Shown: positions 1-64,000 of the stretch, piece by piece
Numbering within the stretch: the first letter of the stretch is position 1
How the letters are laid out: every line of letters starts with the position of its first letter
Assembly (NCBI RefSeq): GCF_006861825.1
Contig: NZ_VDGI01000011.1
Location: forward strand, 1-64,000
Direction of reading: 5' to 3'
Source of the DNA: Psychrobacillus vulpis
GTDB lineage: Bacteria; Bacillota; Bacilli; Bacillales_A; Planococcaceae
DNA: 64,000 nucleotides
The notes under the pieces: model-generated
Seen by the model: only the letters and a program-made list of their open reading frames with translations
Told to the model about the DNA's origin: nothing
The model's database searches: none
Made by a program: the position numbers and the translations under genes

Positions 1-107
1 ATGTAGCATCATCCGCGGGTCTATTCGGTATACAGATGCAAGGTGCAATGGCAATCTTTGCAGTAAATCTGAAAAGAATTATGAGCCTATTGAAGGAAGA
101 AAAGTAA
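1..107 (+). pseudogene. Transposase, C-terminal end (partial)
   Basis: The third forward frame is open from the left edge and stops at 105-107. It reads as about 34 residues ending in a basic, hydrophobic helix (AVNLKRIMSLLKEEK). That tail resembles the C-terminus of DDE transposases of the IS1182/IS4 type, which end in an N-L-K-K/R helix. Catalytic residues would lie left of the window, so it cannot be said whether the element is intact. A strong hairpin follows within 20 bases, as expected at the end of an insertion sequence. The family assignment is an inference from a short tail. Confidence 0.5.
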
Positions 108-124
108 AAAAAACAGGAGAAAAA

Positions 125-166
125 GGCAATTTTTCGTTCAAAATCGAACGAAAAATTGTCTTTTTT
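125..166 (+). terminator. Intrinsic terminator after transposase
   Basis: A 15-bp stem (one G-U pair) closes on the loop AAAATC and is followed by six T residues. The loop and the adjoining GTTC/GAAC arms are identical to those of the terminator at 47351-47398, so the two probably share an origin. Confidence 0.8.
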
Positions 167-204
167 GATGGCGAGTATATAAAAAAATTAAAAGCTAAGG
201 TTTT

Positions 205-320
205 TCAGTGCCCTCCCTTTCCGCGGGCGTTGCCTTAGCCTCCTCGCTTCACTGCGGGGTCTTCGGCTAACGCTATTCCCGCAGGAGTGTCGCCTTTTTC
301 AACGATTTTCCAGAAATAAA
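205..320. repeat. Dispersed palindromic repeat, copy 1
   Basis: A GC-richer block in AT-rich DNA, running from CCCTCCCTTTCCGCGGGCG to TTTTTCAACGATTTTC. Near-identical blocks occur at 21531-21640, 21760-21870, 21987-22100 and 47185-47300, and a degenerate one near 7500-7592. In complete copies the ends (GAAAATCGTTGAAA and TTTCAACGATTTTC) are inverted repeats and the interior contains GCGGGGTCTTCGGCTAACGC. It has no coding potential in either strand and looks like a MITE or REP-type element. Confidence 0.75.
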
Positions 321-386
321 GAAATATTTATCTTATAACAGACAGTTTTTCACTGCCCTCGTTACCTAGGCAAACTAAAATTTCTA

Positions 387-893
387 TCATTTCTCAATTC
401 TCTTAGGAGCAGTCTCATTTTGCTCGACTGGATAAAACTGATTCGCACCAGTTTCCGGGTCAAACTTTCGTTGAAATTCCATCCCTTTTACTTCAGCTAA
501 TACTAAATCTACTGTTATTACTGGGGTTTCACCTTTAATAAAATGTCCTCCAAAGACATTTCCTACTTGATCGCACATTGTTCCATGGAAATGCGTCTCA
601 TATTCCCCTTCTCTTTTACATACAATGCCAGTACCTTGTAAGAACTCAATTGGCCCTTCTTTTACTACAAGGTCATTATATCCAACACCAATTATCGAAT
701 TATCTTTTGGTACTAAATAAACAAAACCACTTCTTTGAAAACTTCCGAAACAACTTATAATTGTTGCATACTCAATATTATTATCTTCACATAATTGTTC
801 AATTCCTTCTAGCAAATCTGTACCATATACTATTCTAGCCCCAACTGTTTTACCATACTGACCAACTGCATAATTCACCTTTATTGTCGACAT
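387..893 (-). CDS. PPC/DUF296 domain protein
   Basis: A single-domain protein of about 168 residues matching the PPC (DUF296) fold. Characteristic stretches include a small Gly-rich core (ATIISCFGSF), a central EGPIEFLQGTG strand, the H-F-H-G metal-site-like motif in ETHFHGTMCD, and the conserved GHFIKGETPVITVDLVL strand. The last resembles the GGH...C.V...V.I signature of the family. Bacterial stand-alone PPC proteins are poorly characterised; plant members fuse the domain to AT-hooks. The reading frame offers ATG at 905, 902 and 893. The AAGG box ends 9 bases before 893 but touches 905, so 893 is preferred. The gene stands alone, divergent from the riboswitch operon. Confidence 0.75.
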   Translation of the reverse strand: MSTIKVNYAVGQYGKTVGARIVYGTDLLEGIEQLCEDNNIEYATIISCFGSFQRSGFVYLVPKDNSIIGVGYNDLVVKEGPIEFLQGTGIVCKREGEYETHFHGTMCDQVGNVFGGHFIKGETPVITVDLVLAEVKGMEFQRKFDPETGANQFYPVEQNETAPKRIEK

Positions 894-1043
894 ATTCCCC
901 ATCATCCTTGCATATTTATTTATTGTTAGTTAACTTTAAACTACATCGACTGAAAATTTCAATAAGAAAAAATAGATTGACTTTGGTAAATTGGTGTAGT
1001 AAATTAACTTTTATGGAACTGCTGAAAAATTAAATAGCTTATA

Positions 1044-1160
1044 TCTCTTATCAAGAGTAGCTGAGGGACTGGCCCGTTGAAGCTCGGCAACCATCTACAT
1101 TTTCCAATGTAGAAAGGTGCTAAATCCTGCAAAACATTTTGTTTTGGAAGATAAGAGAGG
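1044..1160 (+). promoter_or_regulatory. SAM-I (S-box) riboswitch aptamer
   Basis: The conserved S-box landmarks appear in order: P1 5' strand CTCTTATC, AAGAGTAGCTGAGGGACTG with the kink-turn, GGCCCGTTGAAGCTCGGCAACC, a variable P3 arm (CTACATTTTCCAATGTAG), AAAGGTGCTAAATCC, the P4 arm and the closing P1 strand GATAAGAG. This is the classical S-adenosylmethionine aptamer. Bound SAM stabilises P1 and leads to premature termination. It precedes metQ by about 90 bases and so links the operon to sulfur/methionine limitation. Confidence is high because every core block is present. Confidence 0.97.
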
Positions 1161-1178
1161 ACACTTTGTATACCTATG

Positions 1179-1216
1179 CGCCTCTCTTTCTTTTGAAGGA
1201 GAGGCTTTTATATTTA
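1179..1216 (+). terminator. S-box expression-platform terminator
   Basis: The stem GCCTCTCTT/AAGGAGAGGC is followed by a T-rich run. The 5' arm (CCTCTCTT, near 1181-1188) is complementary to AAGAGAGG at 1153-1160, which also forms the P1 3' strand. The sequence therefore provides the expected mutually exclusive antiterminator and terminator: high SAM sequesters P1 and frees the terminator. Confidence 0.9.
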
Positions 1217-1251
1217 TTCAACATTCCTAATAATTATTAGGAGGAGTAAAA

Positions 1252-2073
1252 ATGAAAAAAATTGGTTTATTATTATCAAGCGTACTATTAACGGGGGCAC
1301 TTGCAGCATGTGGAGATAGCTCTGGCGGTGGAGAAAAAGCGTTAAACGAGAAAAAGCTAGTAGTTGGCGTTACTGCAGGACCACATGAACAAATTGTAGA
1401 AGTTGCAAAAGAAGTAGCTGCTAAAGACGGGTTAGAAATAGAATTAAAAGTTTTCTCAGATTACATACTTCCAAATACTGCATTATCAGAAGGTGACTTG
1501 GATGCGAATAGTTACCAACATGGTCCATTCTTAGATACCTTTAACAAAGACCATAGTACTAACCTAGTAACTGTAGGAAAAACAATATTAAATCCTATGG
1601 GAGTTTATTCAGACAAATATGACTCTGTGGATGACCTTCCAGATGGTGCAACTTTTGGATTGCCAAATGACCCAACAAACGGTGCTCGCGCATTATACAT
1701 TTTAGAGGAAAATGGCTACATTAAAATTAAAGAAGATAAAAGAGAAACTGCTTCCATCTATGACATTGAAGAAAACCCAAAAAACTTAAAGTTCATTGAA
1801 TTAGAGGCTGCACAAATTCCAAAACAATTAAGTGAAGTAGACGCAGCGGCAATCAATACAAACTTCGCCTTAGATGCTGGTATAAACCCTAAAGAAGATT
1901 CTATTTTACTAGAGTCATCCAACTCTCCGTATGTAAACTACATTGTCGTTCGTGCGGAAAATAAAGATGACCCAACGATTCAGAAGTTTGTTAAAGCTTA
2001 TCAATCTGAAGAAGTGAAAAAATTCATCGAGGAAGAGTTTCAAGGTTCTGTATTACCAAGTTGGGATGAGTAA
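1252..2073 (+). CDS. metQ: Methionine ABC transporter substrate-binding lipoprotein MetQ
   Basis: A 273-residue lipoprotein of the NlpA/MetQ family. The signal peptide ends in the lipobox L-A-A-C with Cys20 as lipidation site, followed by a Ser/Gly-rich linker. Family stretches include VGVTAGPHEQI, the LSEGDLDANSYQHGPFLD substrate-site segment, YSDKYDSVDDLPDGA, GLPNDPTNGARAL and NTNFALDAG. Family members bind L- or D-methionine and related compounds outside the membrane and deliver them to MetNP. It is the first gene under the S-box riboswitch, with a clean AGGAGGAG ribosome site 8 bases before ATG. A repeat element and a terminator-like hairpin separate it from metN. The exact ligand is not provable from sequence and could be a methionine analogue. 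Confidence 0.93.
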   Translation: MKKIGLLLSSVLLTGALAACGDSSGGGEKALNEKKLVVGVTAGPHEQIVEVAKEVAAKDGLEIELKVFSDYILPNTALSEGDLDANSYQHGPFLDTFNKDHSTNLVTVGKTILNPMGVYSDKYDSVDDLPDGATFGLPNDPTNGARALYILEENGYIKIKEDKRETASIYDIEENPKNLKFIELEAAQIPKQLSEVDAAAINTNFALDAGINPKEDSILLESSNSPYVNYIVVRAENKDDPTIQKFVKAYQSEEVKKFIEEEFQGSVLPSWDE

Positions 2074-2084
2074 AGATTAATCAA

Positions 2085-2304
2085 TTTCGCCTCGGCGTAA
2101 TTGCGTCCAGATTTTGAATTGAGCTTGCTCAATTAACTCCCTTCAAAATCTGTGACATCCGCCAGAAGCTTTAACTTGAATCAGCTGTTATTATTTGCGA
2201 CGAGCTTGCGCAGGAGCAGGGAGTTTGGCATCCCTCTGATTTACATGGATTCTGGCATTCATCCCGCCACTTGTTGAAGTGGAGGACTTCTGCTGAATCA
2301 AGTA
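2085..2304. repeat. Intergenic imperfect palindromic element between metQ and metN
   Basis: About 220 bases with nested inverted repeats. CAGATTTTGAA (2108-2118) pairs with TTCAAAATCTG (2142-2152) around an inner TTGAGC/GCTCAA, and ACTTGAATCAGCTG (2174-2187) pairs imperfectly with CTGCTGAATCAAGT (2290-2303). There is no open frame of note. The block is richer in G and C than its surroundings and looks like a dispersed Bacillales repeat inserted inside the operon. Its RNA would be heavily folded and could affect mRNA stability. Confidence 0.65.
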
Positions 2305-2337
2305 AAAACGTTACCGACATCGGTAACGTTTTCTTTA
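2305..2337 (+). terminator. Strong hairpin with T-run just before metN
   Basis: A perfect 13-bp stem (AAAACGTTACCGA and its complement) with a 2-base spacer, ending in TTTTCTTT. It has the shape of an intrinsic terminator yet lies only about 15 bases upstream of the metN start, with no room for a promoter between them. It may reduce readthrough so that MetQ is made in excess over MetNP, or protect the metQ mRNA 3' end. Confidence 0.75.
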
Positions 2338-2353
2338 GAAAGGAAGGTTCATG

Positions 2354-3373
2354 ATGATTGTATTAGAAAATATTACAAAAGAGTTTAATAGTAAAAGTGG
2401 AAAAGTAAAAGCAGTAAAAAATGTAAATATCCACGTAAAAAAAGGAGAAACCCATGGTGTCATCGGTTATAGTGGTGCCGGAAAAAGTACGCTTATTCGT
2501 TGTGTGAATTTACTCGAAAAACCAACAGAAGGAAAAGTATTTATTAATGGAGTAGAAACAACCTCCCTCCCCCTTCCCAAATTACGTGTAGCACGAAATA
2601 AAATCGGTATGATCTTCCAAGGTTTTAATCTCTTAAAAACAGCTACTGTTTACGATAATATTGCGATCCCTCTAAAGCTTCTTGGTTATAAAAAAGAAGA
2701 AGTAAAAATAAGAGTGGAAAAATATTTAGAAATTGTAGGTTTAACTGATAAACATAAAAACTACCCTAGCCAATTATCTGGTGGCCAAAAGCAAAGAGTT
2801 GCTATTGCAAGAGCTCTTGCGCAAGAACCGGAAGTATTATTAAGTGATGAAGCAACAAGTGCACTTGATCCAGAGACAACTGATTCAATTTTAGATTTGT
2901 TATTAAAAATCAATAAAGAACTTGGGATTACAATACTATTAATCACACATGAAATGAACGTAATTCAAAAAATATGCGACCATGTATATGTTATGGAAAA
3001 TGGTGAAGTAGTGGAACAAAATACTGCTATTAATTTATTTACCAAACCTGCTCACCTTACTACTAAAAAGTTTTTAAATACAATTAGTCAGCGAAATTTA
3101 TCATCTACACTAATTTCCCAATTAAATGTTACTGGTGCAGTTACTCGTTTAACATTTGTCGGAGAAAGTACAGGTAAACCTTTACTTGCAGAAGTAAGTA
3201 AAAAGTTTAATGTTCAACCGAATATTTTAACTGCAAATATTATTGAATTAAAAAATGGCATCGTTGGAAACATCGTCATTCATTTAATAGGTGATAAAGA
3301 TCAAGTGCAAGCTGCCCTTACATTTTTAGAGGAGCATGGAGTAGGTACTGAGGATTTGGAGGGACAATCATGA
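2354..3373 (+). CDS. metN: Methionine ABC transporter ATPase MetN
   Basis: An ABC ATPase of 339 residues that powers methionine import. From the upstream Met, the P-loop GYSGAGKST is at 39-47, followed by Q-loop FQGFNLL, signature LSGGQKQRVAIARALA, Walker B VLLSDEATSALDP and the switch His in LLITHEMNV. A C-terminal segment of about 75 residues (from about 265) matches the NIL domain typical of MetN, which senses methionine and inhibits transport. ATG codons occur at 2351 and 2354. The GGAAGG box ends 3 bases before the first and 6 before the second, so 2354 is preferred. metP overlaps its stop by 4 bases, indicating translational coupling. Confidence 0.95.
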   Translation: MIVLENITKEFNSKSGKVKAVKNVNIHVKKGETHGVIGYSGAGKSTLIRCVNLLEKPTEGKVFINGVETTSLPLPKLRVARNKIGMIFQGFNLLKTATVYDNIAIPLKLLGYKKEEVKIRVEKYLEIVGLTDKHKNYPSQLSGGQKQRVAIARALAQEPEVLLSDEATSALDPETTDSILDLLLKINKELGITILLITHEMNVIQKICDHVYVMENGEVVEQNTAINLFTKPAHLTTKKFLNTISQRNLSSTLISQLNVTGAVTRLTFVGESTGKPLLAEVSKKFNVQPNILTANIIELKNGIVGNIVIHLIGDKDQVQAALTFLEEHGVGTEDLEGQS

Positions 3374-4041
3374 GTAGATTTGAACAGTTTACAAATCAAT
3401 GGCTACCTATAATAGGAAAATCTGTTATTGAAACATTTCAAATGGTCGGGATATCTTTACTTTTCGCTGTTTTAATCGGAATACCGCTTGGAATATTAAT
3501 CGTATTAACTAGACCAGGGCAAGCTTTACAAAATAAGTTCCTTTATCAATTAAGTAACTTAATAATTAATATCGTCCGCTCCATTCCATTTATCATTTTA
3601 CTATTTTTCATCCTGCCATTTACTAAACATCTTGTTGGAACGACGATAGGTGTAAAGGGTGTAATTGTGCCTTTAGTTATTTATACGGCTCCATATATTG
3701 CAAGATTAATGGAATCTGCTCTGTTAGAAGTAGAAAATGGCGTCATCGAAGCTTATACAGCTATGGGAATTAGTACACCGGCAATCATTTGGCATGTACT
3801 ACTTCGAGAAGCACGTCCATCCATCGTTTTGGGATTAACCATTTCTACTGTTAGTTTAATAGGTGCTACCGCAATGGCTGGAATGGTTGGTGCTGGAGGT
3901 CTTGGTGATTTAGCATATCGGTTTGGACACTTACGATATGAAGTAGATGTCATGTATGCAACTGTCTTTATACTCATCATCCTTGTTCAAAGCATTCAAT
4001 CGATTGGTAATAGATTGGCTGCTAGATTGAAGAAAGACTAA
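3370..4041 (+). CDS. metP: Methionine ABC transporter permease MetP
   Basis: A 223-residue integral membrane protein with five to six hydrophobic helices, of the MetI/MetP permease family. The EAA-type cytoplasmic loop that contacts MetN is visible as EAYTAMGISTPAIIWHVLLREA. Other family stretches are NIVRSIPFIILLFFILPFT, YTAPYIARLMESALLEV and GAGGLGDLAYRFGHLRYE. The length is typical. It overlaps metN by the sequence ATGA and is followed immediately by the hydratase-like gene, so transporter and enzymes are probably one transcript. Confidence 0.94.
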   Translation: MSRFEQFTNQWLPIIGKSVIETFQMVGISLLFAVLIGIPLGILIVLTRPGQALQNKFLYQLSNLIINIVRSIPFIILLFFILPFTKHLVGTTIGVKGVIVPLVIYTAPYIARLMESALLEVENGVIEAYTAMGISTPAIIWHVLLREARPSIVLGLTISTVSLIGATAMAGMVGAGGLGDLAYRFGHLRYEVDVMYATVFILIILVQSIQSIGNRLAARLKKD

Positions 4042-4055
4042 TGGGAGGGTTTCAA

Positions 4056-4832
4056 ATGTCAAACAATTTATATGTGGAGCGAAACGGTTCGATCGCTACC
4101 CTTGTTATTAATCGAGCAGAAAAGAAAAATTCATTTTCTCTTGCTATGTTTAAACAATTAGGAGTAATTTTAGATGAATTGGAAGCAGATCAACAAGTAA
4201 GATTGTTAATTGTAAAAGGTGTAGATGAAACTGCTTTTTCTTCAGGTGCTGATATTTCCGAGTTTCTTGAAAATCGTTTCTCTTCTAGTAATGCAAAAAA
4301 ATACAACGATGCTACACTCGAGTCTATAGAAAAGCTTTATCGCTTTCCAAAACCTACGATTGCACTTATTAAGACACTAGCAATTGGTGGTGGCTTAGAA
4401 CTTGCTAATTCCTGCGATTTCAGATTTGCAACATCTGGAAGCAAACTTGGGATTACTGCTGCAAACATCGGGATTGTTTACAACTTAACGAGCACGAAAC
4501 GATTAGCAAATCTAATCGGTCCATCTAAAGCGAAAGAATTACTATATACAGCTAAGTTAATCTCAGCAGAAGAAGGAAATGAAATTGGATTAATCGATTA
4601 TGTTTATTCAAAAGAAGAAATTGAAGAAAAATGTTTGGAATTTGCCGAGAAAATTGTTCGTAAATCTTCTGTAGCAAACAACGGTATCAAACAAGTTATT
4701 CAATCGATTATTGACGGAGAAAATGAAGAAACTAAAGAAATCGAACAACTCATTTTAGATTCTTTTAGTTCGGATGATTATAAAGAAGGAATTGCAGCGT
4801 TTTTAGAAAAAAGAAAGCCTAACTTTTCTTAA
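4056..4832 (+). CDS. Enoyl-CoA hydratase/isomerase-family protein lacking one catalytic Glu
   Basis: A 258-residue crotonase-fold protein. It shows the oxyanion-hole stretch AFSSGADISEF, the second oxyanion and Glu motif IGGGLE (Glu115), and the family C-terminus FLEKRKPNF. The second catalytic Glu of true hydratases, normally in F-G-x-P-E-x-x-x-G, is replaced: the segment reads LGITAANIG with Ala135 at that site. Simple water addition by the standard two-Glu mechanism is therefore doubtful. Isomerase, decarboxylase, thioesterase-like or methylthio-acyl-CoA chemistry are alternatives. The frame opens at 4041, but GGGAGGG lies 6 bases before ATG 4056, which is chosen. It lies between metP and a hydroxy-acid oxidase in a tight run of genes. 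Confidence 0.8.
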   Translation: MSNNLYVERNGSIATLVINRAEKKNSFSLAMFKQLGVILDELEADQQVRLLIVKGVDETAFSSGADISEFLENRFSSSNAKKYNDATLESIEKLYRFPKPTIALIKTLAIGGGLELANSCDFRFATSGSKLGITAANIGIVYNLTSTKRLANLIGPSKAKELLYTAKLISAEEGNEIGLIDYVYSKEEIEEKCLEFAEKIVRKSSVANNGIKQVIQSIIDGENEETKEIEQLILDSFSSDDYKEGIAAFLEKRKPNFS

Positions 4833-4844
4833 GGGGTGGAAAAA

Positions 4845-5987
4845 ATGACGAATGGAAAAAATAATGATTTATTATTAGTGAACATCGGTTCAACAGAAAA
4901 ATTTCCAATTAACTTTCAAGAATTAGAGCAAGCTGCAAAAGAAAAATTGACAACAGGCCCATTTGGATACATTCGCTCATCTGCTGGAGGTGAAGAAACG
5001 TATCGAAAAAATATAGAAGCTTTTCCTAAGTACTCCATTGTGCCAAGGTTTCTAAACGATGTTTCCACATTAAATACGGAAGTAACAATTTTTGGTCGTA
5101 CATACCCCCACCCTCTTTTCATCGCCCCAGTTGGAGTGAATAAAATTGCACATGAAGATGGGGAAATCGCCGTAGCAAAAGCTGCAGCAAAATATGATTT
5201 TCCGTACATACAAAGTACAGTTTCCAGCTATTCAATAGAAGAAATTGCAGCTGCTACAGAAGGAAGCTCGAAATGGTTTCAATTGTATTGGTCACAAAAT
5301 AAAGAAATTGCATTTAGTATGGTAAAAAGAGCGGATCAAGCTGGGTATGAAGCAATTGTTTTAACGGTTGATACAGTAATGCTTGGCTGGCGTGAAGAAG
5401 ATGTTCGCAACCAATTCTCTCCCCTAAAAAGAGGTTTTGCAAAAGGAAACTATGCATCCGATCCTGTGTTTATGTCTGCTTTACCAGATCATGAGGAAGA
5501 AACGATTATAAGTAGTATCGTTGAAAACATTTATCATCCTTCCTTAAATTGGGATAATATTGCTGAACTAAAAGAAAGAACTACACTGCCAATTCTTATT
5601 AAAGGTATTCTGCATCCGGAAGACGCTAAGTTGGCAATTGAAAAGGGAATTGATGGAATAATAGTGTCAAATCATGGTGGCCGTCAATTAGATGGAGTCA
5701 TCGCTAGCATCGATGCGCTCCCTGCAATCGTTGAAGCAGTTAACGGTAAAATTCCCGTATTATTTGATAGTGGTATTAGACGTGGTTCAGATGCTGTCAA
5801 AGCGTTAGCACTTGGTGCAACTGCTGTTTGTATTGGCCGACCTTTTGTTTGGGGCTTAGCTGCAGATGGTCAAGCTGGTGTTGAAAGAGTATTAGAAAAC
5901 TTCTTACAAGAAACTAAGGTTTCCATTTCTTTAAGTGGAGTAAGCAATCTTAGTCAACTTCGCAATTTGAAGATTGTGAGAAATTAA
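4845..5987 (+). CDS. FMN-dependent 2-hydroxy-acid oxidase/dehydrogenase
   Basis: A TIM-barrel FMN enzyme of 380 residues from the lactate oxidase, lactate 2-monooxygenase and glycolate oxidase family. It oxidises the alpha-hydroxyl of an acid to a 2-oxo acid. The N-terminal FGYIRSSAGGEETYRKN, APVGVNKIAHEDGE, FQLYWSQNKE, VLTVDTVMLGWREEDVRN and the catalytic VSNHGGRQLDG (His277) followed by DSGIRRGSDAVKALALGA are visible. The GGRQLD Arg binds the carboxylate. A GTG at 4836 is in frame, but the AAGGGG box overlaps it and lies at good spacing from ATG 4845. The family cannot fix the substrate. In an S-box operon with a Met transporter, a methionine-derived hydroxy acid is an attractive guess. Confidence 0.85.
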   Translation: MTNGKNNDLLLVNIGSTEKFPINFQELEQAAKEKLTTGPFGYIRSSAGGEETYRKNIEAFPKYSIVPRFLNDVSTLNTEVTIFGRTYPHPLFIAPVGVNKIAHEDGEIAVAKAAAKYDFPYIQSTVSSYSIEEIAAATEGSSKWFQLYWSQNKEIAFSMVKRADQAGYEAIVLTVDTVMLGWREEDVRNQFSPLKRGFAKGNYASDPVFMSALPDHEEETIISSIVENIYHPSLNWDNIAELKERTTLPILIKGILHPEDAKLAIEKGIDGIIVSNHGGRQLDGVIASIDALPAIVEAVNGKIPVLFDSGIRRGSDAVKALALGATAVCIGRPFVWGLAADGQAGVERVLENFLQETKVSISLSGVSNLSQLRNLKIVRN

Positions 5988-6000
5988 AGGTGGTAAATTA

Positions 6001-7194
6001 ATGGAACAAGCTTTAAAAGGTATGAAAGTGGTCGATTTATCTCAAGTGTTAGCTGGGCCATATTGCACGATGGTGCTAGGAGATATGGGAGCAGATGTTG
6101 TCAAAGTAGAGAAATTTCCACTTGGCGATGACACTCGAACAATGGGACCTTATATAAATGATGAAAGCTATATGTATATGATGGTAAATCGCAATAAACG
6201 TGGTGTTTGCCTTAATTTAAAAACTGACGAAGGCTTACAAGTTTTATATAAACTTATTAAAGAGGCAGATGTTTTTATCGAAAACTATCGACCAGGAGTT
6301 ACAAGGAAGCTTGGTATTGATTATGATAGGTTAAAGGCGATGAATCCTAGCATTATTTATTGCTCTATTTCTGGTTATGGTCAAACTGGTCCTTACAAGA
6401 GTAGAGGCGGATTTGATATTATGGCACAAGGTTTATCTGGATTAATAAATATGACGGGTGAACGTGAAGGAAAACCTGTTAAAGTAGGAATTGCTATTCA
6501 TGATATTGCGGCTGCTCAAACAGCGATTCAATCTATTTTAGCTGCTTATATTCATCGATTGAAAACAGGTATTGGACAGTATATCGATGTTTCACTTGTA
6601 GATTCAGGACTTGCTTGGACAGTATGGGAAGCTGCTGCTTATTTTGGCAAAGGCGAAGTACCACGTAGAAATGGAACGGCACATCGCGTTTCAGCTCCTT
6701 ATCAAGGCTATAAAACAAAAGATGGTTTTATACTTATAGGCGCAGCGAATCAAAAACTGTGGGAAAAATTTTGTTTATCTGTTGTCAATAAACCAGAATG
6801 GGTTGCAGATGAACGTTTTTTAACAAATAGTATACGTGCACAACATGTAGATGAATTAGAAATAGAAATGGAAAAAGTGTTGATGGAACATAATTCCACC
6901 TACTGGCTTGATTTATTGGATAAGAGTGGTATTCCTTCTGGCCCAATATATTCTTATGACCAAACACTTTCAGATGAACATATTCTTTCAAGAGAAATGA
7001 TTTTAAAATACGAACACCCAGTAGCTGGTGAGATGAAAACACTTGGCTTTCCTGCTAAGTTTTCAGAAACACCTAGTCAATTGAAAAGTCCTGCTCCCCT
7101 TCTTGGTCAACATAATAAAGAAGTATTAGTAGAACTAGGTTATTCTATAGATGAGATAGATAGTTTATTAACAAATAGTGTACTAAAAAATTAA
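6001..7194 (+). CDS. CaiB/BaiF family (type III) CoA-transferase
   Basis: A 397-residue family III CoA-transferase that moves CoA between carboxylic acids. Recognisable stretches are VVDLSQVLAGPYCTMVLGDM, GADVVKVEKFPLGDDTR, NRNKRGVCLNLK, ENYRPGVTRKLGIDY, YCSISGYGQTGPY and the catalytic Asp168 in IAIHDIAAAQ. That Asp corresponds to the Asp of formyl-CoA transferase that forms the acyl anhydride. It begins 13 bases after the oxidase gene with GGTGG before ATG and is the last gene of the run. Together with the crotonase-fold protein it implies a CoA-ester route. No acyl-CoA dehydrogenase or ligase lies nearby, so the pathway is incomplete here. Confidence 0.88.
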   Translation: MEQALKGMKVVDLSQVLAGPYCTMVLGDMGADVVKVEKFPLGDDTRTMGPYINDESYMYMMVNRNKRGVCLNLKTDEGLQVLYKLIKEADVFIENYRPGVTRKLGIDYDRLKAMNPSIIYCSISGYGQTGPYKSRGGFDIMAQGLSGLINMTGEREGKPVKVGIAIHDIAAAQTAIQSILAAYIHRLKTGIGQYIDVSLVDSGLAWTVWEAAAYFGKGEVPRRNGTAHRVSAPYQGYKTKDGFILIGAANQKLWEKFCLSVVNKPEWVADERFLTNSIRAQHVDELEIEMEKVLMEHNSTYWLDLLDKSGIPSGPIYSYDQTLSDEHILSREMILKYEHPVAGEMKTLGFPAKFSETPSQLKSPAPLLGQHNKEVLVELGYSIDEIDSLLTNSVLKN

Positions 7195-7261
7195 GTTTTC
7201 TTTAGTCAAGACTACTACTATTCAATTACAGGATTTTCCGAATTGCCTATTAAGTAGAAAA

Positions 7262-7595
7262 TCTTTGAAACGGCTCCCTTTTCGAGGGGTACTGAATAAG
7301 TGTTATTCTAATAAATCTTCTATTAAATAGTCGTTAAGAGAATTATCACTTTGGCATTCGCTTACCTCCGAGAGACGAGCCTCCTCCTACGCTTGCGCTT
7401 CGTACGGGGGTCTCGACTGTCTCGCTTTTCCCACAGGAGTCTCACGCCGCCGTGCTAAATCCTATAGCTACATCATGTATTTACCATATAAAATCTGTAA
7501 TACATTTTTTCAGTGGCCTTGCTCCACTACGCTCGTGGTCTTCGACAAACGCTATTCCAGTTGGATTGTCGCCTTTCTTAACGATTTTCTACAAG
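7262..7595. repeat. Degenerate palindromic repeat copies
   Basis: Between the end of the CoA-transferase gene and the hairpins near 7.7 kb lie broken copies of the dispersed repeat. 7262-7290 carries the left end (CTTTGAAACGGCTCCC), 7352-7446 a divergent GC-rich block with GGGGTCTCGACTGTCTCGC and CACAGGAGTCTCACGCC, and 7505-7592 another block with GTGGTCTTCGACAAACGCTA and TTGTCGCCTTTCTTAACGAT. Small open frames here are chance. The arrangement suggests repeated insertion of related elements into one intergenic spot. Confidence 0.55.
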
Positions 7596-7704
7596 AGAGT
7601 TCTACTATTAGAAAAGCGATCAATTGAAAGTGCCTCATAGCATTTATTAATCATTTTAGAGAGAAATATTTAAAAAAGTGAGAAGTATCTATCCATTAAG
7701 AAGC

Positions 7705-7742
7705 AAAGTGCACCCGAAATTGTATCTTCGGGTGCTGCTTTA
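7705..7742. terminator. Hairpin between convergent genes
   Basis: The stem AGCACCCGAA/TTCGGGTGC closes around about 9 bases in the convergent interval between the CoA-transferase and Mn-catalase genes. The T-run is weak, so function as a terminator is likely but not certain. Confidence 0.5.
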
Positions 7743-7792
7743 CGTATAAAAAAGTATTTTTCTTTCATTAACCTAAACCAAAAGTGCCCTGA

Positions 7793-7945
7793 CTCCAATA
7801 GTTTTAGAAGTGTGACGGACAAAAGTCGACCACAAGATTACCGAAAAAGAGTGGAAGTAAGTGGCAAGCCACTTACTTCCACTCCTATAATTCCTTCGGT
7901 AATAGTGTAGCCGATGAGCAGTCCAAAACACTCCTAGAACTTTGG
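7793..7945. repeat. 150-bp nested palindrome
   Basis: Three concentric inverted repeats. Outer arms are CTCCAATAGTTTTAGAAGTGT and, on the other side, a complement-like CACTCCTAGAACTTTGGAG. Middle arms are ATTACCGAA (7837-7845) and TTCGGTAAT (7895-7903). The core is a perfect 16-bp stem (7850-7865 with 7868-7883) around AA. It has the layout of a small MITE-like element and may also end transcription from both sides. Confidence 0.7.
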
Positions 7946-7979
7946 AGACAAAATGCTCTTAAATGCGCTTATGCATTAT

Positions 7980-8873
7980 TTACATATTCTCCATTAATCT
8001 TTTAGCGATCGCTTTGTACTCTTCCGGTCCAATTCCAGGTGCGAACTCTTCTGGAAGAGAATCCAGATTAGGAATATCATAACCTTTTGGACTACCTTCT
8101 TTCACAACGAGCTGTGCCCCACTTGTTGGGTTCGTTCCTTTCCAAATCTGCTTTATATCTGTGTAATCTCCAACATTATTCCACGTAAACAGTACGTTTC
8201 CATAACCAAGATCCTCGTATTTTTTTGCTTGGTCAAATGCTCTATTGTCTAGATTTGGAATTGGAAGCATTTTAGTCACATCAACGCCGGTTGCCATTTC
8301 CATTGCTTTTGCATATGCCAAAATATGTGTACCTCCACGAACTAGCAAGTAACCAATCATTTCTCTTGCAGTCGGATGGTCAGTCATTTCATATACACGC
8401 ATTTTATGTGTTCTTGCCCCACATTCTAAGAAGAAGTTATGAAGCAAATCAAGTACTAGATTGCCACTTGAAAAAACATAATCCCCTCTCCACGGGCTTC
8501 CCATCGAATCTCCCGCTAATGAGGTTTGTGCATTCGCTATAAAGTGATAGGTATTTCTTTTATCCTTGGCAGTTTGAAGTGGCGTAACGTCTGGATCTCC
8601 ATTAAATGTAGTACCCTTTTGTAATAAGTTTATCGTGTTAGAGACTAGCTCTACATGACCGAACTCTTCAGCTGTTATACTTGCGACTAGATCATAAAAA
8701 GGTTTGAGTTTCGTTTTTTCTCTAAAATTGAATGATTGGTACATATAATTATTTAATGTAGACATTTCTCCAAACTTTCCACCTAGTAACTCTTGTACAG
8801 CAGCTGCTGCATTTGCATCACCATATTCCAAGTTCGGGAGTTCAATTAACAATTTGTTCACTCGATTGAACAA
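7980..8873 (-). CDS. Manganese catalase
   Basis: A 297-residue dinuclear-manganese catalase that converts hydrogen peroxide to water and oxygen without haem. Metal ligands expected for the family are visible: Glu36 in GGKFGEMSTLNNY, Glu70 and His73 in TAEEFGHVELV, then a later Glu in FFLECGARTHKMRVYEMTDH and His in VRGGTHILAYAKAMEMATG. The four-helix ferritin-like core is followed by a C-terminal tail of about 80 residues rich in Gly and Pro. In Bacillales such proteins are often stress- or spore-associated. It is followed by nested hairpins and is probably cotranscribed with the small gene just upstream (18-base gap). Confidence 0.9.
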   Translation of the reverse strand: MFNRVNKLLIELPNLEYGDANAAAAVQELLGGKFGEMSTLNNYMYQSFNFREKTKLKPFYDLVASITAEEFGHVELVSNTINLLQKGTTFNGDPDVTPLQTAKDKRNTYHFIANAQTSLAGDSMGSPWRGDYVFSSGNLVLDLLHNFFLECGARTHKMRVYEMTDHPTAREMIGYLLVRGGTHILAYAKAMEMATGVDVTKMLPIPNLDNRAFDQAKKYEDLGYGNVLFTWNNVGDYTDIKQIWKGTNPTSGAQLVVKEGSPKGYDIPNLDSLPEEFAPGIGPEEYKAIAKRLMENM

Positions 8874-8891
8874 TGAATCATACTCCTTTTT

Positions 8892-9119
8892 TTATTTTGA
8901 TAGTGTTACCCAAACAATTTCTTTCATTCTAATATAAAAAGGACTACCACTAACTTCTACGACAATATAATCTGGTGCCACCGTCTTTAAATTTCCTTGC
9001 AGTGTACTTCTAGATGTTTGTACAGCAACTCGCTTCCCGCTTAACGTTTGAAGTAGTTGATATAAATACGGTTCAAAACTACTTACAAATTCAACGGACG
9101 ATTGTGGATTTGCGTTCAC
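8892..9119 (-). CDS. DUF2642 (YuzF-like) small protein
   Basis: A 75-residue protein resembling the DUF2642 family of Bacillales. It has an N-terminal helix (SFEPYLYQLLQTLSGKRVAVQT) and then short beta strands ending in PFYIRMKEIVWVTL, as in an SH3/LSm-like barrel. The function is unknown; homologues often sit near sporulation or coat genes. The gene precedes the Mn-catalase on the same strand with only 18 bases between, so a two-gene operon is likely. The 74-residue protein at 59300-59524 has a similar pattern of strands. Confidence 0.65.
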   Translation of the reverse strand: MNANPQSSVEFVSSFEPYLYQLLQTLSGKRVAVQTSRSTLQGNLKTVAPDYIVVEVSGSPFYIRMKEIVWVTLSK

Positions 9120-9230
9120 CTAAATCCCATCCCTTCTATGCAATCGTAATATTGTATGATATGAATATTTATATGGTGACTATTAAGTGGTATGATAATG
9201 TGTAGACGTTAAACAAAGTAGGTATAATAA

Positions 9231-9797
9231 ATGATAAAACGTTTAGTAGTAACTGGATATAAAGCACACGAGCTAGGAATATTTGATGACTCTCATCAAG
9301 GTATCCCAATCGTGAAAAAAGCAATTAAAAATCAATTCATTGCATTAATCGATGAAGGCTTAGAATGGATTATTTTAAGCGGTCAGCAAGGCGTTGAAAC
9401 GTGGACTGCTGAAGTAGTATTAGAAATGAAGGAAGAATATCCTGATTTAAAATTTGCCATTATTACACCTTTTTTAGATCAAGAAAAAAACTGGAGTGAA
9501 CTTAAACAAGAAAAATATAGAAGCTTATTGTCCCAAGCTGATTATCAAACAAGCCTTACAAAAAGGCCATATGAAGCTCCATGGCAATTCATTGAAAAAA
9601 ATAAATTTCTACTTCGAAATTCAGACGGTATCTTAATTGTATACGATGAAGAAAACGAAGGATCGCCAAAATATATTAAAAATTTAGCAGCAAAGTTTGC
9701 AGAGAAAGAAAACTACTCGATATTCAGTATCGATGCATATGATCTTCAAGTCATAGCAGAAGAAATTGCAGAGGAAAAGAGGAATGATTATATATGA
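9231..9797 (+). CDS. ypsA: YpsA (DUF1273, SLOG superfamily)
   Basis: A 188-residue Rossmann-like protein of the DUF1273/YpsA family, placed in the SLOG nucleotide-binding superfamily. Conserved stretches are VVTGYKAHELGIF, LSGQQGVETWTAEVVLEM, FAIITPFLDQEKNW and NKFLLRNSDGILIVYDEENEGSPKY. In B. subtilis and S. aureus YpsA affects cell division and stress, but its ligand is not established. The next gene overlaps its end by 4 bases (ATGA). Confidence 0.88.
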   Translation: MIKRLVVTGYKAHELGIFDDSHQGIPIVKKAIKNQFIALIDEGLEWIILSGQQGVETWTAEVVLEMKEEYPDLKFAIITPFLDQEKNWSELKQEKYRSLLSQADYQTSLTKRPYEAPWQFIEKNKFLLRNSDGILIVYDEENEGSPKYIKNLAAKFAEKENYSIFSIDAYDLQVIAEEIAEEKRNDYI

Positions 9798-10240
9798 TCA
9801 ATTTACAATGTGAAAGATATGATAAAGAAACAGAAGAGCTAATTTCAAAAGATTCGATAGAGTTTTTAAAAACTCCACTTGCCTATTTTAAAGAAAAGAA
9901 AAATGAATATGTATATTTACAATCGGAAAGTTTCGATGCGATAAAAGTAGATGGACTAGTATTAGAATACGACGAGGTATTTGAAGTATACACTGCTATG
10001 TTTGGATTATCACTACAAAAGAAATTTGGATCTAATATAAAGACATTTATAAATGATCATTTCCATTCAGAAAAAATGAACTACAGTATGATGTTTTCTG
10101 GAGATGAAGGTTTATGGGAAATCAATTTACCACTAAATTACATCGACCAATTTAAAGAAGAATTTACAATTGAAGAATCTTATGAATTTCTACATACATT
10201 CATCTCTTCCCTAGTAGAAAATAGTTCCAGGCCCCTGTAA
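9794..10240 (+). CDS. Hypothetical protein coupled to ypsA
   Basis: A 148-residue acidic protein that I do not recognise. It overlaps ypsA by 4 bases, which indicates coupled translation. There is no signal peptide or membrane segment. It is rich in Glu, Lys and aromatic residues, with a beta-like first half (YVYLQSESFDAIKVDGLVLEYD) and a helical C-terminus (EESYEFLHTFISSLVE). Codon use resembles its neighbours and the frame is intact, so it is probably a real lineage-specific gene. Confidence 0.65.
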   Translation: MINLQCERYDKETEELISKDSIEFLKTPLAYFKEKKNEYVYLQSESFDAIKVDGLVLEYDEVFEVYTAMFGLSLQKKFGSNIKTFINDHFHSEKMNYSMMFSGDEGLWEINLPLNYIDQFKEEFTIEESYEFLHTFISSLVENSSRPL

Positions 10241-10340
10241 CACATTTGTAATATAAAACCATGATGTGTATATTTCCAATTGATGTGGTCAAACTAACGA
10301 GGATGTTTCATTACATTTTCAATAAGGAGGAAAAATTTGA

Positions 10341-10976
10341 ATGAATCAAAACTCTTTTGGTCAAGGTCAACCACATCAAAATATGCAAACTGGTAGTATT
10401 TCACAACAAATGAACCATGGTGGTCACGAACTGTTTGATGTTCATGAAGTTTTGTCAACTGCAATAGCAGGTTTAAATCAAAAAGTAATTCTTCGTCCAC
10501 ATGTTAAAGACCCGGAATTACTAAATATTTTAGATCGACAATACGCTTTTGCTATTGACGAGTATAATATTACCGTCGAGTGTTTCAAAACTGGAAAAGA
10601 TCCGTCACATCCTACTTCCACTTATAAAATGCAGCAAGGAAATGACTTTATCTACGGTATGAAGCCATCACAGCCTAAAAAGCCAATCCAAAATGCCAAT
10701 GAAATATCTGATGAATTAATTTCAGGATTTTTACTTGGTGCTGCAAAAGCATCAGCTACAGCAAAAACTGCTGCGGCTTTAGAAACAACTAATCCAGTTG
10801 TTCGAAGAGTTCTTGCTGACTCCATTCCAAACTGTATAGAAATGGCATATGAGCTTTCGATATATCAAAACAAACATCATTATTATCAAGTACCACAACT
10901 TGCCCAACAAGATATGCAACAGCTGCTGAATTGGTATGCACCTGTACAAGGTCAAATGATGAACAAAGTACAATAA
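10341..10976 (+). CDS. CotF/YhcQ-like spore coat protein
   Basis: A 211-residue coat protein of the CotF family. The N-terminal 30 residues are rich in Gln, His, Asn and Gly. A helical CotF domain follows, with LFDVHEVLSTAIAGLNQKVI, CLN-type helices, ISGFLLGAAKASATAKTAAALETTNPVVRRVLADSIPNCIEMAYELSIYQ split over several segments, then HHYYQVPQLAQQDMQQLLNW. It lies in the spore coat. The C-terminal QQ-rich end is usual for the family, and the length matches B. subtilis YhcQ better than CotF. An AAGGAGG site precedes the ATG and a strong terminator follows. Confidence 0.85.
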   Translation: MNQNSFGQGQPHQNMQTGSISQQMNHGGHELFDVHEVLSTAIAGLNQKVILRPHVKDPELLNILDRQYAFAIDEYNITVECFKTGKDPSHPTSTYKMQQGNDFIYGMKPSQPKKPIQNANEISDELISGFLLGAAKASATAKTAAALETTNPVVRRVLADSIPNCIEMAYELSIYQNKHHYYQVPQLAQQDMQQLLNWYAPVQGQMMNKVQ

Positions 10977-10982
10977 TATAAA

Positions 10983-11018
10983 AACTCGTCCCTATTTGCA
11001 GTAGGGACGGGTTTTTAT
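10983..11018 (+). terminator. Terminator after coat gene
   Basis: The stem CGTCCCTA/TAGGGACG, extended by flanking pairs, closes around TTTGCAG and is followed by a GTTTTTA run. It ends the coat-protein transcript. Confidence 0.9.
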
Positions 11019-11095
11019 GTTATTGGATTGTTTCTCCGCAAAATTAACGTATAATTTAACATAAGCGTCGACTAACGAAAGAATAGGTGATTTTA

Positions 11096-11755
11096 ATGCG
11101 AGTAGCAATCTTCGACTTTGACGGGACACTTTATGCGGAAGAAACATTCAAACTATTGATGACTCATTTGAAAGAGCATCCTATTTACAATACAAAATTT
11201 AATCGTTTTTATCGATCTATCGTTCCTCCTTATATTGCGAATAAATTGAAGCTTTATCCAAGTTCAAAAATGAAAGAACGTTCGATGCAACTGTACTTAA
11301 ACGCTTTTGAAGGATTATCTAAATCCGAAATGGATACTTATTTTGACGAGTTAACAGAAATGATGCAATCAGATTTTAATGACGAAGTTATTTCAAGACT
11401 TGAAAAGCATAGACAAGAAAATGTACATATACTTCTTGTATCAGGTGCATATACACAATTTTTACAACGAGTAACGGAAGGATTATCATTTAACAAGATT
11501 ATCGGTACAGATATTCCTTATTTACATAATAAAGTTGATCTCCAAACTTCTATTAGACATATAAATGGTATTCGAAAAACAGAATTGATTTTACAAGCTT
11601 TAGAAGGAAAACAAATCGATTGGGAAAATAGCTACGCATATGGAGATAGCTATTCTGACTTACCTGTTCTAGAATTAGTCGGAAATCCTGTTGCTGTCAA
11701 ACCTGAAGACAAGCTTCGTTTACTCGCAAAAGAAAGAGATTGGGAAATTATTTAA
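11096..11755 (+). CDS. HAD-family phosphatase (subfamily IB)
   Basis: A 219-residue haloacid dehalogenase-type phosphatase. Motif I is IFDFDGTLY with the nucleophile and acid Asp pair. Motif II is the Ser of LLVSGAYTQFLQ, and motifs III/IV are Lys in the RKTEL region and GDSYSDLPVL. The order and spacing match the PSP/SerB-like IB class, whose members release phosphate from small metabolites. An in-frame GTG at 11087 overlaps the ribosome site AGGTG, so ATG 11096, 6 bases downstream, is preferred. It is monocistronic, with its own terminator. The substrate is unknown. Confidence 0.82.
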   Translation: MRVAIFDFDGTLYAEETFKLLMTHLKEHPIYNTKFNRFYRSIVPPYIANKLKLYPSSKMKERSMQLYLNAFEGLSKSEMDTYFDELTEMMQSDFNDEVISRLEKHRQENVHILLVSGAYTQFLQRVTEGLSFNKIIGTDIPYLHNKVDLQTSIRHINGIRKTELILQALEGKQIDWENSYAYGDSYSDLPVLELVGNPVAVKPEDKLRLLAKERDWEII

Positions 11756-11765
11756 CACTGGAAAG

Positions 11766-11810
11766 AGGCTTTCCTACAAGTAATCACCTTGTAGAAAAGC
11801 CTTTTGTTTT
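11766..11810 (+). terminator. Terminator after HAD gene
   Basis: The stem AGGCTTTCCTACAAG/CTTGTAGAAAAGCCT closes around TAATCAC and is followed by TTTGTTTT. Confidence 0.9.
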
Positions 11811-11814
11811 CATA

Positions 11815-11990
11815 TATTTATAAATGCTCCTGTGAATGAATTCCTATTAATAGAAACTTCTTTTGGAGTACCCTCCGCAATAACTTTCCTCCAGCTACTC
11901 CACCACCAGGTCCAATATCAATAATCCATTCCTATTCTCTAATTAAATCGATGTTGTGCTCAACAATTACTATGATTTTGATCAATACAA
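11815..11990 (-). pseudogene. UvrA-like ATPase, C-terminal remnant
   Basis: The reverse strand encodes pieces of the UvrA C-terminus. IIVIVEHNIDLIRE is followed by a stop, EWIIDIGPGGGVAGGK, a frameshift, and VIAEGTPKEVSINRNSFTG. These match the Walker B/switch region and the D-x-GP-x-GG...G-x-VVA-x-GTP segment of UvrA and UvrA-like ABC proteins. At least one nonsense codon and one base loss are visible and nothing upstream remains, so this is a dead 3' fragment of about 170 bases. The GPGGG variant suggests a UvrA2-type paralogue rather than the housekeeping gene. Confidence 0.75.
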
Positions 11991-12109
11991 TTTCGAAATT
12001 ACAATTTTATAAGAATGAAAATATAAGAATGGCGTGCTCCCTTTAGGGTAAACTATTTTGTAAATGTCTATACGAAAAGGAACATTATTAAAGAATGAGG
12101 TGTATTTGC

Positions 12110-12736
12110 ATGGACAAAAGAGAATGCGATTTTTCACCATTAAAAGAACAATTAATAATCGAACTTGAAAACATCTCAAGTGAAGTTACTATAGGTATAA
12201 AAAAATTAGAAATAGATAACTTTTGTCTTCTAAGTAAAATTTCTTCTATTAAAGAACAATTTGAAAAGGCTGAGGCGATGGCGGCTTCTTTTTACTTAAA
12301 TTGTTATTTGTCTCCATTTACAGATAAATATATAGATATATCTACTGCTATTCAAAATCTTTCCATTCAAAAACACGGTGCTTTAATTGTCATTGAGCGT
12401 AAAAACCAGTTGGATTCATTAATACGTCCAGGTACTCCAATAGATGCGAAGCTAACTCATTCCTTATTAGAATCCATCTTTTACCCTGGAAATCCTCTAC
12501 ATGATGGAGCAGTATTAGTTCGTAAAAGCCATATATTTTCAGCGGCAAATGTTCTCCCTTTGTCTAATATCGTTGTTGGAGAAAAAAAACTTGGGACACG
12601 CCATCGTGCCGCATTAGGTCTCTCCGAAATAAGCGATGCTCTTGTTCTAGTTGTTTCAGAAGAAACAGGAAGAGTTTCTTTCTCAGTTGACGGGGGACTA
12701 CATCCTATTATTACTACTAGTTCTATGTTAGTCTGA
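12110..12736 (+). CDS. cdaS: Sporulation-type diadenylate cyclase CdaS
   Basis: A 208-residue enzyme joining two ATP molecules into cyclic di-AMP. Two N-terminal helices (about residues 10-60) resemble the autoinhibitory YojJ region. The DAC domain follows, with HGALIVIERKNQLDSL, the substrate loop DGAVLV in PGNPLHDGAVL, and GTRHRAALGLSE carrying the RHR motif. The C-terminus VSFSVDGGLHPI is typical. The length and lack of membrane segments point to CdaS, the forespore enzyme, rather than CdaA or DisA. An in-frame ATG at 12095 overlaps GAGGTG; ATG 12110 is 7 bases after it and is chosen. Confidence 0.92.
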   Translation: MDKRECDFSPLKEQLIIELENISSEVTIGIKKLEIDNFCLLSKISSIKEQFEKAEAMAASFYLNCYLSPFTDKYIDISTAIQNLSIQKHGALIVIERKNQLDSLIRPGTPIDAKLTHSLLESIFYPGNPLHDGAVLVRKSHIFSAANVLPLSNIVVGEKKLGTRHRAALGLSEISDALVLVVSEETGRVSFSVDGGLHPIITTSSMLV

Positions 12737-12781
12737 TTCAAAGTGAAAGAGTTAGTATTGTTCTTTTAATAATTGTATAAA

Positions 12782-12816
12782 AAAAGAACCAGATAATATT
12801 TCCTGATTCTTTTATA
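12782..12816. terminator. Terminator between cdaS and hisF
   Basis: Imperfect stem AAAAGAACCAG/CCTGATTCTTTT with a T/A-rich end in the convergent interval. It could serve both strands. Confidence 0.65.
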
Positions 12817-12827
12817 TAATTTTTTCA

Positions 12828-13601
12828 CTAAAAGCGAACATTAATATTCTTTTCGTGTAAAAATGATTTTATTTCTGAAATTGTATAATCTCCATAATGT
12901 ATCATCGATGCGACAAGAGCCGCATCTGCGTTTCCATCCTTAAATACTTCTTCGATATGCTCCAGTTTACCAGCGCCCCCAGAAGCGATAATCGGAACAT
13001 TTACTTTTTCAGAAAGTAATTTGATAAGCTCTACATCATAGCCATTTTTCATACCGTCTTTATGGATACTTGTACAAATAATTTCTCCTGCACCAAGGTC
13101 TGTTGCTTGTTGTACCCATTCGATAACATCCATACCTGTTTTTTCATGACCAGAATGTGTATAAACTTCCCATCTGAGAATTTCATTTTCTTCATTATAT
13201 ATAGGCATTGCATCTAACCCTAAAACGACGCATTGCTTTCCATAAATATCGGCTGCTTCTTTTAATAGTTCAGGACGTTGTACAGCGGCAGAGTTTACCC
13301 CTACTTTGTCAGCTCCAGCTCTCAGTAAGCGTTTAAAGTCATCAACTGTACGTACTCCTCCTATAACGGAAAATGGTATATATACTTGCTCAGCAACTTT
13401 TCGAATCCAGTCAATTTTAAGGTCTTGATTTTTAAGAGATGCAGTCGTGTCTAGATAAATCAATTCGTCCGCACCGTCTTCTGTATATTTTTTTCCTAGT
13501 TCTGCTGGATCTCCAATAATTGTTGGATTTCGAAACTGTACATATTTCACTGCTTGGTCATTTAACACATCGATTGCCGGAACGATTCTTTTTCTAAGCA
13601 T
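12828..13601 (-). CDS. hisF: Imidazole glycerol phosphate synthase cyclase subunit HisF
   Basis: A 257-residue TIM barrel that combines PRFAR with ammonia from HisH to give IGP and AICAR. The catalytic Asp residues are present: Asp11 in RIVPAIDVL and the second in VVLGLDAMP. Phosphate-binding segments ADKVGVNSAAV, GEIICTSIHKDGMKNGYD and VPIIASGGAGKLEH are visible. The N-terminal KYVQFRNPTIIGDP differs from the usual KGVNFVNLRDAGDP, a variation also seen in stand-alone HisF-like proteins of other pathways. It follows hisH with an 11-base gap. No other his genes are in the window. Confidence 0.88.
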   Translation of the reverse strand: MLRKRIVPAIDVLNDQAVKYVQFRNPTIIGDPAELGKKYTEDGADELIYLDTTASLKNQDLKIDWIRKVAEQVYIPFSVIGGVRTVDDFKRLLRAGADKVGVNSAAVQRPELLKEAADIYGKQCVVLGLDAMPIYNEENEILRWEVYTHSGHEKTGMDVIEWVQQATDLGAGEIICTSIHKDGMKNGYDVELIKLLSEKVNVPIIASGGAGKLEHIEEVFKDGNADAALVASMIHYGDYTISEIKSFLHEKNINVRF

Positions 13602-13612
13602 TTGTTTTCTCC

Positions 13613-14215
13613 TTACTTACAATAATTATCCAGTAGCTGGATGCCGAACTTTCCACTTTTTTCTGGATGGAACTGTACACCCATAACTTGCTCATTTCCA
13701 ATAACGGATGCAAAATCAAATCCGTAATTCGTAACTCCTAGAATATCCCGTTCTTCTTTAGGCTTTGCGTAAAAAGAATGTACAAAATAGAAATCCGAGT
13801 TTTCTGGAATATCGTGGAACAAGAAATGATTTTGGACATCCTTTACCTGATTCCACCCCATATGAGGTACTTTTTCAATATTCTCTTTAAATTCAGGAAC
13901 ACTACCTTTTATTAATCCCAGTCCTTCCGTATTCCCTTCCTCACTTGTTTCTAAAAGTAGCTGCATTCCTAAACAAACCCCTAATATAGGAGTACCTTCT
14001 GCCACCTGTTCTTTTATATAATGACTGAGACCGGAATTATTTAACACATCCATTGCCACTTTAGCATTTCCCACTCCAGGTAGTATAAGTTTTGTAATGG
14101 ACTCCTCATGATCAATCGGTTTTGTAATAAGTCTTGTTTCAAATCCAAGTCGATCAATTGCTTTAAGCACACTATGTAAATTTCCTGCTCCATAATCGAT
14201 TATGCCAATCATCAT
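13613..14215 (-). CDS. hisH: Imidazole glycerol phosphate synthase glutaminase subunit HisH
   Basis: A 200-residue class I glutamine amidotransferase. The oxyanion segment LILPGVGNAKVAMD, nucleophile Cys in PILGVCLGMQLLLE, the VPHMGWNQV contact loop, FYFVHSFYA and the His-Glu pair in MGVQFHPEKSG are all intact. It supplies ammonia through the HisF barrel. GGAGG lies close upstream of two adjacent ATG codons (14215 and 14212), so the start is ambiguous by one codon. hisH and hisF form a two-gene unit just downstream of gltAB on the same strand, separated from it by a hairpin. Confidence 0.9.
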   Translation of the reverse strand: MMIGIIDYGAGNLHSVLKAIDRLGFETRLITKPIDHEESITKLILPGVGNAKVAMDVLNNSGLSHYIKEQVAEGTPILGVCLGMQLLLETSEEGNTEGLGLIKGSVPEFKENIEKVPHMGWNQVKDVQNHFLFHDIPENSDFYFVHSFYAKPKEERDILGVTNYGFDFASVIGNEQVMGVQFHPEKSGKFGIQLLDNYCK

Positions 14216-14296
14216 TTTGCCTCCACTAGTTAGTATACTTTTATTATGCCACCTCGAAGCAAAAAAATGAACTAAAACTTTAGTTCGCTAGCACAT

Positions 14297-14328
14297 TAAA
14301 GCCAGTCATTATAAAATGACTGGCTTCT
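14297..14328. terminator. Terminator between gltB and hisH
   Basis: A perfect stem GCCAGTCATT/AATGACTGGC around ATAA, extended by AA/TT and followed on the reverse strand by a short T-run. It separates the gltAB transcript from hisHF. Confidence 0.8.
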
Positions 14329-14335
14329 TGCGTTT

Positions 14336-15823
14336 CTAACTCCATGTACTTTGTATATTCTTTTCTACATATTCATGAACCTTTTTTGCTACTTCCTGCC
14401 CTTCTTTTATCGCCCAAACAATCAGACTTTGACCTTTTCTCGCATCTCCTGCAGCAAACACTCCATCCTTATTAGTTGCGTAATCGTTCGCAGATGCCCC
14501 AATTTTTTTATTCACGATATTTACTCCAAAATGTTCTGGTAGTGAAAGCTCAGGACCTTCGAAGCCAATTGCAACAAACACTATTTGGGCTGGCCACACT
14601 TTTTCAGTACCCGGTATTTCTTGGAAGTAATGAAAACCATCATCTCCAAGTATTTTTTTCATATAGATTGTATGAAGCTCTTTTAAATTTCCATTTTCAT
14701 CAGAGACCATTTTTGTAGTTTGAATTAAATATTCACGAGGATCTTTGCCGTATTTTGCGTCTGCTTCCTCATACGCATAATCTAATGTATAAATATCCGG
14801 ATTTGATGGCCATACATTATCTTCTGCTCTAGCTTTCGGGAGCTCAGGGTGTTTACCGAATTGAACAACCGATTTACAATTTTGACGAATCGAAGTCGCA
14901 ACACAGTCAGCACCTGTATCTCCTCCACCTATTACAATGACATTCTTCCCTTTCGTATCAATAAATTTCCTATCTAAAAAATTTGAATCTAGTAAACTCT
15001 TTGTTGTAGAAGTTAAGTAGTCCATTGCAAGATAAACACCTTTAGACTTGCTTCCCTCCATACGTAATTCTCGTTGTTTTTGTGCACCGATGCATAGTAT
15101 TACAGCATCATATTCTTTCATAATTTGCTCGGCAGATATGTCTTTACCTATTTCTGTATTTAGTACAAAGTCGATTCCCTCTTGCTGAAGGAACTGAATC
15201 CGACGGTTTACAATATCTTTTTCTAGTTTCATATTCGGAATACCGTACATTAATAAACCACCCGCTCGGTCAGCTCGCTCATAAACTGTTACAGAATGGC
15301 CTGCTTGATTTAATTCATCTGCACTTGTAAGTCCTGTTGGCCCTGACCCAATAATTGCTATCTTTTTCCCAGTACGATTTATTGGAATTCGAGGGATAAT
15401 CCATCCATTCTCAAAACCTTTGTCGATTATCGTTCGCTCAATATTTTTGATCGATACTGCTGGATCTGCTATCGCAAGCGTACAAGATCCTTCACATGGA
15501 GCAGGACAAACCCTTCCAGTAAATTCAGGGAAATTATTTGTCATCGATAATCGATCTAACGCTTCCCTCCATTTACCTTTATATACTAAATCATTCCACT
15601 CTGGAATTAGGTTATGAATAGGACAACCAGCAGTCGCGCCTCGTATTTCGACACCCATATGGCAAAAAGGAGTGCCGCAATCCATACATCTTGCACCCTG
15701 TTGTTGAAGTGCTTCATCCGTAAGTTTTGATGAATATTCTGACCAATTTTTAATACGCTTTAGAGAGGGTTCCTCTTTTCCTTTTTCTCTTGCATAGTCC
15801 AAAAATCCAGTAGCTTTCCCCAT
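14336..15823 (-). CDS. gltB: Glutamate synthase small subunit
   Basis: The 495-residue NADPH-dependent small subunit (GltB in Bacillus naming, GltD in enterics). It passes electrons from NADPH through FAD and iron-sulfur clusters to the large subunit. N-terminal cysteine clusters appear in ARCMDCGTPFCH, GCPIHNLIPEW and GRVCPAPCEGSC. The FAD-binding IAIIGSGPTGLTSAD and the NADPH-binding NVIVIGGGDTGADC follow, and the C-terminal GVFAAGDARKGQSLIVWAI closes the FAD site. It lies 18 bases downstream of gltA in the same operon. Confidence 0.96.
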   Translation of the reverse strand: MGKATGFLDYAREKGKEEPSLKRIKNWSEYSSKLTDEALQQQGARCMDCGTPFCHMGVEIRGATAGCPIHNLIPEWNDLVYKGKWREALDRLSMTNNFPEFTGRVCPAPCEGSCTLAIADPAVSIKNIERTIIDKGFENGWIIPRIPINRTGKKIAIIGSGPTGLTSADELNQAGHSVTVYERADRAGGLLMYGIPNMKLEKDIVNRRIQFLQQEGIDFVLNTEIGKDISAEQIMKEYDAVILCIGAQKQRELRMEGSKSKGVYLAMDYLTSTTKSLLDSNFLDRKFIDTKGKNVIVIGGGDTGADCVATSIRQNCKSVVQFGKHPELPKARAEDNVWPSNPDIYTLDYAYEEADAKYGKDPREYLIQTTKMVSDENGNLKELHTIYMKKILGDDGFHYFQEIPGTEKVWPAQIVFVAIGFEGPELSLPEHFGVNIVNKKIGASANDYATNKDGVFAAGDARKGQSLIVWAIKEGQEVAKKVHEYVEKNIQSTWS

Positions 15824-15841
15824 TTGTAATTCCCCCTCCCC

Positions 15842-18800
15842 TTATTTTTTCAAAAGGTCCAATTGCTTAGTCTTCTGTTTACTAGAAGTTTCCAGAAATG
15901 CTTTCATTGCTGCAGCATCATTCGTCAATCCTTCGCGTTTAAAAGTTGCAATTAAATCGAGCATTTTCTTATAATCATTTGGCACAACTTTTATAAATTT
16001 TTCTACAGCTTCATCCCAATTATCTAGGATTTTTATAGCTTTCGTACTTTTCGTATAATAATAATGATCCATTATTAGTTGGCGTATTGTATGCCTTTCT
16101 TCCAACGATTCAATGCGTTTAAGTCCAATCATTTCTGTGTTGCATTTTTGCTTAAATCCGTCCAAGTCATCAACAAGTACATACGCAATTCCGCCTGACA
16201 TTCCTGCGCCGAAATTTTTTCCCACATCCCCTAGTATGACAGCACGACCACCCGTCATATACTCGCATCCGTGATCCCCAATGCCTTCTACCACAACATC
16301 TACTCCACTATTTCGAACTGCAAAGCGCTCCCCAGCACGACCATTTATAAATGCAGTTCCACTTGTTGCACCGTAAAGCGCAACATTTCCAGCTATAACA
16401 TTTTCTTCAGCTGCACCTTGAATAGGTGCAGTAACAATTAGCTTCCCACCTGATAACCCTTTTCCAAAATAATCATTTACATCCCCTGTTACATACATGG
16501 ACATCCCTTTTGGTACAAATGCACCGAAACTCTGCCCAGCTGCTCCTGTAAATCGAAGAGTAATGGAATCATCAGCTAAACCTCTAGCTCCATATTTTTT
16601 GGAAATTTCACTTCCAATAATTGTGCCTACAACACGGTCAGTGTTCGCAATTGAATAATTCAATTCAACTTTTGTTTCACTCAGAATCGCATGTTGAACT
16701 TTTGGTAAAAGTTCACGTAAATCAAACGATTCGTCCATTTTATGATTTTGAAGATTTTTAAATGTTCGCGGTCCCTCTAATTGATACAAAAGCGCAGTTA
16801 AATCCAATTGTTTGGCTTTCCAATGTTCTTTTGCACGATCACTTACTTCAAGTACATCTGTTCGTCCTACCATCTCTTTAACTGTTCTAAATCCAAGTAG
16901 CGCCATATACTCACGTACTTCTTCCGCTACGAAACGCATATAGTTTACGACATAATCTGCACTGCCTGTAAATTTATCTCGTAGTTCCGGATTTTGTGTA
17001 GCTATGCCAACTGGACAAGTGTCTAAGTGACAAGCACGCATCATGACACAGCCCAAAACAATTAATGGCGCTGTCGCAAAACCATATTCCTCTGCTCCAA
17101 GTAGCGCTGCCATTACAACATCTTTACCTGTCATCAATTTTCCGTCTGTCTCAAGCACAACTCTGTCCCTTAGTCCATTCAACATTAATGTTTGATGTGC
17201 TTCAGCTAAGCCAAGTTCCCATGGTAGTCCAGTATGTTTAATACTCGTTTTCGGTGATGCACCTGTTCCCCCATCATATCCACTAATAACAATTACATCG
17301 GCAGCCCCTTTCGCTACCCCTGCAGCAATTGTTCCTACACCAGATTTTGCAACAAGTTTCACACTAATTCGTGCATGCCTATTTGCATTTTTTAAATCAT
17401 GGATTAACTGAGCCATGTCTTCGATTGAATAAATATCATGATGCGGAGGTGGGGATATTAAACCTACTCCAGTTGTCGATCCACGAACATCGGCCACCAA
17501 CGGATATACTTTATTGCCTGGTAATTGTCCACCTTCACCTGGTTTCGCGCCTTGTGCCATTTTAATCTGCAATTCATCGGCTTGTACTAAATAATGACTA
17601 TTAACTCCAAATCGACCAGAAGCAATTTGTTTGATAGCACTTCTACGATTGTCTCCATTAGCATCTAATTTATATCGACTTGGATGCTCTCCACCTTCCC
17701 CACTATTACTTTTACCACCAAGTTGATTCATTGCTATAGCAAGCGTTTCATGTGCTTCTTTGCTTAATGAACCAAATGACATAGCACCCGTTTTAAAACG
17801 TTTGACGATGGAATCTACCGACTCAACTTCTTCCAGTGGTATACGTTTAGAATCCTTTTTGAAAATCAGTAAGTTACGTAAAAATCCAATACGTTCTTCA
17901 TTCGCCATTTCAGCATATTGTCTATATAAACCGTAATCACCTTTTCGAGTTGCCCACTGCAGAGTATGAATCGTTTTAGGATTAAACGCATGATGTTCTC
18001 CTGTGTTCCTCCACTGAAAATCACTCCCTGAATCTAGTGAACCTATCGTGGAAGCAACAGCAGTTTGATGTCTTTTATTCGCTTCCTCTGCAATTGTTTC
18101 TAAATCTATTCCACCCAGTTGAGTTACTGTTCCTGTAAAATAACGGTCGATTACTTTTTTACTTATTCCTACTGCTTCAAAAATTTGAGCTCCTCTGTAA
18201 CTTTGGACAGTAGATATTCCCATCTTGGACATAACTTTTACTACTCCATCTGCAATACCTTTACTGTATTTAGAAACAGCTTCTGAGTAACTACTCTCAA
18301 TATGTCCATTTTCAATAGCTTCTGCAATTGTTGCATATGCAAGATATGGATTAATCGCATCTACTCCAAACCCTATAAGAGCAGCAAAGTGATGAACTTC
18401 CCTTGCCTCACCTGATTCAACAATAATACTTACTTTCGTTCGATTTCCTGAACGAAGTAAATGTTGATGAAGATGGCTTGCTGCTAACAGAACAGGAATT
18501 GTCGCTTGATTTGTATTTAACTCGCGGTCGGAAAGTATGAGTAATGAAATTCCTTGAGAAATCAATTTATCTACCTTTTTGGAGATGCTCTTTAAATCTT
18601 TTTCTAAATTTTCCGACATTTTTAACTGTATAATTGCACTTTCCAATATACGATAACTCGGTTCTTTTAATTGATTGAACTGATTATTCGTCAAAATTGG
18701 TGAATCTAATATGACCCGATGGCTATTCGAAGCAGATGGTTGTAGCAAATCTCCTTCTGCTCCAAGAAGTGTCATCGTCGAGGTCACAATATGCTCTCGT

Positions 18801-20374
18801 ATCGAATCGATAGGAGGATTGGTTACTTGAGCGAAAAGCTGTTTAAAATAATTAAATAACGATTGCGGTAGATCTGATAATACTGCAAGTGGTGTATCAT
18901 TCCCCATTGATCCAATTGGATCTTTGCCATCTAATGAGATTGGTATCATGTATTTATGAATATCTTCATAGGTGTAACCAAAAGCTTTTTGTTTGAATAA
19001 CAAATCATCTATTAGCTCTTTTTCTTCTTTTTCAGATGACAGTGTTACTAAATTTTCTTCTAACCATTGTTGATATGGCAATGCATTTGCCATATTGGAT
19101 TTAATTTCTTCATCTGAAATTATTCGCCCTTGTTCTAAATCAACAAGTAACATTTTCCCTGGACTTAAGCGATCTTTGTATAAAATATTTTCTTCTTCTA
19201 CATCTACTACTCCAACTTCCGAGGAGAAAATTATATAATCATCTTTTGTCACATAGTAACGAGCTGGACGCAATCCGTTACGATCTAAAATGGCTCCAAT
19301 TTGCTTTCCATCTGTAAATGCTAATGCAGTTGGTCCATCCCAAGGCTCCATTAAACTACTATGGTAAGCATAAAAGGCTTTATTCTCATTGTTGATGTGA
19401 GGGTTTTCTGTCCATGGCTCAGGAATAAGCATCATCGCAGTGTGGGCCGGAGTCCTTCCTGCTAAAACAAAAAATTCAAATGCATTGTCTAACATTGATG
19501 AGTCGCTTCCATTTGTATCAATAATCGGTAAAAGTTTTTGCAGGTCGTCACCGAATGCTTCTGATATAAACTGCTGTTCCCGCGCTTTCATCCAATTAAC
19601 ATTTCCACGTAATGTATTGATTTCCCCATTGTGAACTATATATCTATTTGGATGTGCCCGTTCCCAACTCGGAAATGTATTTGTACTATATCGAGAATGA
19701 ACTAAAGAGAATGCAGATGTAAATAATTCATCTTGAAGGTCGAGATAAAAAAGATCTACTTCTTCAGGAGTAAGTAATCCTTTGTAAACGATTGTCTCAC
19801 TCGAAAGACTTGCACAATAGAACTTATATTCTTGTTGGGAAGCCCAATGCTCCACTTGTTTTCGAATAACATATAATTTACGCTCAAATGCTTTCTTGTC
19901 CTGTGTGTTAATAGCTTTAATAAATACTTGGCGAACAACTGGTACAGTTTCTTTTGCTTTTTCACTTAACATAGTTCTGTTAATCGGAACCGTTCTCCAT
20001 CCAATTAGTTCTTGCCCTTCAGCGAGGATAGTTTCATTTATTTTTTTCTCGACTGCTTCACGTTCTTCCGTTTCGTTCGTAAAAAAAAGCATTCCTACTC
20101 CATAATTTCCTCTATTCGGTAAATTCCATTCATTACATACAACTCGAAAAAATATATCTGGGATTTGTACCATCAACCCTGCACCATCTCCAGTTTGCCC
20201 ATCGCTACCTCGACCAGCTCGATGATCGAGGCGACATAACATCTCTAATCCCTTTTTTACGATATCATGTGTAGCTCTTCCTTTTACATTTGCATATAAA
20301 CCTATCCCACATGCGTCATGTTCTAACTCAGGATTATACATCCCTTGAGCTTTCGGTAACTGATGAAATGTCAT
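15842..20374 (-). CDS. gltA: Glutamate synthase large subunit
   Basis: A 1510-residue enzyme forming two glutamates from glutamine and 2-oxoglutarate. A short propeptide precedes catalytic Cys22 (HDACGIGLY), which must become N-terminal. The class II amidotransferase domain (RYSTNTFPSWERAHPNR), central domain, FMN/2-oxoglutarate domain (SGYDGGTGASP, KTSIKHTGLPWELGLAEAH) and 3Fe-4S cysteines in CVMMRACHLDTCPVG follow. The C-terminal GXG helix carries GRAGERFAVRNSG. An earlier in-frame ATG at 20389 lies inside the ribosome site, and GGAGGGG is 6 bases before ATG 20374. It is divergent from gltC, which presumably activates it. Confidence 0.97.
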   Translation of the reverse strand: MTFHQLPKAQGMYNPELEHDACGIGLYANVKGRATHDIVKKGLEMLCRLDHRAGRGSDGQTGDGAGLMVQIPDIFFRVVCNEWNLPNRGNYGVGMLFFTNETEEREAVEKKINETILAEGQELIGWRTVPINRTMLSEKAKETVPVVRQVFIKAINTQDKKAFERKLYVIRKQVEHWASQQEYKFYCASLSSETIVYKGLLTPEEVDLFYLDLQDELFTSAFSLVHSRYSTNTFPSWERAHPNRYIVHNGEINTLRGNVNWMKAREQQFISEAFGDDLQKLLPIIDTNGSDSSMLDNAFEFFVLAGRTPAHTAMMLIPEPWTENPHINNENKAFYAYHSSLMEPWDGPTALAFTDGKQIGAILDRNGLRPARYYVTKDDYIIFSSEVGVVDVEEENILYKDRLSPGKMLLVDLEQGRIISDEEIKSNMANALPYQQWLEENLVTLSSEKEEKELIDDLLFKQKAFGYTYEDIHKYMIPISLDGKDPIGSMGNDTPLAVLSDLPQSLFNYFKQLFAQVTNPPIDSIREHIVTSTMTLLGAEGDLLQPSASNSHRVILDSPILTNNQFNQLKEPSYRILESAIIQLKMSENLEKDLKSISKKVDKLISQGISLLILSDRELNTNQATIPVLLAASHLHQHLLRSGNRTKVSIIVESGEAREVHHFAALIGFGVDAINPYLAYATIAEAIENGHIESSYSEAVSKYSKGIADGVVKVMSKMGISTVQSYRGAQIFEAVGISKKVIDRYFTGTVTQLGGIDLETIAEEANKRHQTAVASTIGSLDSGSDFQWRNTGEHHAFNPKTIHTLQWATRKGDYGLYRQYAEMANEERIGFLRNLLIFKKDSKRIPLEEVESVDSIVKRFKTGAMSFGSLSKEAHETLAIAMNQLGGKSNSGEGGEHPSRYKLDANGDNRRSAIKQIASGRFGVNSHYLVQADELQIKMAQGAKPGEGGQLPGNKVYPLVADVRGSTTGVGLISPPPHHDIYSIEDMAQLIHDLKNANRHARISVKLVAKSGVGTIAAGVAKGAADVIVISGYDGGTGASPKTSIKHTGLPWELGLAEAHQTLMLNGLRDRVVLETDGKLMTGKDVVMAALLGAEEYGFATAPLIVLGCVMMRACHLDTCPVGIATQNPELRDKFTGSADYVVNYMRFVAEEVREYMALLGFRTVKEMVGRTDVLEVSDRAKEHWKAKQLDLTALLYQLEGPRTFKNLQNHKMDESFDLRELLPKVQHAILSETKVELNYSIANTDRVVGTIIGSEISKKYGARGLADDSITLRFTGAAGQSFGAFVPKGMSMYVTGDVNDYFGKGLSGGKLIVTAPIQGAAEENVIAGNVALYGATSGTAFINGRAGERFAVRNSGVDVVVEGIGDHGCEYMTGGRAVILGDVGKNFGAGMSGGIAYVLVDDLDGFKQKCNTEMIGLKRIESLEERHTIRQLIMDHYYYTKSTKAIKILDNWDEAVEKFIKVVPNDYKKMLDLIATFKREGLTNDAAAMKAFLETSSKQKTKQLDLLKK

Positions 20375-20495
20375 GTATATCCCCTCCATCTTGTCTAAAA
20401 AGTGACTTAGGAATATTGTATGTTTTCAAAATAATATAAACAATATATAATTTAGATATAATTCATCTGTTTTTTAGATAGATTAGGAGGAGACA
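20375..20495. promoter_or_regulatory. gltA-gltC divergent promoter with LysR-type box
   Basis: An AT-rich 120-base gap between divergent genes. ATCT-N7-AGAT at 20465-20479 is a dyad fitting the LysR T-N11-A pattern, and a second AGAT-N6-ATCT overlaps it upstream. In B. subtilis GltC binds such boxes in the shared gltC-gltAB region to activate gltAB and repress itself. Assignment to GltC here is by context. Confidence 0.55.
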
Positions 20496-21398
20496 ATGGA
20501 AATACGCCAGTTGAGGTACTTTATCGAAGTAGCAGAACGAGAACATATTTCTGAAGCAGCTATTCATTTACATGTTGCTCAATCAGCTGTAAGTAGACAA
20601 ATAGCAAATTTAGAAGATGAACTTGGAGTTGAATTGTTTGAACGAGTTGGAAGAAATGTGAAGCTAACACCGATTGGTAAGATTTTTTTAGAACATAGCA
20701 ACTCTGCGTTACAAGCAATCGATCATGCAAAAAAGCAAATTGACGAGTACTTAGACCCGGATAAAGGAACGATCAAAATCGGATTTCCAACTAGTTTAGC
20801 TGGTCACTTATTACCAACTGTCATATCTGCATTTAAAAAAGAATATCCAAATGTAGCCTTTCATTTACGTCAAGGATCATACAATTATTTGATTGAAGCC
20901 GTCAAATATAGAGAACTAAATTTAGCCTTTTTAGGACCACTTCCTCCTAAAGATGGATCGATTGACACCACAATATTATTTACAGAAAATTTTTCAGTAC
21001 TTTTACCATACAATCATCCGCTTGCCAAACGAGAGAAGCTGCCACTTATTGATTTGAGGAATGAGGATTTCGTTTTGTTCCCAGAAGGATATATTCTTAA
21101 TAAAATAGCCGTAGAATCATGTAATTCGGTAGGATTTACTCCGAAAATTTCATCAGAAGGAGAAGATATGGATGCTATTAAAGGTTTAGTTGCTGCAGGA
21201 ATCGGTGTAAGTCTATTACCTGAAAGTACTTTTTACGATTCGACACCAAGATTTACAGTAAAAATACCAATTGAATCTCCAATTATTCGTAGAACTGTTG
21301 GTATTATAAGTCCAGCGACCCGTCAGCTATCGCCTTCTGAAAAGGTGTTTCATCAATTTGTCATCCGTTTCTTCGCACTACTGGGTCAATATCAGTGA
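20496..21398 (+). CDS. gltC: LysR-family regulator GltC
   Basis: A 300-residue LysR-type activator, the same length as B. subtilis GltC. The N-terminal winged helix MEIRQLRYFIEVAEREHISE through AQSAVSRQIANLEDELGVELFERVGR is intact. The effector domain has GFPTSLAGHLLPTVI and GIGVSLLPES. Its position, divergent from gltAB and beside a T-N11-A dyad, supports the role of turning on glutamate synthesis when 2-oxoglutarate is high and glutamate is needed. The AGGAGG site is 5 bases before ATG. Confidence 0.9.
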   Translation: MEIRQLRYFIEVAEREHISEAAIHLHVAQSAVSRQIANLEDELGVELFERVGRNVKLTPIGKIFLEHSNSALQAIDHAKKQIDEYLDPDKGTIKIGFPTSLAGHLLPTVISAFKKEYPNVAFHLRQGSYNYLIEAVKYRELNLAFLGPLPPKDGSIDTTILFTENFSVLLPYNHPLAKREKLPLIDLRNEDFVLFPEGYILNKIAVESCNSVGFTPKISSEGEDMDAIKGLVAAGIGVSLLPESTFYDSTPRFTVKIPIESPIIRRTVGIISPATRQLSPSEKVFHQFVIRFFALLGQYQ

Positions 21399-21524
21399 TA
21401 AAAGCGTAGACAATCGTTGAGGTACTTGGTCGTGATGAATTCAAAAAGTAGCATTTGATAAAGCAATTAGTTATATTACAACCCTCTAAGACACCTTATT
21501 CAAATACAATAAATCAATAATAAA

Positions 21525-22230
21525 GAAAATCGTTGAAACGGCTCCCTTTCCGCGGACGTTGCCTTAGCCTCCTCGCTTCGCTGCGGGGTCTTCGGCTAAC
21601 GCTATTCCCGCAGGAGTGTCGCCTTTTTCAACGATTTTCTAGAAATTAAAAAGTAGAGTGTGGATTGTTGGATTCCCTCTACTTTTATTAGTTTTTGAGA
21701 CAACATTTTGCTGATTTTGCCAGATGGGTTTGTCTAATAGCCCCAATTCATAAGAAAATCGTTGAAACGGATCCCTTTACGCGGACGTTGCCTTAGAGTC
21801 CTTGCTTCGCTGCGGGGTCTTCGGCTAACGCTATTCCCGCAGGAGTGTCGCCTTTTTCAACGATTTTCTAGAAATTAAAAAGTAGAGTGTGGATTGTTGG
21901 ATTCCCTCTACTTTTATTAGTTTTGAGACAACATTTTGCTGATTTTGCCAGATAGGTTTATCTAATAGCCCAATTCATAAGAAGATCGTTAAAACGGCTC
22001 CCTTTCCCCGGGCGTTGCCTTAGCCTCCTCGCTTCGCTGCGGGGTCTTCGGCTAACACTATTCCCGCAGGAGTGTCGCCTTTTTCAACGATTTTCTAGAA
22101 ACTAATAAGTAGAGTGTGAACTATTGGATTCCCTCTACTTTTATTAGTTTTTGAGACAACATTTTGCTGATTTTGCCAGGTAGGTTTGTGTAATAGCCCA
22201 ATTCATAAGAAAATCGTTGAAACGGCTCGT
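21525..22230. repeat. Tandem array of about 228-bp units containing the palindromic repeat
   Basis: The motif CGTTGAAACGG recurs at 21531, 21760, 21987 (as CGTTAAAACGG) and 22215, giving spacings of 229, 227 and 228. Each of three complete units carries the dispersed palindromic repeat (inverted ends GAAAATCGTTGAAA/TTTCAACGATTTTC), then AAGTAGAGTGTGGATTGTTG, TTGAGACAACATTTTGCTGA and TTTGCCAGATAGGTTTGTC. The fourth begins and then diverges. The same unit, single copy, lies at 47125-47325. No coding frame spans it. Confidence 0.9.
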
Positions 22231-22350
22231 CAAGACAACTCTATGTGACAAATTGTATTATAGGGACTTTTTCACGAACTCCTCGAAGCTCAGGAGGAAG
22301 CTCGGCAGTCACCCACGGAAAGCGAATGCCAAAGCGCTAATTTCTATTAG
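22231..22350. repeat. Divergent GC-rich repeat tail
   Basis: After the fourth unit start the sequence changes to a different GC-rich block (CGAACTCCTCGAAGCTCAGG, AGGAAGCTCGGCAGTCACCC, ACGGAAAGCGAATGCC). Reverse-complemented, it resembles the block at 7345-7446 (GGCATTCGCTTACCTCCGAG). It is probably a second repeat family inserted at the end of the array. Confidence 0.5.
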
Positions 22351-22399
22351 GAACTATTGATAGAATATTTATTAGAAAGAAACTTATTAGTACTTTAAC

Positions 22400-22441
22400 A
22401 AAAAAACATGGATCGTGAAAATCACGGATCCCTGTCTTTTT
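22400..22441 (-). terminator. Terminator after ycsI
   Basis: On the reverse strand GGATCCGTG/CACGATCC around ATTTT is followed by a seven-T run. It closes the pxpA-ycsG-ycsI operon. Confidence 0.8.
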
Positions 22442-22467
22442 GGATTTCTTCTATATAATATAATTAT

Positions 22468-23259
22468 TTATAGAACACTTAGTTTTTCGTCTTTTAAATC
22501 ACTGATAAACATACACCCTGGAGCATGAGTAATCATAATAGAAGGTTTACTTTGCATTGCAACTGCTTGCGGTGTGACTCCACAAGCCCAAAATACTGGA
22601 ATTTCTCCTTCTTTAATCGTCACGGATTCACCAAAGTCAGGCTTAGCGATATCCTTAATACCAATCTGACTTGGCTCTCCAATATGAATTGGAGCACCGT
22701 GCACTCCAGGAAAACGAGAAGTAATTTGTATTGCTCGAATCGCATCCTCATGAGACATCGGACGCATGCTTACCACAGTCGGACCTTCGAATATTCCAGC
22801 TTTTTCACATGTTATATTTGTTTTATACATTGGTACATTACAGTTTTCTTCGATATGTCTAATTGGAATTCCTGCTTCCAGTAATGGCGTTTCGAATGTG
22901 AAACTACAGCCAATAAGAAACGCTACCATATCTTCTTCCCAATATTCAATAATATCCGTCACTTCATCAGTAAATACACCATCTTTATATATTCGGTACT
23001 TAGGAATATCCGTTCGAATATCTGCATCTTTTGCAATTAAGCTTGGAATATATGAACCTACTTCAGTTACATCTATTAAAGGGCAAGATTTTGGATTTCG
23101 TTGACAAAAAAGTAAAAAGTCAAATGCGTATTCTTTCTTCAATATTGCTAAATTTGCCTGGGTATACCCTTTTGCCATACCTGCTGTCGGACCTGTGATA
23201 TGGCCAGCACTTATTAGTTTACGCAAATCACTTGGAGCCGTTATCTCATAATTACTCAT
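22468..23259 (-). CDS. ycsI: DUF1445 protein (YcsI, D-glutamate cyclase-like)
   Basis: A 263-residue DUF1445 protein. Conserved stretches are GHITGPTAGMAKGYTQANLAIL, DFLLFCQRNPKSCPL, DMVAFLIGCSFTFETPL, TVVSMRPM, FPGVHGAPIHIGEP, PVFWACGVTPQAV and THAPGCMFISDL. The same domain occurs in mammalian D-glutamate cyclase, which makes 5-oxo-D-proline, so a role in feeding the adjacent 5-oxoprolinase is plausible. It is the last gene of a three-gene operon after the NRAMP-like transporter, as in B. subtilis ycsFGI. Confidence 0.88.
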   Translation of the reverse strand: MSNYEITAPSDLRKLISAGHITGPTAGMAKGYTQANLAILKKEYAFDFLLFCQRNPKSCPLIDVTEVGSYIPSLIAKDADIRTDIPKYRIYKDGVFTDEVTDIIEYWEEDMVAFLIGCSFTFETPLLEAGIPIRHIEENCNVPMYKTNITCEKAGIFEGPTVVSMRPMSHEDAIRAIQITSRFPGVHGAPIHIGEPSQIGIKDIAKPDFGESVTIKEGEIPVFWACGVTPQAVAMQSKPSIMITHAPGCMFISDLKDEKLSVL

Positions 23260-23273
23260 CTCTTCACTCCTTA

Positions 23274-24494
23274 CTATTTAAAAAGCAATGGAATTTGTTC
23301 AATTAGCGTCATGATTCCTAACACTCCCATAATAACAACAACTAGTCCACCAGTAATAGTTAACCAAATCGGATGCTTATAATCTCCTACAATATCCTTC
23401 TTATATGCTCCTACTAACATTGTTCCAAGTGCTAAAGGTAAGATTAATGCATTCAACGCACCTACAAGAAGTAGAATATTTACAGGTCGTCCAACTAAAG
23501 CAAATGTTATTGTTGATATTAAAATAAATACAATAATAACCCAGTTATGATATTTTTCAATCATAGGATGGAATGAACGAATAAATGATACTGAAGTATA
23601 AGCAGCTCCTACTACGGATGTGATGGCAGCAGCCCACATGATAACACCAAACATTCTATAACCAACTTCGCCTGCTGCTAGTTTAAATACGGAAGCCGGT
23701 GGATTTGCTGGATCAATTGCTAATCCTTGACTCACAACCCCAAGTACAGCTAAAAATAATGCAATTCGCATAATCCCTGTTACTGCAATTCCAGTTACAG
23801 AACTCTTTGTAACATCAGGTAACGATTCCACACCTTTGACTCCTGCATCTAAAAGACGGTGGCCTCCAGCAAAAGTAATATATCCACCTACTGTTCCACC
23901 TACAAGTGTTACGATAGCAAATATACTTATTTCAGATGGTGCAAATGTATTGATAACCGCTTCCCCAACTGGTGGTGACGTAGTAAAAGCAACATATACC
24001 ATTAAAATAATCATGACAAAGCCTGCAATTTGGGCAACTTTATCCATAGCTTTCCCAGCTTCTTTTACAACAAATATAAAGATGGCGAATGCCGCACTTA
24101 TAATAGCACCGGTAATTGGATCTATTCCAAGCATCGCATTTAAGCCTAATCCTGCTCCGGCAACGTTCCCTATATTAAATGCTAGTCCACCCATTACAAT
24201 AAGTATAGCTAAGATTACTCCAAGTCCCGGTAATACTTTGTTTGCAATCTCTTGTCCACGTAATCCTGAAACTGCGATGATTCTCCACACATTCACTTGT
24301 GCAAAAACATCTAGTAACAAAGAAATTAATATAACAAATCCAAAGCTAGCAGCTAATTGCTGAGTGAATACAGTTGTTTGCGTTAAAAACCCTGGGCCTA
24401 TAGATGATGTTGCCATTAAAAATGCTGCACCAAGTAGGACGCTTTTACCAACTTTCTTTTTAGTACCTGCTTTTTCTATTTTTTGCTCTCCCAT
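23274..24494 (-). CDS. ycsG: NRAMP-family transporter YcsG
   Basis: A 406-residue membrane protein with about 11 hydrophobic segments, belonging to the NRAMP-like family. The first helix SSIGPGFLTQTTVFTQ corresponds to the metal-binding region of true NRAMPs (D-P-G-N), but the Asp and Asn are not present here (SIGPGFL). Metal transport is therefore doubtful and an amino-acid-like substrate is possible. It sits between pxpA and ycsI, suggesting transport of 5-oxoproline, glutamate or a related compound. Confidence 0.85.
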   Translation of the reverse strand: MGEQKIEKAGTKKKVGKSVLLGAAFLMATSSIGPGFLTQTTVFTQQLAASFGFVILISLLLDVFAQVNVWRIIAVSGLRGQEIANKVLPGLGVILAILIVMGGLAFNIGNVAGAGLGLNAMLGIDPITGAIISAAFAIFIFVVKEAGKAMDKVAQIAGFVMIILMVYVAFTTSPPVGEAVINTFAPSEISIFAIVTLVGGTVGGYITFAGGHRLLDAGVKGVESLPDVTKSSVTGIAVTGIMRIALFLAVLGVVSQGLAIDPANPPASVFKLAAGEVGYRMFGVIMWAAAITSVVGAAYTSVSFIRSFHPMIEKYHNWVIIVFILISTITFALVGRPVNILLLVGALNALILPLALGTMLVGAYKKDIVGDYKHPIWLTITGGLVVVIMGVLGIMTLIEQIPLLFK

Positions 24495-24511
24495 ACAAAC
24501 ATCTCCCCTTA

Positions 24512-25270
24512 TTAGAACACTGCGGAAACTACAATACTGTTGCTCTCCAAAGTTTCTTTAATATATTTTGCGAAAGATACAGCGTGATCTCCATCCCCAT
24601 GAATGCAAATTGTATCTGCTTTTATCATTACTTCTGTATTTTGTTGAGAAATTACTTTTCCTTCTGTTACCATCCTCACTACTTGCGCTACGGATTTGTT
24701 CGTATCTGTAATAAGTGCATCACTTTGTTGACGAGAAGTTAATGATCCATCTGACTGATAAGTACGATCTGCAAATACTTCATGAGCTGTTCGTAAACCA
24801 ATGCTCTCACCAGCAGTTGTTAGTTCACTACTTGCTAAACCAAACAATACTAATGAAGGTGAAACGTCATAAACAGCTTGGGCTATTGCATGTGCGAGCT
24901 CAGAATCTTTTGCTGCCATATTATACAATGCGCCATGTGGTTTAACATGTTGCATTTCCTCTCCAAAAGTCGCCAAAAATCCATTTAAAGCACCGATTTG
25001 GTAAACAACGATGTCGTATCCTTCTTGAGGAGTGATTTTCATTTCTCTTCGACCAAATCCATTTAAATCTGGTAAACCAGGATGTGCACCTATTTTGACG
25101 CCATGCTCAATTGCTAACTTTACAGTTTCTCGCATTACGCTAGGATCTCCAGCATGAAATCCACATGCAATATTAGCAGAAGTAATATATTTTAATATTT
25201 CCTTTTGTTCTCCGAGTTGATATCGCCCAAAACTTTCCCCAAGGTCACAATTTAAATCTGCTCGAAACAT
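24512..25270 (-). CDS. pxpA: 5-oxoprolinase subunit A (LamB/YcsF family)
   Basis: A 252-residue LamB/YcsF protein, subunit A of the bacterial ATP-dependent 5-oxoprolinase. Signature stretches are [74 protein letters not shown] and [15 protein letters not shown] 15 bases upstream is in frame but lies within the GGAGGGG ribosome site, so ATG 25270 is chosen. PxpB and PxpC are encoded on the opposite strand across a shared promoter region. Confidence 0.92.
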
Positions 25271-25527
25271 TCTTATCCCCTCCAAAAGTAAAGTAAAATA
25301 GTTCTGTAAAAAAATACAAAGTTCCGAAATAAGGAACTGTAGTTTTGAAACTTAAACCAAGTTTAGCACAATTAGATTTTTCTGAATAGATATTATTTTA
25401 GGACTTTTATTTTTAAGGAATAGTGAGATTTTGACTTGTAATTTGTTTTTAGACAATTATAATTATTACTATAAATTCATTTTTAGGAACTCTAGTACCA
25501 TATTTCGAAACTAAAGGAGCTGTTTTT
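25271..25527. promoter_or_regulatory. pxpA-pxpB divergent promoter region with palindrome
   Basis: A roughly 250-base AT-rich gap separates the divergent pxp genes. AGTTCC (25320-25325) and GGAACT (25333-25338) form a dyad with a 7-base spacer, suiting a dimeric regulator. A related half (AGGAACT) recurs near 25485. The IclR-type gene at 27284-28033 is the obvious candidate binder. No riboswitch motif was recognised. Confidence 0.45.
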
Positions 25528-26256
25528 GTGCCCAATCAACAGATAGAGACCATCATGAAACCATTGGGAGATTCTGCATTAATCGTACAGCTCGGAGAAG
25601 GAATAGATCCGATAATTCATGAAAGAGTTAAAAATCTTTCAGAATTATTAACAAATAATCCATTTGAAGGGTTCATTGAACTCGTTCCTGCTTACAATAA
25701 TATAACGGTATTTTACAATCCGTATATTGTATATAATTCACAAAAAGGTACACTAACTGCTTTTGAAAAAGTATGTGCGCATATGAAACATTTAGTACAA
25801 CAAATTAAAATCAATATAAACGAAGGTCCAAGGCTTGTCTCCATACCCGTTTGCTATGGAGGAGAATTCGGTCCGGATTTAGAAAATGTTGCACAATACC
25901 ATAATATGACACAAGAAGAAGTCATTCGAATTCATTCAGAGAGTGAATGTTTAGTTTATATGCTTGGTTTTGCTCCAGGATTTCCATTTATGGGCGGAAT
26001 GGATGAACGAATTGCAACACCTCGTAAAGAAACACCAAGATTATCCATAAAACCCGGATCAGTAGGAATTGCTGGTAAACAAACCGGAATTTATCCATTT
26101 GAAACTCCTGGTGGATGGCAAATTATCGGAAGAACGCCACTTAATTTGTTTCTTCCGCATATGTCCCCTCCGACTTTACTACAATCTGGGGATAAAATTC
26201 GATTTGTGCCTATTTCTCCAAATGATTATTCAGATTATAAGGAGATGAAACAATGA
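25528..26256 (+). CDS. pxpB: 5-oxoprolinase subunit B (KipI family)
   Basis: A 242-residue KipI-type protein, subunit B of 5-oxoprolinase. Visible signatures are PLGDSALIVQLGEGID, the VSIPVCYGGEFGPDL segment, VYMLGFAPGFPFMGGMDE, TPRKETPRLSIKPGSVGIAG and TGIYPFETPGGWQIIGRTP. In B. subtilis KipI also inhibits the sporulation kinase KinA. GTG is taken as start with AAAGGAG 8 bases upstream; an ATG lies 9 codons further in. It overlaps pxpC by 4 bases. Confidence 0.93.
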   Translation: MPNQQIETIMKPLGDSALIVQLGEGIDPIIHERVKNLSELLTNNPFEGFIELVPAYNNITVFYNPYIVYNSQKGTLTAFEKVCAHMKHLVQQIKININEGPRLVSIPVCYGGEFGPDLENVAQYHNMTQEEVIRIHSESECLVYMLGFAPGFPFMGGMDERIATPRKETPRLSIKPGSVGIAGKQTGIYPFETPGGWQIIGRTPLNLFLPHMSPPTLLQSGDKIRFVPISPNDYSDYKEMKQ

Positions 26257-27239
26257 GTGTAAAAGTGCTACATTCGGGTCTGCTAACAACAATTCAAGAC
26301 ATCGGGAGATTCGGTTCTCAACAGTATGGGGTGATTGTTAGTGGAGCAATGGATAGTTATTCATTGCGGCTTGCAAACCTTTTAGTCGGTAATATGGAAA
26401 ATGAAGCAACACTTGAAATTACTTTATTCGGGACTACCTTACAATTTGAGGAAGATACGTTAATCGCAATTACTGGTGGTGATTTTCTTGCGACTGTTGA
26501 TGGAGTGGTTGCTCCTTTGTGGCGCCCTGTGCTTATTAAGAAAGATTCTATCTTAAAATTCAATTCTGCCATTAGAGGAAGTAGAGCATATGTTGCTTTC
26601 GCGGGAGGAATTAATGCTTCGGAAATTCTGGGTAGCAAAAGTACGTATCTTCGAGCAAAAATCGGTGGTTTTGAAGGAAGAGCTTTGCAAAAAGGAGATG
26701 TCCTTCTAGTTGGAGAAGGAAATTATCTAAGTAAGAAGCTGGTTCAACAATTAACTAAAAATAATTTCTCCTGGTCGATTAATTGCAACGAACTTATTAA
26801 TTTCAATCAACATCAAGTCATTCGTGTACTAAAAGGTACAGAATTTCATCGTTTTAATAAAGAAAGTCAACAAATATTTTGGGAAGAACCTTATTCACTT
26901 ACCGTTCAATCAGACCGCATGGGATATCGGTTAGAAGGTCCTCCAATTTCTCTATCAGAAAATTTCGAGCTTCTATCCGAAGGTGTTACATTTGGAACAA
27001 TACAGATTCCTTCTAATGGTCAACCTATTATACTAATGGCAGATAGACAAACTACTGGCGGCTATCCTAAAATTGGACAAGTAATTACCGCTGACTTATC
27101 GAGTTTGGCACAGCTCCAACCAACGGCAACGATTCGTTTCAAGGAAGTCACACAGGAAGAAGCAGAAAAACTCTTAATTAAAAACGAGCAACTTATAAAT
27201 AAAATAAAAACTGCGATTCACTATAAAGTGTTTCATTAG
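26253..27239 (+). CDS. pxpC: 5-oxoprolinase subunit C (KipA family)
   Basis: A 328-residue KipA/biotin-dependent-carboxylase-like protein, subunit C of 5-oxoprolinase. Family stretches are VLHSGLLTTIQDIGRFGSQQ, GAMDSYSLRLANLLVGN, EITLFGTTLQFEEDTLIAITGGDF, RGSRAYVAFAGGI, SDRMGYRLEGPPI, GTIQIPSNGQPIILMADRQTTGGYPKIGQVI (seen in pieces). It begins within the pxpB stop (ATGA overlap) and ends before a bidirectional terminator. Confidence 0.93.
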   Translation: MSVKVLHSGLLTTIQDIGRFGSQQYGVIVSGAMDSYSLRLANLLVGNMENEATLEITLFGTTLQFEEDTLIAITGGDFLATVDGVVAPLWRPVLIKKDSILKFNSAIRGSRAYVAFAGGINASEILGSKSTYLRAKIGGFEGRALQKGDVLLVGEGNYLSKKLVQQLTKNNFSWSINCNELINFNQHQVIRVLKGTEFHRFNKESQQIFWEEPYSLTVQSDRMGYRLEGPPISLSENFELLSEGVTFGTIQIPSNGQPIILMADRQTTGGYPKIGQVITADLSSLAQLQPTATIRFKEVTQEEAEKLLIKNEQLINKIKTAIHYKVFH

Positions 27240-27244
27240 TCAAT

Positions 27245-27283
27245 AAAAAATCCTCTATTCTCTTTTGGAATAGAGGATTTTAC
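27245..27283. terminator. Bidirectional terminator pxpC/kipR
   Basis: The stem AAAATCCTCTATTC/GAATAGAGGATTTT with a 7-base loop has A- and T-runs on both sides. It serves the convergent pxpBC and iclR-type genes. Confidence 0.92.
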
Positions 27284-28033
27284 TTATATTAGATAGCCTA
27301 GTTTTTCGGAAATCTCATTTGCAGCATCAATCACTTTTTTTGCAAAAATATCCACTTTTTCATTTTGATAGTTTGCTTCAATTCCAGCAATACTAATACC
27401 TGCAATAACTTCTCCTCTATGATTAAAAATAGGCGCTGCAATTGCTGATGTATGATTTTCTAACTCCGAATTACTAATTGTATAGCCATTTTTTCTAGCA
27501 TTTTGAATACTCTCAAACAATATTTCTTTATCTATTATCGTTCCCATGGCGAAAGAGTTTAATTCAACATTGCTTAAATAGGATTCAATTTCTTCATCTT
27601 GTAAAAAAGATAGTATGATGCGAGAGCAAGCTCCTGCATATAATGGGCTTCTTCTTCCCACCGCAGTATATAAACGAACTTTTTGATAACTATCAACTTT
27701 TTCAATATAGATCGCTTCATCGCCTTGTTTCACAATTAAGTTAATCGCTTCTTTTAACTCCTCATGTAAATCAAGCATAATTGGATAAGCGATTTGCCGA
27801 ATATCAAGCCTCGAAGAAACAAGGTTTCCATAAGTTAGAAATAATAGTCCTAAACGATATTTAGAATCCTTTCCTTTTTCTACAAAACCCATTTCCTCTA
27901 ATGATATTAACATTCTATAAACTGAGGTTTTAGGAATATGAGATAAATCAATAATTTCTTGGAATGTCAATGCAGAATGGTCAATAAATAAATTTAATAT
28001 ATCCATAGAACGAACGACTGTTTTATTTTTCAT
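27284..28033 (-). CDS. kipR: IclR-family regulator (KipR-like)
   Basis: A 249-residue IclR-type regulator. The winged helix (SMDILNLFIDHSALTFQEII, IPKTSVYRMLISLEEMGFVE) is followed by the IclR effector domain with VGRRSPLYAGACSRIILSFL, NSELENHTSAIAAPIFNHRG and GEVIAGISIAGIE. In B. subtilis kipR lies in the same cluster and represses it. Here it is encoded convergently to pxpBC and could act on the dyad at 25320. It is possibly cotranscribed with nothing else: the EamA gene upstream on the same strand is 31 bases away, so a shared transcript is also possible. Confidence 0.85.
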   Translation of the reverse strand: MKNKTVVRSMDILNLFIDHSALTFQEIIDLSHIPKTSVYRMLISLEEMGFVEKGKDSKYRLGLLFLTYGNLVSSRLDIRQIAYPIMLDLHEELKEAINLIVKQGDEAIYIEKVDSYQKVRLYTAVGRRSPLYAGACSRIILSFLQDEEIESYLSNVELNSFAMGTIIDKEILFESIQNARKNGYTISNSELENHTSAIAAPIFNHRGEVIAGISIAGIEANYQNEKVDIFAKKVIDAANEISEKLGYLI

Positions 28034-28064
28034 ATATTCTCCTTAGTCTAGTTATTATTAAGTT

Positions 28065-28958
28065 TTATGTAGATAAATAGCTCTGCTTTCCTCGATAATT
28101 GACAAGAAAAATACTTAAACCAACTAGTAGTAATCCGAGAATTAGCAAATTAGTAATAGGTTCATGTAAAAATACAGCACCTATAAAAACGGCAATAACA
28201 GGTACTAAAAAAGTAAATGAACCAACTTTACTTGCTTCTCCTTTATTAATTAGTTTGTAGTAAATAATGTAAGATAAAGGAATTCCAAATGTTGAACCAT
28301 ACGTTAGTCCAAAAACATATATCATATTCCACTTAATGTCAGACCAACTTTCAAAAAGCGAGCCTGTGCCTAATAACAGTGTCCCACCTAAAATACACTG
28401 TAGAGAAACCATCCAATATGCATCTACTCTATGACTTACTCTTTTAACGTAAACTACTCCAATCGCCCAAAATACAGCAGTGAGTAAACCTAGAATTACT
28501 CCAACAACAGATACATGGAAGTTTAAACCATCTATACTTACAACGACAATACCAATAAACCCGATCATTAAACCAACTATTTTCACAGGACTTATCAATT
28601 CCGATAACCAGATCCAGGCAAACAATCCGAGTAACACAGGTTGAAAATAGACAAGAATCGAAAACAATCCTCCAGGTAAATATATTAGGCCAACAGTTTG
28701 TAAACCAAAAAATAGTACTGTATTAAATAGAGCAGAAATACAATATAAGCTCCAATTTTCACGCCAGTTAATCATTTTTCTTCTTTTCATCAGTATAATT
28801 GCTAGTAGTAGGCCACCAATTGTTGCTCGCATACCTGCAAATAAGAGTGGTGGCGTGTATGGTATTGCAGATTTATAAATCGGCCAACTAGCACCCCATA
28901 CAAAAACCAAAACTAACAGTGCAGCAGTCGATTTCGTGAATAACCTACTCAATGACAC
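28065..28958 (-). CDS. EamA/DMT-superfamily transporter
   Basis: A 297-residue protein with ten predicted helices in two EamA repeats (about residues 15-140 and 155-288). The N-terminal ALLVLVFVWGASWPIYKSAI and TPPLLFAGMRATIGGLLL, and the GFIGIVVVSIDGL loop are typical of the drug/metabolite transporter superfamily, often exporters of amino acids or related metabolites. The kipR-like gene follows 31 bases downstream on the same strand. The substrate is unknown. Confidence 0.85.
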   Translation of the reverse strand: MSLSRLFTKSTAALLVLVFVWGASWPIYKSAIPYTPPLLFAGMRATIGGLLLAIILMKRRKMINWRENWSLYCISALFNTVLFFGLQTVGLIYLPGGLFSILVYFQPVLLGLFAWIWLSELISPVKIVGLMIGFIGIVVVSIDGLNFHVSVVGVILGLLTAVFWAIGVVYVKRVSHRVDAYWMVSLQCILGGTLLLGTGSLFESWSDIKWNMIYVFGLTYGSTFGIPLSYIIYYKLINKGEASKVGSFTFLVPVIAVFIGAVFLHEPITNLLILGLLLVGLSIFLVNYRGKQSYLST

Positions 28959-29066
28959 TACTTCCTTTCAAAACTTATCCAATTCTCTGACTCCACTATA
29001 CACTAAAAAAAATGAAACAATCTATAAATTTTTCAGAATTACAACTAATATATTACAAAATTATTA

Positions 29067-29133
29067 CAGGTGCCAGGCACCAAAAATAAAACAAACATGA
29101 AAACGTGAGTTTCACGTCTTTCATGTTTGTTTC
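29067..29133. repeat. GGTGCC[A/T]GGCACC repeat with long palindrome (copy 1)
   Basis: The block GGTGCCAGGCACC (29069-29081) is followed by a hairpin whose arms read ACAAACATGAAA and TTTCATGTTTGT around an inner CGTGA/TCACG. The same arrangement is at 45012-45065. Here it lies just beyond the 3' end of the FMN reductase gene and probably acts as its terminator. Confidence 0.75.
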
Positions 29134-29149
29134 TGTGTTTTGACTCTAA

Positions 29150-29698
29150 TTATTTTACTTTGTTATAGAATTCAACAAAATTTCCTACTACTGAATCTAG
29201 GAAAGCGACTGTTCCTTCGTCCGTAATTTCGTTTTGCTCGTTTAATTTCGTATGAATCGCACCAATATATACTTCGTTATTTGGAAGTAATTTTGGTTGT
29301 AATGTCGGATTTGAAATAATTTCTCTTAGATGCATTTGAGCACGAACGCTACCTAATACACCCATAGAAGAACCTACTATAAATGTTGGTTTGTCTTTTA
29401 AATCGTGACCGCTACGTGACATCCAGTCAATTGCATTTTTCAATGCTCCTGGAATCGAAAAGTTATATTCAGGAACTGCGAACAATACGGCTTCTGCTTC
29501 ACTCACTTTCATTTTAAAGTCCATTGCGCCTTTTGGAGGATTTTCTTCAATATCTGCGCTGAACATTTCTACATCATTAATAAGTGCAATTTCAATTTCT
29601 AGTTTATCTGCATAACGTTTTTGCATATATTTTACTAACTTTAAGTTGTAAGATTCTTTTCTGTTACTACCGATGATTGCTGTTACTTTAATTGCCAT
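29150..29698 (-). CDS. NADPH-dependent FMN reductase family protein
   Basis: A 182-residue flavodoxin-fold NAD(P)H:FMN oxidoreductase (azoreductase/chromate reductase-like). The phosphate loop GSNRKESYNLKLVKYM, the VLFAVPEYNFSIPGALKNAIDW flavin-binding stretch (P-E-Y-N motif) and the VGSSMGVLGSVRAQMHLRE segment are clear. Such enzymes reduce quinones, dyes or metals with a two-electron mechanism. The gene is monocistronic with its own AGGAG site. Confidence 0.9.
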   Translation of the reverse strand: MAIKVTAIIGSNRKESYNLKLVKYMQKRYADKLEIEIALINDVEMFSADIEENPPKGAMDFKMKVSEAEAVLFAVPEYNFSIPGALKNAIDWMSRSGHDLKDKPTFIVGSSMGVLGSVRAQMHLREIISNPTLQPKLLPNNEVYIGAIHTKLNEQNEITDEGTVAFLDSVVGNFVEFYNKVK

Positions 29699-29832
29699 TT
29701 GTAATTCTCCTCTTTCTTTTAGTTATGTAATTAATACAAAGATAAGAAAAATTCTTAACTTTTATCACGTTTTTTAGTATACCATTAGAATAAATCATTA
29801 TGCTTGTACAATGCTCAACATATAAAATAAGT

Positions 29833-29866
29833 GAAAAAAAGAGATTGCTCTATCAAGCAATCTCCT
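29833..29866 (-). terminator. Terminator after gntP
   Basis: On the reverse strand GAGATTGCT/AGCAATCTC around 6 bases is followed by a seven-T run, ending the gntP reading direction. Confidence 0.9.
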
Positions 29867-29884
29867 CGTCTTTATACTAAAATA

Positions 29885-31267
29885 TTAACCTACAATCGCG
29901 TTTGCAATGATGATCATTATTAATGCTGTGAACCAAGCTAGTGTAGTTGGAACTGACCAAACTAAAATTTGTTCTTTTAACTTACTAATCCCAAGCATAC
30001 GATTGACAACCCAGAATAGCGAATCATTGAAGTAAGAGAATAACATTGCTCCTAATGCAGCTGCTTGAGCTGCAAGTGCTAAATTTACATCTAAGTTTGC
30101 TAGGATTGGTGCTGAAATAGATGCAGCAGTAATCATCGCAACAGTCCCACTACCTTGTATTAATCGAACGATTGATGCAATAAAGAATGGTACCAAAACT
30201 GCTGGTAGAGGTAAACCAGCGATGATTTCTGCAAGATAATCACCAGTTCCACTGTCACGAAGAACAGTTCCTAAAGCCCCACCTGCACCTGTCACTAGTA
30301 AAATAATACCAGCTGTTGTCATTCCTTCTTCCATTCTTTCCAATGCTTCTTCACGTTTCATACGATTAGCTAAACCGTAAATTGCTGCTACTAATCCTAG
30401 TGCTAACGCAATAATAGGTTGTCCTAAAAATAATACATAATCCCAAACTCCACCAGTAATTTTCAATGCAGATATTGTAGTATTTAAGAAGATTAAGATA
30501 ATTGGTAATAAAATCGGAAATAGTGAAAGAAATAAAGAGGGTAACTCTTTCTCTCTATTTGCTTAAGCTGCTAAAAAGTCATTATAGACCATTTCAGAAG
30601 ACTCCTTGCGAACAAATCCTTCGCCATCCTCTTCAGGTACTTGGTAAATTCTTTTACCTATCCATTGAGCATAAAGCACACCAACAATAATAATTGGAAT
30701 TGCAAAAATCAGACCCCAGAAAATCATTTGTCCAATATCTACACCAAAAATCCCTGCAACTCCTAACGAGCCAGGAGTTGGTGGTACTGCATGATGTGTC
30801 GCTGCCAAACCAATAGCAAGAGCGATTCCAAGTGTAACAACAGATTTCCCTGTTTTTCGAGATAGTGATTTTACTAATGGGTTTAATATTACAAAAGCTG
30901 AGTCTACAAAAATTGGAATAGAAACAATATAACCCGCAATCGCCATTGCCCACTCTTCTTTTTTCTTTCCTACTAATCTGATTAATGAGTATGCTAGCTT
31001 TTCAGCTGCTCCTGTTACTTCTAAAATACGTCCCATCATAACTCCAAGACCAACAACGATCCCAATTGATGCCAGAGTATTCCCGAAACCAGTTGTGATG
31101 GAGCTTACAACTTTAAGCGGCTCCATACCTCCGATTAATCCAGTAATTGATGCTGCAATGATTAGTGCTAAAAATGCATGAATTTTCGTTTTTAGCACAA
31201 GTAAAATAAGAACGGTAATACCTATAACAAGACCAATTAACATTTGCATTTCTAATGTCATCCCCAT
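29885..31267 (-). pseudogene. GntP-family gluconate/sugar-acid permease with one internal stop
   Basis: The reverse strand encodes a complete GntP-type transporter of about 460 codons with many membrane helices. One TAA (forward 30563-30565) interrupts it between VYNDFLAA and ANREKELPSLFLS. The frame is the same on both sides, so this is a single nonsense change rather than a frameshift. Typical parts are SIPIFVDSAFVILNPL, GLAATHHAVPPTPGSLGVAG, GGVWDYVLFLGQP and GSGTVAMITAASI. The first part ends after about 234 residues, too short to transport. A 3' part with its own ATG could be made but would lack half the helices. Decay of neighbouring pdxA2 supports loss of the whole pathway. Confidence 0.88.
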
Positions 31268-31333
31268 GAAACCCCTTTCATCTTATGTTCTAAAAATAGA
31301 AGGAAAGCAAGTACTCCCCTTCTTATGAATTAC

Positions 31334-32013
31334 CTACAATGACTCACGAGTGAATTTTGGTGCATATTCCGCAGCAAGTTTAATGCACTCAAACATACTT
31401 ACTTCTGATGCAATATTTTTCCACGCAATATCGAATGCTGTACCATGATCAACAGATGTACGAAGGAATGGTAAACCATTTGTAATAGAAATTGTACGGT
31501 GGAAATCTGTCATTTTTGCAGCGATGTGCCCTTGATCATGGTATAAAGAAAGAACTGCATCGTACTTTCCATTTAATGCTTGGAAGAATACTGAATCCGC
31601 TGGAACTGGACCGTATGCATCGATTCCAGAAGCTTTCGCTAATTCAACTCCTGGTTTAATTTCTTCCACTTCTTCATTCCCAAATAGACCGCCTTCCCCA
31701 GCATGTGGGTTTAGACCAGCAACAGCTAGTTTACGATTCGTTGTAAAGCTTTGTCGCAACGAATTAAATAATCATGAACACGTTCTTTCGTCATTTGATT
31801 AATAGCTGTAGCTACTGATACGTGTCGAGTCAGGAAGAAAATTCGCATACCGTTTACTTGGAACATTGTTAACGGATCTGGAGTTCCACCTAAATCTTCT
31901 AACATCTCTGTATGTCCGATGTATGGAACTTTCGCTGCTTTTAATGATTCTTTATTGATAGGAGTTGTTGCAATTGCCTTTACTTCTCCTGCCATCGCCA
32001 ATTCAACTGAGCG
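31334..32013 (-). pseudogene. PdxA2-like 4-phosphoerythronate/threonate dehydrogenase, truncated and frameshifted
   Basis: Homology to the PdxA/PdxA2 family covers only the C-terminal two thirds. It starts at [17 protein letters not shown] and runs through [20 protein letters not shown] and [13 protein letters not shown]. It breaks by frameshift near 31745 (from [11 protein letters not shown] to [19 protein letters not shown]) and continues with [14 protein letters not shown] to the stop. Metal-ligand His residues of GHTE, YHDQGH and DHGTAFD are present. The 5' third is missing: at about 32013 the sequence turns into an unrelated Rgg fragment on the opposite strand. In related genomes pdxA2, a DUF1537 kinase and gntP form a sugar-acid operon; the kinase is gone here. 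Confidence 0.88.
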
Positions 32014-32620
32014 TTATAACATTAAAGAGATAAATGTGTTAGGAAAACGAATAGGAGCCTATTTAGAAGTTCAAGAAGATATAGAGCTTAAGGAAATTCA
32101 TTTGATTTGTGATGCCTTTATACAATTACATCAAACTATGGATATTAACATAGCTAAAAATATCATTATGCCTATTTGGCAGCGTATTTCCAAATATGAT
32201 CAATGGTATTTGAATGATATTCGTTTAATCAATACTATTTTATTTTTGTTTCCTGTCAACACTGCAATTGAATTCACTCGAAATGTATTAGACAGGCTAA
32301 GTAAATATACAGATTTTCGTGATGCTAACATACTAAAATTTGCGTTGCTCATTAATTTGTCATTGCTATTAATTAAGAATAAAGATTATTCCAAGTCCCT
32401 TTCTATTATTGAGGAATCACTACAACATCAAAGAAAAATGAACTATCCTATATTAGCACTTCATTTTTCAAGAATAGCAATATGCCATTTCCATCTTGGG
32501 AACAAAGATCCAGCAGTCTTTTTAGAAAAGGCAAAGCAGTTATTGTTCCTCTATAATGATGTAGAATACTGGGAACGTATTCAAACAGAATTCATACATT
32601 ATACTCAATTGAAATTATAG
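32013..32620 (+). pseudogene. Rgg/MutR-family regulator, C-terminal remnant
   Basis: From about 32013 an open frame encodes about 200 residues of all-helical, TPR-like sequence with Rgg/MutR C-terminal features: PIWQRISKYDQWYLNDIRLI, NTILFLFPVNTAIEF, RLSKYTDFRDANILKFAL, LINLSLLLIKNKDYSKSL, YPILALHFSRIAICHFHLGN. The N-terminal helix-turn-helix is absent. Upstream codons in the same frame are antisense to pdxA2 and are not part of the gene. It cannot bind DNA as it stands, so it is a truncated remnant created at the same breakpoint that cut pdxA2. Confidence 0.75.
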
Positions 32621-32669
32621 GATAGTACGCTAAATGGAAACCTATTAATCTCTCTTGACTCTACCTTAC

Positions 32670-32709
32670 AAGCCCAAAAGCACGGGTTTCGCGCTCTGGG
32701 CATTTTTAT
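32670..32709 (+). terminator. Terminator after Rgg remnant
   Basis: Imperfect stem AGCCCAAAAGC/GCGCTCTGGGC with loop around GGGTTTC, followed by ATTTTTATTTT. Confidence 0.75.
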
Positions 32710-32726
32710 TTTGTGCTTGATAAATT

Positions 32727-32887
32727 ACTTTCTGTATTTTACCGAGTAATCCAATACTAATTTAATAAACTGCTCTCTAGTAATTTCCCTGTTGTAGTTA
32801 TTAGGGATGTTATCAATAACAGCGTTGTATTTGTATACGGTAATATTAGAATGTTCTTTGTCAATTTGATATAGATAGTCACCAGTA
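32727..32887 (-). pseudogene. Unrecognised coding remnant
   Basis: The reverse strand has an open frame without a start codon, reading DSTGDYLYQIDKEHSN, then ITVYKYNAVIDNIPNNY and REQFIKLVLDYSVKYRK before the stop. It begins directly after the stop of the XerS-like fragment in a different frame, so it may be a frameshifted continuation or a separate fusion fragment. I do not recognise the family. Confidence 0.4.
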
Positions 32888-33115
32888 CTATCTTAATGCT
32901 TCAGGTTCAATATCTTTAGGTGATTTACACTCCACAATACCTTCAGTAATTAACCAAAGAAAAAACTCTTTATAATCTCTTACATAATTGAAGAGTGGGA
33001 GGGGGGAGAGAATATCGAATTTATGATCTACATATTTTATTACGAAATTCGGCATTTCCTTCTGGAGTAGTTCTAATCGGTTCTCGTAATATTCATGCTG
33101 CTTAGTTATAGCCAT
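32888..33115 (-). pseudogene. XerS-like tyrosine recombinase, N-terminal fragment
   Basis: A 75-residue frame starting MAITKQHEYYENRLELLQ and continuing through EMPNFVIKYVDHKFDI and LFNYVRDYKEFFLWLITEG. This matches the N-terminal SAM-like core-binding domain of XerS-type tyrosine recombinases (K-Q-H-E-Y-Y..., F-x-x-Y-x-x-D-x-x-x-F-F-x-W-L). The catalytic domain with R-H-R-Y residues is absent. GGAGG lies 8 bases upstream of the ATG at 33115, so the fragment may still be translated. It is a recombinase remnant in a decaying region. Confidence 0.65.
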
Positions 33116-33218
33116 CAGTATTTCCTCCAATCTATATCAGAATATAATTCTATAAGGTGGGGGGATACCCGATATTCACCTTGAAGAGAGTATAATACAA
33201 TTATTACGAATATTTGTT

Positions 33219-33939
33219 CTATTCAACTTCGAAAATAGTAAACGCAAAATGTTTAAAATCTTCATATTCACTCGGTAAATATTTCATAATAATTTTTATA
33301 GTTATAGTGATGATAAAATTTCTCTCTAAAAGTATTAAACTTAAAGCAAAATCTGATGTCCTAATCGGATCTAAATGCTTATTAGATTTAGATATGTCTG
33401 TGATTGATTTAAGACCATGAGCTTCTGCTGACATTCCGGTATAGAGTACAGAATGAGCCTCTTTTAAAGAAGTTTGTTTTGCTAACTTTTTCAAATTATC
33501 TGGACCATCAAATAATGAGTACCATTTAGGTGGGTGATTTATCCTCAATTTTTTCTTAGTTCGAAATATTTCCTCTTGAAAACTCTTAAATTCATTATTT
33601 AGTAATCTATTATTATCTTCCAATTTTTTCAGTAACACTTCCTTAGACAACATAGGTTTTTTATTTTTTAATTCCTTATTAATAAATGTAACCTCTTCAT
33701 ATAACCATGTACTGTAGTAAGATAATGCCTTCCTTTTTATATCATTTTCTTCTTTAAGCATAAATTCTAATTGTAGAAATACTTCATAAGCAGCTCTTCC
33801 AACAGTAGTGTGAAGCAACTGAAGATAGATGCTCGCATCTATATCCCTTATTCCAGTTTCAAATTTAAAATATTGCTCGTTACCTCCGTTTGGCTGTTCT
33901 ATTATTTCGAATCTTTTTGAAATCTTTCCCTAAATACAT
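33219..33939 (-). pseudogene. DUF5677-like protein, frameshifted near the start
   Basis: The main frame encodes about 235 residues from GKISKRFEIIEQPNGGNEQ through a helical body to the stop. Typical DUF5677-like features are the paired helices and GMSAEAHGLKSITDI. The only good start, ATG at 33939 preceded by GGAGAG, opens MYLGKDFKKI in a neighbouring frame. The two frames meet at an A5 run (forward 33913-33917). One inserted or lost base in that run explains the break. Translation could begin at an internal ATG at 33818, giving a 199-residue product without the N-terminus. The function of this domain is unknown. Confidence 0.6.
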
Positions 33940-34160
33940 CCCTATCTCTCCAATCTTTTATTCCATGTGGAATATTTTGTCATGTAATCTCATTTTTCCT
34001 TTAACATTAATGGTGAAAGGTTGGATTATATTGGAGAAAGGTGGGATTGAATGGTGGAATTGATACAGTTATTTGTTGATATTTAGTTTCTCACTATTGG
34101 TAGTTGTATTTAGGTTCGTTTTTCATACTAGTTACTAAAAATAAGAATGGGGGATTTAAA
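33940..34160. other. AT-rich intergenic region
   Basis: Between two outward-facing genes. It presumably holds promoters for both. A GGTGAAAGGTTGG/GGAGAAAGGTGGG direct repeat is visible around 34010-34045. No gene or clear operator was recognised. Confidence 0.4.
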
Positions 34161-34883
34161 TTGAAAAAGTTATTAATTATGGGATTAACAATGGTTTTGG
34201 CATTTGCTTTTGCTTTCGTATCACCTTCTTATGCGAATGGGTTACTAACTAAGGAAGGTTTGACACAGCCGAATGATGGACTTGCACTAGCACTTGACGT
34301 TCGTACTGAAAACTTTTTATAGGAATTTACAACTAGTGGAATTATGGGTGAACTCTCTACTGACAGTGTTGGAAATATGATCCTACTAAATGATGATGTC
34401 AATTACTTAATGGGCAAGTATAATGTAAGTGATGAGTTTCTTAAACTTTTGAATGCTATAATGGATGATGCAAATGCTAAAGGATTAACAAAGGGATTAA
34501 TTAGTGATGATTTTGTATCACTTCCAACTCCTGTAGAAGGCGGTATTACTGATATTACCAAGGAATTCCCAGGGGATACTGTCAGTCCGATGGCTCAAGT
34601 AAAAGACTGGAAGGTTTATTTTACTCTTGATGAAGTAAAAATGTACTTTTTTGTTGCCGCTTCTACAGGACCTGTTGCATTAGCAGCAGCTCTTAATAGT
34701 GTTGTATTTCTATTGGGTGGGCCTGTCGCAACAACTATTTCCCTTGTTTTAACTATTATTGGAACTGCTACGTTAGTTAACTTATGCTACCTTATTACAC
34801 AAGCAGTAGTTCTAAAGAAAGGCGTTTACATTGGAATCACTTGGAATGGAGCATTCCCTAATTACGCACAAGGTACGTGGTAA
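34161..34883 (+). pseudogene. Secreted bacteriocin-like protein with one in-frame TAG
   Basis: TTG at 34161 with GGGGG 7 bases upstream opens a signal peptide (LKKLLIMGLTMVLAFAFAF, cleavage likely after SYA). After 53 codons a TAG (34320-34322) interrupts the same frame, which then continues for 187 codons. The second part has an acidic spacer, then a C-terminal hydrophobic domain (VAASTGPVALAAALNSVVFL, LTIIGTATLVNLCYLITQAV) ending ITWNGAFPNYAQGTW. A signal peptide, pro-region and helical hydrophobic C-terminus, followed by a small membrane protein, is reminiscent of large unmodified bacteriocins with an immunity partner. I do not recognise a named family. The stop makes the present copy probably non-functional. 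Confidence 0.55.
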
Positions 34884-34913
34884 GGCTTTCGAGAATGGAG
34901 GTTCGAAAAACAA

Positions 34914-35249
34914 TTGGATAAAAACGCTCAAAAATTACTTAAACTTTCAAAATGGACATATGTAATGTTGTACTTCCCTTTATTGGGATATACATTAAAT
35001 CCAGATTTATATTTCCTTTGGTTGATTTTGTTGTTTATTGGTGGATTGCTTTTATTGTTTAAGAATAAGCTAATTCAGGGAAATATGAAGACAAAAATAA
35101 CACTAATTGAAGCCTTCACTACGTTGGGATTAATCTTTTTGGTTTTTTCCGATTTGATGCCTATTATAAAACAATTAATACTATTAATTGTTGTTACAAT
35201 TATCATTTATAGTCATACTAAATTAGTATTTGCAGGAAAATTAACATAA
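34914..35249 (+). CDS. Small membrane protein, possible immunity partner
   Basis: A 111-residue protein with four hydrophobic helices (WTYVMLYFPLLGYTLN; LYFLWLILLFIGGLLLLF; LIEAFTTLGLIFLVFSDLM; LILLIVVTIIIYSH) and a short charged N-terminus. TTG is the only plausible start; GGAGG lies 12 bases upstream, which is long. It begins 30 bases after the bacteriocin-like gene and is followed by a terminator, so the two are likely one transcript. Small polytopic proteins next to secreted hydrophobic peptides are often self-protection proteins; that role here is an inference. Confidence 0.55.
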   Translation: MDKNAQKLLKLSKWTYVMLYFPLLGYTLNPDLYFLWLILLFIGGLLLLFKNKLIQGNMKTKITLIEAFTTLGLIFLVFSDLMPIIKQLILLIVVTIIIYSHTKLVFAGKLT

Positions 35250-35256
35250 CACTGCA

Positions 35257-35308
35257 TGCTCGTTTCAGGGGGAAAACTAATCTTTTCTCTCTAAAACGGG
35301 CTTTTTTC
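35257..35308 (+). terminator. Terminator after membrane protein gene
   Basis: GCTCGTTT pairs with AAAACGGGC across a 27-base loop, followed by seven T residues. Confidence 0.7.
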
Positions 35309-35337
35309 GTTTGCTTGTTGGTGCACATATTTGATTA

Positions 35338-35520
35338 AAAAACATACATCAAATATACCTTTCTATGTTCAAGAATATATATATGCCAAAAAAGAGCTAG
35401 GATTACTCCAGACACTCGTCTACAATATTTGTATAAGATTCCTTTTTTTCAATATGGCTTCTTAGAGAGGCTTTATTGGAGAAATCAATTGGTTTTATTT
35501 CGATGAATGAAAACCGTACT
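35338..35520 (+). pseudogene. Integrase core-binding-domain remnant
   Basis: A forward frame without start reads TSNIPFYVQEYIYAKKELG, LLQTLVYNICIRFLFFNMAS, stop, RGFIGEINWFYFDE. The pattern P-F-Y-V-x-E-Y-I-x-x-K-x-x-L-G...T-L-x-x-Y...F-L-F-F fits the N-terminal domain of XerS-like tyrosine recombinases. No catalytic domain follows. It faces right, while the related fragment at 32888-33115 faces left, so the two flank a block of about 2.2 kb. The match is by eye and moderate. Confidence 0.4.
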
Positions 35521-35551
35521 CGTGTAAATGTTTAAAAGGAGGATTAATGAA

Positions 35552-36265
35552 ATGAGTTCAAAAAGTTGTGCATATTGTCGTAGATTTAGTAAAGATATAA
35601 AAATTATCGAAGTACCTGAGTCTTATGCTGACACTACTAAACAATATATTTATGTTTGCCCTAGTTGTATTAAAGAACATGCTTTAGAGAATACCCCTGA
35701 ATTCGTACCTTCTGATTTACGATTATTCCTTGATAGTCAATATAAAAGTTTTACATTTTCTCTGCTAACTAATGACGATGGCAATGAGTATTTAATGTTA
35801 AATAATAATTTTACGACGTTGCCTCCAAAAGATTTAGAATTTATTGCTTACGAATTATTAAAAACAAGTAAGTTAGACGGCCTAGACGAATACATAAAAA
35901 CTAGCAATAAATTAGCACTTATGAGCACTAGTTTTCAAAATGATCCTGAAGAAAATGGTAAGTTTCTTCTTCCACTTGATGAAATAGGTATTTCTAGAAA
36001 GAAATTTAACCCTGATAAAGTATAGGGATTCACATGTGGTAACTGCTCCGCAAAATTATCAAGTATATCTGGCGTGGAATACTTCAGTATTTATCCAGGT
36101 CAAAGAATTGACGCAAAAGGAGAAAGAGCATGTTCTGAAGGCTGTGTTAAAGTAATTGCAAAAGACATAATCAGTGATTGGGTATACGAAAATAAATATA
36201 AAGAATATTTTAATCTAGACAAATTAGACGATCAATTGAACGATTTACTAGAAAATACAATATAG
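35552..36265 (+). pseudogene. Multi-zinc-knuckle protein with in-frame TAG
   Basis: ATG 35552 with AAGGAGG 9 bases upstream starts a 157-residue product with CxxC pairs CAYCRRF and VCPSCIKE, a helical middle, and the end SRKKFNPDKV before TAG (36023-36025). The same frame continues after the TAG for 79 codons with GFTCGNCSAKL and ACSEGCVKVI, i.e. two more Cys pairs, then an acidic helical tail. The four Cys pairs suggest two zinc ribbons split by the stop. The full-length form would be about 237 residues. The upstream product could still fold. The function is unknown; no family was recognised. Confidence 0.55.
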
Positions 36266-36362
36266 AAAGTTTTATGAAAGAAGAGAGTGAAAACCACATA
36301 GCTTCACTCTCTTCTTTATATGTTATATTTGGTAAATAACTAATGAATATTAGGAGGAGAAT

Positions 36363-37136
36363 ATGAAAGTTTTAGATTGTGGAAACGATGATACAATGTT
36401 TCAATCATTAAGAGAAATATCCGGCATAAATAAGCATGAATTTCTTAAAATGTTCAATCAATTCGATTTAGATGAATTTTATGAATCTAATCCCAATTAT
36501 CATGAACTTGCATATAAACTATTCTTGGACAAAATAACCGAAATGAGCAAGTATTCTTCATTTGAATGGGATAAAACTTGTTGGTTTCATCTAACACGTA
36601 CTATTCCTTCTACTCAATTTGAAGATGGTTTATTGCCATTTGGTGAGAATTTGGACTACATATGGGATCTATTATTCTCGCTACAAAATGGATTCATTTC
36701 AAAAGGTGAGTGGAGTGACTTTAGACAATTATTAGAATCAAATTCTTCAATCGATTCTGCTTTTCTATACCGACATAAATTAAAATATAAAGATCTTTGG
36801 GGTCCATATGCAATGCTAATCCGTGAAGCAGCATTTCATTTTGAGGATCTCGGTAATCATAATTACTTGGGTGTACCAGAAATTATAAGAGACATTTGTA
36901 ATCCTTTTCAGGAAAAATACGATTTCAATTTATTAGAAGCATATAAAAATGCTACCGCTCCATGTATTGTGAAGTTTGAATCACCATTCTCAGAAGTGCT
37001 TGACCTAGGGACTGTAGTTAATTTCCTCTACCACAAACACAATAATCTAAAATTATATGATGGTTGTAATTCAACCTTTGATGGTAAGGGAGAATTAATT
37101 CCTAGTTCATCAATAATAAAAATTGAGTATTTGTAG
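36363..37136 (+). CDS. Hypothetical protein with H-x-T-R and GLLP motif
   Basis: A 257-residue soluble acidic protein with AGGAGG before ATG and an intact frame. I do not recognise a family. Residues about 75-105 read CWFHLTRTIPSTQFEDGLLPFG. The H-x-T...G-L-L pattern recalls the first motif of DarT-like and related ADP-ribosyltransferase folds (H-x-T...I...G-L). Further on, aromatic-rich helices (WDLLFSLQNGFISKGEWSDF; WGPYAMLIREAAFHFEDLGN) and a beta-rich end (APCIVKFESPFSEVLDL) follow. No partner antitoxin is obvious. The ART suggestion rests on one motif. Confidence 0.55.
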   Translation: MKVLDCGNDDTMFQSLREISGINKHEFLKMFNQFDLDEFYESNPNYHELAYKLFLDKITEMSKYSSFEWDKTCWFHLTRTIPSTQFEDGLLPFGENLDYIWDLLFSLQNGFISKGEWSDFRQLLESNSSIDSAFLYRHKLKYKDLWGPYAMLIREAAFHFEDLGNHNYLGVPEIIRDICNPFQEKYDFNLLEAYKNATAPCIVKFESPFSEVLDLGTVVNFLYHKHNNLKLYDGCNSTFDGKGELIPSSSIIKIEYL

Positions 37137-37157
37137 TTACCCCTACTCATTTCATAA

Positions 37158-37206
37158 TAAAAAGCAATAATAACCACTATAAATCAAGCGGTCATTATTG
37201 CTTTAT
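37158..37206. terminator. Hairpin after 36363-37136
   Basis: AAAGCAATAATAACCACT pairs imperfectly with AGCGGTCATTATTGCTTT around AAATCA. T- and A-runs on either side allow termination on both strands. Confidence 0.75.
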
Positions 37207-37411
37207 TCATTCCTATCGCAACAGAATTCCTCGAGCTCTCGAAATTGTTCTGTTGAAATAGGCAATAGATTATTGTTTCCAAGACTACAGTTCGCCTGTC
37301 AAGATCGATATATCCTAAAATTTGATTTACATCGTCTAACACCATAGCTGTTTTTCCGTCATTAGAGATGTATTTATGAGTAATATTGAACCCCTCTATA
37401 TGGCTTACCAT
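37184..37411 (-). CDS. Doubtful small ORF
   Basis: A 75-residue reverse-strand frame with no recognised homology and no strong ribosome site. The middle (YISNDGKTAMVLDDVNQILG, YIDLDRR) has ordinary protein composition, while the C-terminus overlaps the preceding hairpin. It may be a remnant of a longer gene, like its neighbours, rather than an active gene. Confidence 0.25.
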   Translation of the reverse strand: MVSHIEGFNITHKYISNDGKTAMVLDDVNQILGYIDLDRRTVVLETIIYCLFQQNNFESSRNSVAIGMNKAIMTA

Positions 37412-37486
37412 TCTCTAATTCTGATTCGATCGCCAAATATTTAAATAACGATCGAAGTGAGGACTTGTGACGATTTACCGTCTTGG

Positions 37487-37672
37487 TGTCTGGCCATACG
37501 ATGATATTACAACATTTGAGTATACAACAATAAAGAAAGTGGTCCTGCACTTGTAGGAATTGAATTGAAAAATAGATCTGATTATAAAGTACTTATTTCT
37601 CTTATGACTGAGAATGGATTTTCGGATAAAGAAGTAAATAAAGTTAGTACCCTATTTGAATTATTAATTTAA
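37487..37672 (+). pseudogene. Threonine dehydratase (IlvA) C-terminal remnant
   Basis: Forward frames encode PYDDITTFEYT and, after a frameshift near 37533, KESGPALVGIELKNRSDY, then KVLISLMTENGFSD and STLFELLI before TAA. This is the end of the ACT-like regulatory domain of biosynthetic threonine deaminase (D-D-I-T-x-F-E-Y...G-P-A-L-V-G-I-E-L...F-x-x-L). Nothing of the PLP domain is present. It is a roughly 180-base dead fragment just upstream of the katA promoter. Confidence 0.8.
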
Positions 37673-37763
37673 CAAAAAGTGAACTGATGCCTGTCATAGA
37701 GACAATCTTGATTGTTTATGTGCTGGGCATTTATTTTTTTCCTAATAAATATAAGTACATTTC

Positions 37764-37834
37764 TAGCATATTATAATTCTCTTTGATATAATCATTATTG
37801 AATTATAAATATTCTAATGTAGGAGGAATTATTA
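37764..37834 (+). promoter_or_regulatory. katA promoter with PerR-like box
   Basis: ATATAATCATTATTG at 37786-37800 resembles the PerR box TTATAATNATTATAA with three mismatches and overlaps a TATAAT -10 element (37787-37792). PerR repression of katA, relieved by peroxide, is standard in Bacillus. AGGAGGAATT precedes the start codon. Confidence 0.6.
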
Positions 37835-39310
37835 ATGTCTGAAAATGATAAAAACAAATTAACGACTGCAGCAGGTGCACCAGTAGTTGATAACCAAAAC
37901 TCAATGTCGGCTGGTTCAAGAGGTCCATTACTTTTACAAGATGTTTGGTTATTAGAAAAATTAGCTCATTTTGATAGAGAAGTAATTCCTGAACGCCGAA
38001 TGCATGCAAAAGGCTCTGCTGCTTATGGAAAATTTACTGTTACACATGATATTACTCAATATACAAAAGCCGCTATCTTCTCTGAAATTGGTAAAGAAAC
38101 GGAAATGTTTGTTCGTTTCTCTACAGTTGCTGGTGAACGTGGAGCAGCGGATGCTGAACGAGATATTCGTGGATTCTCTATGAGATTTTATACTGAGCAA
38201 GGTAACTGGGATCTTGTAGGTAACAACACGCCGGTTTTCTTTTTCCGTGATCCACTTAATTTCCCAGATTTAAACCATGCAGTAAAACGTGACCCACGTA
38301 CGAATATGCGAAGCGCTAATAACAACTGGGATTTCTGGACTTCATTACCCGAAGCACTCCACCAAGTGACTATTGTAATGAGTGACCGTGGGATTCCGGA
38401 AACATACAGAAATATGCATGGTTTTGGAAGTCATACATTTAGTATGATTAATGCTGACAATGAACGTGTATGGGTTAAATTCCACCTTCGCTCACAGCAA
38501 CCTATTAAAAACTTAACAGATCAAGAAGCAGAGCTTGTTGTTGGTAAAGACCGTGAAAGTCACCAACGTGATCTTTTAGAAAGCATCGATCAAGGAAACT
38601 TCCCGAAATGGAAAATGTATATTCAAGTTATGACGGAAGAACAAGCTAACAATATGCCATACAATCCTTTCGATTTAACAAAGGTTTGGTATAAAAAAGA
38701 TTTCCCGTTAATCGAGGTTGGAGAATTCGAACTTAACCGTAATCCAGAAAACTATTTTGCTGAAGTAGAGCAAGCTGCTTTTACACCAGCTAACGTTGTA
38801 CCTGGTATTAGTTTCTCACCTGACAAAATGCTTCAAGGTCGCTTATTCTCATACGGTGATGCTCAACGATACCGTTTAGGTGTAAACCATCATCAAATTC
38901 CAGTTAACCAACCGAAGTGCCCAGTTCACTCTTTCCATAGAGATGGTGCAATGCGTGTTGATGGTAACAAAGGTGGAACACTACATTATGAACCAAATAG
39001 CTACGGTCAATGGAAATCACAACCTGAATTCAAAGAACCAGCGTTAGCAATTCATGGTGCAGCTACACAATGGGATTTCCGTGAAGATGATGATAATTAC
39101 TTTGAACAACCTGGTAAGCTATTCAATCTAATGAGCCCAGAGCAACAACAAGTATTGTTTGAAAATACCGCTCGTAATATGAACGGTGTTGAAGAATATA
39201 TTAAAGTTCGTCACATTATTCATTGCTACAAAGCAGACCCTGCATATGGTAAAGGGCTTGCAGATGCTATGGATATTCCTTGGGGCAACATCGAGGCAGC
39301 ATTAGCATAA
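37835..39310 (+). CDS. katA: Haem catalase KatA
   Basis: A 491-residue clade 3 monofunctional catalase, cytoplasmic. The catalytic His57 is in [14 protein letters not shown], the distal Asn in [12 protein letters not shown], and the proximal haem-ligand Tyr in [14 protein letters not shown]. Conserved [20 protein letters not shown] and [13 protein letters not shown] are present. The length matches the B. subtilis vegetative enzyme. It stands alone with a PerR-like box upstream and a terminator downstream. It complements the Mn-catalase at 7980. Confidence 0.97.
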
Positions 39311-39316
39311 AACATG

Positions 39317-39347
39317 AAAAGGACAGCAAATATGCTGTCCTTTACTG
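39317..39347 (+). terminator. katA terminator
   Basis: The stem AAAGGACAGCA/TGCTGTCCTTT around AATA is followed by a short T-rich end. Confidence 0.88.
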
Positions 39348-39409
39348 TTTTCTCAAATAATTAAGCGAATTCACACTTTAAATAACAACCCTTGAATGGG
39401 TAGTTCCCA

Positions 39410-39553
39410 GCAACTTATTGTCCAAGTTTTAATGTGGATTGTCCAACTTTTCATGAAGATTGTCCAACTTCATCGGTTATTGTCCAACTATCATGGTTTA
39501 TTGTCCAAACTTCATTGGTTATTGTCCAACTATCAAGATTGATTGTCCAATTC
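39410..39553. repeat. Seven TTGTCCA boxes at 21-bp phase
   Basis: TTGTCCA occurs at 39418, 39439, 39460, 39480, 39501, 39522 and 39543, so spacing is 20-21 bases, two helical turns. Intervening bases are similar but variable (ACTTTTCATGAAGA, ACTTCATCGGTTA, ACTATCATGGTTTA). It lies between the convergent katA and ABC transporter genes. It is not CRISPR-like, having no conserved repeat longer than about 9 bases. All boxes lie on one face of the helix. Confidence 0.9.
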
Positions 39554-39573
39554 TTTACGATTTTCTCCCGAAC

Positions 39574-39613
39574 TAAAAATGCCGGAAGAATCTTTGTAAG
39601 ACTCTCCCAGCAT
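39574..39613 (-). terminator. Terminator after ABC transporter operon
   Basis: On the reverse strand TGCTGGGAGAGTC pairs imperfectly with GATTCTTCCGGCA, followed by TTTTTAG. Confidence 0.75.
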
Positions 39614-39614
39614 A

Positions 39615-40418
39615 TTATACAGATAGCAACGCACGGTCACTTGTAAGTTTTTCACCACGAATACGTTGGAATTCTTCCATAAGCTTCGCAATCGATAAAT
39701 CCTTTTTCTCTTCTTCTCCTACTTCTAAGATGATTTGCCCTTTATCCATCATAATTAATCGGTTCCCAAGATCTAATGCTTGCTGCATATTATGCGTTAC
39801 CATTAATGTTGTTAATTGATCCTTTTCAACAAGCTGTTTGGTTAATTTCGTTATTAACTCCGCACGGGATGGATCTAGCGCAGCAGTATGTTCATCTAAA
39901 AGTAAAATAGAAGGCTGTGTAAAAGTAGCCATAAGTAGAGAAAGTGCTTGCCTTTCACCCCCGGATAGCATCCCCACTTTTGCATTCAAACGATTTTCTA
40001 AATTTAAGTGGAGCATTTCTAATGATGTTTTAAAGTAGTCTTTCCTCTTTTTATCTACACCAATTTTTAAACCTCTACTTTTGTTTCTTGAAAATGCTAG
40101 GGCAAGATTTTCTTCTATTGTCATTGAGGGAGCTGTACCAGCCATCGGATCCTGAAAAACTCGTCCAATAAAATGCGATCGTTTATATTCTGGCAATCTA
40201 GTAACATCTTTCCCATCTATTTCAATACTTCCGAAATCAGGGGTTAAAGCACCTGAAATCATATTCATCATTGTAGATTTTCCTGCCCCATTACTTCCAA
40301 TTACTGTGACAAAGTCCCCAGCCTTCAGTTCGAGATTTATTTGGTCCAATGCTATTTTCTCATCTGCTGTTGCTTCATTAAAGATTTTATTAATAGATTT
40401 TAAGTTAAGCAAGATCAT
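39615..40418 (-). CDS. ABC transporter ATPase (TrpXYZ/PF04392-linked)
   Basis: A 267-residue ABC ATPase. Walker A GSNGAGKSTMMNMISG, Q-loop RVFQDPMAGTAPSMT, signature MLSGGERQALSLLMATFTQP, Walker B ILLLDEHTAALDP and switch MVTHNMQQALDLG are visible. The long loop SRNKSRGLKIGVDKKRKDY is typical of ATPases working with this permease class. It overlaps the permease gene by 14 bases and is last in a three-gene operon. Streptococcal relatives import tryptophan or other aromatic amino acids. Confidence 0.9.
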   Translation of the reverse strand: MILLNLKSINKIFNEATADEKIALDQINLELKAGDFVTVIGSNGAGKSTMMNMISGALTPDFGSIEIDGKDVTRLPEYKRSHFIGRVFQDPMAGTAPSMTIEENLALAFSRNKSRGLKIGVDKKRKDYFKTSLEMLHLNLENRLNAKVGMLSGGERQALSLLMATFTQPSILLLDEHTAALDPSRAELITKLTKQLVEKDQLTTLMVTHNMQQALDLGNRLIMMDKGQIILEVGEEEKKDLSIAKLMEEFQRIRGEKLTSDRALLSV

Positions 40419-41439
40419 TCGCCTCCTGCTTTATCTTTTTCTTGATAGCAACACTTCGTTCGGCATGACGCTTCGCTTTCCTGCTCTTTTCTCGACGTTT
40501 GTCAAAGTATTGAGGTAAAATCAGTGCAATAATAACGATTGCAGCAGTAATTAACTTCATATCCCCTGTATCAAGCAAATCTACACGAAGAGCAAGTGCG
40601 AGAACAATACGATAAATAATTGCACCTGCGATAACAGCTATTGTCGTTCGTACAATTGTTTTCGTACCAAAAATTGCTTCTCCAATAATAACAGAAGCGA
40701 GTCCTATCACAATCATACCTATTCCCATTCCTATATCAGCAAATTTTGCATATTGAGCTATTAAAGCACCAGAAAATGCTACAAGTGCATTTGAAATTCC
40801 TAGTCCTATAATAACTAAATTATCCGTGTTTGCTGAGAAACTGCGAATCATTTTTTTGTTATCTCCAGTTGCACGAATTGCAAGGCCGATTTCCGTTTTT
40901 AAGAACCAATCGACTATGAATTTTATCATTATTACTATAATGGCAACTAGAAAAATTGTTCCCCATGTAGAAGGAACGAACTGGACACCTATACTTTTCA
41001 GAAAGTTATTAATAGCTTCATCTATGCCTAGGCTTCCCCACCACGTATAAAATTTACTGAATAATGTCTCGGCATTTAATAGTGGTATATTTGGACGCCC
41101 TATTGAATTATCAGCTGTTAATCCCATTATTCGTAAGTTAATGGAATATAAAGCGATCATCATTAAAATCCCAGAAAGCAAAGGATTTATTTTTCCTTTT
41201 GTATGCAGTATACCGGTTATACATCCTGCAATAAATCCAGCAGCAATTGCTACTAGCGTTGCTATTGCTGGATGATAACCTAGAACAATCATAGTAGCTG
41301 CAGTAGCAGCCCCTGTAACAAAACTTCCGTCTACTGTTAAATCTGGAAAATCTAACACTCGAAATGTTAGATACACTCCGAGTGCCATAATTGCATAGAT
41401 GATTCCCTGCTCAACAGAGCCAAAAATAGCTGTAAACAT
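40405..41439 (-). CDS. ABC transporter permease (branched-chain-permease type)
   Basis: A 344-residue membrane protein with about eight helices of the LivH/RbsC-like permease type that works with PF04392 binding proteins. Conserved parts are GIIYAIMALGVYLTFRVLDF, PDLTVDGSFVTGAATAATM, the RATGDNKKMIRSFSANTD coupling loop and GLGISNALVAFSGALIAQY. The C-terminus is very basic (RREKSRKAKRHAERSVAIKK). The ATPase gene overlaps its end. Confidence 0.9.
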   Translation of the reverse strand: MFTAIFGSVEQGIIYAIMALGVYLTFRVLDFPDLTVDGSFVTGAATAATMIVLGYHPAIATLVAIAAGFIAGCITGILHTKGKINPLLSGILMMIALYSINLRIMGLTADNSIGRPNIPLLNAETLFSKFYTWWGSLGIDEAINNFLKSIGVQFVPSTWGTIFLVAIIVIMIKFIVDWFLKTEIGLAIRATGDNKKMIRSFSANTDNLVIIGLGISNALVAFSGALIAQYAKFADIGMGIGMIVIGLASVIIGEAIFGTKTIVRTTIAVIAGAIIYRIVLALALRVDLLDTGDMKLITAAIVIIALILPQYFDKRREKSRKAKRHAERSVAIKKKIKQEANDLA

Positions 41440-41458
41440 ATTAGAATCATCTCCTTAT

Positions 41459-42469
41459 CTATTCAACTAATTCTGCTTTCCATTCTTCTTTTATTTCGAT
41501 ACCAATTGTATCTGCTATCTTTTTATTTAACACAAATCTTAAATTCTGAGGATATTGAACTGGGAGATCAGCAGGTGTGCTTTCACCTTTTAATATTTTG
41601 GCAGCCATTTGGCCAGCTTCGTAACCAATGTCATAATATTCAAATCCGTAAGCAGCTAATCCACCACGTTTTACAGAGTCAAACTCCCCTACCATCATAG
41701 GTAATTTATTGTCATTAGCAACAGAAATAACCGATTCAAGAGCAGAAACTACTGTGTTATCTGTAATAATATACAATGAATCTACTTTACCAATTAAAGA
41801 TTCAGTAGCTTGTTTCACCTCAGCTGAAGTAGAAACGGAAGCTTCTATAACTGTTAATCCGACTGCACTCATCTGTTCTTTTACCGCATCAACTTGAGCA
41901 CGTGAATTTTGTTCTCCTGCATTGAATACCATACCTACCTTTGTAGCACCTAATTCCTCCTTAAGGAATTTAATCGTACTTGGAATTGCATCTGGTTGAG
42001 TATCCACTGTTCCAGTTACATTTCCTCCGGGACTTTCCATTGATTGCACTAATTCTGCACTAACCGCATCTGTTACAGAAGTAAATATTATCGGAATATC
42101 TTTTGTAATACTTGCAACTGCTTGGGCACTTGGCGTAGAGTTAGCAAAAATCAAATCTACTCCAGAGCTAACCAAGTTATTTCCGATCGTTGTATTTGCG
42201 CTATTATCATTCTGAGCATTTTCTACCTGATAATCTGCTTCAATTCCAGCATCTTCTATTGCTTTTTTAAAACCATCAAATGCTGCATTTAAAGATGGGT
42301 GCTCTACTATTTGTGTAACTCCAATTTTAAATTTCTTTGTTTCTTCATTGGCAGTTGTTCCTTCTTTCGATTCAGAAGACGAGCTCGAACCACTTTCCCC
42401 TCCACATGCAGCTAAAAGAAGAATTGCACCAAAAAGAATAAAAGCAAATTTCTTCATACTTTTTTTCAT
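41459..42469 (-). CDS. ABC substrate-binding lipoprotein (PF04392 family)
   Basis: A 336-residue lipoprotein. The signal peptide ends in L-L-A-A-C (Cys22), then a Ser/Glu linker leads to the ABC_sub_bind domain: FKIGVTQIVEHPSLNAAFDG, NDNSANTTIGNNLVSSGVDL, ANSTPSAQAVASITKDIPI, TSVTDAVSAELV, NVTGTVDTQPDA. Related TrpX proteins bind tryptophan; the ligand here is not determinable. It leads the operon, with about 150 AT-rich bases upstream and no T-box recognised. Confidence 0.9.
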   Translation of the reverse strand: MKKSMKKFAFILFGAILLLAACGGESGSSSSSESKEGTTANEETKKFKIGVTQIVEHPSLNAAFDGFKKAIEDAGIEADYQVENAQNDNSANTTIGNNLVSSGVDLIFANSTPSAQAVASITKDIPIIFTSVTDAVSAELVQSMESPGGNVTGTVDTQPDAIPSTIKFLKEELGATKVGMVFNAGEQNSRAQVDAVKEQMSAVGLTVIEASVSTSAEVKQATESLIGKVDSLYIITDNTVVSALESVISVANDNKLPMMVGEFDSVKRGGLAAYGFEYYDIGYEAGQMAAKILKGESTPADLPVQYPQNLRFVLNKKIADTIGIEIKEEWKAELVE

Positions 42470-42611
42470 CTTTATCTATACCCCCTAGTTAAATCATTCA
42501 CATCAGCGATTCAACTCGCTAAAGTATGAATTAAAAGATATGTTACACTGCAATTGATTGATAGTCAATAACATTAGCAATTTTTCGAAAATAATAGATT
42601 CAATTATTATA

Positions 42612-42650
42612 TAAAAAAAGATATTACACTCGAATTGTAAGTGTAATACC
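42612..42650 (-). terminator. Terminator after VOC gene
   Basis: On the reverse strand ATTACACT/AGTGTAAT around 9 bases is followed by ATCTTTTTTTAT, separating the VOC gene from the transporter operon. Confidence 0.85.
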
Positions 42651-42664
42651 CTAGTCTATTTTCA

Positions 42665-43078
42665 TTATTGATCTGTATTTGTCAAATCCATATAAAGAAC
42701 TTCCCATAAATGGTTATCTAAATCTTGGAAACTTCTACTGTACATAAAACCTAAATCTTGAGGCTCGTTATAAAACGAAGCTCCATTAGCTAATGCTTTA
42801 TCAACTATTTCGTCAACCAAATCTTTTGACTGAACACCAATTGCCATAATTGCTTGAGCATTTGTTGCAGTGTCAGGAATTTCTTTTTTAGTGAACTGTT
42901 TAAATCTTTCTTCTGTCATGATCATTGCAAACAGGTTTTCACCTATTAAAAGACATGCTGTTTGTTCGTCCGAGAATTGCATGTTAAATTCAAAGCCAAT
43001 TGCAGAAAAAAATTCCATCGAATTTTTTACATCTTTTACTGGTAAATTTACAAAAATATTATCCGCTTTAATTGCCAT
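42665..43078 (-). CDS. VOC (glyoxalase/bleomycin-resistance) family protein
   Basis: A 137-residue protein with two beta-alpha-beta-beta-beta modules of the vicinal oxygen chelate fold: IFVNLPVKDVKNSMEFFSAI and ANGASFYNEPQDLGFMYSRS. The end is FQDLDNHLWEVLYMD, with Asp-x-x-x-His and Glu at usual metal-site positions of the second module. The first module starts with NLPV rather than a metal-ligand His, as in several antibiotic- or small-molecule-binding VOC proteins. The substrate is unknown. It is monocistronic. Confidence 0.82.
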   Translation of the reverse strand: MAIKADNIFVNLPVKDVKNSMEFFSAIGFEFNMQFSDEQTACLLIGENLFAMIMTEERFKQFTKKEIPDTATNAQAIMAIGVQSKDLVDEIVDKALANGASFYNEPQDLGFMYSRSFQDLDNHLWEVLYMDLTNTDQ

Positions 43079-43257
43079 GATTCATCACCTCTACTGCAAT
43101 TTACCATTGATAATACAAGTTGTCTACATATCCTTTTTCCTAATATTCAATAAATTTATTAAGAAATATAACCTTTACAATCCGTTCACATTAGATTGAT
43201 ATTTAGTATTTATACTATAGAGTAGTACATTACGTTCTTTTTAGGGGGATTTGGGGA

Positions 43258-45048
43258 ATGGCAATTGAAGATCATGATTATAGCGAATTATTTACTTACA
43301 TTTTGGAGGAAAAGGCAATACAAACAGTATTTCAACCTATTATTTCACTCCAAACTGGTGATGTTTATGGATATGAAGCGTTATCACGTGGACCGGAAAA
43401 TACGGCTTTGCGTAATCCTGAGACATTATTCGATTATGCTATGGAGAGTGGTCAACTTTGGGAACTCGAACACTTATGTAGAGGGAATGCTTTAAAATAT
43501 GCGCATCTCTTAAAGGCAGAAGGAAAACTTTTCTTAAATGTTAATCCTAACATTATGAATGATCCAAAATTTAAACAAGGTTTTACAAAAGAATTTTTAA
43601 GTAATTTTCATATGGATTCTGATTGTATTGTTTTTGAAATTACAGAAAGAGAAGCTATAAATAATTTAAAGGATTTCATAAATACTGTTGATCATTACAA
43701 AAAACAATTTTATCAAATTGCAATTGATGACGTCGGATCTGGCTACTCAGGTTTGAATGTTATCACCGATGTACGTCCGCATTTTATTAAACTAGATATG
43801 AAGCTAATTAGGCATATCGATAAAGATCGTACGAAGCAGTTACTCGTAAAGAGTCTAAGTGAGTTTGCTCATTATTCACAAATACATATGATTGCAGAAG
43901 GTATTGAGACAAAGGAAGAACTTATCACATTAATAGATCTTGGTGTTCACTATGGCCAAGGCTACTATATTCAAAAACCAGAGAAACATCTTTTTTCAAT
44001 TCGAGAGGAACTAAAAATATGTATTGAGTTGGAAAATAAAAGAAGAAATATTATAAGTTCAACCCGATTAACAGATACTTCTATCGAACAAATCGCTACT
44101 CCTTTACGAACAATAGCTAGTCATACACCCATCTCTAAAGTGAGCAAGCTAATGGAAGCAGATGATTCGTTACCTGGATTTTGTATTAAGGACGGTAACA
44201 AATTAATTGGGGTTATTACGAGAAATAAGCTCCATTTAAAATTTAGTGGGCCTTATGGATATAGTTTGTACAATAAAAAACCTGTATCTGCTATTATGAG
44301 CCGAAACTATATGAAAGTAGATGCAGCAACCCCAATTGATAAAGTAGCAAAGATCGCGATGAAGCGTGATCCTATTCATTTATATGATTTTATTACTATT
44401 ACAAAAGAAAACAAATATTTTGGAGTTGTAACCGTAAAAGATTTGCTTGAGAAAAGTATGCAACTTGAGATTGACTATGCAAAGCATCTTAATCCACTCT
44501 CTGAATTACCTGGTAACATAATAATTGAACAACAGCTTCAAAAATGTATCGATTCTCCTGATAACTATACCGTACTATACCTCGATATAGATAATTTCAA
44601 ACCATATAATGATGTGTATGGCTTTGAAAAAGGAGACAAAGTTATTATGAAACTTGCAGAAATATTAGAGGAATATTCTTCAACAGATGTTTTTGTAGGT
44701 CATATTGGCGGAGACGATTTCATTATGATTGTCGAGTCATCCAAAAGTAATGAATTATGTAAGAAAATCATTTATCAATTTGAAACATCTATTGAGCATT
44801 TTTATCATGCACATGACTTCCTAAAGGGATGTATCATCTCTAAAAATCGACATGGAATTGAAGAACAGTTTCCGCTACTAACTATATCAATTGCAGGAAT
44901 TTTAAACAAAAATGCACAAACCATTTTTGAGCTTTCCGAAAAAGCAAGCTACATAAAAAAACAATGTAAACAGCTACACGGCAGTAACTACCTCATCACG
45001 AACACAATATTACAGGTGCCTGGCACCGAAACAAACGTGAATGTTTAA
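43258..45048 (+). CDS. EAL-CBS-GGDEF cyclic-di-GMP protein
   Basis: A 596-residue cytoplasmic protein with an EAL phosphodiesterase domain (about 10-250; EAL at 40-42, ITERE, IAIDDVGSGYSG, HFIKLDMK, IAEGIET and YYIQKP all present), two CBS motifs (about 280-405) and a C-terminal GGDEF-type domain (about 420-585). The GGDEF loop is GGDDF (484-488), so cyclase activity is uncertain although the metal Asp residues remain. EAL residues look catalytically complete. CBS pairs often bind adenine nucleotides. The last eleven residues (QVPGTETNVNV) and the stop come from a dispersed palindromic repeat, so the native C-terminus may have been replaced. Confidence 0.9.
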   Translation: MAIEDHDYSELFTYILEEKAIQTVFQPIISLQTGDVYGYEALSRGPENTALRNPETLFDYAMESGQLWELEHLCRGNALKYAHLLKAEGKLFLNVNPNIMNDPKFKQGFTKEFLSNFHMDSDCIVFEITEREAINNLKDFINTVDHYKKQFYQIAIDDVGSGYSGLNVITDVRPHFIKLDMKLIRHIDKDRTKQLLVKSLSEFAHYSQIHMIAEGIETKEELITLIDLGVHYGQGYYIQKPEKHLFSIREELKICIELENKRRNIISSTRLTDTSIEQIATPLRTIASHTPISKVSKLMEADDSLPGFCIKDGNKLIGVITRNKLHLKFSGPYGYSLYNKKPVSAIMSRNYMKVDAATPIDKVAKIAMKRDPIHLYDFITITKENKYFGVVTVKDLLEKSMQLEIDYAKHLNPLSELPGNIIIEQQLQKCIDSPDNYTVLYLDIDNFKPYNDVYGFEKGDKVIMKLAEILEEYSSTDVFVGHIGGDDFIMIVESSKSNELCKKIIYQFETSIEHFYHAHDFLKGCIISKNRHGIEEQFPLLTISIAGILNKNAQTIFELSEKASYIKKQCKQLHGSNYLITNTILQVPGTETNVNV

Positions 45049-45067
45049 ACATTCACGTTTGTTTCGG
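45012..45067. repeat. GGTGCC[A/T]GGCACC repeat with perfect 38-bp palindrome (copy 2)
   Basis: GGTGCCTGGCACC (45015-45027) is followed by a 38-base sequence equal to its own reverse complement (45028-45065; half-site GAAACAAACGTGAATGTTT). The same two-part design is at 29067-29133. It supplies the end of the EAL-GGDEF gene and acts as terminator. Confidence 0.9.
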
Positions 45068-45142
45068 TAATTGAGACAGTTTAAAATTTGAATCTAAAAT
45101 GTGTTATGATAATGGTACCAATGTTTTTTTGGAGGGAAAGTA

Positions 45143-45289
45143 ATGACTGGAGTATTAATTTTTACAGGATTTATTTTTATTCTTATCATGTGTTTATCGT
45201 TTTTCACTATTAATAAAGGATATGCATATAAGCACACAATAGATGAACGTCCAACAGAATCTAACGAAAAAACGCATCAGCCGAAATAG
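45143..45289 (+). CDS. ytzI: YtzI-like small membrane protein
   Basis: A 48-residue protein: one N-terminal membrane helix (GVLIFTGFIFILIMCLSFFT), then INKGYAYKHTIDERPTESNE and a basic tail. The K-x-Y-x-Y-K-H-T-I-D block fits the YtzI family of Bacillales. GGAGGGAAAG lies just upstream of ATG. The 3' end of the gene is part of the terminator hairpin shared with rlmN. The function is unknown. Confidence 0.75.
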   Translation: MTGVLIFTGFIFILIMCLSFFTINKGYAYKHTIDERPTESNEKTHQPK

Positions 45290-45304
45290 GCGATGCGTTT
45301 TTAT
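45267..45304. terminator. Bidirectional terminator ytzI/rlmN
   Basis: AAAACGCATC/GATGCGTTTT with a 13-base loop and T-runs on both strands. It overlaps the last codons of ytzI. Confidence 0.88.
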
Positions 45305-45305
45305 A

Positions 45306-46373
45306 TTATTTAGATACTTTTTCTTTTTTGATTTGTTTGCTTCGTAATTGTCCACATGCCGCGTCAATATCTGTACCTTGTTCTAATCGAACCCCACAGT
45401 TGATCCCTTTTTTCTTTAATGCTTGGAAGAAAGCATCGATGGATTCTTGTGAGCTACGTTGGTATTGACTATGTTCGTCTACTGGATTGTATGGTATTAA
45501 GTTGACATACGATAGATGACGTTTATTTTCTAATAGTCTTGCTAACTGCTGCGCTTCTTCTACATGGTCATTGACATCTTTTAATAAAATATATTCAAAT
45601 GTAATTCGACGATTTGTCGTCTCTAAATAATAATCAATTGCTTCCATCACTTTTTCAATTGGGAAAGCTTTGTTGATTACCATGATTTTTGTACGAAGTT
45701 CATCGTTCGGTGCATGCAATGAAACAGCTAGATTTACTTGAATATTTTCATTTGCAAAATCCACAATTTTTTTCGCCAGACCACTTGTAGAAACAGTAAT
45801 ATGTCGTGCACCAATTGCAAGGCCTTTTTGATCGTTTACAACACGTAAAAAGTTCATTAAATTTTTATAGTTATCAAACGGTTCACCGATACCCATAACA
45901 ACAATGTGACTAACACGCTCGTCTTTCTGCATATTATCTAAATGCTCTTGCACTTTCATAATTTGACCAACTATTTCCCCTGCATCCAAGTCACGATTTT
46001 TCTTAAGTAAACCACTTGCACAGAAACTACAGCCAATATTACATCCGACTTGAGTTGTTACACAAACAGACAAACCATATTTAAATCGCATTAATACTGT
46101 TTCAATTAAATTTCCATCTTCCATTTCAAATAAAAACTTAATCGTCCCATCTTCAGATTCTTGTTTGACGGACTCTTTTAATGTTTGAATAACAAAATTA
46201 TCCTCTAATAACTGAATACAATCTTTACTTACATTTTTCATATCAGAAAAGCTTTGCACTCTTTTAATGTATAACCAGTCCCATACTTGTTCAGCTCGGA
46301 ACTTTTTCTGACCGTTTTCTAATAGCCACTCTATTAACTGATCTCTTGTAAGACCATATATTGATTTTTTCAT
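45306..46373 (-). CDS. rlmN: 23S rRNA (adenine2503-C2)/tRNA (adenine37-C2)-methyltransferase RlmN
   Basis: A 355-residue radical-SAM methyltransferase. The 4Fe-4S CxxxCxxC motif is CNIGCSFC (Cys111, 115, 118). The N-terminal rRNA/tRNA-binding part ([20 protein letters not shown]) precedes it. [46 protein letters not shown] and the late [18 protein letters not shown] carrying the methyl-carrying Cys follow. It acts on ribosome assembly intermediates and some tRNAs. It is monocistronic. Confidence 0.96.
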
Positions 46374-46477
46374 GAATATTCCTCATTTCATTCGTATACA
46401 ATTCGCCTATTATACAATAAATACTTACATACGACAATTAATTATAACGGAAAAGTGAAAAAAAAGATATTATTATC

Positions 46478-46625
46478 ATCCGTTTTGCACCATTAGGTCT
46501 AGTTGAATAACGTGAAACGTTCTTGAAATTTATTTTAACCATTTATGATGGTGACGAAGCTAGCATTTATATCCATTTTGTTCATTAGTAAACTGATAAC
46601 TAGACTAAAATGACGGATTAATTTT
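46478..46625. repeat. Imperfect palindrome upstream of 46713 gene
   Basis: ATCCGTTTTGCACCATTAGG followed by TCTAGTT is mirrored about 90 bases on by AACTAGACTA and ATGACGGAT. The roughly 145-base block has no coding frame and looks like a small MITE-like inverted repeat. The rest of the 340-base gap is AT-rich and featureless. Confidence 0.5.
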
Positions 46626-46712
46626 GCAAAGGTTGAATAATATATTAGTACATTAATCTATTTTACTGCGTACTTGTCAAGAAGACTCTCATTGGAATTG
46701 GGGATGTATTAA

Positions 46713-47075
46713 ATGAATAGAAGAAACAAGAGAATGATATCTTTTAAAATAAGACGTGCCATCTTCAAATTAATCATGCTTATTATTGGTATTTCTGCCT
46801 TTTTGCCCCCAAACTTTTTAGAAGCAAATACTGAGGTTAGTAAAGATAAGATAGATCTTACAAATTATGTATTTAATTTGACAAACGATTCGATCAAAAG
46901 CTCTATCGATCAAATGTTAATTGTTTCGTACGAAATCGATTCCATTGAGGCAGAAGATGACGAACTGATTTCATCAGTAGTTATTGCATATACCCTCTTT
47001 GGTATCCCTTATGCAGAAGTTGTGACCAACAAAGATAGTGCTTATATAAATAAAAAATTTCTTTTCCGTGAATAA
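46713..47075 (+). CDS. Hypothetical exported or membrane-anchored protein
   Basis: A 120-residue protein with a strongly basic start (MNRRNKRMISFKIRRAIFK) and one hydrophobic helix (LIMLIIGISAFLPPNFL). An outside domain of about 80 residues follows, rich in Asp/Ser (DQMLIVSYEIDSIEAEDDEL) with a beta-like end (SSVVIAYTLFGIPYAEVVTN). No family was recognised. GGGG lies before ATG at moderate spacing. The gene is followed by the dispersed repeat. Confidence 0.5.
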   Translation: MNRRNKRMISFKIRRAIFKLIMLIIGISAFLPPNFLEANTEVSKDKIDLTNYVFNLTNDSIKSSIDQMLIVSYEIDSIEAEDDELISSVVIAYTLFGIPYAEVVTNKDSAYINKKFLFRE

Positions 47076-47124
47076 TTGAAGAATAAAAGCATTGCCTACA
47101 GCCGTTTTTATATAAGATAGATCA

Positions 47125-47325
47125 GTTTTTCCAAAAATTCGACTTTGCCAGATGGTATTGTCCAATAGACCAATTAATAAGAAAATCGTTGAAAAGGCTC
47201 CCTTTCCGCGGGCGTTGCCTCAGCCTCCTCGCTTCGCTGTGGGGTCTTCGACTAACGCTTTCCCCGCAGGAGTGTCACCTTTTTCAACGATTTTCTAGAA
47301 ATAAAAAAGTAGAGTGTGGATTAAA
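47125..47325. repeat. Dispersed palindromic repeat, single full unit
   Basis: The same unit as the 21.5-22.2 kb array. TTTGCCAGATGGTATTGTCC precedes GAAAATCGTTGAAAAGGCTC, the GC-rich core with CTCGCTTCGCTGTGGGGTC, TTTTTCAACGATTTTCTAG and AAGTAGAGTGTGGATT. One short forward frame here is a by-product of the repeat. Confidence 0.88.
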
Positions 47326-47350
47326 ATACGTTTTAGATAATGGTCGTAAG

Positions 47351-47398
47351 AAAACCGGCACTTTTTGTTCAAAATCGAACAAAAAGTGCCGGTTTTTT
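47351..47398. terminator. Bidirectional terminator after sulfurtransferase
   Basis: A 20-bp perfect stem (AAACCGGCACTTTTTGTTC and complement) with loop AAAATC and T-runs on both strands. It shares its loop and inner arms with the hairpin at 125-166. Confidence 0.92.
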
Positions 47399-47437
47399 AA
47401 ACTGAAAAGCTTAATCTATTTTCCGAATAGCTATAAA

Positions 47438-48250
47438 CTACTCTTTTTCTACTTCGTTTTCTCGAATCCAATCGCTATAGCTACCTACATATAATTGAAC
47501 ATTTTCATAACCAGCTTCTTTCAAGCTTGCATATAGTGGTGCAGCTGTTACACCACTTCCACAATATACTGTTACTGGTTTCGATTTATCAGTTAAACCA
47601 TTTAGCCTTTCTATTAGCAACTCTTGCTTTAAGAACTTTCCGTCCTTTTTAAGCTGTTCCCAATCATAATTTAAAGCAGTTGGAATATGACCTGCTATTG
47701 CATCTATTGGTTCTACTTCACCACGGTATCGGATGTTTGCTCTTGCATCAACGAGTTGAGACTCCACTTCTCCAGCAACAATTCTCTTAACTGTTTCTAT
47801 ATCCACGTATAATTCATCTTTCCAATTTGCGCTAACAGTTGAAATGTTGTAATTGGTTTTTTCTTTTGATAATGGAAGTACCTTTTTTGCTTCTTCAAAT
47901 CCTTCTCGAAGTACGTGAATATTAGAAAAACCTGCCCATTCCAATAAGAAATAAGCACGTAAAGCAAAAGGGGAACCTCCTTGATCGTAAATGACAATTG
48001 AATCATCGATAGATAATCCAGTTTGTTGAACAAGTGCAGTCATTTTTTCTTTTGAAATCATTGGATGACGGCCATATTTACTGTTCATATCAGACAAATC
48101 TTTTTCCAAATCCCAATAAACCGCCCCTTCCAAATGTTCAACATTGTACATCTCTCGACCAGCATTTGCATTTCCAAGATCAAAACGGGTATCAATAAAA
48201 CGAACTTCTTTGCCTTCTATATCCTTACATTCAATAAATACCATGTTCAT
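47438..48250 (-). CDS. Sulfurtransferase (two-domain rhodanese)
   Basis: A 270-residue tandem-rhodanese protein of the thiosulfate/3-mercaptopyruvate sulfurtransferase type. The first, inactive domain has FIDTRFDLGNANAG and HLEGAVYWDLEKDLS. The second carries QLVDARANIRYRGEVEPIDA, AGHIPTALNYDW and the active loop YCGSGVTAAPLY with Cys230. The CGSGVT loop is closer to mercaptopyruvate than thiosulfate enzymes. It lies 16 bases downstream of dynA on the same strand and is followed by a strong terminator, so the two are cotranscribed. Confidence 0.9.
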   Translation of the reverse strand: MNMVFIECKDIEGKEVRFIDTRFDLGNANAGREMYNVEHLEGAVYWDLEKDLSDMNSKYGRHPMISKEKMTALVQQTGLSIDDSIVIYDQGGSPFALRAYFLLEWAGFSNIHVLREGFEEAKKVLPLSKEKTNYNISTVSANWKDELYVDIETVKRIVAGEVESQLVDARANIRYRGEVEPIDAIAGHIPTALNYDWEQLKKDGKFLKQELLIERLNGLTDKSKPVTVYCGSGVTAAPLYASLKEAGYENVQLYVGSYSDWIRENEVEKE

Positions 48251-48266
48251 CCTGTTATCTCCCCTT

Positions 48267-51200
48267 TTATACTATTCGTGCATATATTTCTTTCCATTTT
48301 ACAAGGGTTTCTTCTTGCTCAAGCAATTTACGTTCAGCATCAATTTGGGCAATAGATTCTTTTAACCATTTTAATCGAACAGATTCCGTTTCCACATCAG
48401 CATACTGCTCCACCCATTGAAAAAGCCTTTCTTTTTCTTTGGTTAAGTAAACTTCTGCCTCTACTTTTGTTTGTTCTGCTAATACATCTCGAAGCTTTTC
48501 TTTTTCATTCTTCTCGAAAAATGATTTTGTATTTTTAAAATAAGATTTAACATTTTCGTATTTCACGTTATCTTGAAATGGACCGACAAATTCCAATAAC
48601 CCTCTATTCTCACTTTCATGTGGTGTAAAGGTAAAACTCGGATTCCAATCCTTCAATATACGTAATTCTTCTTTTTCTAACTGTTTCATTTGTTTTTGAA
48701 TAAATTGCAATACCCGGAAATTTGTCACGCGCATTTCTTGCTCTATATCAAATCTCAGCATGCTTAACAAATCTTTTAATGCAATTTCTAATGCAGAACT
48801 TGACGATTTACTCGTAAATAAAGATGGATTATATGCCTCTTTAAAAAATTCGTTAAATCGATAATACACACGTTGGAGAACGTAATACATTAATGTTTCT
48901 AGCTCTTGTTTTCCTTCCTTAGCAATAAGGGACGACATCGAACTTGAATATCGTCTACGTATATTTTGCTCTTGCTCACGCAATTCTTGTAAACGGTCCT
49001 CTTTTCTCGCCAGATTAGCTTCCGTTTGTTCGATCAAAGAAAGCAATTTTGTTTGCTGACGAGTAGATTCTTCTTCAAGTGAAGTGACTGCAATCTGTTT
49101 TAAATCTTTTTCTAAAAATCGGTGGAATGCTTCTTCAAATTGAACCATCCCATCATGAACTTTTACATTTTCTACCTTTTCTTTTAAAGCAAGTAAACTC
49201 GAAACACCATACACTCTTGGAAATCTAATACCAAATCGTTGTAGCTCACCTTGTACATATTGTTTTACAAGAATTGCTTCTTCCTCATTATTAGCAAGAT
49301 CAATGGCATTTACAACGAAGAACATTTTATCGAGTTCGAATGCATCTTTCACACGACCGAGCTGAATTAGAAACTCACGGTCTGCTTTTGCAAATGCATG
49401 ATTATAATAGGTAACAAAAAGTACAGCATCTGCATTTCGAATATAATCAAACGCAACACCAGTATGTCTAGCATTGATGGAATCTGCTCCTGGAGTATCT
49501 ACTAAAGTAACTCCTAAACGCGTCAATTCACAATCATAATAAAAATCAATGAAGTCCACAAAACAACTTCTAGATTCTTCTGCAACGTATTTGCCGAACT
49601 CTTCTCCTGATACACGAAGTACTTTACCTAATTGGGTTTGATAAGTTGGGTAACCTTTATAAAAAGCTGTTACAAAAGATTTATGCACTTCTTCTGTTAC
49701 AGATTGATTCATCACATCTTTTGCTTGATCATATGCTTCTTCTAATGTCTGTACAGTTATTCCTAATTGCTTATAAGCAAATGCCACATCCTCTAGCAAC
49801 TGTTCTTTTGTTTTGAACGTGACATCTGCTGTATTATGTGGATGTGTTTCGGACACAGGATGAATTTTATTTATAGCAGCTGTCGTTGGATTTGGCGAAA
49901 CTGGTAATACATTTGCACCCATTAAAGCATTTGAAAAACTCGATTTTCCAGCGCTAAATGCGCCAAATAAAGCAATTGTAAATTGCTGATTAACTACACG
50001 CTGTGCTTTTCTCTTCATAATAGTTGCAGCCTCTTTAAATGCAGGTAGTTCGCTTATTACTTCGGCTATTTTGTTTGCTCGCAATAGCACCTCTTCTGAT
50101 CCAAGAAGAAGTTCTTCCGTTTCTGTCTTTATCTCTAAAGTAGTTTCTATATGCTTTTCTTCTTTTTCTTCTATTGAAGGGTCATATTCTGTAATAGAAT
50201 CTTGGAATTCTTTACGATCATTTTCCCATTCGATCATCAATAGATCGCGTTCTTTTCTATAATCTAATGGAGGATTAGTTACTACTTTTTCAATTACATC
50301 AAGCTTCGTATCAATTTCTTCTAAAGCTTGTATTGCTAACATCTTCTCGTTCAAAGATTGAGCTTTTTGTGCTGCTCTTTCTGTATCTTCTATTGGATTT
50401 TGATGCATTTCGCGAATGATTTGTTCTTTCCAACTATCTGTTTCTCGAATGAAAAATCGGTTGACTGCATCTCGAACTCGATTAGCATAATGAAGAATTG
50501 CATCCCCTGTTGTACTAGCCCCATCATGTAATGTGTCACTAATAAGGGAAGCTAAAATTTCAAATTCTTTTTCATCAATTTCTGTTGATTTTTCGATGGA
50601 TAAAAGGGAAACATCTTTTAGCATCCCTTTCATCAATTGTTTAATATGCACGGTAATATTTGTAGATATTACTTTTTCTAATAATTGCAATGCATCTTGT
50701 AATCTTTTTCTTCTTTCTTCTTCCGTTTTCTTTTTACTACCTATAAAGCCTACCTTAAAAGAGTTTTGCATACCTTCTGCGTATAATTTTAATGCATCTC
50801 TCATTGCATAAGGCATAATCGTAGCATTTTCTAAAATAGTCTTCCTATTTTCTTCAAACGTTTTTTTCCATACTGCTACATCTTGAAGCTCTTCTTGTTT
50901 TTGAGATAGCTGTAATTGTTCCTTGATATCTTCTTTGTTGTTCCATTCCTCTTCCGAAAGGTGACTTTCAAACGTCTCTAAACAAGCAGCCTTTTCATCT
51001 CCCAAATATTGTTTATGTTCATCTATTAGCTTTTCAAGTGTTGCACTTACTGATGTAAGAAAATAGGCTTCCTTATGTTGGATTGAGTGTAATACAATTT
51101 GCTGCACTTTCGAGAAATCGTTATGTATGAAATTTTTGTCTTTTAATGAAGTAAAGAAAATATCTTTCGGCTCTACAGCCCATGCTTTAAATGCACTTGC

Positions 51201-51860
51201 AACAGATTGTTTAAAAGCATCAAATGATAGCTCTTCCTCTCGGTGTTTATCTACTTGGTTAACAATTAAATAAACATTCTCATTATAATGAAGTAATTGT
51301 TTTGTAAATTGAAAATTAAGTTCAGATTGCACGTGATTATAATCCATTACATAAAACACTATATCAGCTAAATGCAGAGCCGATTCGGTTGATATTCTAT
51401 GTGCATCATCTGTGGAATCAACTCCAGGAGTATCCATTACAGTAATTCCTTCTGGTAAGCTAGAAGTGGAATGCCCTATTTCGATTTGAGAGACTTTGCT
51501 TCCATCCTTCGAATATTTCTTCACAAGTTGAATATCGTATGCACCAGAAAATTTTACTGGAGGTCTATCTATAAAATGTACAAGTGCATAATTTTCATTT
51601 GTCTTTTTTACAGTTACAATGTTCGCAGACGTTGGGATCGGGCTTGTTGGCAGTAGTTGCTCATCTACGAGTGCATTGATCATACTAGATTTTCCAGCCG
51701 AAAAATGGCCTGCAAACGCAATTGTAAAAGTACCTTTTTCAAGTTTTTCTGCAAATAATTTTGCTTTTGCAAAACGCTCTTCATCTTTATTGTGATGAAA
51801 CAATGTTGCAAGTAGTGCGTTTTTTTCTTTGATTATTTGTAATTTCTCTGAATTCTCCAT
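48267..51860 (-). CDS. dynA: Tandem dynamin-like GTPase DynA
   Basis: A 1197-residue bacterial dynamin made of two fused dynamin units, matching B. subtilis DynA (YpbR) in size and layout. The first P-loop is GHFSAGKSSMINAL (from residue 51), with VMDTPGVDSTDDAH and NQVDKH. The second, near residue 635, is FGAFSAGKSSFSNALMG, with LVDTPGADSINARH and VVNAIDLANN. Long helical stalk segments follow each. DynA tethers and fuses membranes and protects against phage and membrane damage. The gene starts a two-gene operon with the sulfurtransferase. Confidence 0.95.
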   Translation of the reverse strand: MENSEKLQIIKEKNALLATLFHHNKDEERFAKAKLFAEKLEKGTFTIAFAGHFSAGKSSMINALVDEQLLPTSPIPTSANIVTVKKTNENYALVHFIDRPPVKFSGAYDIQLVKKYSKDGSKVSQIEIGHSTSSLPEGITVMDTPGVDSTDDAHRISTESALHLADIVFYVMDYNHVQSELNFQFTKQLLHYNENVYLIVNQVDKHREEELSFDAFKQSVASAFKAWAVEPKDIFFTSLKDKNFIHNDFSKVQQIVLHSIQHKEAYFLTSVSATLEKLIDEHKQYLGDEKAACLETFESHLSEEEWNNKEDIKEQLQLSQKQEELQDVAVWKKTFEENRKTILENATIMPYAMRDALKLYAEGMQNSFKVGFIGSKKKTEEERRKRLQDALQLLEKVISTNITVHIKQLMKGMLKDVSLLSIEKSTEIDEKEFEILASLISDTLHDGASTTGDAILHYANRVRDAVNRFFIRETDSWKEQIIREMHQNPIEDTERAAQKAQSLNEKMLAIQALEEIDTKLDVIEKVVTNPPLDYRKERDLLMIEWENDRKEFQDSITEYDPSIEEKEEKHIETTLEIKTETEELLLGSEEVLLRANKIAEVISELPAFKEAATIMKRKAQRVVNQQFTIALFGAFSAGKSSFSNALMGANVLPVSPNPTTAAINKIHPVSETHPHNTADVTFKTKEQLLEDVAFAYKQLGITVQTLEEAYDQAKDVMNQSVTEEVHKSFVTAFYKGYPTYQTQLGKVLRVSGEEFGKYVAEESRSCFVDFIDFYYDCELTRLGVTLVDTPGADSINARHTGVAFDYIRNADAVLFVTYYNHAFAKADREFLIQLGRVKDAFELDKMFFVVNAIDLANNEEEAILVKQYVQGELQRFGIRFPRVYGVSSLLALKEKVENVKVHDGMVQFEEAFHRFLEKDLKQIAVTSLEEESTRQQTKLLSLIEQTEANLARKEDRLQELREQEQNIRRRYSSSMSSLIAKEGKQELETLMYYVLQRVYYRFNEFFKEAYNPSLFTSKSSSSALEIALKDLLSMLRFDIEQEMRVTNFRVLQFIQKQMKQLEKEELRILKDWNPSFTFTPHESENRGLLEFVGPFQDNVKYENVKSYFKNTKSFFEKNEKEKLRDVLAEQTKVEAEVYLTKEKERLFQWVEQYADVETESVRLKWLKESIAQIDAERKLLEQEETLVKWKEIYARIV

Positions 51861-52114
51861 TTAAAAAAAGTAGCTCCTTTTTATTTCGACAATATACTTT
51901 TCAAGTTATCCTTATTATAGATAGCCATAATTACTAATACAACATTTATTAAAAATCATTAAACAAGTTATTAAATCAAATTTGATGAAAGATGAATTTA
52001 GTGAAAAATACTTTCCGGTCATCAAACTTTCTATGTGGATTTTTTCTGGTCATAAATTTATTTATCCGAACACATTTTTTCTACAGGGCAAGGATTCACA
52101 TCTTATTTACAAAT
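51861..52114. other. dynA upstream region
   Basis: AT-rich sequence with a ribosome-site-like AAAAGGAGCTAC before dynA. It presumably holds the dynA promoter. No gene, repeat or regulatory motif was recognised. Confidence 0.4.
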
Positions 52115-52162
52115 AAAAAAACACCGCTCTAATTTGAACGATGTCCGCATACTTAGGTGTCC
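52115..52162 (-). terminator. Weak terminator after small lipoprotein
   Basis: On the reverse strand ACACC and GGTGT bracket about 35 bases and are followed by TTTTTTTATTTG. The stem is short, so confidence is low. Confidence 0.35.
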
Positions 52163-52178
52163 GTTTCCATTAACGGAT

Positions 52179-52319
52179 TTATTGATTATTATCTTTTTGC
52201 TGCTCTGAAGGTTCTTCAGTTGGATCTGGCTCATCTTCATCAACACCGTTACAGCCGAACAAAAAGCCTGCTGATAAAATAACAGACATTAGCGCTAGAA
52301 TATGTCTTTTATGCTTCAT
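52179..52319 (-). CDS. Small lipoprotein (46 residues)
   Basis: Reverse-strand ATG at 52319, preceded by GGAGGGATTAGA, opens MKHKRHILALMSVILSAG, then the lipobox F-L-F-G-C and an acidic, Pro-rich tail (DEDEPDPTEEPSEQQ) to TAA. It has a short signal peptide, a single lipidation Cys and a disordered acidic mature part of about 24 residues. No family was recognised. Its size puts it below many gene-calling cut-offs. Confidence 0.75.
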   Translation of the reverse strand: MKHKRHILALMSVILSAGFLFGCNGVDEDEPDPTEEPSEQQKDNNQ

Positions 52320-52495
52320 TCTAATCCCTCCACTCCGCATTTACTACAGTTAATATTATCTTAATTCTAGAAAAATATTCATCATTCGAAAAAAAATACA
52401 AACTGTTCTACTCTGTGCTCTTTCTCAATAGAGCCAATTATCAGGCTATTTACTTTCTGTTATAATGAATCTATTATTTCAGAAAGGAAGATTAG

Positions 52496-53035
52496 ATGTT
52501 AAAAAGTAAGAATATATATTTAAGACAACTTAAAATCTCGGATGCGAATGAACTACTAGATTTACTTAAGAAAAATCAATCTTTTTTTGAGAAATACTCA
52601 ATCAATCGTCCTACTAATTACTGGACTATAGAAACACAGAAAGAATTAATAGAAAAATGGGAGCAAAATGCAAAACAAGATACTGAATACCAATTTGGTA
52701 TTTATAAATCGGACGATAATTCACTTATTGGTAGCATCAGCCTATTCCATGTTGCTCGCGGCCCTCGTCATAGTGCAATGGTAGGCTACCATTTAGATCA
52801 AGAGCACAATGGAAAAGGTTATACTACCGAAGCAACTAAACTAATTGTCAACTATGCTTTTGAAATCCTCCATTTACATAGAATTGAAGCTGGAGTTATG
52901 CCACATAACATTGGTTCCATAAAAGTTTTAGAGAAAGCTGGTTTTCTTAAAGAAGGAATAGCTAAGAAAAATATTAAGATTAACGGTCGTTGGGAAGATC
53001 ATCAGATGTTGGCAATAATAAATCCTAAAGAATAA
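52496..53035 (+). CDS. GNAT N-acetyltransferase (RimJ/RimL type)
   Basis: A 179-residue GNAT acetyltransferase. It starts with the RimJ-like IYLRQLKISDANELLDLL, has the acetyl-CoA site HNGKGYTTEATKLIVNYAF (Q/R-x-x-G-x-A variant reading N-G-K-G-Y-T) and then NIGSIKVLEKAGFLKEG. It ends KINGRWEDHQMLAI, typical of RimJ/YdaF-like proteins that modify ribosomal or small substrates. It is monocistronic with AGAAAGGAAG before ATG. Confidence 0.9.
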   Translation: MLKSKNIYLRQLKISDANELLDLLKKNQSFFEKYSINRPTNYWTIETQKELIEKWEQNAKQDTEYQFGIYKSDDNSLIGSISLFHVARGPRHSAMVGYHLDQEHNGKGYTTEATKLIVNYAFEILHLHRIEAGVMPHNIGSIKVLEKAGFLKEGIAKKNIKINGRWEDHQMLAIINPKE

Positions 53036-53050
53036 CTGTATATACATTAC

Positions 53051-53083
53051 TCACTCATTTGGTTTAAAATGAGTGTTTTTTGT
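53051..53083 (+). terminator. Terminator after acetyltransferase gene
   Basis: CACTCATTT/AAATGAGTG around GGTTTA is followed by six T residues. Confidence 0.9.
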
Positions 53084-53179
53084 TAATATTTTCACTTGCA
53101 CACCCCAAAGAATATTACGACATTTTATGACAAAACTTTCCTATGTATCCTATCTGAATTGTGATGTTTTGAAACAAAA

Positions 53180-53228
53180 AAATGACTCTACTTGTCTTTT
53201 CTATAAAAAAAACAAGTGGAGTCATCTA
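53180..53228. terminator. Hairpin upstream of cheX
   Basis: ATGACTCTACTTGT pairs imperfectly with ACAAGTGGAGTCAT around 16 bases. It lies in the 390-base leader before cheX, where an open frame without sensible composition also exists. It could be a leftover terminator or a leader structure. Confidence 0.55.
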
Positions 53229-53471
53229 TTAGACCAATATTATTTAGCTTGCGGAGATGTTGAGCGTAAAACAAAAGCAGTAACCCCGCTATATAGTAGA
53301 ATTGTAGATCCTATAAAAAAAGTTATCATACAAATCGTCCTCTCAGGTGAATTTGAAATTCATTCTCATTCAAATACTAGCACAACATTTCGACATTTTC
53401 TACATTTACTATTCAACTATTCATTTTTTCATGCTACTATTAAGTCATATTTACTACATGGAGGGAACGTA

Positions 53472-53924
53472 ATGAGTGCATCAAAACACATACAAACCAT
53501 ATTAAATGGAACTATTCAATCGTTAAAATCTGTCATCCCTCTTACAATGGATATTAAATCCCCTTCTTTAATGGTGCAACCGTTTGAGCAAAAAGAAATG
53601 GGCGTACTAATAGGAATTATTGGAGATATTAAAGGACGTATAATCGTAGATTCCACTTCCGATTGTTTTTCATCGATAGGAGCAACAATGTTTGGTATGC
53701 CCTTAGAGGGTGAAATGCTCGAATCATTTACTGGAGAACTTGGAAATATGATTGCAGGGAATTTATGTACATCCGTAGCTGGAAACGGTGTAGAAATTGA
53801 TATTACCCCGCCAACTGTTATCGTTGGTACAACAAGATTATTTGGATTTCAGCATGCGTTCAAATTACCTGTCGAAATATCTGGTGTTGGAGAATTAACA
53901 GTAATATTAACCATTGATGAATAA
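53472..53924 (+). CDS. cheX: CheX-like phosphatase/chemotaxis protein
   Basis: A 150-residue CheX-family protein. MDIKSPSLMVQPFEQKEMGV begins the fold, and GDIKGRIIVDSTSDCFSSIG and FTGELGNMIAGNLCTSVAGN carry the E-x-x-N catalytic pattern that dephosphorylates CheY-P. ITPPTVIVGTTRL and ISGVGELTVILTI close it. The frame extends upstream to 53073, but that part has no homology and GGAGGGAAC lies directly before ATG 53472, so this start is used. It is isolated from other chemotaxis genes. Confidence 0.85.
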   Translation: MSASKHIQTILNGTIQSLKSVIPLTMDIKSPSLMVQPFEQKEMGVLIGIIGDIKGRIIVDSTSDCFSSIGATMFGMPLEGEMLESFTGELGNMIAGNLCTSVAGNGVEIDITPPTVIVGTTRLFGFQHAFKLPVEISGVGELTVILTIDE

Positions 53925-53976
53925 TAGGTAGACTATATGGGGCTACCACCTCTGAACTATGATTTTGTAAACAACC

Positions 53977-54016
53977 TAAAGGGAACTTTCTACTAAAGAA
54001 AGTTCCTTTTTTATTT
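53977..54016 (+). terminator. cheX terminator
   Basis: AAAGGGAACTTTCT/AGAAAGTTCCTTT around ACTAA, then T-rich. Confidence 0.9.
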
Positions 54017-54157
54017 TATCTAAAAGTAATAATTAATTGTTTCACATTAATTTCACATTATACCCTTTCTAGTGTGATTTTTATCACATCTTTGGGCTAC
54101 TAATCTATTTATTATTAAAAGCATACAAGAACATCTTTTACTGGAGGTGTAACGAAG

Positions 54158-54280
54158 ATGTCGAATAAGAAAGAAAAAGAACTAAATTTGAAAGGCACAT
54201 TGTATTCTGTTGGATTTGTAGGTGTATTCATTTTAGTCACTTGGTTTATGGCATTTTACTTGTTTATTGAGCGATTTTAA
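54158..54280 (+). CDS. Cytochrome c oxidase subunit IIa (ba3 type)
   Basis: A 40-residue one-helix protein: charged start MSNKKEKELNLKGTLYS, then the membrane segment VGFVGVFILVTWFMAFYLFI. It matches the COX2A family, the small subunit IIa of ba3-type oxidases, in length, start and place directly before subunit II. GGAGGTG lies upstream of ATG. The gap to the next gene is 20 bases. Confidence 0.82.
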   Translation: MSNKKEKELNLKGTLYSVGFVGVFILVTWFMAFYLFIERF

Positions 54281-54300
54281 TTTATTGGAGGTCAAAGGCT

Positions 54301-54777
54301 ATGCATATGCATAAGTACGAAAAATGGTGGTTAACATTTGGAGTTGGATCACTCGTATTATTTTTAGTAATTGTTGGTTTTAGTGCTTTCCACTATGGTT
54401 CCCACCCACCGAGTGCAAAAGTATACATCGATCCTGAGCGAGTTGATGAAATTGCACCATTCAATAATCCAGGTGTTCACAAAGTGGAAGGAAAGGATTG
54501 GGACTATGAAGTAGTATTCGTTGCATCAGCGTTCTACTATAACCCACCAGAAATTGAAGTTCCACTCGATGCAAAAGTTAAATTCATTGCTACTACAAAG
54601 GATGTAGTACATGGATTCCAAGTTGCTGGAACGAATATTAATATGATGCTTGAACCAGGATATGTTTCGGAATTTGTAACAACAGTTGATAAGTCAGGCG
54701 AATATTTAATTTTATGTAATGAGTATTGTGGAATTGGTCATTCTACTATGACATCCATGCTAAAGGTGGTTGAGTAA
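54301..54777 (+). CDS. cbaB: ba3-type cytochrome c oxidase subunit II
   Basis: A 158-residue subunit II with one N-terminal membrane helix (VGSLVLFLVIVGFSAFHYG) and an outside cupredoxin domain. The CuA ligands are in VVHGFQVAGTNINM and LILCNEYCGIGHSTM (two Cys, two His, Met and the Glu carbonyl). Electrons from cytochrome c enter here. The single helix and short length are typical of ba3 (B-type) oxidases. It is followed one base after its stop by the subunit I ATG. Confidence 0.93.
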   Translation: MHMHKYEKWWLTFGVGSLVLFLVIVGFSAFHYGSHPPSAKVYIDPERVDEIAPFNNPGVHKVEGKDWDYEVVFVASAFYYNPPEIEVPLDAKVKFIATTKDVVHGFQVAGTNINMMLEPGYVSEFVTTVDKSGEYLILCNEYCGIGHSTMTSMLKVVE

Positions 54778-54778
54778 T

Positions 54779-56446
54779 ATGACAACAATTACGGAAAAAG
54801 CAAAAGATTTAGTAAAAGTAGATAAGAGAGATGGCAAATTAGCACTGGCACATATTTATGTTGCATTTATCTCTTTATTTATAGGCGGACTATGTGGATT
54901 ATTACAAACGCTAGTTAGGTCTGGTCATTTTACACTCCCTTGGGGAATTGGCTATTATCAAATATTAACAGTACATGGTGTATTACTAGGACTTATTTTA
55001 ACAACATATTTTATTTTCGGTTTTCAAATTGCGGCAGTTAGTAGAACTGCTGGTACATTAACTTCTAAACAACGTCTTCTAGGTTGGATTGGTTTTTGGG
55101 TTATGACTGTTGGAGTTGTTATGGCAGCTACTATGGTATTGCTCAATGAAGCTTCTGTACTCTATACATTTTATGCACCACTTCAAGCTCATTGGATTTT
55201 CTATTTAGGACTAACTTTTGTTATAGTTGGATCTTGGATTGGAGGAGCTGGCCAAATACTAAAGTACATCGAATGGCGCAAAGCAAATCCTGGAAAACCA
55301 AGTCCATTAATAACATTCATGGTTGTTATTAATCTAGCATTATGGATCATTGCTTCTTTAGGTGTTGCAACTTCAGTTCTTTTCCAATTATTACCTTGGT
55401 CATTAGGATGGGTAGATAAAGTAGATGTATTAATTTCACGAACATTGTTTTGGTATTTTGGTCACCCTCTTGTTTACTTCTGGTTATTACCAGCATATAT
55501 GGTTTGGTATGTAGTTATTCCTAAGATAATTGGCGGCAAGATTTTCTCTGATTCTCTTGCAAGATTATCATTTGTATTATTTTTATTATTTTCTATTCCT
55601 GTTGGTTTTCACCATCAATTAACTGAACCAGGTATCAGTTCTTTTTGGAAGTTTTTGCAAGTAGTATTAACTTTAATGGTAGTTATTCCTTCTCTTTTGA
55701 CTGCTTTCTCATTATTTGCAACGTTTGAAATCCGCGGTCGAATGTTAGGTGGAAAAGGAATCTTTGGATGGTTAAAAAAATTACCATGGAATGATGCTCG
55801 TTTTGTAGTTCCCTTCATCGGAATGGTCGCATTTATCCCTGCTGGTGCTGGCGGTATTATTAATGCTTCCCACCAAATGAATCAAGTAATTCATAATACG
55901 ATTTGGGTAACAGGACACTTCCACTTAACGGTGGCAACATCTGTATTACTTACATTCTTTGGAGCTGCTTATTGGTTAGTCCCCCATCTGACAGGGAGAG
56001 TATTAACAAAGGAAATGAATCGTCTTGCAATTATTCAAGCAATTGTATGGTCAGTAGGTATGTCTATCATGTCAACTGCAATGCATATTGTTGGATTGTT
56101 TGGAGCACCACGCCGTTCAGATTTTTCAACTTACGGTGGTTCTGCACAAGCAGCGGAATGGATTCCTTACCAACTTGCACAAGCAATTGGCGGTACAATT
56201 CTTTTTATCGGAATCATTTTGGCACTTTATATCATCGCAAACTTATTATGGTTTGCTCCTAAAGGGGATGAAGAATTCCCGATCGGAGAAGTTTCTGAGC
56301 ACGCAGAGAAAACACCAATGGTATTCGAGAACTGGAAAATCTGGTTAACGATTTGTATTGTACTCATTTTATTTGCTTACACAGTACCATTTATTGATAT
56401 GATTCAAAATGCTCCACCTGGATCGATCGGATATAAATTCTGGTAA
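54779..56446 (+). CDS. cbaA: ba3-type cytochrome c oxidase subunit I
   Basis: A 555-residue haem-copper oxidase subunit I with about 13 helices. Low-spin haem His is in TVHGVLLGLIL; CuB and cross-linked Tyr region is WYFGHPLVYFWLLPAYMVWY; later CuB His residues are in GFHHQLTEPG, and the haem a3 ligands in HNTIWVTGHFHLTVATS. Absence of the usual D-channel residues and presence of HPLVYFWLLPAY indicate a B-type enzyme. A TTG upstream is in frame, but GGTGG favours ATG 54779. It is last in the operon. Confidence 0.93.
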   Translation: MTTITEKAKDLVKVDKRDGKLALAHIYVAFISLFIGGLCGLLQTLVRSGHFTLPWGIGYYQILTVHGVLLGLILTTYFIFGFQIAAVSRTAGTLTSKQRLLGWIGFWVMTVGVVMAATMVLLNEASVLYTFYAPLQAHWIFYLGLTFVIVGSWIGGAGQILKYIEWRKANPGKPSPLITFMVVINLALWIIASLGVATSVLFQLLPWSLGWVDKVDVLISRTLFWYFGHPLVYFWLLPAYMVWYVVIPKIIGGKIFSDSLARLSFVLFLLFSIPVGFHHQLTEPGISSFWKFLQVVLTLMVVIPSLLTAFSLFATFEIRGRMLGGKGIFGWLKKLPWNDARFVVPFIGMVAFIPAGAGGIINASHQMNQVIHNTIWVTGHFHLTVATSVLLTFFGAAYWLVPHLTGRVLTKEMNRLAIIQAIVWSVGMSIMSTAMHIVGLFGAPRRSDFSTYGGSAQAAEWIPYQLAQAIGGTILFIGIILALYIIANLLWFAPKGDEEFPIGEVSEHAEKTPMVFENWKIWLTICIVLILFAYTVPFIDMIQNAPPGSIGYKFW

Positions 56447-56470
56447 AACATGAATTTTCCCTATAAAATA

Positions 56471-56506
56471 TAAAAGCGCTTGGCAAAATCCAAGCGCTTT
56501 TTATTT
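56471..56506 (+). terminator. Terminator after ba3 oxidase operon
   Basis: AAAGCGCTTGG/CCAAGCGCTTT around CAAAAT, followed by TTATTTT. Confidence 0.92.
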
Positions 56507-56608
56507 TCTATTATGTTTTTAATGATTTGTTTTTATATTATTTACTTCAATTACATGGCAAATATAGGTTTAACTAGAATACTATTTTTATAATGATAAC
56601 ATATGAGA

Positions 56609-56656
56609 GGTATCTCCAACATTGCGAAATTCGTAGTGCTGGAGGTACCCTTTTTA
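56609..56656. terminator. Hairpin 3' of first SPOCS gene
   Basis: GGTATCTCCA pairs with TGGAGGTACC across a 21-base loop, followed by CTTTTT on the forward strand. It may end transcription rightward from the oxidase side, or mark the 3' end of the reverse-strand spore gene. Confidence 0.55.
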
Positions 56657-56669
56657 AACAAGTTAAAAT

Positions 56670-57422
56670 CTAGCAGCCTAAAGAAGGAACTCTCACTTGT
56701 CTTATTTGAAGTAATTTTAGCGTAATATCGACTACAAGCTTTTCTCGCAATTCTTTTATTGTTTCTCCAAATTCTAATGGACATGGGGAAAAATCTATTT
56801 CAAAGAAATCTGCACTAATTAATTCGCAATAAGGTTGCTCGTTGTAAAAAACGCTATTTTCAAAGAAGTATTTATCTAGACGCGGAGTTTCACCGTGTTT
56901 CGGATCAATAAATCGAGATTTACTTTCAGAAGATTCGCCTAAAATAGGGAAAAGTATAAAATCTCCACCCTGTTGGACGTCACCCTTTAGATCCGCAAAT
57001 CCACAGAATGGAACAGTGGCAATTCGATCACGAATAAATCCATTACAATTTGATGTAGCATATTCAATATCCTTGCGAATAAATCCTTCTATAAATAATT
57101 TCCCTCTTGTTACAGTACGAACACCTGGGCATGTATCATCGCAAAATTTTACAGGAACAAGTTTACATTGAGTAATAAATACATCTTTTAACACTCTCTT
57201 AATCTCGCTAGCTGGTGGTGTTAGCGGAATACATGCTTCAACGACGACTTGAACTGTAGTCTCAGCTAATACTGCTGGGACTTTAATAATTGGTCTAAAC
57301 CCTTGGGGAAGTACACATGGCTCAACCGGTTCATCTTTAAAAGGTGACAATGTCTTTGCCTCTACTGGACATGGCATCGCAATTGGACAATTATCATTAC
57401 ATGGATCGTTTTGTTGTGTCAT
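56670..57422 (-). CDS. SPOCS (DUF3794) spore coat/exosporium protein, paralogue 1
   Basis: A 250-residue Cys-rich protein. The N-terminus has C-x-x-x-C clusters (DPCNDNCPIAMPCPVEAKTL). Then comes a SPOCS/DUF3794 domain (FRPIIKVPAVLAETTVQVVV, EIKRVLKDVFITQCKLVPVK, GKLFIEGFIRKDIEYATSN). A second part follows: RIATVPFCGFADLKGDVQQG, GDFILFPILGESSESKSRF, EQPYCELISADFFEIDF, then REKLVVDITLKLLQIRQVRV. SPOCS domains occur in SipL and other spore-surface assembly proteins. AAAGGAGGTGAT precedes ATG 57422. Its paralogue lies 400 bases upstream on the same strand with a terminator between, so each has its own promoter. Confidence 0.85.
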   Translation of the reverse strand: MTQQNDPCNDNCPIAMPCPVEAKTLSPFKDEPVEPCVLPQGFRPIIKVPAVLAETTVQVVVEACIPLTPPASEIKRVLKDVFITQCKLVPVKFCDDTCPGVRTVTRGKLFIEGFIRKDIEYATSNCNGFIRDRIATVPFCGFADLKGDVQQGGDFILFPILGESSESKSRFIDPKHGETPRLDKYFFENSVFYNEQPYCELISADFFEIDFSPCPLEFGETIKELREKLVVDITLKLLQIRQVRVPSLGC

Positions 57423-57721
57423 CAAAATCACCTCCTTTCACTTACCAATTATCTTTTGATTGCCATTTAGTAATTTTTTTGTAACGAAGATTCACACTTC
57501 AAAGAATATATGAATTTTTTTATTGTTATGCCTAAACTTCTTTTTATCGTATTAAGCACCTTTTATTATCTTTCGTTCGACTTATATCTTAATATATGTC
57601 GTATAGAGCAGTAGAATTGAGCTTATATAATAGGTACATAAACAATTATTTGGTTTTTTAGCAAATTTCTACTCTAGGGATGCTTGCCTAATTTGATAAC
57701 AACTCTTTCTTTATTTCTATT
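57423..57721. other. Promoter region of SPOCS paralogue 1
   Basis: AT-rich. On the reverse strand CATATATTA near 57590-57600 fits the -10 of sigma-K promoters (CATAnnnTA), but the -35 spacing is poor. No gene was seen. Confidence 0.3.
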
Positions 57722-57759
57722 AATAAAACCGTTGGCGTTGATTTCGCCAACGGTTTTTG
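57722..57759. terminator. Terminator between SPOCS paralogues
   Basis: AAAACCGTTGGCG/CGCCAACGGTTTT around 6 bases with T/A runs on both sides. Confidence 0.92.
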
Positions 57760-57821
57760 ATATTTATAAAGATTCCCCTTACACATTTTCAGCATACTTG
57801 TTTCTTGCCTAGGAGAAATTT

Positions 57822-58577
57822 TTAACAATCGCCTAGAGATTCCACTCTTACTTGTCGTACTTGCAAAACCTTTAGCGTAAGGTCAACTACAATTTTCTCG
57901 CGTAAACAATCGAATGTTTCATCCGCTTCTACTGGACACGGTGTAAAATCAAGTTCGAAGAAATTTGCACTTATTAACTCGCAATATGGTTGTTCATTAT
58001 AAAAAGCACTATTTTCAAAGAAGTATTTATCTTGGCGAGGGATATCTCCGTTTTTAGGATTTATAAATCGAGATTTGCTTTCGGAAGATTGACCAATTAC
58101 TGGGAAAAGAATAAAATCCCCACCCTCATTAACGTCCCCTTTTAAATCTGCAAAACCAGAAAACGGAACAGTAGCAATTCGATCACGTATTACTCCATTA
58201 CAATTCGCTGTAGCATATTCAATATCTTTGCGGATAAATCCTTGGATGAATAATTTCCCTCTTGTTACTGTTCGTACACCTGGGCATATTTCATCACAAA
58301 ATTTTACTGGAACTAGTTTACATTGGGTTAAAAATACATCTTTTAACACTCGTTTAATTTCAACTGCTGGTGGATTAAGTGGAATATTTGATTCTACAAC
58401 GATTTGAAGAGTTGTTTCTGCTAATACAGCTGGAACTTTAATAATTGGTCTAAAATTTTCCGGAATTACACAAGGTTTCGAAGGTTCATCTGACAAAGGT
58501 ATCAATGTATTAGCTTCTACAGGACAAGGATTAACAATAGGACAATCATCACTACTCATACCATTTTGTTCACTCAC
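57822..58577 (-). CDS. SPOCS (DUF3794) spore coat/exosporium protein, paralogue 2
   Basis: A 251-residue paralogue of the 56670-57422 product, nearly colinear and mostly identical in the SPOCS part (IIKVPAVLAETTLQIVVESN, TQCKLVPVKFCDEICPGVRT, GKLFIQGFIRKDIEYATANC) and the second part (RIATVPFSGFADLKGDVNEG, FYNEQPYCELISANFFELDF). The first Cys of the neighbour's CNDNC block is missing. GTG at 58577, 7 bases after GGAGG, gives a length equal to the paralogue; ATG codons further upstream (58604) lack a ribosome site. It is expected in the spore coat or exosporium. Confidence 0.84.
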   Translation of the reverse strand: MSEQNGMSSDDCPIVNPCPVEANTLIPLSDEPSKPCVIPENFRPIIKVPAVLAETTLQIVVESNIPLNPPAVEIKRVLKDVFLTQCKLVPVKFCDEICPGVRTVTRGKLFIQGFIRKDIEYATANCNGVIRDRIATVPFSGFADLKGDVNEGGDFILFPVIGQSSESKSRFINPKNGDIPRQDKYFFENSAFYNEQPYCELISANFFELDFTPCPVEADETFDCLREKIVVDLTLKVLQVRQVRVESLGDC

Positions 58578-58775
58578 AACATTTCCTCCATTCATTCTTT
58601 TCATTTGTTTTCACATTTCTCTCTTAAAATATGTTGTCTAAGACATTCGTGTATAAGCAACCAGCACAGAAGATGCACAATTTCAGAAAAGGGAAATAAT
58701 AAAAATGAAATGTTATTTTGTAAAAACGATTATTTTGTAAAAACGATCATTTTGTATTATGGAAGTTCATCTTAA

Positions 58776-58819
58776 AAAAGACGACTCCACATTCAAAGTT
58801 CGAAAGTGAAGTCATCTTA
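58776..58819. terminator. Hairpin in the 58.6-59.3 kb gap
   Basis: AAGACGACTCCAC pairs imperfectly with GTGAAGTCATCTT around 15 bases. Probably a terminator for one of the flanking small units. Confidence 0.55.
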
Positions 58820-58859
58820 TTAGGAAGTATATAAATTTAACTAAAAAAATGGAATCCCC

Positions 58860-59090
58860 AAGAAGTTCGTCCAATGCAATTGAAAACTAATTAATAGTAT
58901 AAATTATGAATGTAATAAAAGATGAGGTTAGACATGTAGAAAATAGAGGTGGAACTTTTCTATTACTTTCTAATATAAATCCAGGTATCCAAAGTGATTG
59001 ACAGTTGTCGAATTGACTTAATTGACTTAATCGATTTCAACTAATCTTTAAGAACTAACTCCTTGCTCAACTTAAAGGTTCAATTTCAAT
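58860..59090 (+). pseudogene. Degraded duplicate of the 74-residue gene
   Basis: AAGAAGTTCGTCCAATGCAA at 58860 matches AAGTAGTTCGTCCAAGTCAA at 59226 in the leader of the intact gene. The next part encodes ENRGGTFLLLSNINPGIQSD then stop, aligned with HKGGIFHLLSTLNPGTDVED of the intact gene. A deletion follows. The end (CGATTTCAACTAATCTTTAA and CTCCTTGCTCAACTTAAAGG) matches the intact 3' end and its terminator. The start region has ATG directly followed by TAG. It is an internally deleted, dead copy including leader and terminator. Confidence 0.75.
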
Positions 59091-59299
59091 ATCGATATTT
59101 ATTAACATACTATCTAAAAAAGATGACTTATTTTTATGTATGCAATATAAAGGTATTTATCTGAAATCAAAAATGGAAAATCTTATAGAATCCTTTATTA
59201 TTTTTAAACAAAAATATTCAATTCGCAAGTAGTTCGTCCAAGTCAATATAAAACTAATAAATATTATAGAGTAAGTCCTGCTTATAAGGAGGTGATATT

Positions 59300-59524
59300 A
59301 TGTGTATGAATAAAAAAGAAGATCATAAGGGAGGAATCTTCCACTTACTTTCTACTTTAAATCCTGGTACTGATGTAGAAGATGTTTTTATTAACGGTAG
59401 AGAGGAATCTGTTGATTCTTTTGCTACGTTTAACCCTTTCACTGGTCTAGCTTATTTCTCAAAAAACAATGGTGAAATTTTAGTTGTTGATTTTCGTAAA
59501 ATTGATGCAATTGAATTTAACTAA
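59300..59524 (+). CDS. Small spore-locus protein (74 residues)
   Basis: A short protein with a charged N-terminus (MCMNKKEDHKGG) and a compact beta domain (IFHLLSTLNPGTDVEDVFIN, DSFATFNPFTGLAYFSKN, GEILVVDFRKIDAIEF). The same pattern ends the giant protein on the opposite strand (LLKNLAPGTNITQLTVKG, SSFIEYNSFTNISTF, LSVNTNQIDSLTLS). The strand pattern also recalls DUF2642-type barrels. AAGGAGGTGAT lies 7 bases before ATG. It is convergent with the giant gene and shares a terminator hairpin. The function is unknown; its place suggests a spore-surface role. Confidence 0.75.
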   Translation: MCMNKKEDHKGGIFHLLSTLNPGTDVEDVFINGREESVDSFATFNPFTGLAYFSKNNGEILVVDFRKIDAIEFN

Positions 59525-59532
59525 TCTCTTGA

Positions 59533-59570
59533 AAATTGGCTCCTTAACTCAAAGTTAAGGAGTCAATTTG
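59533..59570. terminator. Shared terminator overlapping the giant gene's last codons
   Basis: ATTGGCTCCTTAACT/AGTTAAGGAGTCAAT around CAA. On the reverse strand the 3' part encodes the final residues DSLTLS and stop of the giant gene, so terminator and coding end coincide. Confidence 0.88.
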
Positions 59571-62500
59571 ATTTGTATTAACGGATAATATATTATTATT
59601 TTCGAGGAGAAATGTTGAAATATTTGTAAATGAATTATATTCAATAAAAGAGGATACTTTTATTATTTTTCCCTTAACTGTTAGTTGTGTAATATTAGTA
59701 CCCGGAGCTAAATTTTTTAGCAAGTTTATTATAGGTTTATCTAGGCTAACTTCCTTTTTTGTATGGAACGGCTGAAGTTCTTCAAAATTTATTTTTTCTT
59801 GTTGATTTCTTGGTTTCACAGTATACATATTTAAGCTAGGTTGATGTACAGTATCCATTGAAACTTTTTGTACTTGGAGTAATTGCACTATTAATTCTAA
59901 AACAATATTTTGACGTAGTAGATGAAATATAGCTTCTAATTCGTTTGTTACTGATTTTTCAACTTGATTATGACCTGAAATATATTCAATATTTTGATTA
60001 ATATATCCTTCAATAAATAGCTTCCCTCTTAATGCTTCCCGTGTTTCTCCCATTTTTGAAAACGAGAATCCGGCAGGTACGAACTTGCAATTTGTTAATA
60101 TTACTTTTTTAGAAATTTCTAAAACTTTATGAATTTTTTCTTCAAATAAAACATCTTCTTCTAAACTAATTTCGACGTTATATTCTCCTACTACTACTGG
60201 TACTTTAATACTAACAGAAGGAGTAAAATTTGCTTCTCTTGTTTTAACAGATACTGCATCATGTATTGGAGTTAATACAGACCTAGTATTCCCCCTTCCT
60301 TCCTTCATTTTTTTATTATATTTGTAATTAATCTCGATTGTATCTAGGATTTCATGGGATTTAAAGCCTACTAAGTAACAGTATGGCTCTTCATGATAAG
60401 ATGTTATTGTATTAAATAGTTTTGTGTTTAGTTGTGGAATTTGTTTATTATAAGGGTCGATATATTTAAATGTATTTTGAAATGTACTCCCAAATATTGG
60501 AGGGTTAAGGAATGTGTCAATATCCGAAACGCTGGAGAACGGAATTTTTATTGATCTCGATCTTACTCCTGATTGTTTATTAAGCTCCGTCGTATAATTA
60601 GGTTTATGATTTATTTCATTTACTAAGTTTTCTTCTTCTGCTTCTTTCACTTGGAAAAGTTGCTCTGACGATACAACTTCCTGATCTTTCTCTGCCTTCA
60701 ATAGTGAAGAATGTTCAGGCTCGTCAGTTAAACTTGTTCTGGAATCTATAGTTCGATGTTGTAAGTTATAAATTTTTACAAAGGTAGTATTGGGTATTTT
60801 TATTGTCCTAGGTTTTAACCCTAGTTGTATGTTTGGCTCATTTAGCCGATTTGTATCATTATCAAAACTTTCTTCTACAGTTTCTTCCACTTTGGAAGTG
60901 TGCTCAGACCTGAATTCTATTTCCTGTACTGTTGAATCTTCCAAATGATCGAGCTCTTGGTCATTTTTCAGAAGGTGTTGGAATTTATATATTTTTAAGA
61001 AAGTAGAATAAGGGATTTTTATCTTTCTCGATTTTGTTCCTAATGGATTATTTGTCTCCTTAAGTTGATTGCTTTCGCTTTTTATTTCATTGAAAAAATT
61101 TTCTTTTATTGTTTCTTCCATTTGGAGAGTGTGTTCAGACGTAGGTACTACTTCTTGTACTGTCCCTGTTTCCAATTGATCGAGATCTTGGTCATCTACT
61201 GTTTCACTCCAATTCGGACGGTGTTGGAAATTATAGATTTTTATAAAAGTGGTATAGGGGATTTTCATTGTTTTCCGTTTTGTTTCTAATTGGTTACTGG
61301 GTTCCATTTGGTGATTAGTATCCTCATTCTTTTCATTAACAAAATTTTCTTCAATCGTATCTTCCACTTTAAACGTGGGTACTGTTTCTTGTACTGTCTC
61401 TACTTCCAATTGATCGAGCTCTTGGTCATTGATATCAACTGGGCTGCTCCAATCCGGTCGGTATTGGAAGTTATAGATCTTTATGAAAGTGGTGTAGGGG
61501 ATTTTTATGGTTCTCCGTTTTGTTTCTAATTGGTTACTGGGTTCCATTAGGTGATTAGTATCCTCATTCGTTTCATTAACAAAATTTTCTTCAATCGTAT
61601 CTTCCACTTTAAACGTGGGTACTGTTTCTTGTACTGTCCCTGCTTCCAATTGATCGAGCTCTTGGTCATTGACATCTAACGTTTCGCTCCAATTCGGACG
61701 GTGTTGGAAATTATAGATTTTTATAAAAGTGGTATGGGGGATTTTTATTGTTCTCCGTTTTGTTTCTGATTGGTTACTGGATTCCATTAGGTGATTAGTA
61801 TCCTCATTCGTTTCATTAACAAAATTTTCTTCTATCGTATCTTCCACTTCTGTCCTAGGTATCATTTCTTGTACTGTTTCTGCTACGAATTGATCGAGCT
61901 CTGTATCATTGACATCTACTGTTTCGCTCCAATTCGGACGGTGTTGGAAGTTATAGATTTTTATGAAAGTGGTATAGGGAATTTTTATGGTTCTCCATAT
62001 TGCTTCTATTTGTTTATTGGGCTCTATTAGGTGATTTGTATCCTCATTCGTTTCATCAACAAAATTTTCTTCAATCGTATCTTCCACTTTAAGCGTGGGT
62101 ACTATTTCTTGTACTGTCCCTGCTTCCAATTGATCGAGCTCTTGGTCATTGACATCTACTGTTTCGCTCCAATTCGGACGGTGTTGGAAACTATAGATTT
62201 TTATGAAAGTGGCATAGGGGATTTTTATTGTTCTCCGTTTTGTTTCTAATTGATTACTGGGTTCCATTAAGTGATTAGTATCCTCATTCTTTTCATTAAC
62301 AAAATTCTCTTCAATCGTATCTTCCACTTTAAACGTGGGTACTGTTTCTTGTACTGTCCCTGCTTCCAATTGATCGGGCTCTAGGTCATTGACATCTACT
62401 GTTTCGCTCCAATTCGGACGTTGTTGGAAATTATAGATTTTTATAAAAGTGGTATAGGGGATTTTTATTGTTCTCCGTTTTGTTTCTGATTGGTTACTGG

Positions 62501-64000
62501 GTTCCATTAGGTGATTAGTATCCTCATTCGTTTCATTAACAAAATTTTCTTCCATTGTATCTTCCACTTTAAACGTGGGTACTGTTTCTTGTACTGTCTC
62601 TACTTCCAATGGATCAAGCTCTTGGTCGTTGATATCAATTGGGCTGCTCCAATCCGGTCGGTGTTGGAAATTATAGATTTTTATGAAAGTGGTATAGGGG
62701 ATTTTTATTGTTCTTGATTTTATTCCTAATTGCTTATTGGGCTCGATTGGGTGATTTGTTTCGTCATTCGTTTCATTAAAAAAATTTTCTTCTTTCGTAT
62801 CTTCCACTTCGTACCTAGGTACTATTTCTTGTACTGTTTCTGCTTCCATTTGATCGAGCTCTTGGTCATTGATATCAACTGGGCTGTTCCAATCTGGTCG
62901 GTGTTGGAAGTTATTGAGCTTTAAGAAACTGGTATAGGGAATTTTTATTGTTCTCCGTCTCGTTTCTAATTGGGTACTGGGTTCCATTAGGTGATTAGTA
63001 TCCTCATTCGTCTCATTAACAAAATTTTCTTCTATTGCATTTTCCTCTTCGGACCTAGGTATTATTTCTTGTACTCTCCCTGCTTCCAATTGATCGAGCT
63101 CTGGATCATTGACATCTACTGTTTCGCTCCAATTCGGACGGTGTTGGAAATTATAGATTTTTATGAAAATGGTATAGGGGATTTGTATGGTTCTCCATTT
63201 TGTTTCTGATTGGTTACTGGGTTCCATTAGGTGATTAGTATCCTCATTCGTTTCATTAACACATTTTTCTTCTATCTTATCTTTGACTTTGAACATGGGT
63301 ACTGTTTCTTGTACTGCTTCCAACTGATCGAACTCTAGCTCATTTATATCAACTGTGCTGCTCCAATTCGGACGGTGTTGGAAATTATAGATTTTAATGA
63401 AAGTGGTATAGGGGATTTTTATGGTTCTCCGTTTTGTCAATTGGTTGCTGGGTTCTATTAGGTGATTAGTATCCTCATTCTTCTCATTAACAAAGTTTTC
63501 TTCTAGTGTATCTTTGACTTTGAACATAGGTACTGTTTCTTGTACTGTCTCTGCTTCCATTTGATCGAGTTCTGAATCATTGACATCTACTGTTTCGCTC
63601 CAATTCAGACGGTGTTGGAAATTATAGATTTTTATGAAAGTGGTATAGGGGATTTTTATGGTTCTCCATTTTGTTTCTGATTGGTTACTGGGTTCCATTA
63701 GGTGATTAGTATCCTCATTCGTTTCATTAACAAAATTTTCTTCAATCGTATCTTCCACTTTAAACGTGGGTACTGTTTCTTGTACTGTCCCTGCTTCCAA
63801 TTGATCGAGCTCTTGGTCATCGATATCAACTGTGCTGCTCCAATCCGGTCGGTGTTGGAAATTATAGATTTTTATGAAAGTGGTATAGGGGATTTTTATT
63901 GTTCTCCGTTTTGTTTCTAATTGATTACTGGATTCCATCAGGTGATTAGTATCCTCATTCTTTTCATTAACATATTTTTCTTCTATTGTATCTTTGACTT
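59544..64000 (-). CDS. Giant tandem-repeat SPOCS-related spore protein (5' end beyond window)
   Basis: An open frame of more than 1480 codons, still open at the right edge; the ATG near 63938 is inside a repeat and is not the start. At least 14 units of about 80 residues (240 bases) run from the right edge to about 60530. Each begins T-K-R-R-T-I-K-I-P-Y-T-T-F-I-K-I-Y-N-F-Q, then H-R-P-N-W-S-E-T-V-D-V-N-D, an acidic middle (VPTFKVEDTIEENFVNE) and NEDTNHLMEPSNQ. The last two or three units are diverged. After them come RSIKIPFSSVSDIDTFLNPP and EEPYCYLVGFKSHEILDTIE (like the second half of the SPOCS paralogues), a SPOCS-like part (VSIKVPVVVGEYNVEISLEE, GKLFIEGYINQNIEYISGHN), IVLELIVQLLQVQKVSM, and a domain like the 74-residue protein. 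It is very acidic and probably on the spore surface. Confidence 0.85.
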   Translation of the reverse strand, partial: VKDTIEEKYVNEKNEDTNHLMESSNQLETKRRTIKIPYTTFIKIYNFQHRPDWSSTVDIDDQELDQLEAGTVQETVPTFKVEDTIEENFVNETNEDTNHLMEPSNQSETKWRTIKIPYTTFIKIYNFQHRLNWSETVDVNDSELDQMEAETVQETVPMFKVKDTLEENFVNEKNEDTNHLIEPSNQLTKRRTIKIPYTTFIKIYNFQHRPNWSSTVDINELEFDQLEAVQETVPMFKVKDKIEEKCVNETNEDTNHLMEPSNQSETKWRTIQIPYTIFIKIYNFQHRPNWSETVDVNDPELDQLEAGRVQEIIPRSEEENAIEENFVNETNEDTNHLMEPSTQLETRRRTIKIPYTSFLKLNNFQHRPDWNSPVDINDQELDQMEAETVQEIVPRYEVEDTKEENFFNETNDETNHPIEPNKQLGIKSRTIKIPYTTFIKIYNFQHRPDWSSPIDINDQELDPLEVETVQETVPTFKVEDTMEENFVNETNEDTNHLMEPSNQSETKRRTIKIPYTTFIKIYNFQQRPNWSETVDVNDLEPDQLEAGTVQETVPTFKVEDTIEENFVNEKNEDTNHLMEPSNQLETKRRTIKIPYATFIKIYSFQHRPNWSETVDVNDQELDQLEAGTVQEIVPTLKVEDTIEENFVDETNEDTNHLIEPNKQIEAIWRTIKIPYTTFIKIYNFQHRPNWSETVDVNDTELDQFVAETVQEMIPRTEVEDTIEENFVNETNEDTNHLMESSNQSETKRRTIKIPHTTFIKIYNFQHRPNWSETLDVNDQELDQLEAGTVQETVPTFKVEDTIEENFVNETNEDTNHLMEPSNQLETKRRTIKIPYTTFIKIYNFQYRPDWSSPVDINDQELDQLEVETVQETVPTFKVEDTIEENFVNEKNEDTNHQMEPSNQLETKRKTMKIPYTTFIKIYNFQHRPNWSETVDDQDLDQLETGTVQEVVPTSEHTLQMEETIKENFFNEIKSESNQLKETNNPLGTKSRKIKIPYSTFLKIYKFQHLLKNDQELDHLEDSTVQEIEFRSEHTSKVEETVEESFDNDTNRLNEPNIQLGLKPRTIKIPNTTFVKIYNLQHRTIDSRTSLTDEPEHSSLLKAEKDQEVVSSEQLFQVKEAEEENLVNEINHKPNYTTELNKQSGVRSRSIKIPFSSVSDIDTFLNPPIFGSTFQNTFKYIDPYNKQIPQLNTKLFNTITSYHEEPYCYLVGFKSHEILDTIEINYKYNKKMKEGRGNTRSVLTPIHDAVSVKTREANFTPSVSIKVPVVVGEYNVEISLEEDVLFEEKIHKVLEISKKVILTNCKFVPAGFSFSKMGETREALRGKLFIEGYINQNIEYISGHNQVEKSVTNELEAIFHLLRQNIVLELIVQLLQVQKVSMDTVHQPSLNMYTVKPRNQQEKINFEELQPFHTKKEVSLDKPIINLLKNLAPGTNITQLTVKGKIIKVSSFIEYNSFTNISTFLLENNNILSVNTNQIDSLTLS

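Follow-up and report, generated by a model that had tools for sequence, protein, structure and literature searches.

A giant BC_2427-family protein of Psychrobacillus vulpis whose acidic arm carries lysine-bearing copies of its own domain strand

The long acidic arm of a giant protein encoded by Psychrobacillus vulpis is, judged from sequence comparison, built of units that each carry a modified, lysine-bearing copy of the first strand of the protein's own C-terminal domain. This arrangement, found in Psychrobacillus and Paenisporosarcina, is what is new here. Taking all lines of evidence together, our best but still tentative reading is that the protein may be a flexible tether on the spore surface that carries docking strands.

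The window (the whole stretch of 64,000 nucleotides that was analysed) contains only part of the gene (Table 1). The original prediction described a tandem-repeat protein with at least 14 units of about 80 residues and a period of 240 bases, in a reading frame open at the window edge. The contig (135,996 bases) continues beyond the array and the frame is unbroken there, the complete open reading frame (ORF) running on the minus strand from a TTG at contig base 66038 down to 59544 (2164 codons), with the N-terminus beyond the right edge of the window. ATG codons occur at positions 13 and 51 of this ORF, each with a purine-rich stretch upstream. The ATG at codon 51 (contig 65888), preceded by AAGGAGGGGAGA, is the probable start, failing which codon 13, because the resulting N-terminus, MTIPWYNYEAIMKLSLKQ, is similar to the start MKTPWINYxxMKEISSKQ of the relatives.

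The core motif of the protein occurs 22 times between codons 207 and 1828; 21 copies lie in the arm and the 22nd opens the C-terminal domain, the unit number being that given by the genome assembly. Fourteen unit starts (codons 712 to 1744) fall inside the window, as predicted, and seven further units (codons 207-711) lie past its right edge. From codon 712 to the domain, 9 of the 14 steps are exactly 80 codons long and the rest are 79, 78, 82, 73 and 84, and Tandem Repeats Finder returned a period of 240 with 12.0 copies at window positions 61139-63994; over the array, unit length varies from 52 to 85 codons. The two predicted flavours of unit (NWSETVDVND, DWSSPVDIND and their variants) are both present and, by eye, intermixed in no regular order. 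The consensus charge of the units is +4 in the core and -13 in the linker. Other repeats were seen at 21523-22228 (a 227-base unit, 3.1 repeats, 93% matches, GC-rich-looking by eye) and at 39417-39550 (tandem 21/42-base repeats, ATTGTCCAACTT...).

Table 1. Coordinates of the giant gene, its parts and its neighbours in the window
Feature	Position	Strand	Remarks
Giant BC_2427-family gene, part inside the window	59544..64000	-	Complete ORF 59544-66038 on the contig
Fourteen arm units inside the window	60561..63905	-	Codons 712-1826
BC_2427 / DUF7852 domain	59862..60560	-	Long beta strands (predicted), SPOCS-like; its first strand is the one copied in the arm
C-terminal tail, about 66 residues	59547..59747	-	Predicted helix and five strands, Sm/SH3-like (Foldseek match not significant)
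74-aa ORF	59300..59524	+	Related to the tail of the giant protein (34% identity, E 2.3e-7)
CsxC-family gene, 260 aa	57822..58604	-	CATANNNTA 29 bases before ATG
CsxC-family gene, 253 aa	56670..57431	-	CATANNNTA 167 bases before GTG

By its profile scores, the C-terminus of the giant protein is that of the curated BC_2427 family. The protein scored 324 bits against NF045793 (curated cut-off 200; profile positions 2-236 of 236) and 370 bits against Pfam PF25250 (DUF7852; cut-off 22), and 65 bits against the CsxC family NF045794, below the cut-off of 135. The family is thus already catalogued, and relatives in other genera have long, mostly acidic arms as well; the suggestion that the array represents an undescribed system is therefore not supported. 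A search of the open-access literature returned no paper on BC_2427. Matches of the repeats to Deoxyhypusine synthase, Urocanase, FliW and similar families were all under the cut-offs and are put down to chance, and a collagen-like nap was dropped as a candidate because the giant protein sequence has no Gly-X-Y repeats.

Alignment A2 includes the C-terminus of seven other orthologs, none of which has the C-terminal tail. The tail and the 74-aa ORF resemble the ends of proteins of 430-464 aa (L128, L129, L130 and L131) that by eye are Gln-rich and coiled-coil-like. These are encoded at a separate locus in four Psychrobacillus genomes that lack a BC_2427 match; one of the four is interrupted by a stop, and a small related ORF lies close by in three. 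It is possible that the Sm/SH3-like end module travels between loci.

The relation between arm and domain was recovered by different profiles. A profile built from 21 Lysinibacillus and Sporosarcina domains (first 45 columns) gave 18 matches in the giant arm at E up to 1 (best 7.9e-5), and 13 of them were better than the best match in shuffled proteins (0.045; one shuffle each of 28 proteins). When 29 of the arm cores (alignment A6) were compared with 32 domains in hhalign, the two aligned at the very start of the domain (probability 97, E 5.8e-11). Among the proteins examined, copies are present only in Psychrobacillus, with which we grouped G014 (filed as Bacillus sp. FJAT-22090), and in Paenisporosarcina. 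Counted by pattern, they number 21, 11, 8, 4, 3 and 1, then 3 and 1, per protein, and the profile finds four in one Paenisporosarcina protein. Core position 12 is a lysine in 51 of the 52 profile matches (eight proteins) and a glutamate in the remaining one, the profile having been built from domains with the residue at this position unrestricted. The first pattern, which allowed only K, E, D, R or N there, gave lysine in 48 of 49. At the equivalent position, the BC_2427 domain has Glu or Asp in 30 of 32 cases.

According to one alternative, the arm is a plain entropic spacer in which only length and negative charge count, and the copied strand came along as a passenger when its segment was duplicated. 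We consider this possible, although on the whole rather unlikely. The lysine kept in the copies where the domain strand is acidic argues against a passenger, and so does core constraint, seen in this single array: across ten 80-codon units of the giant protein, pN/pS was 0.22 in the 22-codon core vs 0.74 in the linker, a contrast and no formal test, since the unit pairs are non-independent. Of 80 circular windows, the core had the lowest value, and all 200 bootstraps over codons gave a difference between core and linker greater than zero. The core identity between proteins (0.47 vs 0.09 for shuffled cores, 1009 pairs) points the same way, though this figure is inflated by the use of the core pattern in finding the units. 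However, the core of P. soli is under no extra constraint (0.71 vs 0.63 in the linker, five units), as a spacer would lead one to expect, and together with the value of 0.47 for the core of sp. OK032 this weakens the idea that the copies dock; in sp. NEAU-3TGS, the core value was 0.20 (three units). The spacer is also favoured by G013 and G018, in which the gene is kept with no copies in the arm, indicating that the copies are dispensable in the family at large, and by the arms of relatives in other genera, which lack the motif and are long, mostly acidic and in many cases repetitive. The acidic nature of the repeat protein, as stated in the original prediction, is supported in the form of an acidic linker.

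Recombination had also been predicted to change the number of units, and the comparisons agree with this. One exact 141-base repeat joins distant units of the giant array, the number of units per protein ranges from 0 to 21 in the genus, and the nearest unit by linker belongs to the same protein in 43 of 52 units, as expected from lineage-specific amplification. Synonymous differences between the units of the giant array were 0.24 in the linker and 0.35 in the core, so most of these units are not recent. Furthermore, linkers of different proteins showed some similarity (local score 43 vs 28 when shuffled), and the whole unit is therefore inherited, the core not being its sole inherited part, which weighs against docking by the copies.

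A search in 261 genomes belonging to the same taxonomic family gave a full-length domain match in 34, 32 above the cut-off and two (G018 and G013) just under it. The 19 Psychrobacillus genomes, including the source, comprise eight with a BC_2427 gene, one (G011) in which it is decaying and ten with no match; the relatives referred to are P. soli (G010), P. lasiicapitis (G006), sp. OK032 (G012), sp. NEAU-3TGS (G017) and sp. BL-248-WT-3 (G018). In the decayed locus of G011 (L047, about 4500-6900), stops interrupt the arm units and reading then enters a CsxC fragment. A set of 31 named loci, a sample shaped by the peptide patterns used, was found with the family alignment A1, the giant protein's own C-terminus having given no match as a contig-search query. 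The other named loci come from Paenisporosarcina, Lysinibacillus, Sporosarcina, Viridibacillus, Peribacillus, Aeribacillus, Cytobacillus, Neobacillus, Brevibacillus, Parageobacillus and Paenibacillus. Pooling of 9 + 19 + 31 proteins and removal of duplicates by the last 150 residues left 42 for comparison; L091, the one locus among 20 that had no ORF by the pattern used, is represented as L115, and G218, one of the 34, was left out.

The N-terminal P-W/R-x-x motif (a loose pattern, sought in the first 120 residues) was present in 38 of the 42 proteins, and the arm was net negative in 37. Lengths ranged from 312 to 2164 residues, the giant protein being the longest; others exceeding 1000 aa were those of sp. 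OK032 (1392), Peribacillus cavernae (1349), P. soli (1250), Aeribacillus composti (1216), Neobacillus massiliamazoniensis (1152) and Peribacillus huizhouensis (1015). By eye, the arm repeats of different genera look unrelated. Long acidic arms are thus a habit of the family, of which the giant protein is the longest case among those compared. Separately, G030 (L048, 6447-8270) encodes a 607-aa protein with an acidic arm that looks repeat-like by eye and a weak C-terminal CsxC match (34.5 bits, cut-off 135). It may be an analogue; the genome lacks a full BC_2427 match.

The prevalence of negative arms and the linker charge would also suit a reservoir for cations (Ca2+) or polyamines, or a substrate for phosphorylation or cross-linking, in which acidity itself was selected. 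We regard this as very improbable. It leaves the basic core unexplained, and the eight arms that bear copies are not the most acidic ones, their net charge being -5.5 to -8.7% in five and about zero to +3% in three, whereas many arms without copies reach -15 to -25%.

The locus had been predicted to be of a spore-surface type, and its two CsxC-family neighbours (196 and 205 bits against NF045794, cut-off 135), along with the BC_2427-family C-terminus, support this. In all 31 named loci, a CsxC ORF accompanies the BC_2427 domain match on the same strand, at a distance of about 104 to 1231 nt; this adjacency is a feature found here and stands outside the curated definition of the BC_2427 family. 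Mass spectrometry has identified CsxC as a protein of the Clostridium sporogenes exosporium (PMC4942563).

The neighbouring CsxC genes carry a recurrent upstream signal. Of 81 distinct CsxC genes, which are related and hence non-independent, 67 have the element CATANNNTA in the 200 nt upstream, vs 22 of 203 control ORFs (longer than 200 aa, taken from all six frames at the same loci, not all proven genes); over 200 shuffles the mean was 12 of the 81 and the maximum 21. The element lies mostly near -60, and we take it to be the sigma-K -10 box. In a looser CsxC set, it was found in 69 of 86 genes vs 20 of 198 controls, and in combination with a -35 'AC' at the right spacing in 27 of 86 vs 15 of 198. 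Upstream of the giant gene there is no perfect CATANNNTA, and among the BC_2427 genes it was found in 6 of 33 scored (33 of 37 were scorable, four lacking a usable start or upstream region); one more, at the sp. OK032 BC_2427 gene, was seen in a separate count. Expression of the neighbouring CsxC genes during sporulation thus appears well supported by these promoter motifs, a support that would extend to the neighbours and not to the giant gene itself.

AlphaFold2 was run on the last three units, the domain and the tail of the giant protein. The model was weak overall (mean pLDDT 58, pTM 0.44); within the domain, block pLDDT rose to 85 to 96 in the strands and fell to 43 in the loops, the arm core formed a short strand plus a helix (block pLDDT 41 to 56), and the linkers were mostly below 50. 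The original prediction had proposed a filamentous or spacer layer and suggested predicting the structure of the unit. A filament or hair-like nap of repeats projecting from the spore would fit the length and regularity of the array, and C. sporogenes spores are described as bearing beaded filaments and other appendages (PMC4942563). We nevertheless find this explanation improbable, and the filamentous layer is without support: the linker is mostly below 50 pLDDT, the three modelled units have no repeat fold, and unit length is not kept, either in the giant protein or in the arm of sp. OK032 (66 to 137 codons). Foldseek against the PDB also gave no match at E 0.001 for the giant-protein model or for the CsxC model, the latter of which has six long strands (mean pLDDT 77).

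The protein had further been taken for a SPOCS protein. At most, a remote kinship is suggested. The giant protein is not listed against PF12673 (SPOCS, gathering threshold 23.6 bits) at E up to 1, one CsxC neighbour reached 14.1 bits, and no row with a bit score reached the SipL/SPOCS cut-off, bit scores being given for the first member only of the CsxC and BC_2427 sets. At E 0.1 or better, PF12673 matched 7 of 52 CsxC proteins (best 0.0082) and 3 of 32 BC_2427 domains (best 0.0028). Compared with 19 SPOCS repeats from a phylum draw of 199 genomes, the CsxC profile aligned over most of its length (probability 83, E 9.7e-6, a one-template E-value) and the BC_2427 profile over 69 columns (probability 60, E 8.5e-5). 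These alignments are suggestive of remote SPOCS homology for CsxC and more weakly so for BC_2427. The arm core gave nothing significant against the CsxC or SPOCS profiles; it falls on the SPOCS strand F-T-x-F-V-E-V-P-G-A, in a short alignment that alone is not significant (probability 5). A PDB sequence search returned nothing for CsxC and only chance-level ribosomal S17 matches for the BC_2427 domain. CsxC genes match the BC_2427 profile in split, re-ordered pieces, in which a permutation of the modules is also visible. By eye, three Peribacillus/Paenibacillus BC_2427-like proteins (L118, L119 and L120) have their modules in the CsxC order, which suggests that the domain was permuted within the group.

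Considering these results, we propose the following scenario. The giant protein would be a structural protein made by the mother cell and located on the outer spore surface (exosporium or outer coat), where the short N-terminal peptide TIPWYNYEAIMKLSLKQ may dock at one place and the SPOCS-like C-terminal domain may co-assemble with the neighbouring CsxC proteins. The acidic, mostly disordered arm would act as a tether whose length is altered by unequal recombination. Each unit in Psychrobacillus and Paenisporosarcina would display a positively charged short copy of the domain's first strand, and the copies may bind SPOCS-like domains (CsxC or BC_2427) in weak, repeated docking contacts, through which a single chain could cross-link up to 21 partners. 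The tether is a reasonable reading, and docking by the copies is a good hypothesis for which the evolutionary evidence is mixed. A precedent is provided by SpoVID (PMC6282716): an 11-residue region of its N domain, region E, given as a free peptide, lowered SafA binding to SpoVID at 1 and 10 uM and raised it at 100 uM, and the free peptide can replace E in SafA binding. The SPOCS domain of SpoVID binds CotE and SafA (PMC10867305). A bolder version, which we hold to be unlikely, makes the arm a multivalent scaffold for strand exchange, in which up to 21 charge-swapped SPOCS-type strands would dock on CsxC/BC_2427 domains by beta-augmentation or strand replacement and stitch the layer together, with the unit number tuning the cross-link density.

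A search of the open-access literature returned nothing pairing the exosporium with SPOCS and, for Psychrobacillus with spore or exosporium, nothing beyond a taxonomy review. CsxC and BC_2427 genes stand side by side in many spore formers, and strand copies that line a mostly disordered arm and consistently swap their charge bear on how SPOCS-like proteins recognise each other. With its copies, the arm may serve as a series of docking sites and not as a plain spacer, and the variable number of units would form a natural series of tether lengths.

In comparison with known systems, the giant protein shares with the BC_2427 family (NF045793; PF25250, DUF7852) the C-terminal domain, an N-terminal TPWINY-type motif, a mostly acidic arm and an adjacent CsxC gene. 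Unlike the other members, it has an arm of 21 units copying the domain's first strand; it is also the longest of the 42 compared and has the extra C-terminal tail. The modules of the CsxC family (NF045794) are homologous to the BC_2427 domain (hhalign probability 99, E 3e-16), but on our reading of the strand lists their order is b1-b2-b3-b4-b5-b6, compared with b4-b5-b1-b2-b3-b6 in the BC_2427 domain, and the arm, present in the giant protein, is absent from CsxC. Any likeness to the SPOCS domain (SpoVID, SipL, CotE; PF12673) would lie in the suggestive alignment of the CsxC profile along most of its length, whereas the giant protein differs from SPOCS proteins in having no LysM among its Pfam hits and in carrying an array of strands outside the domain.
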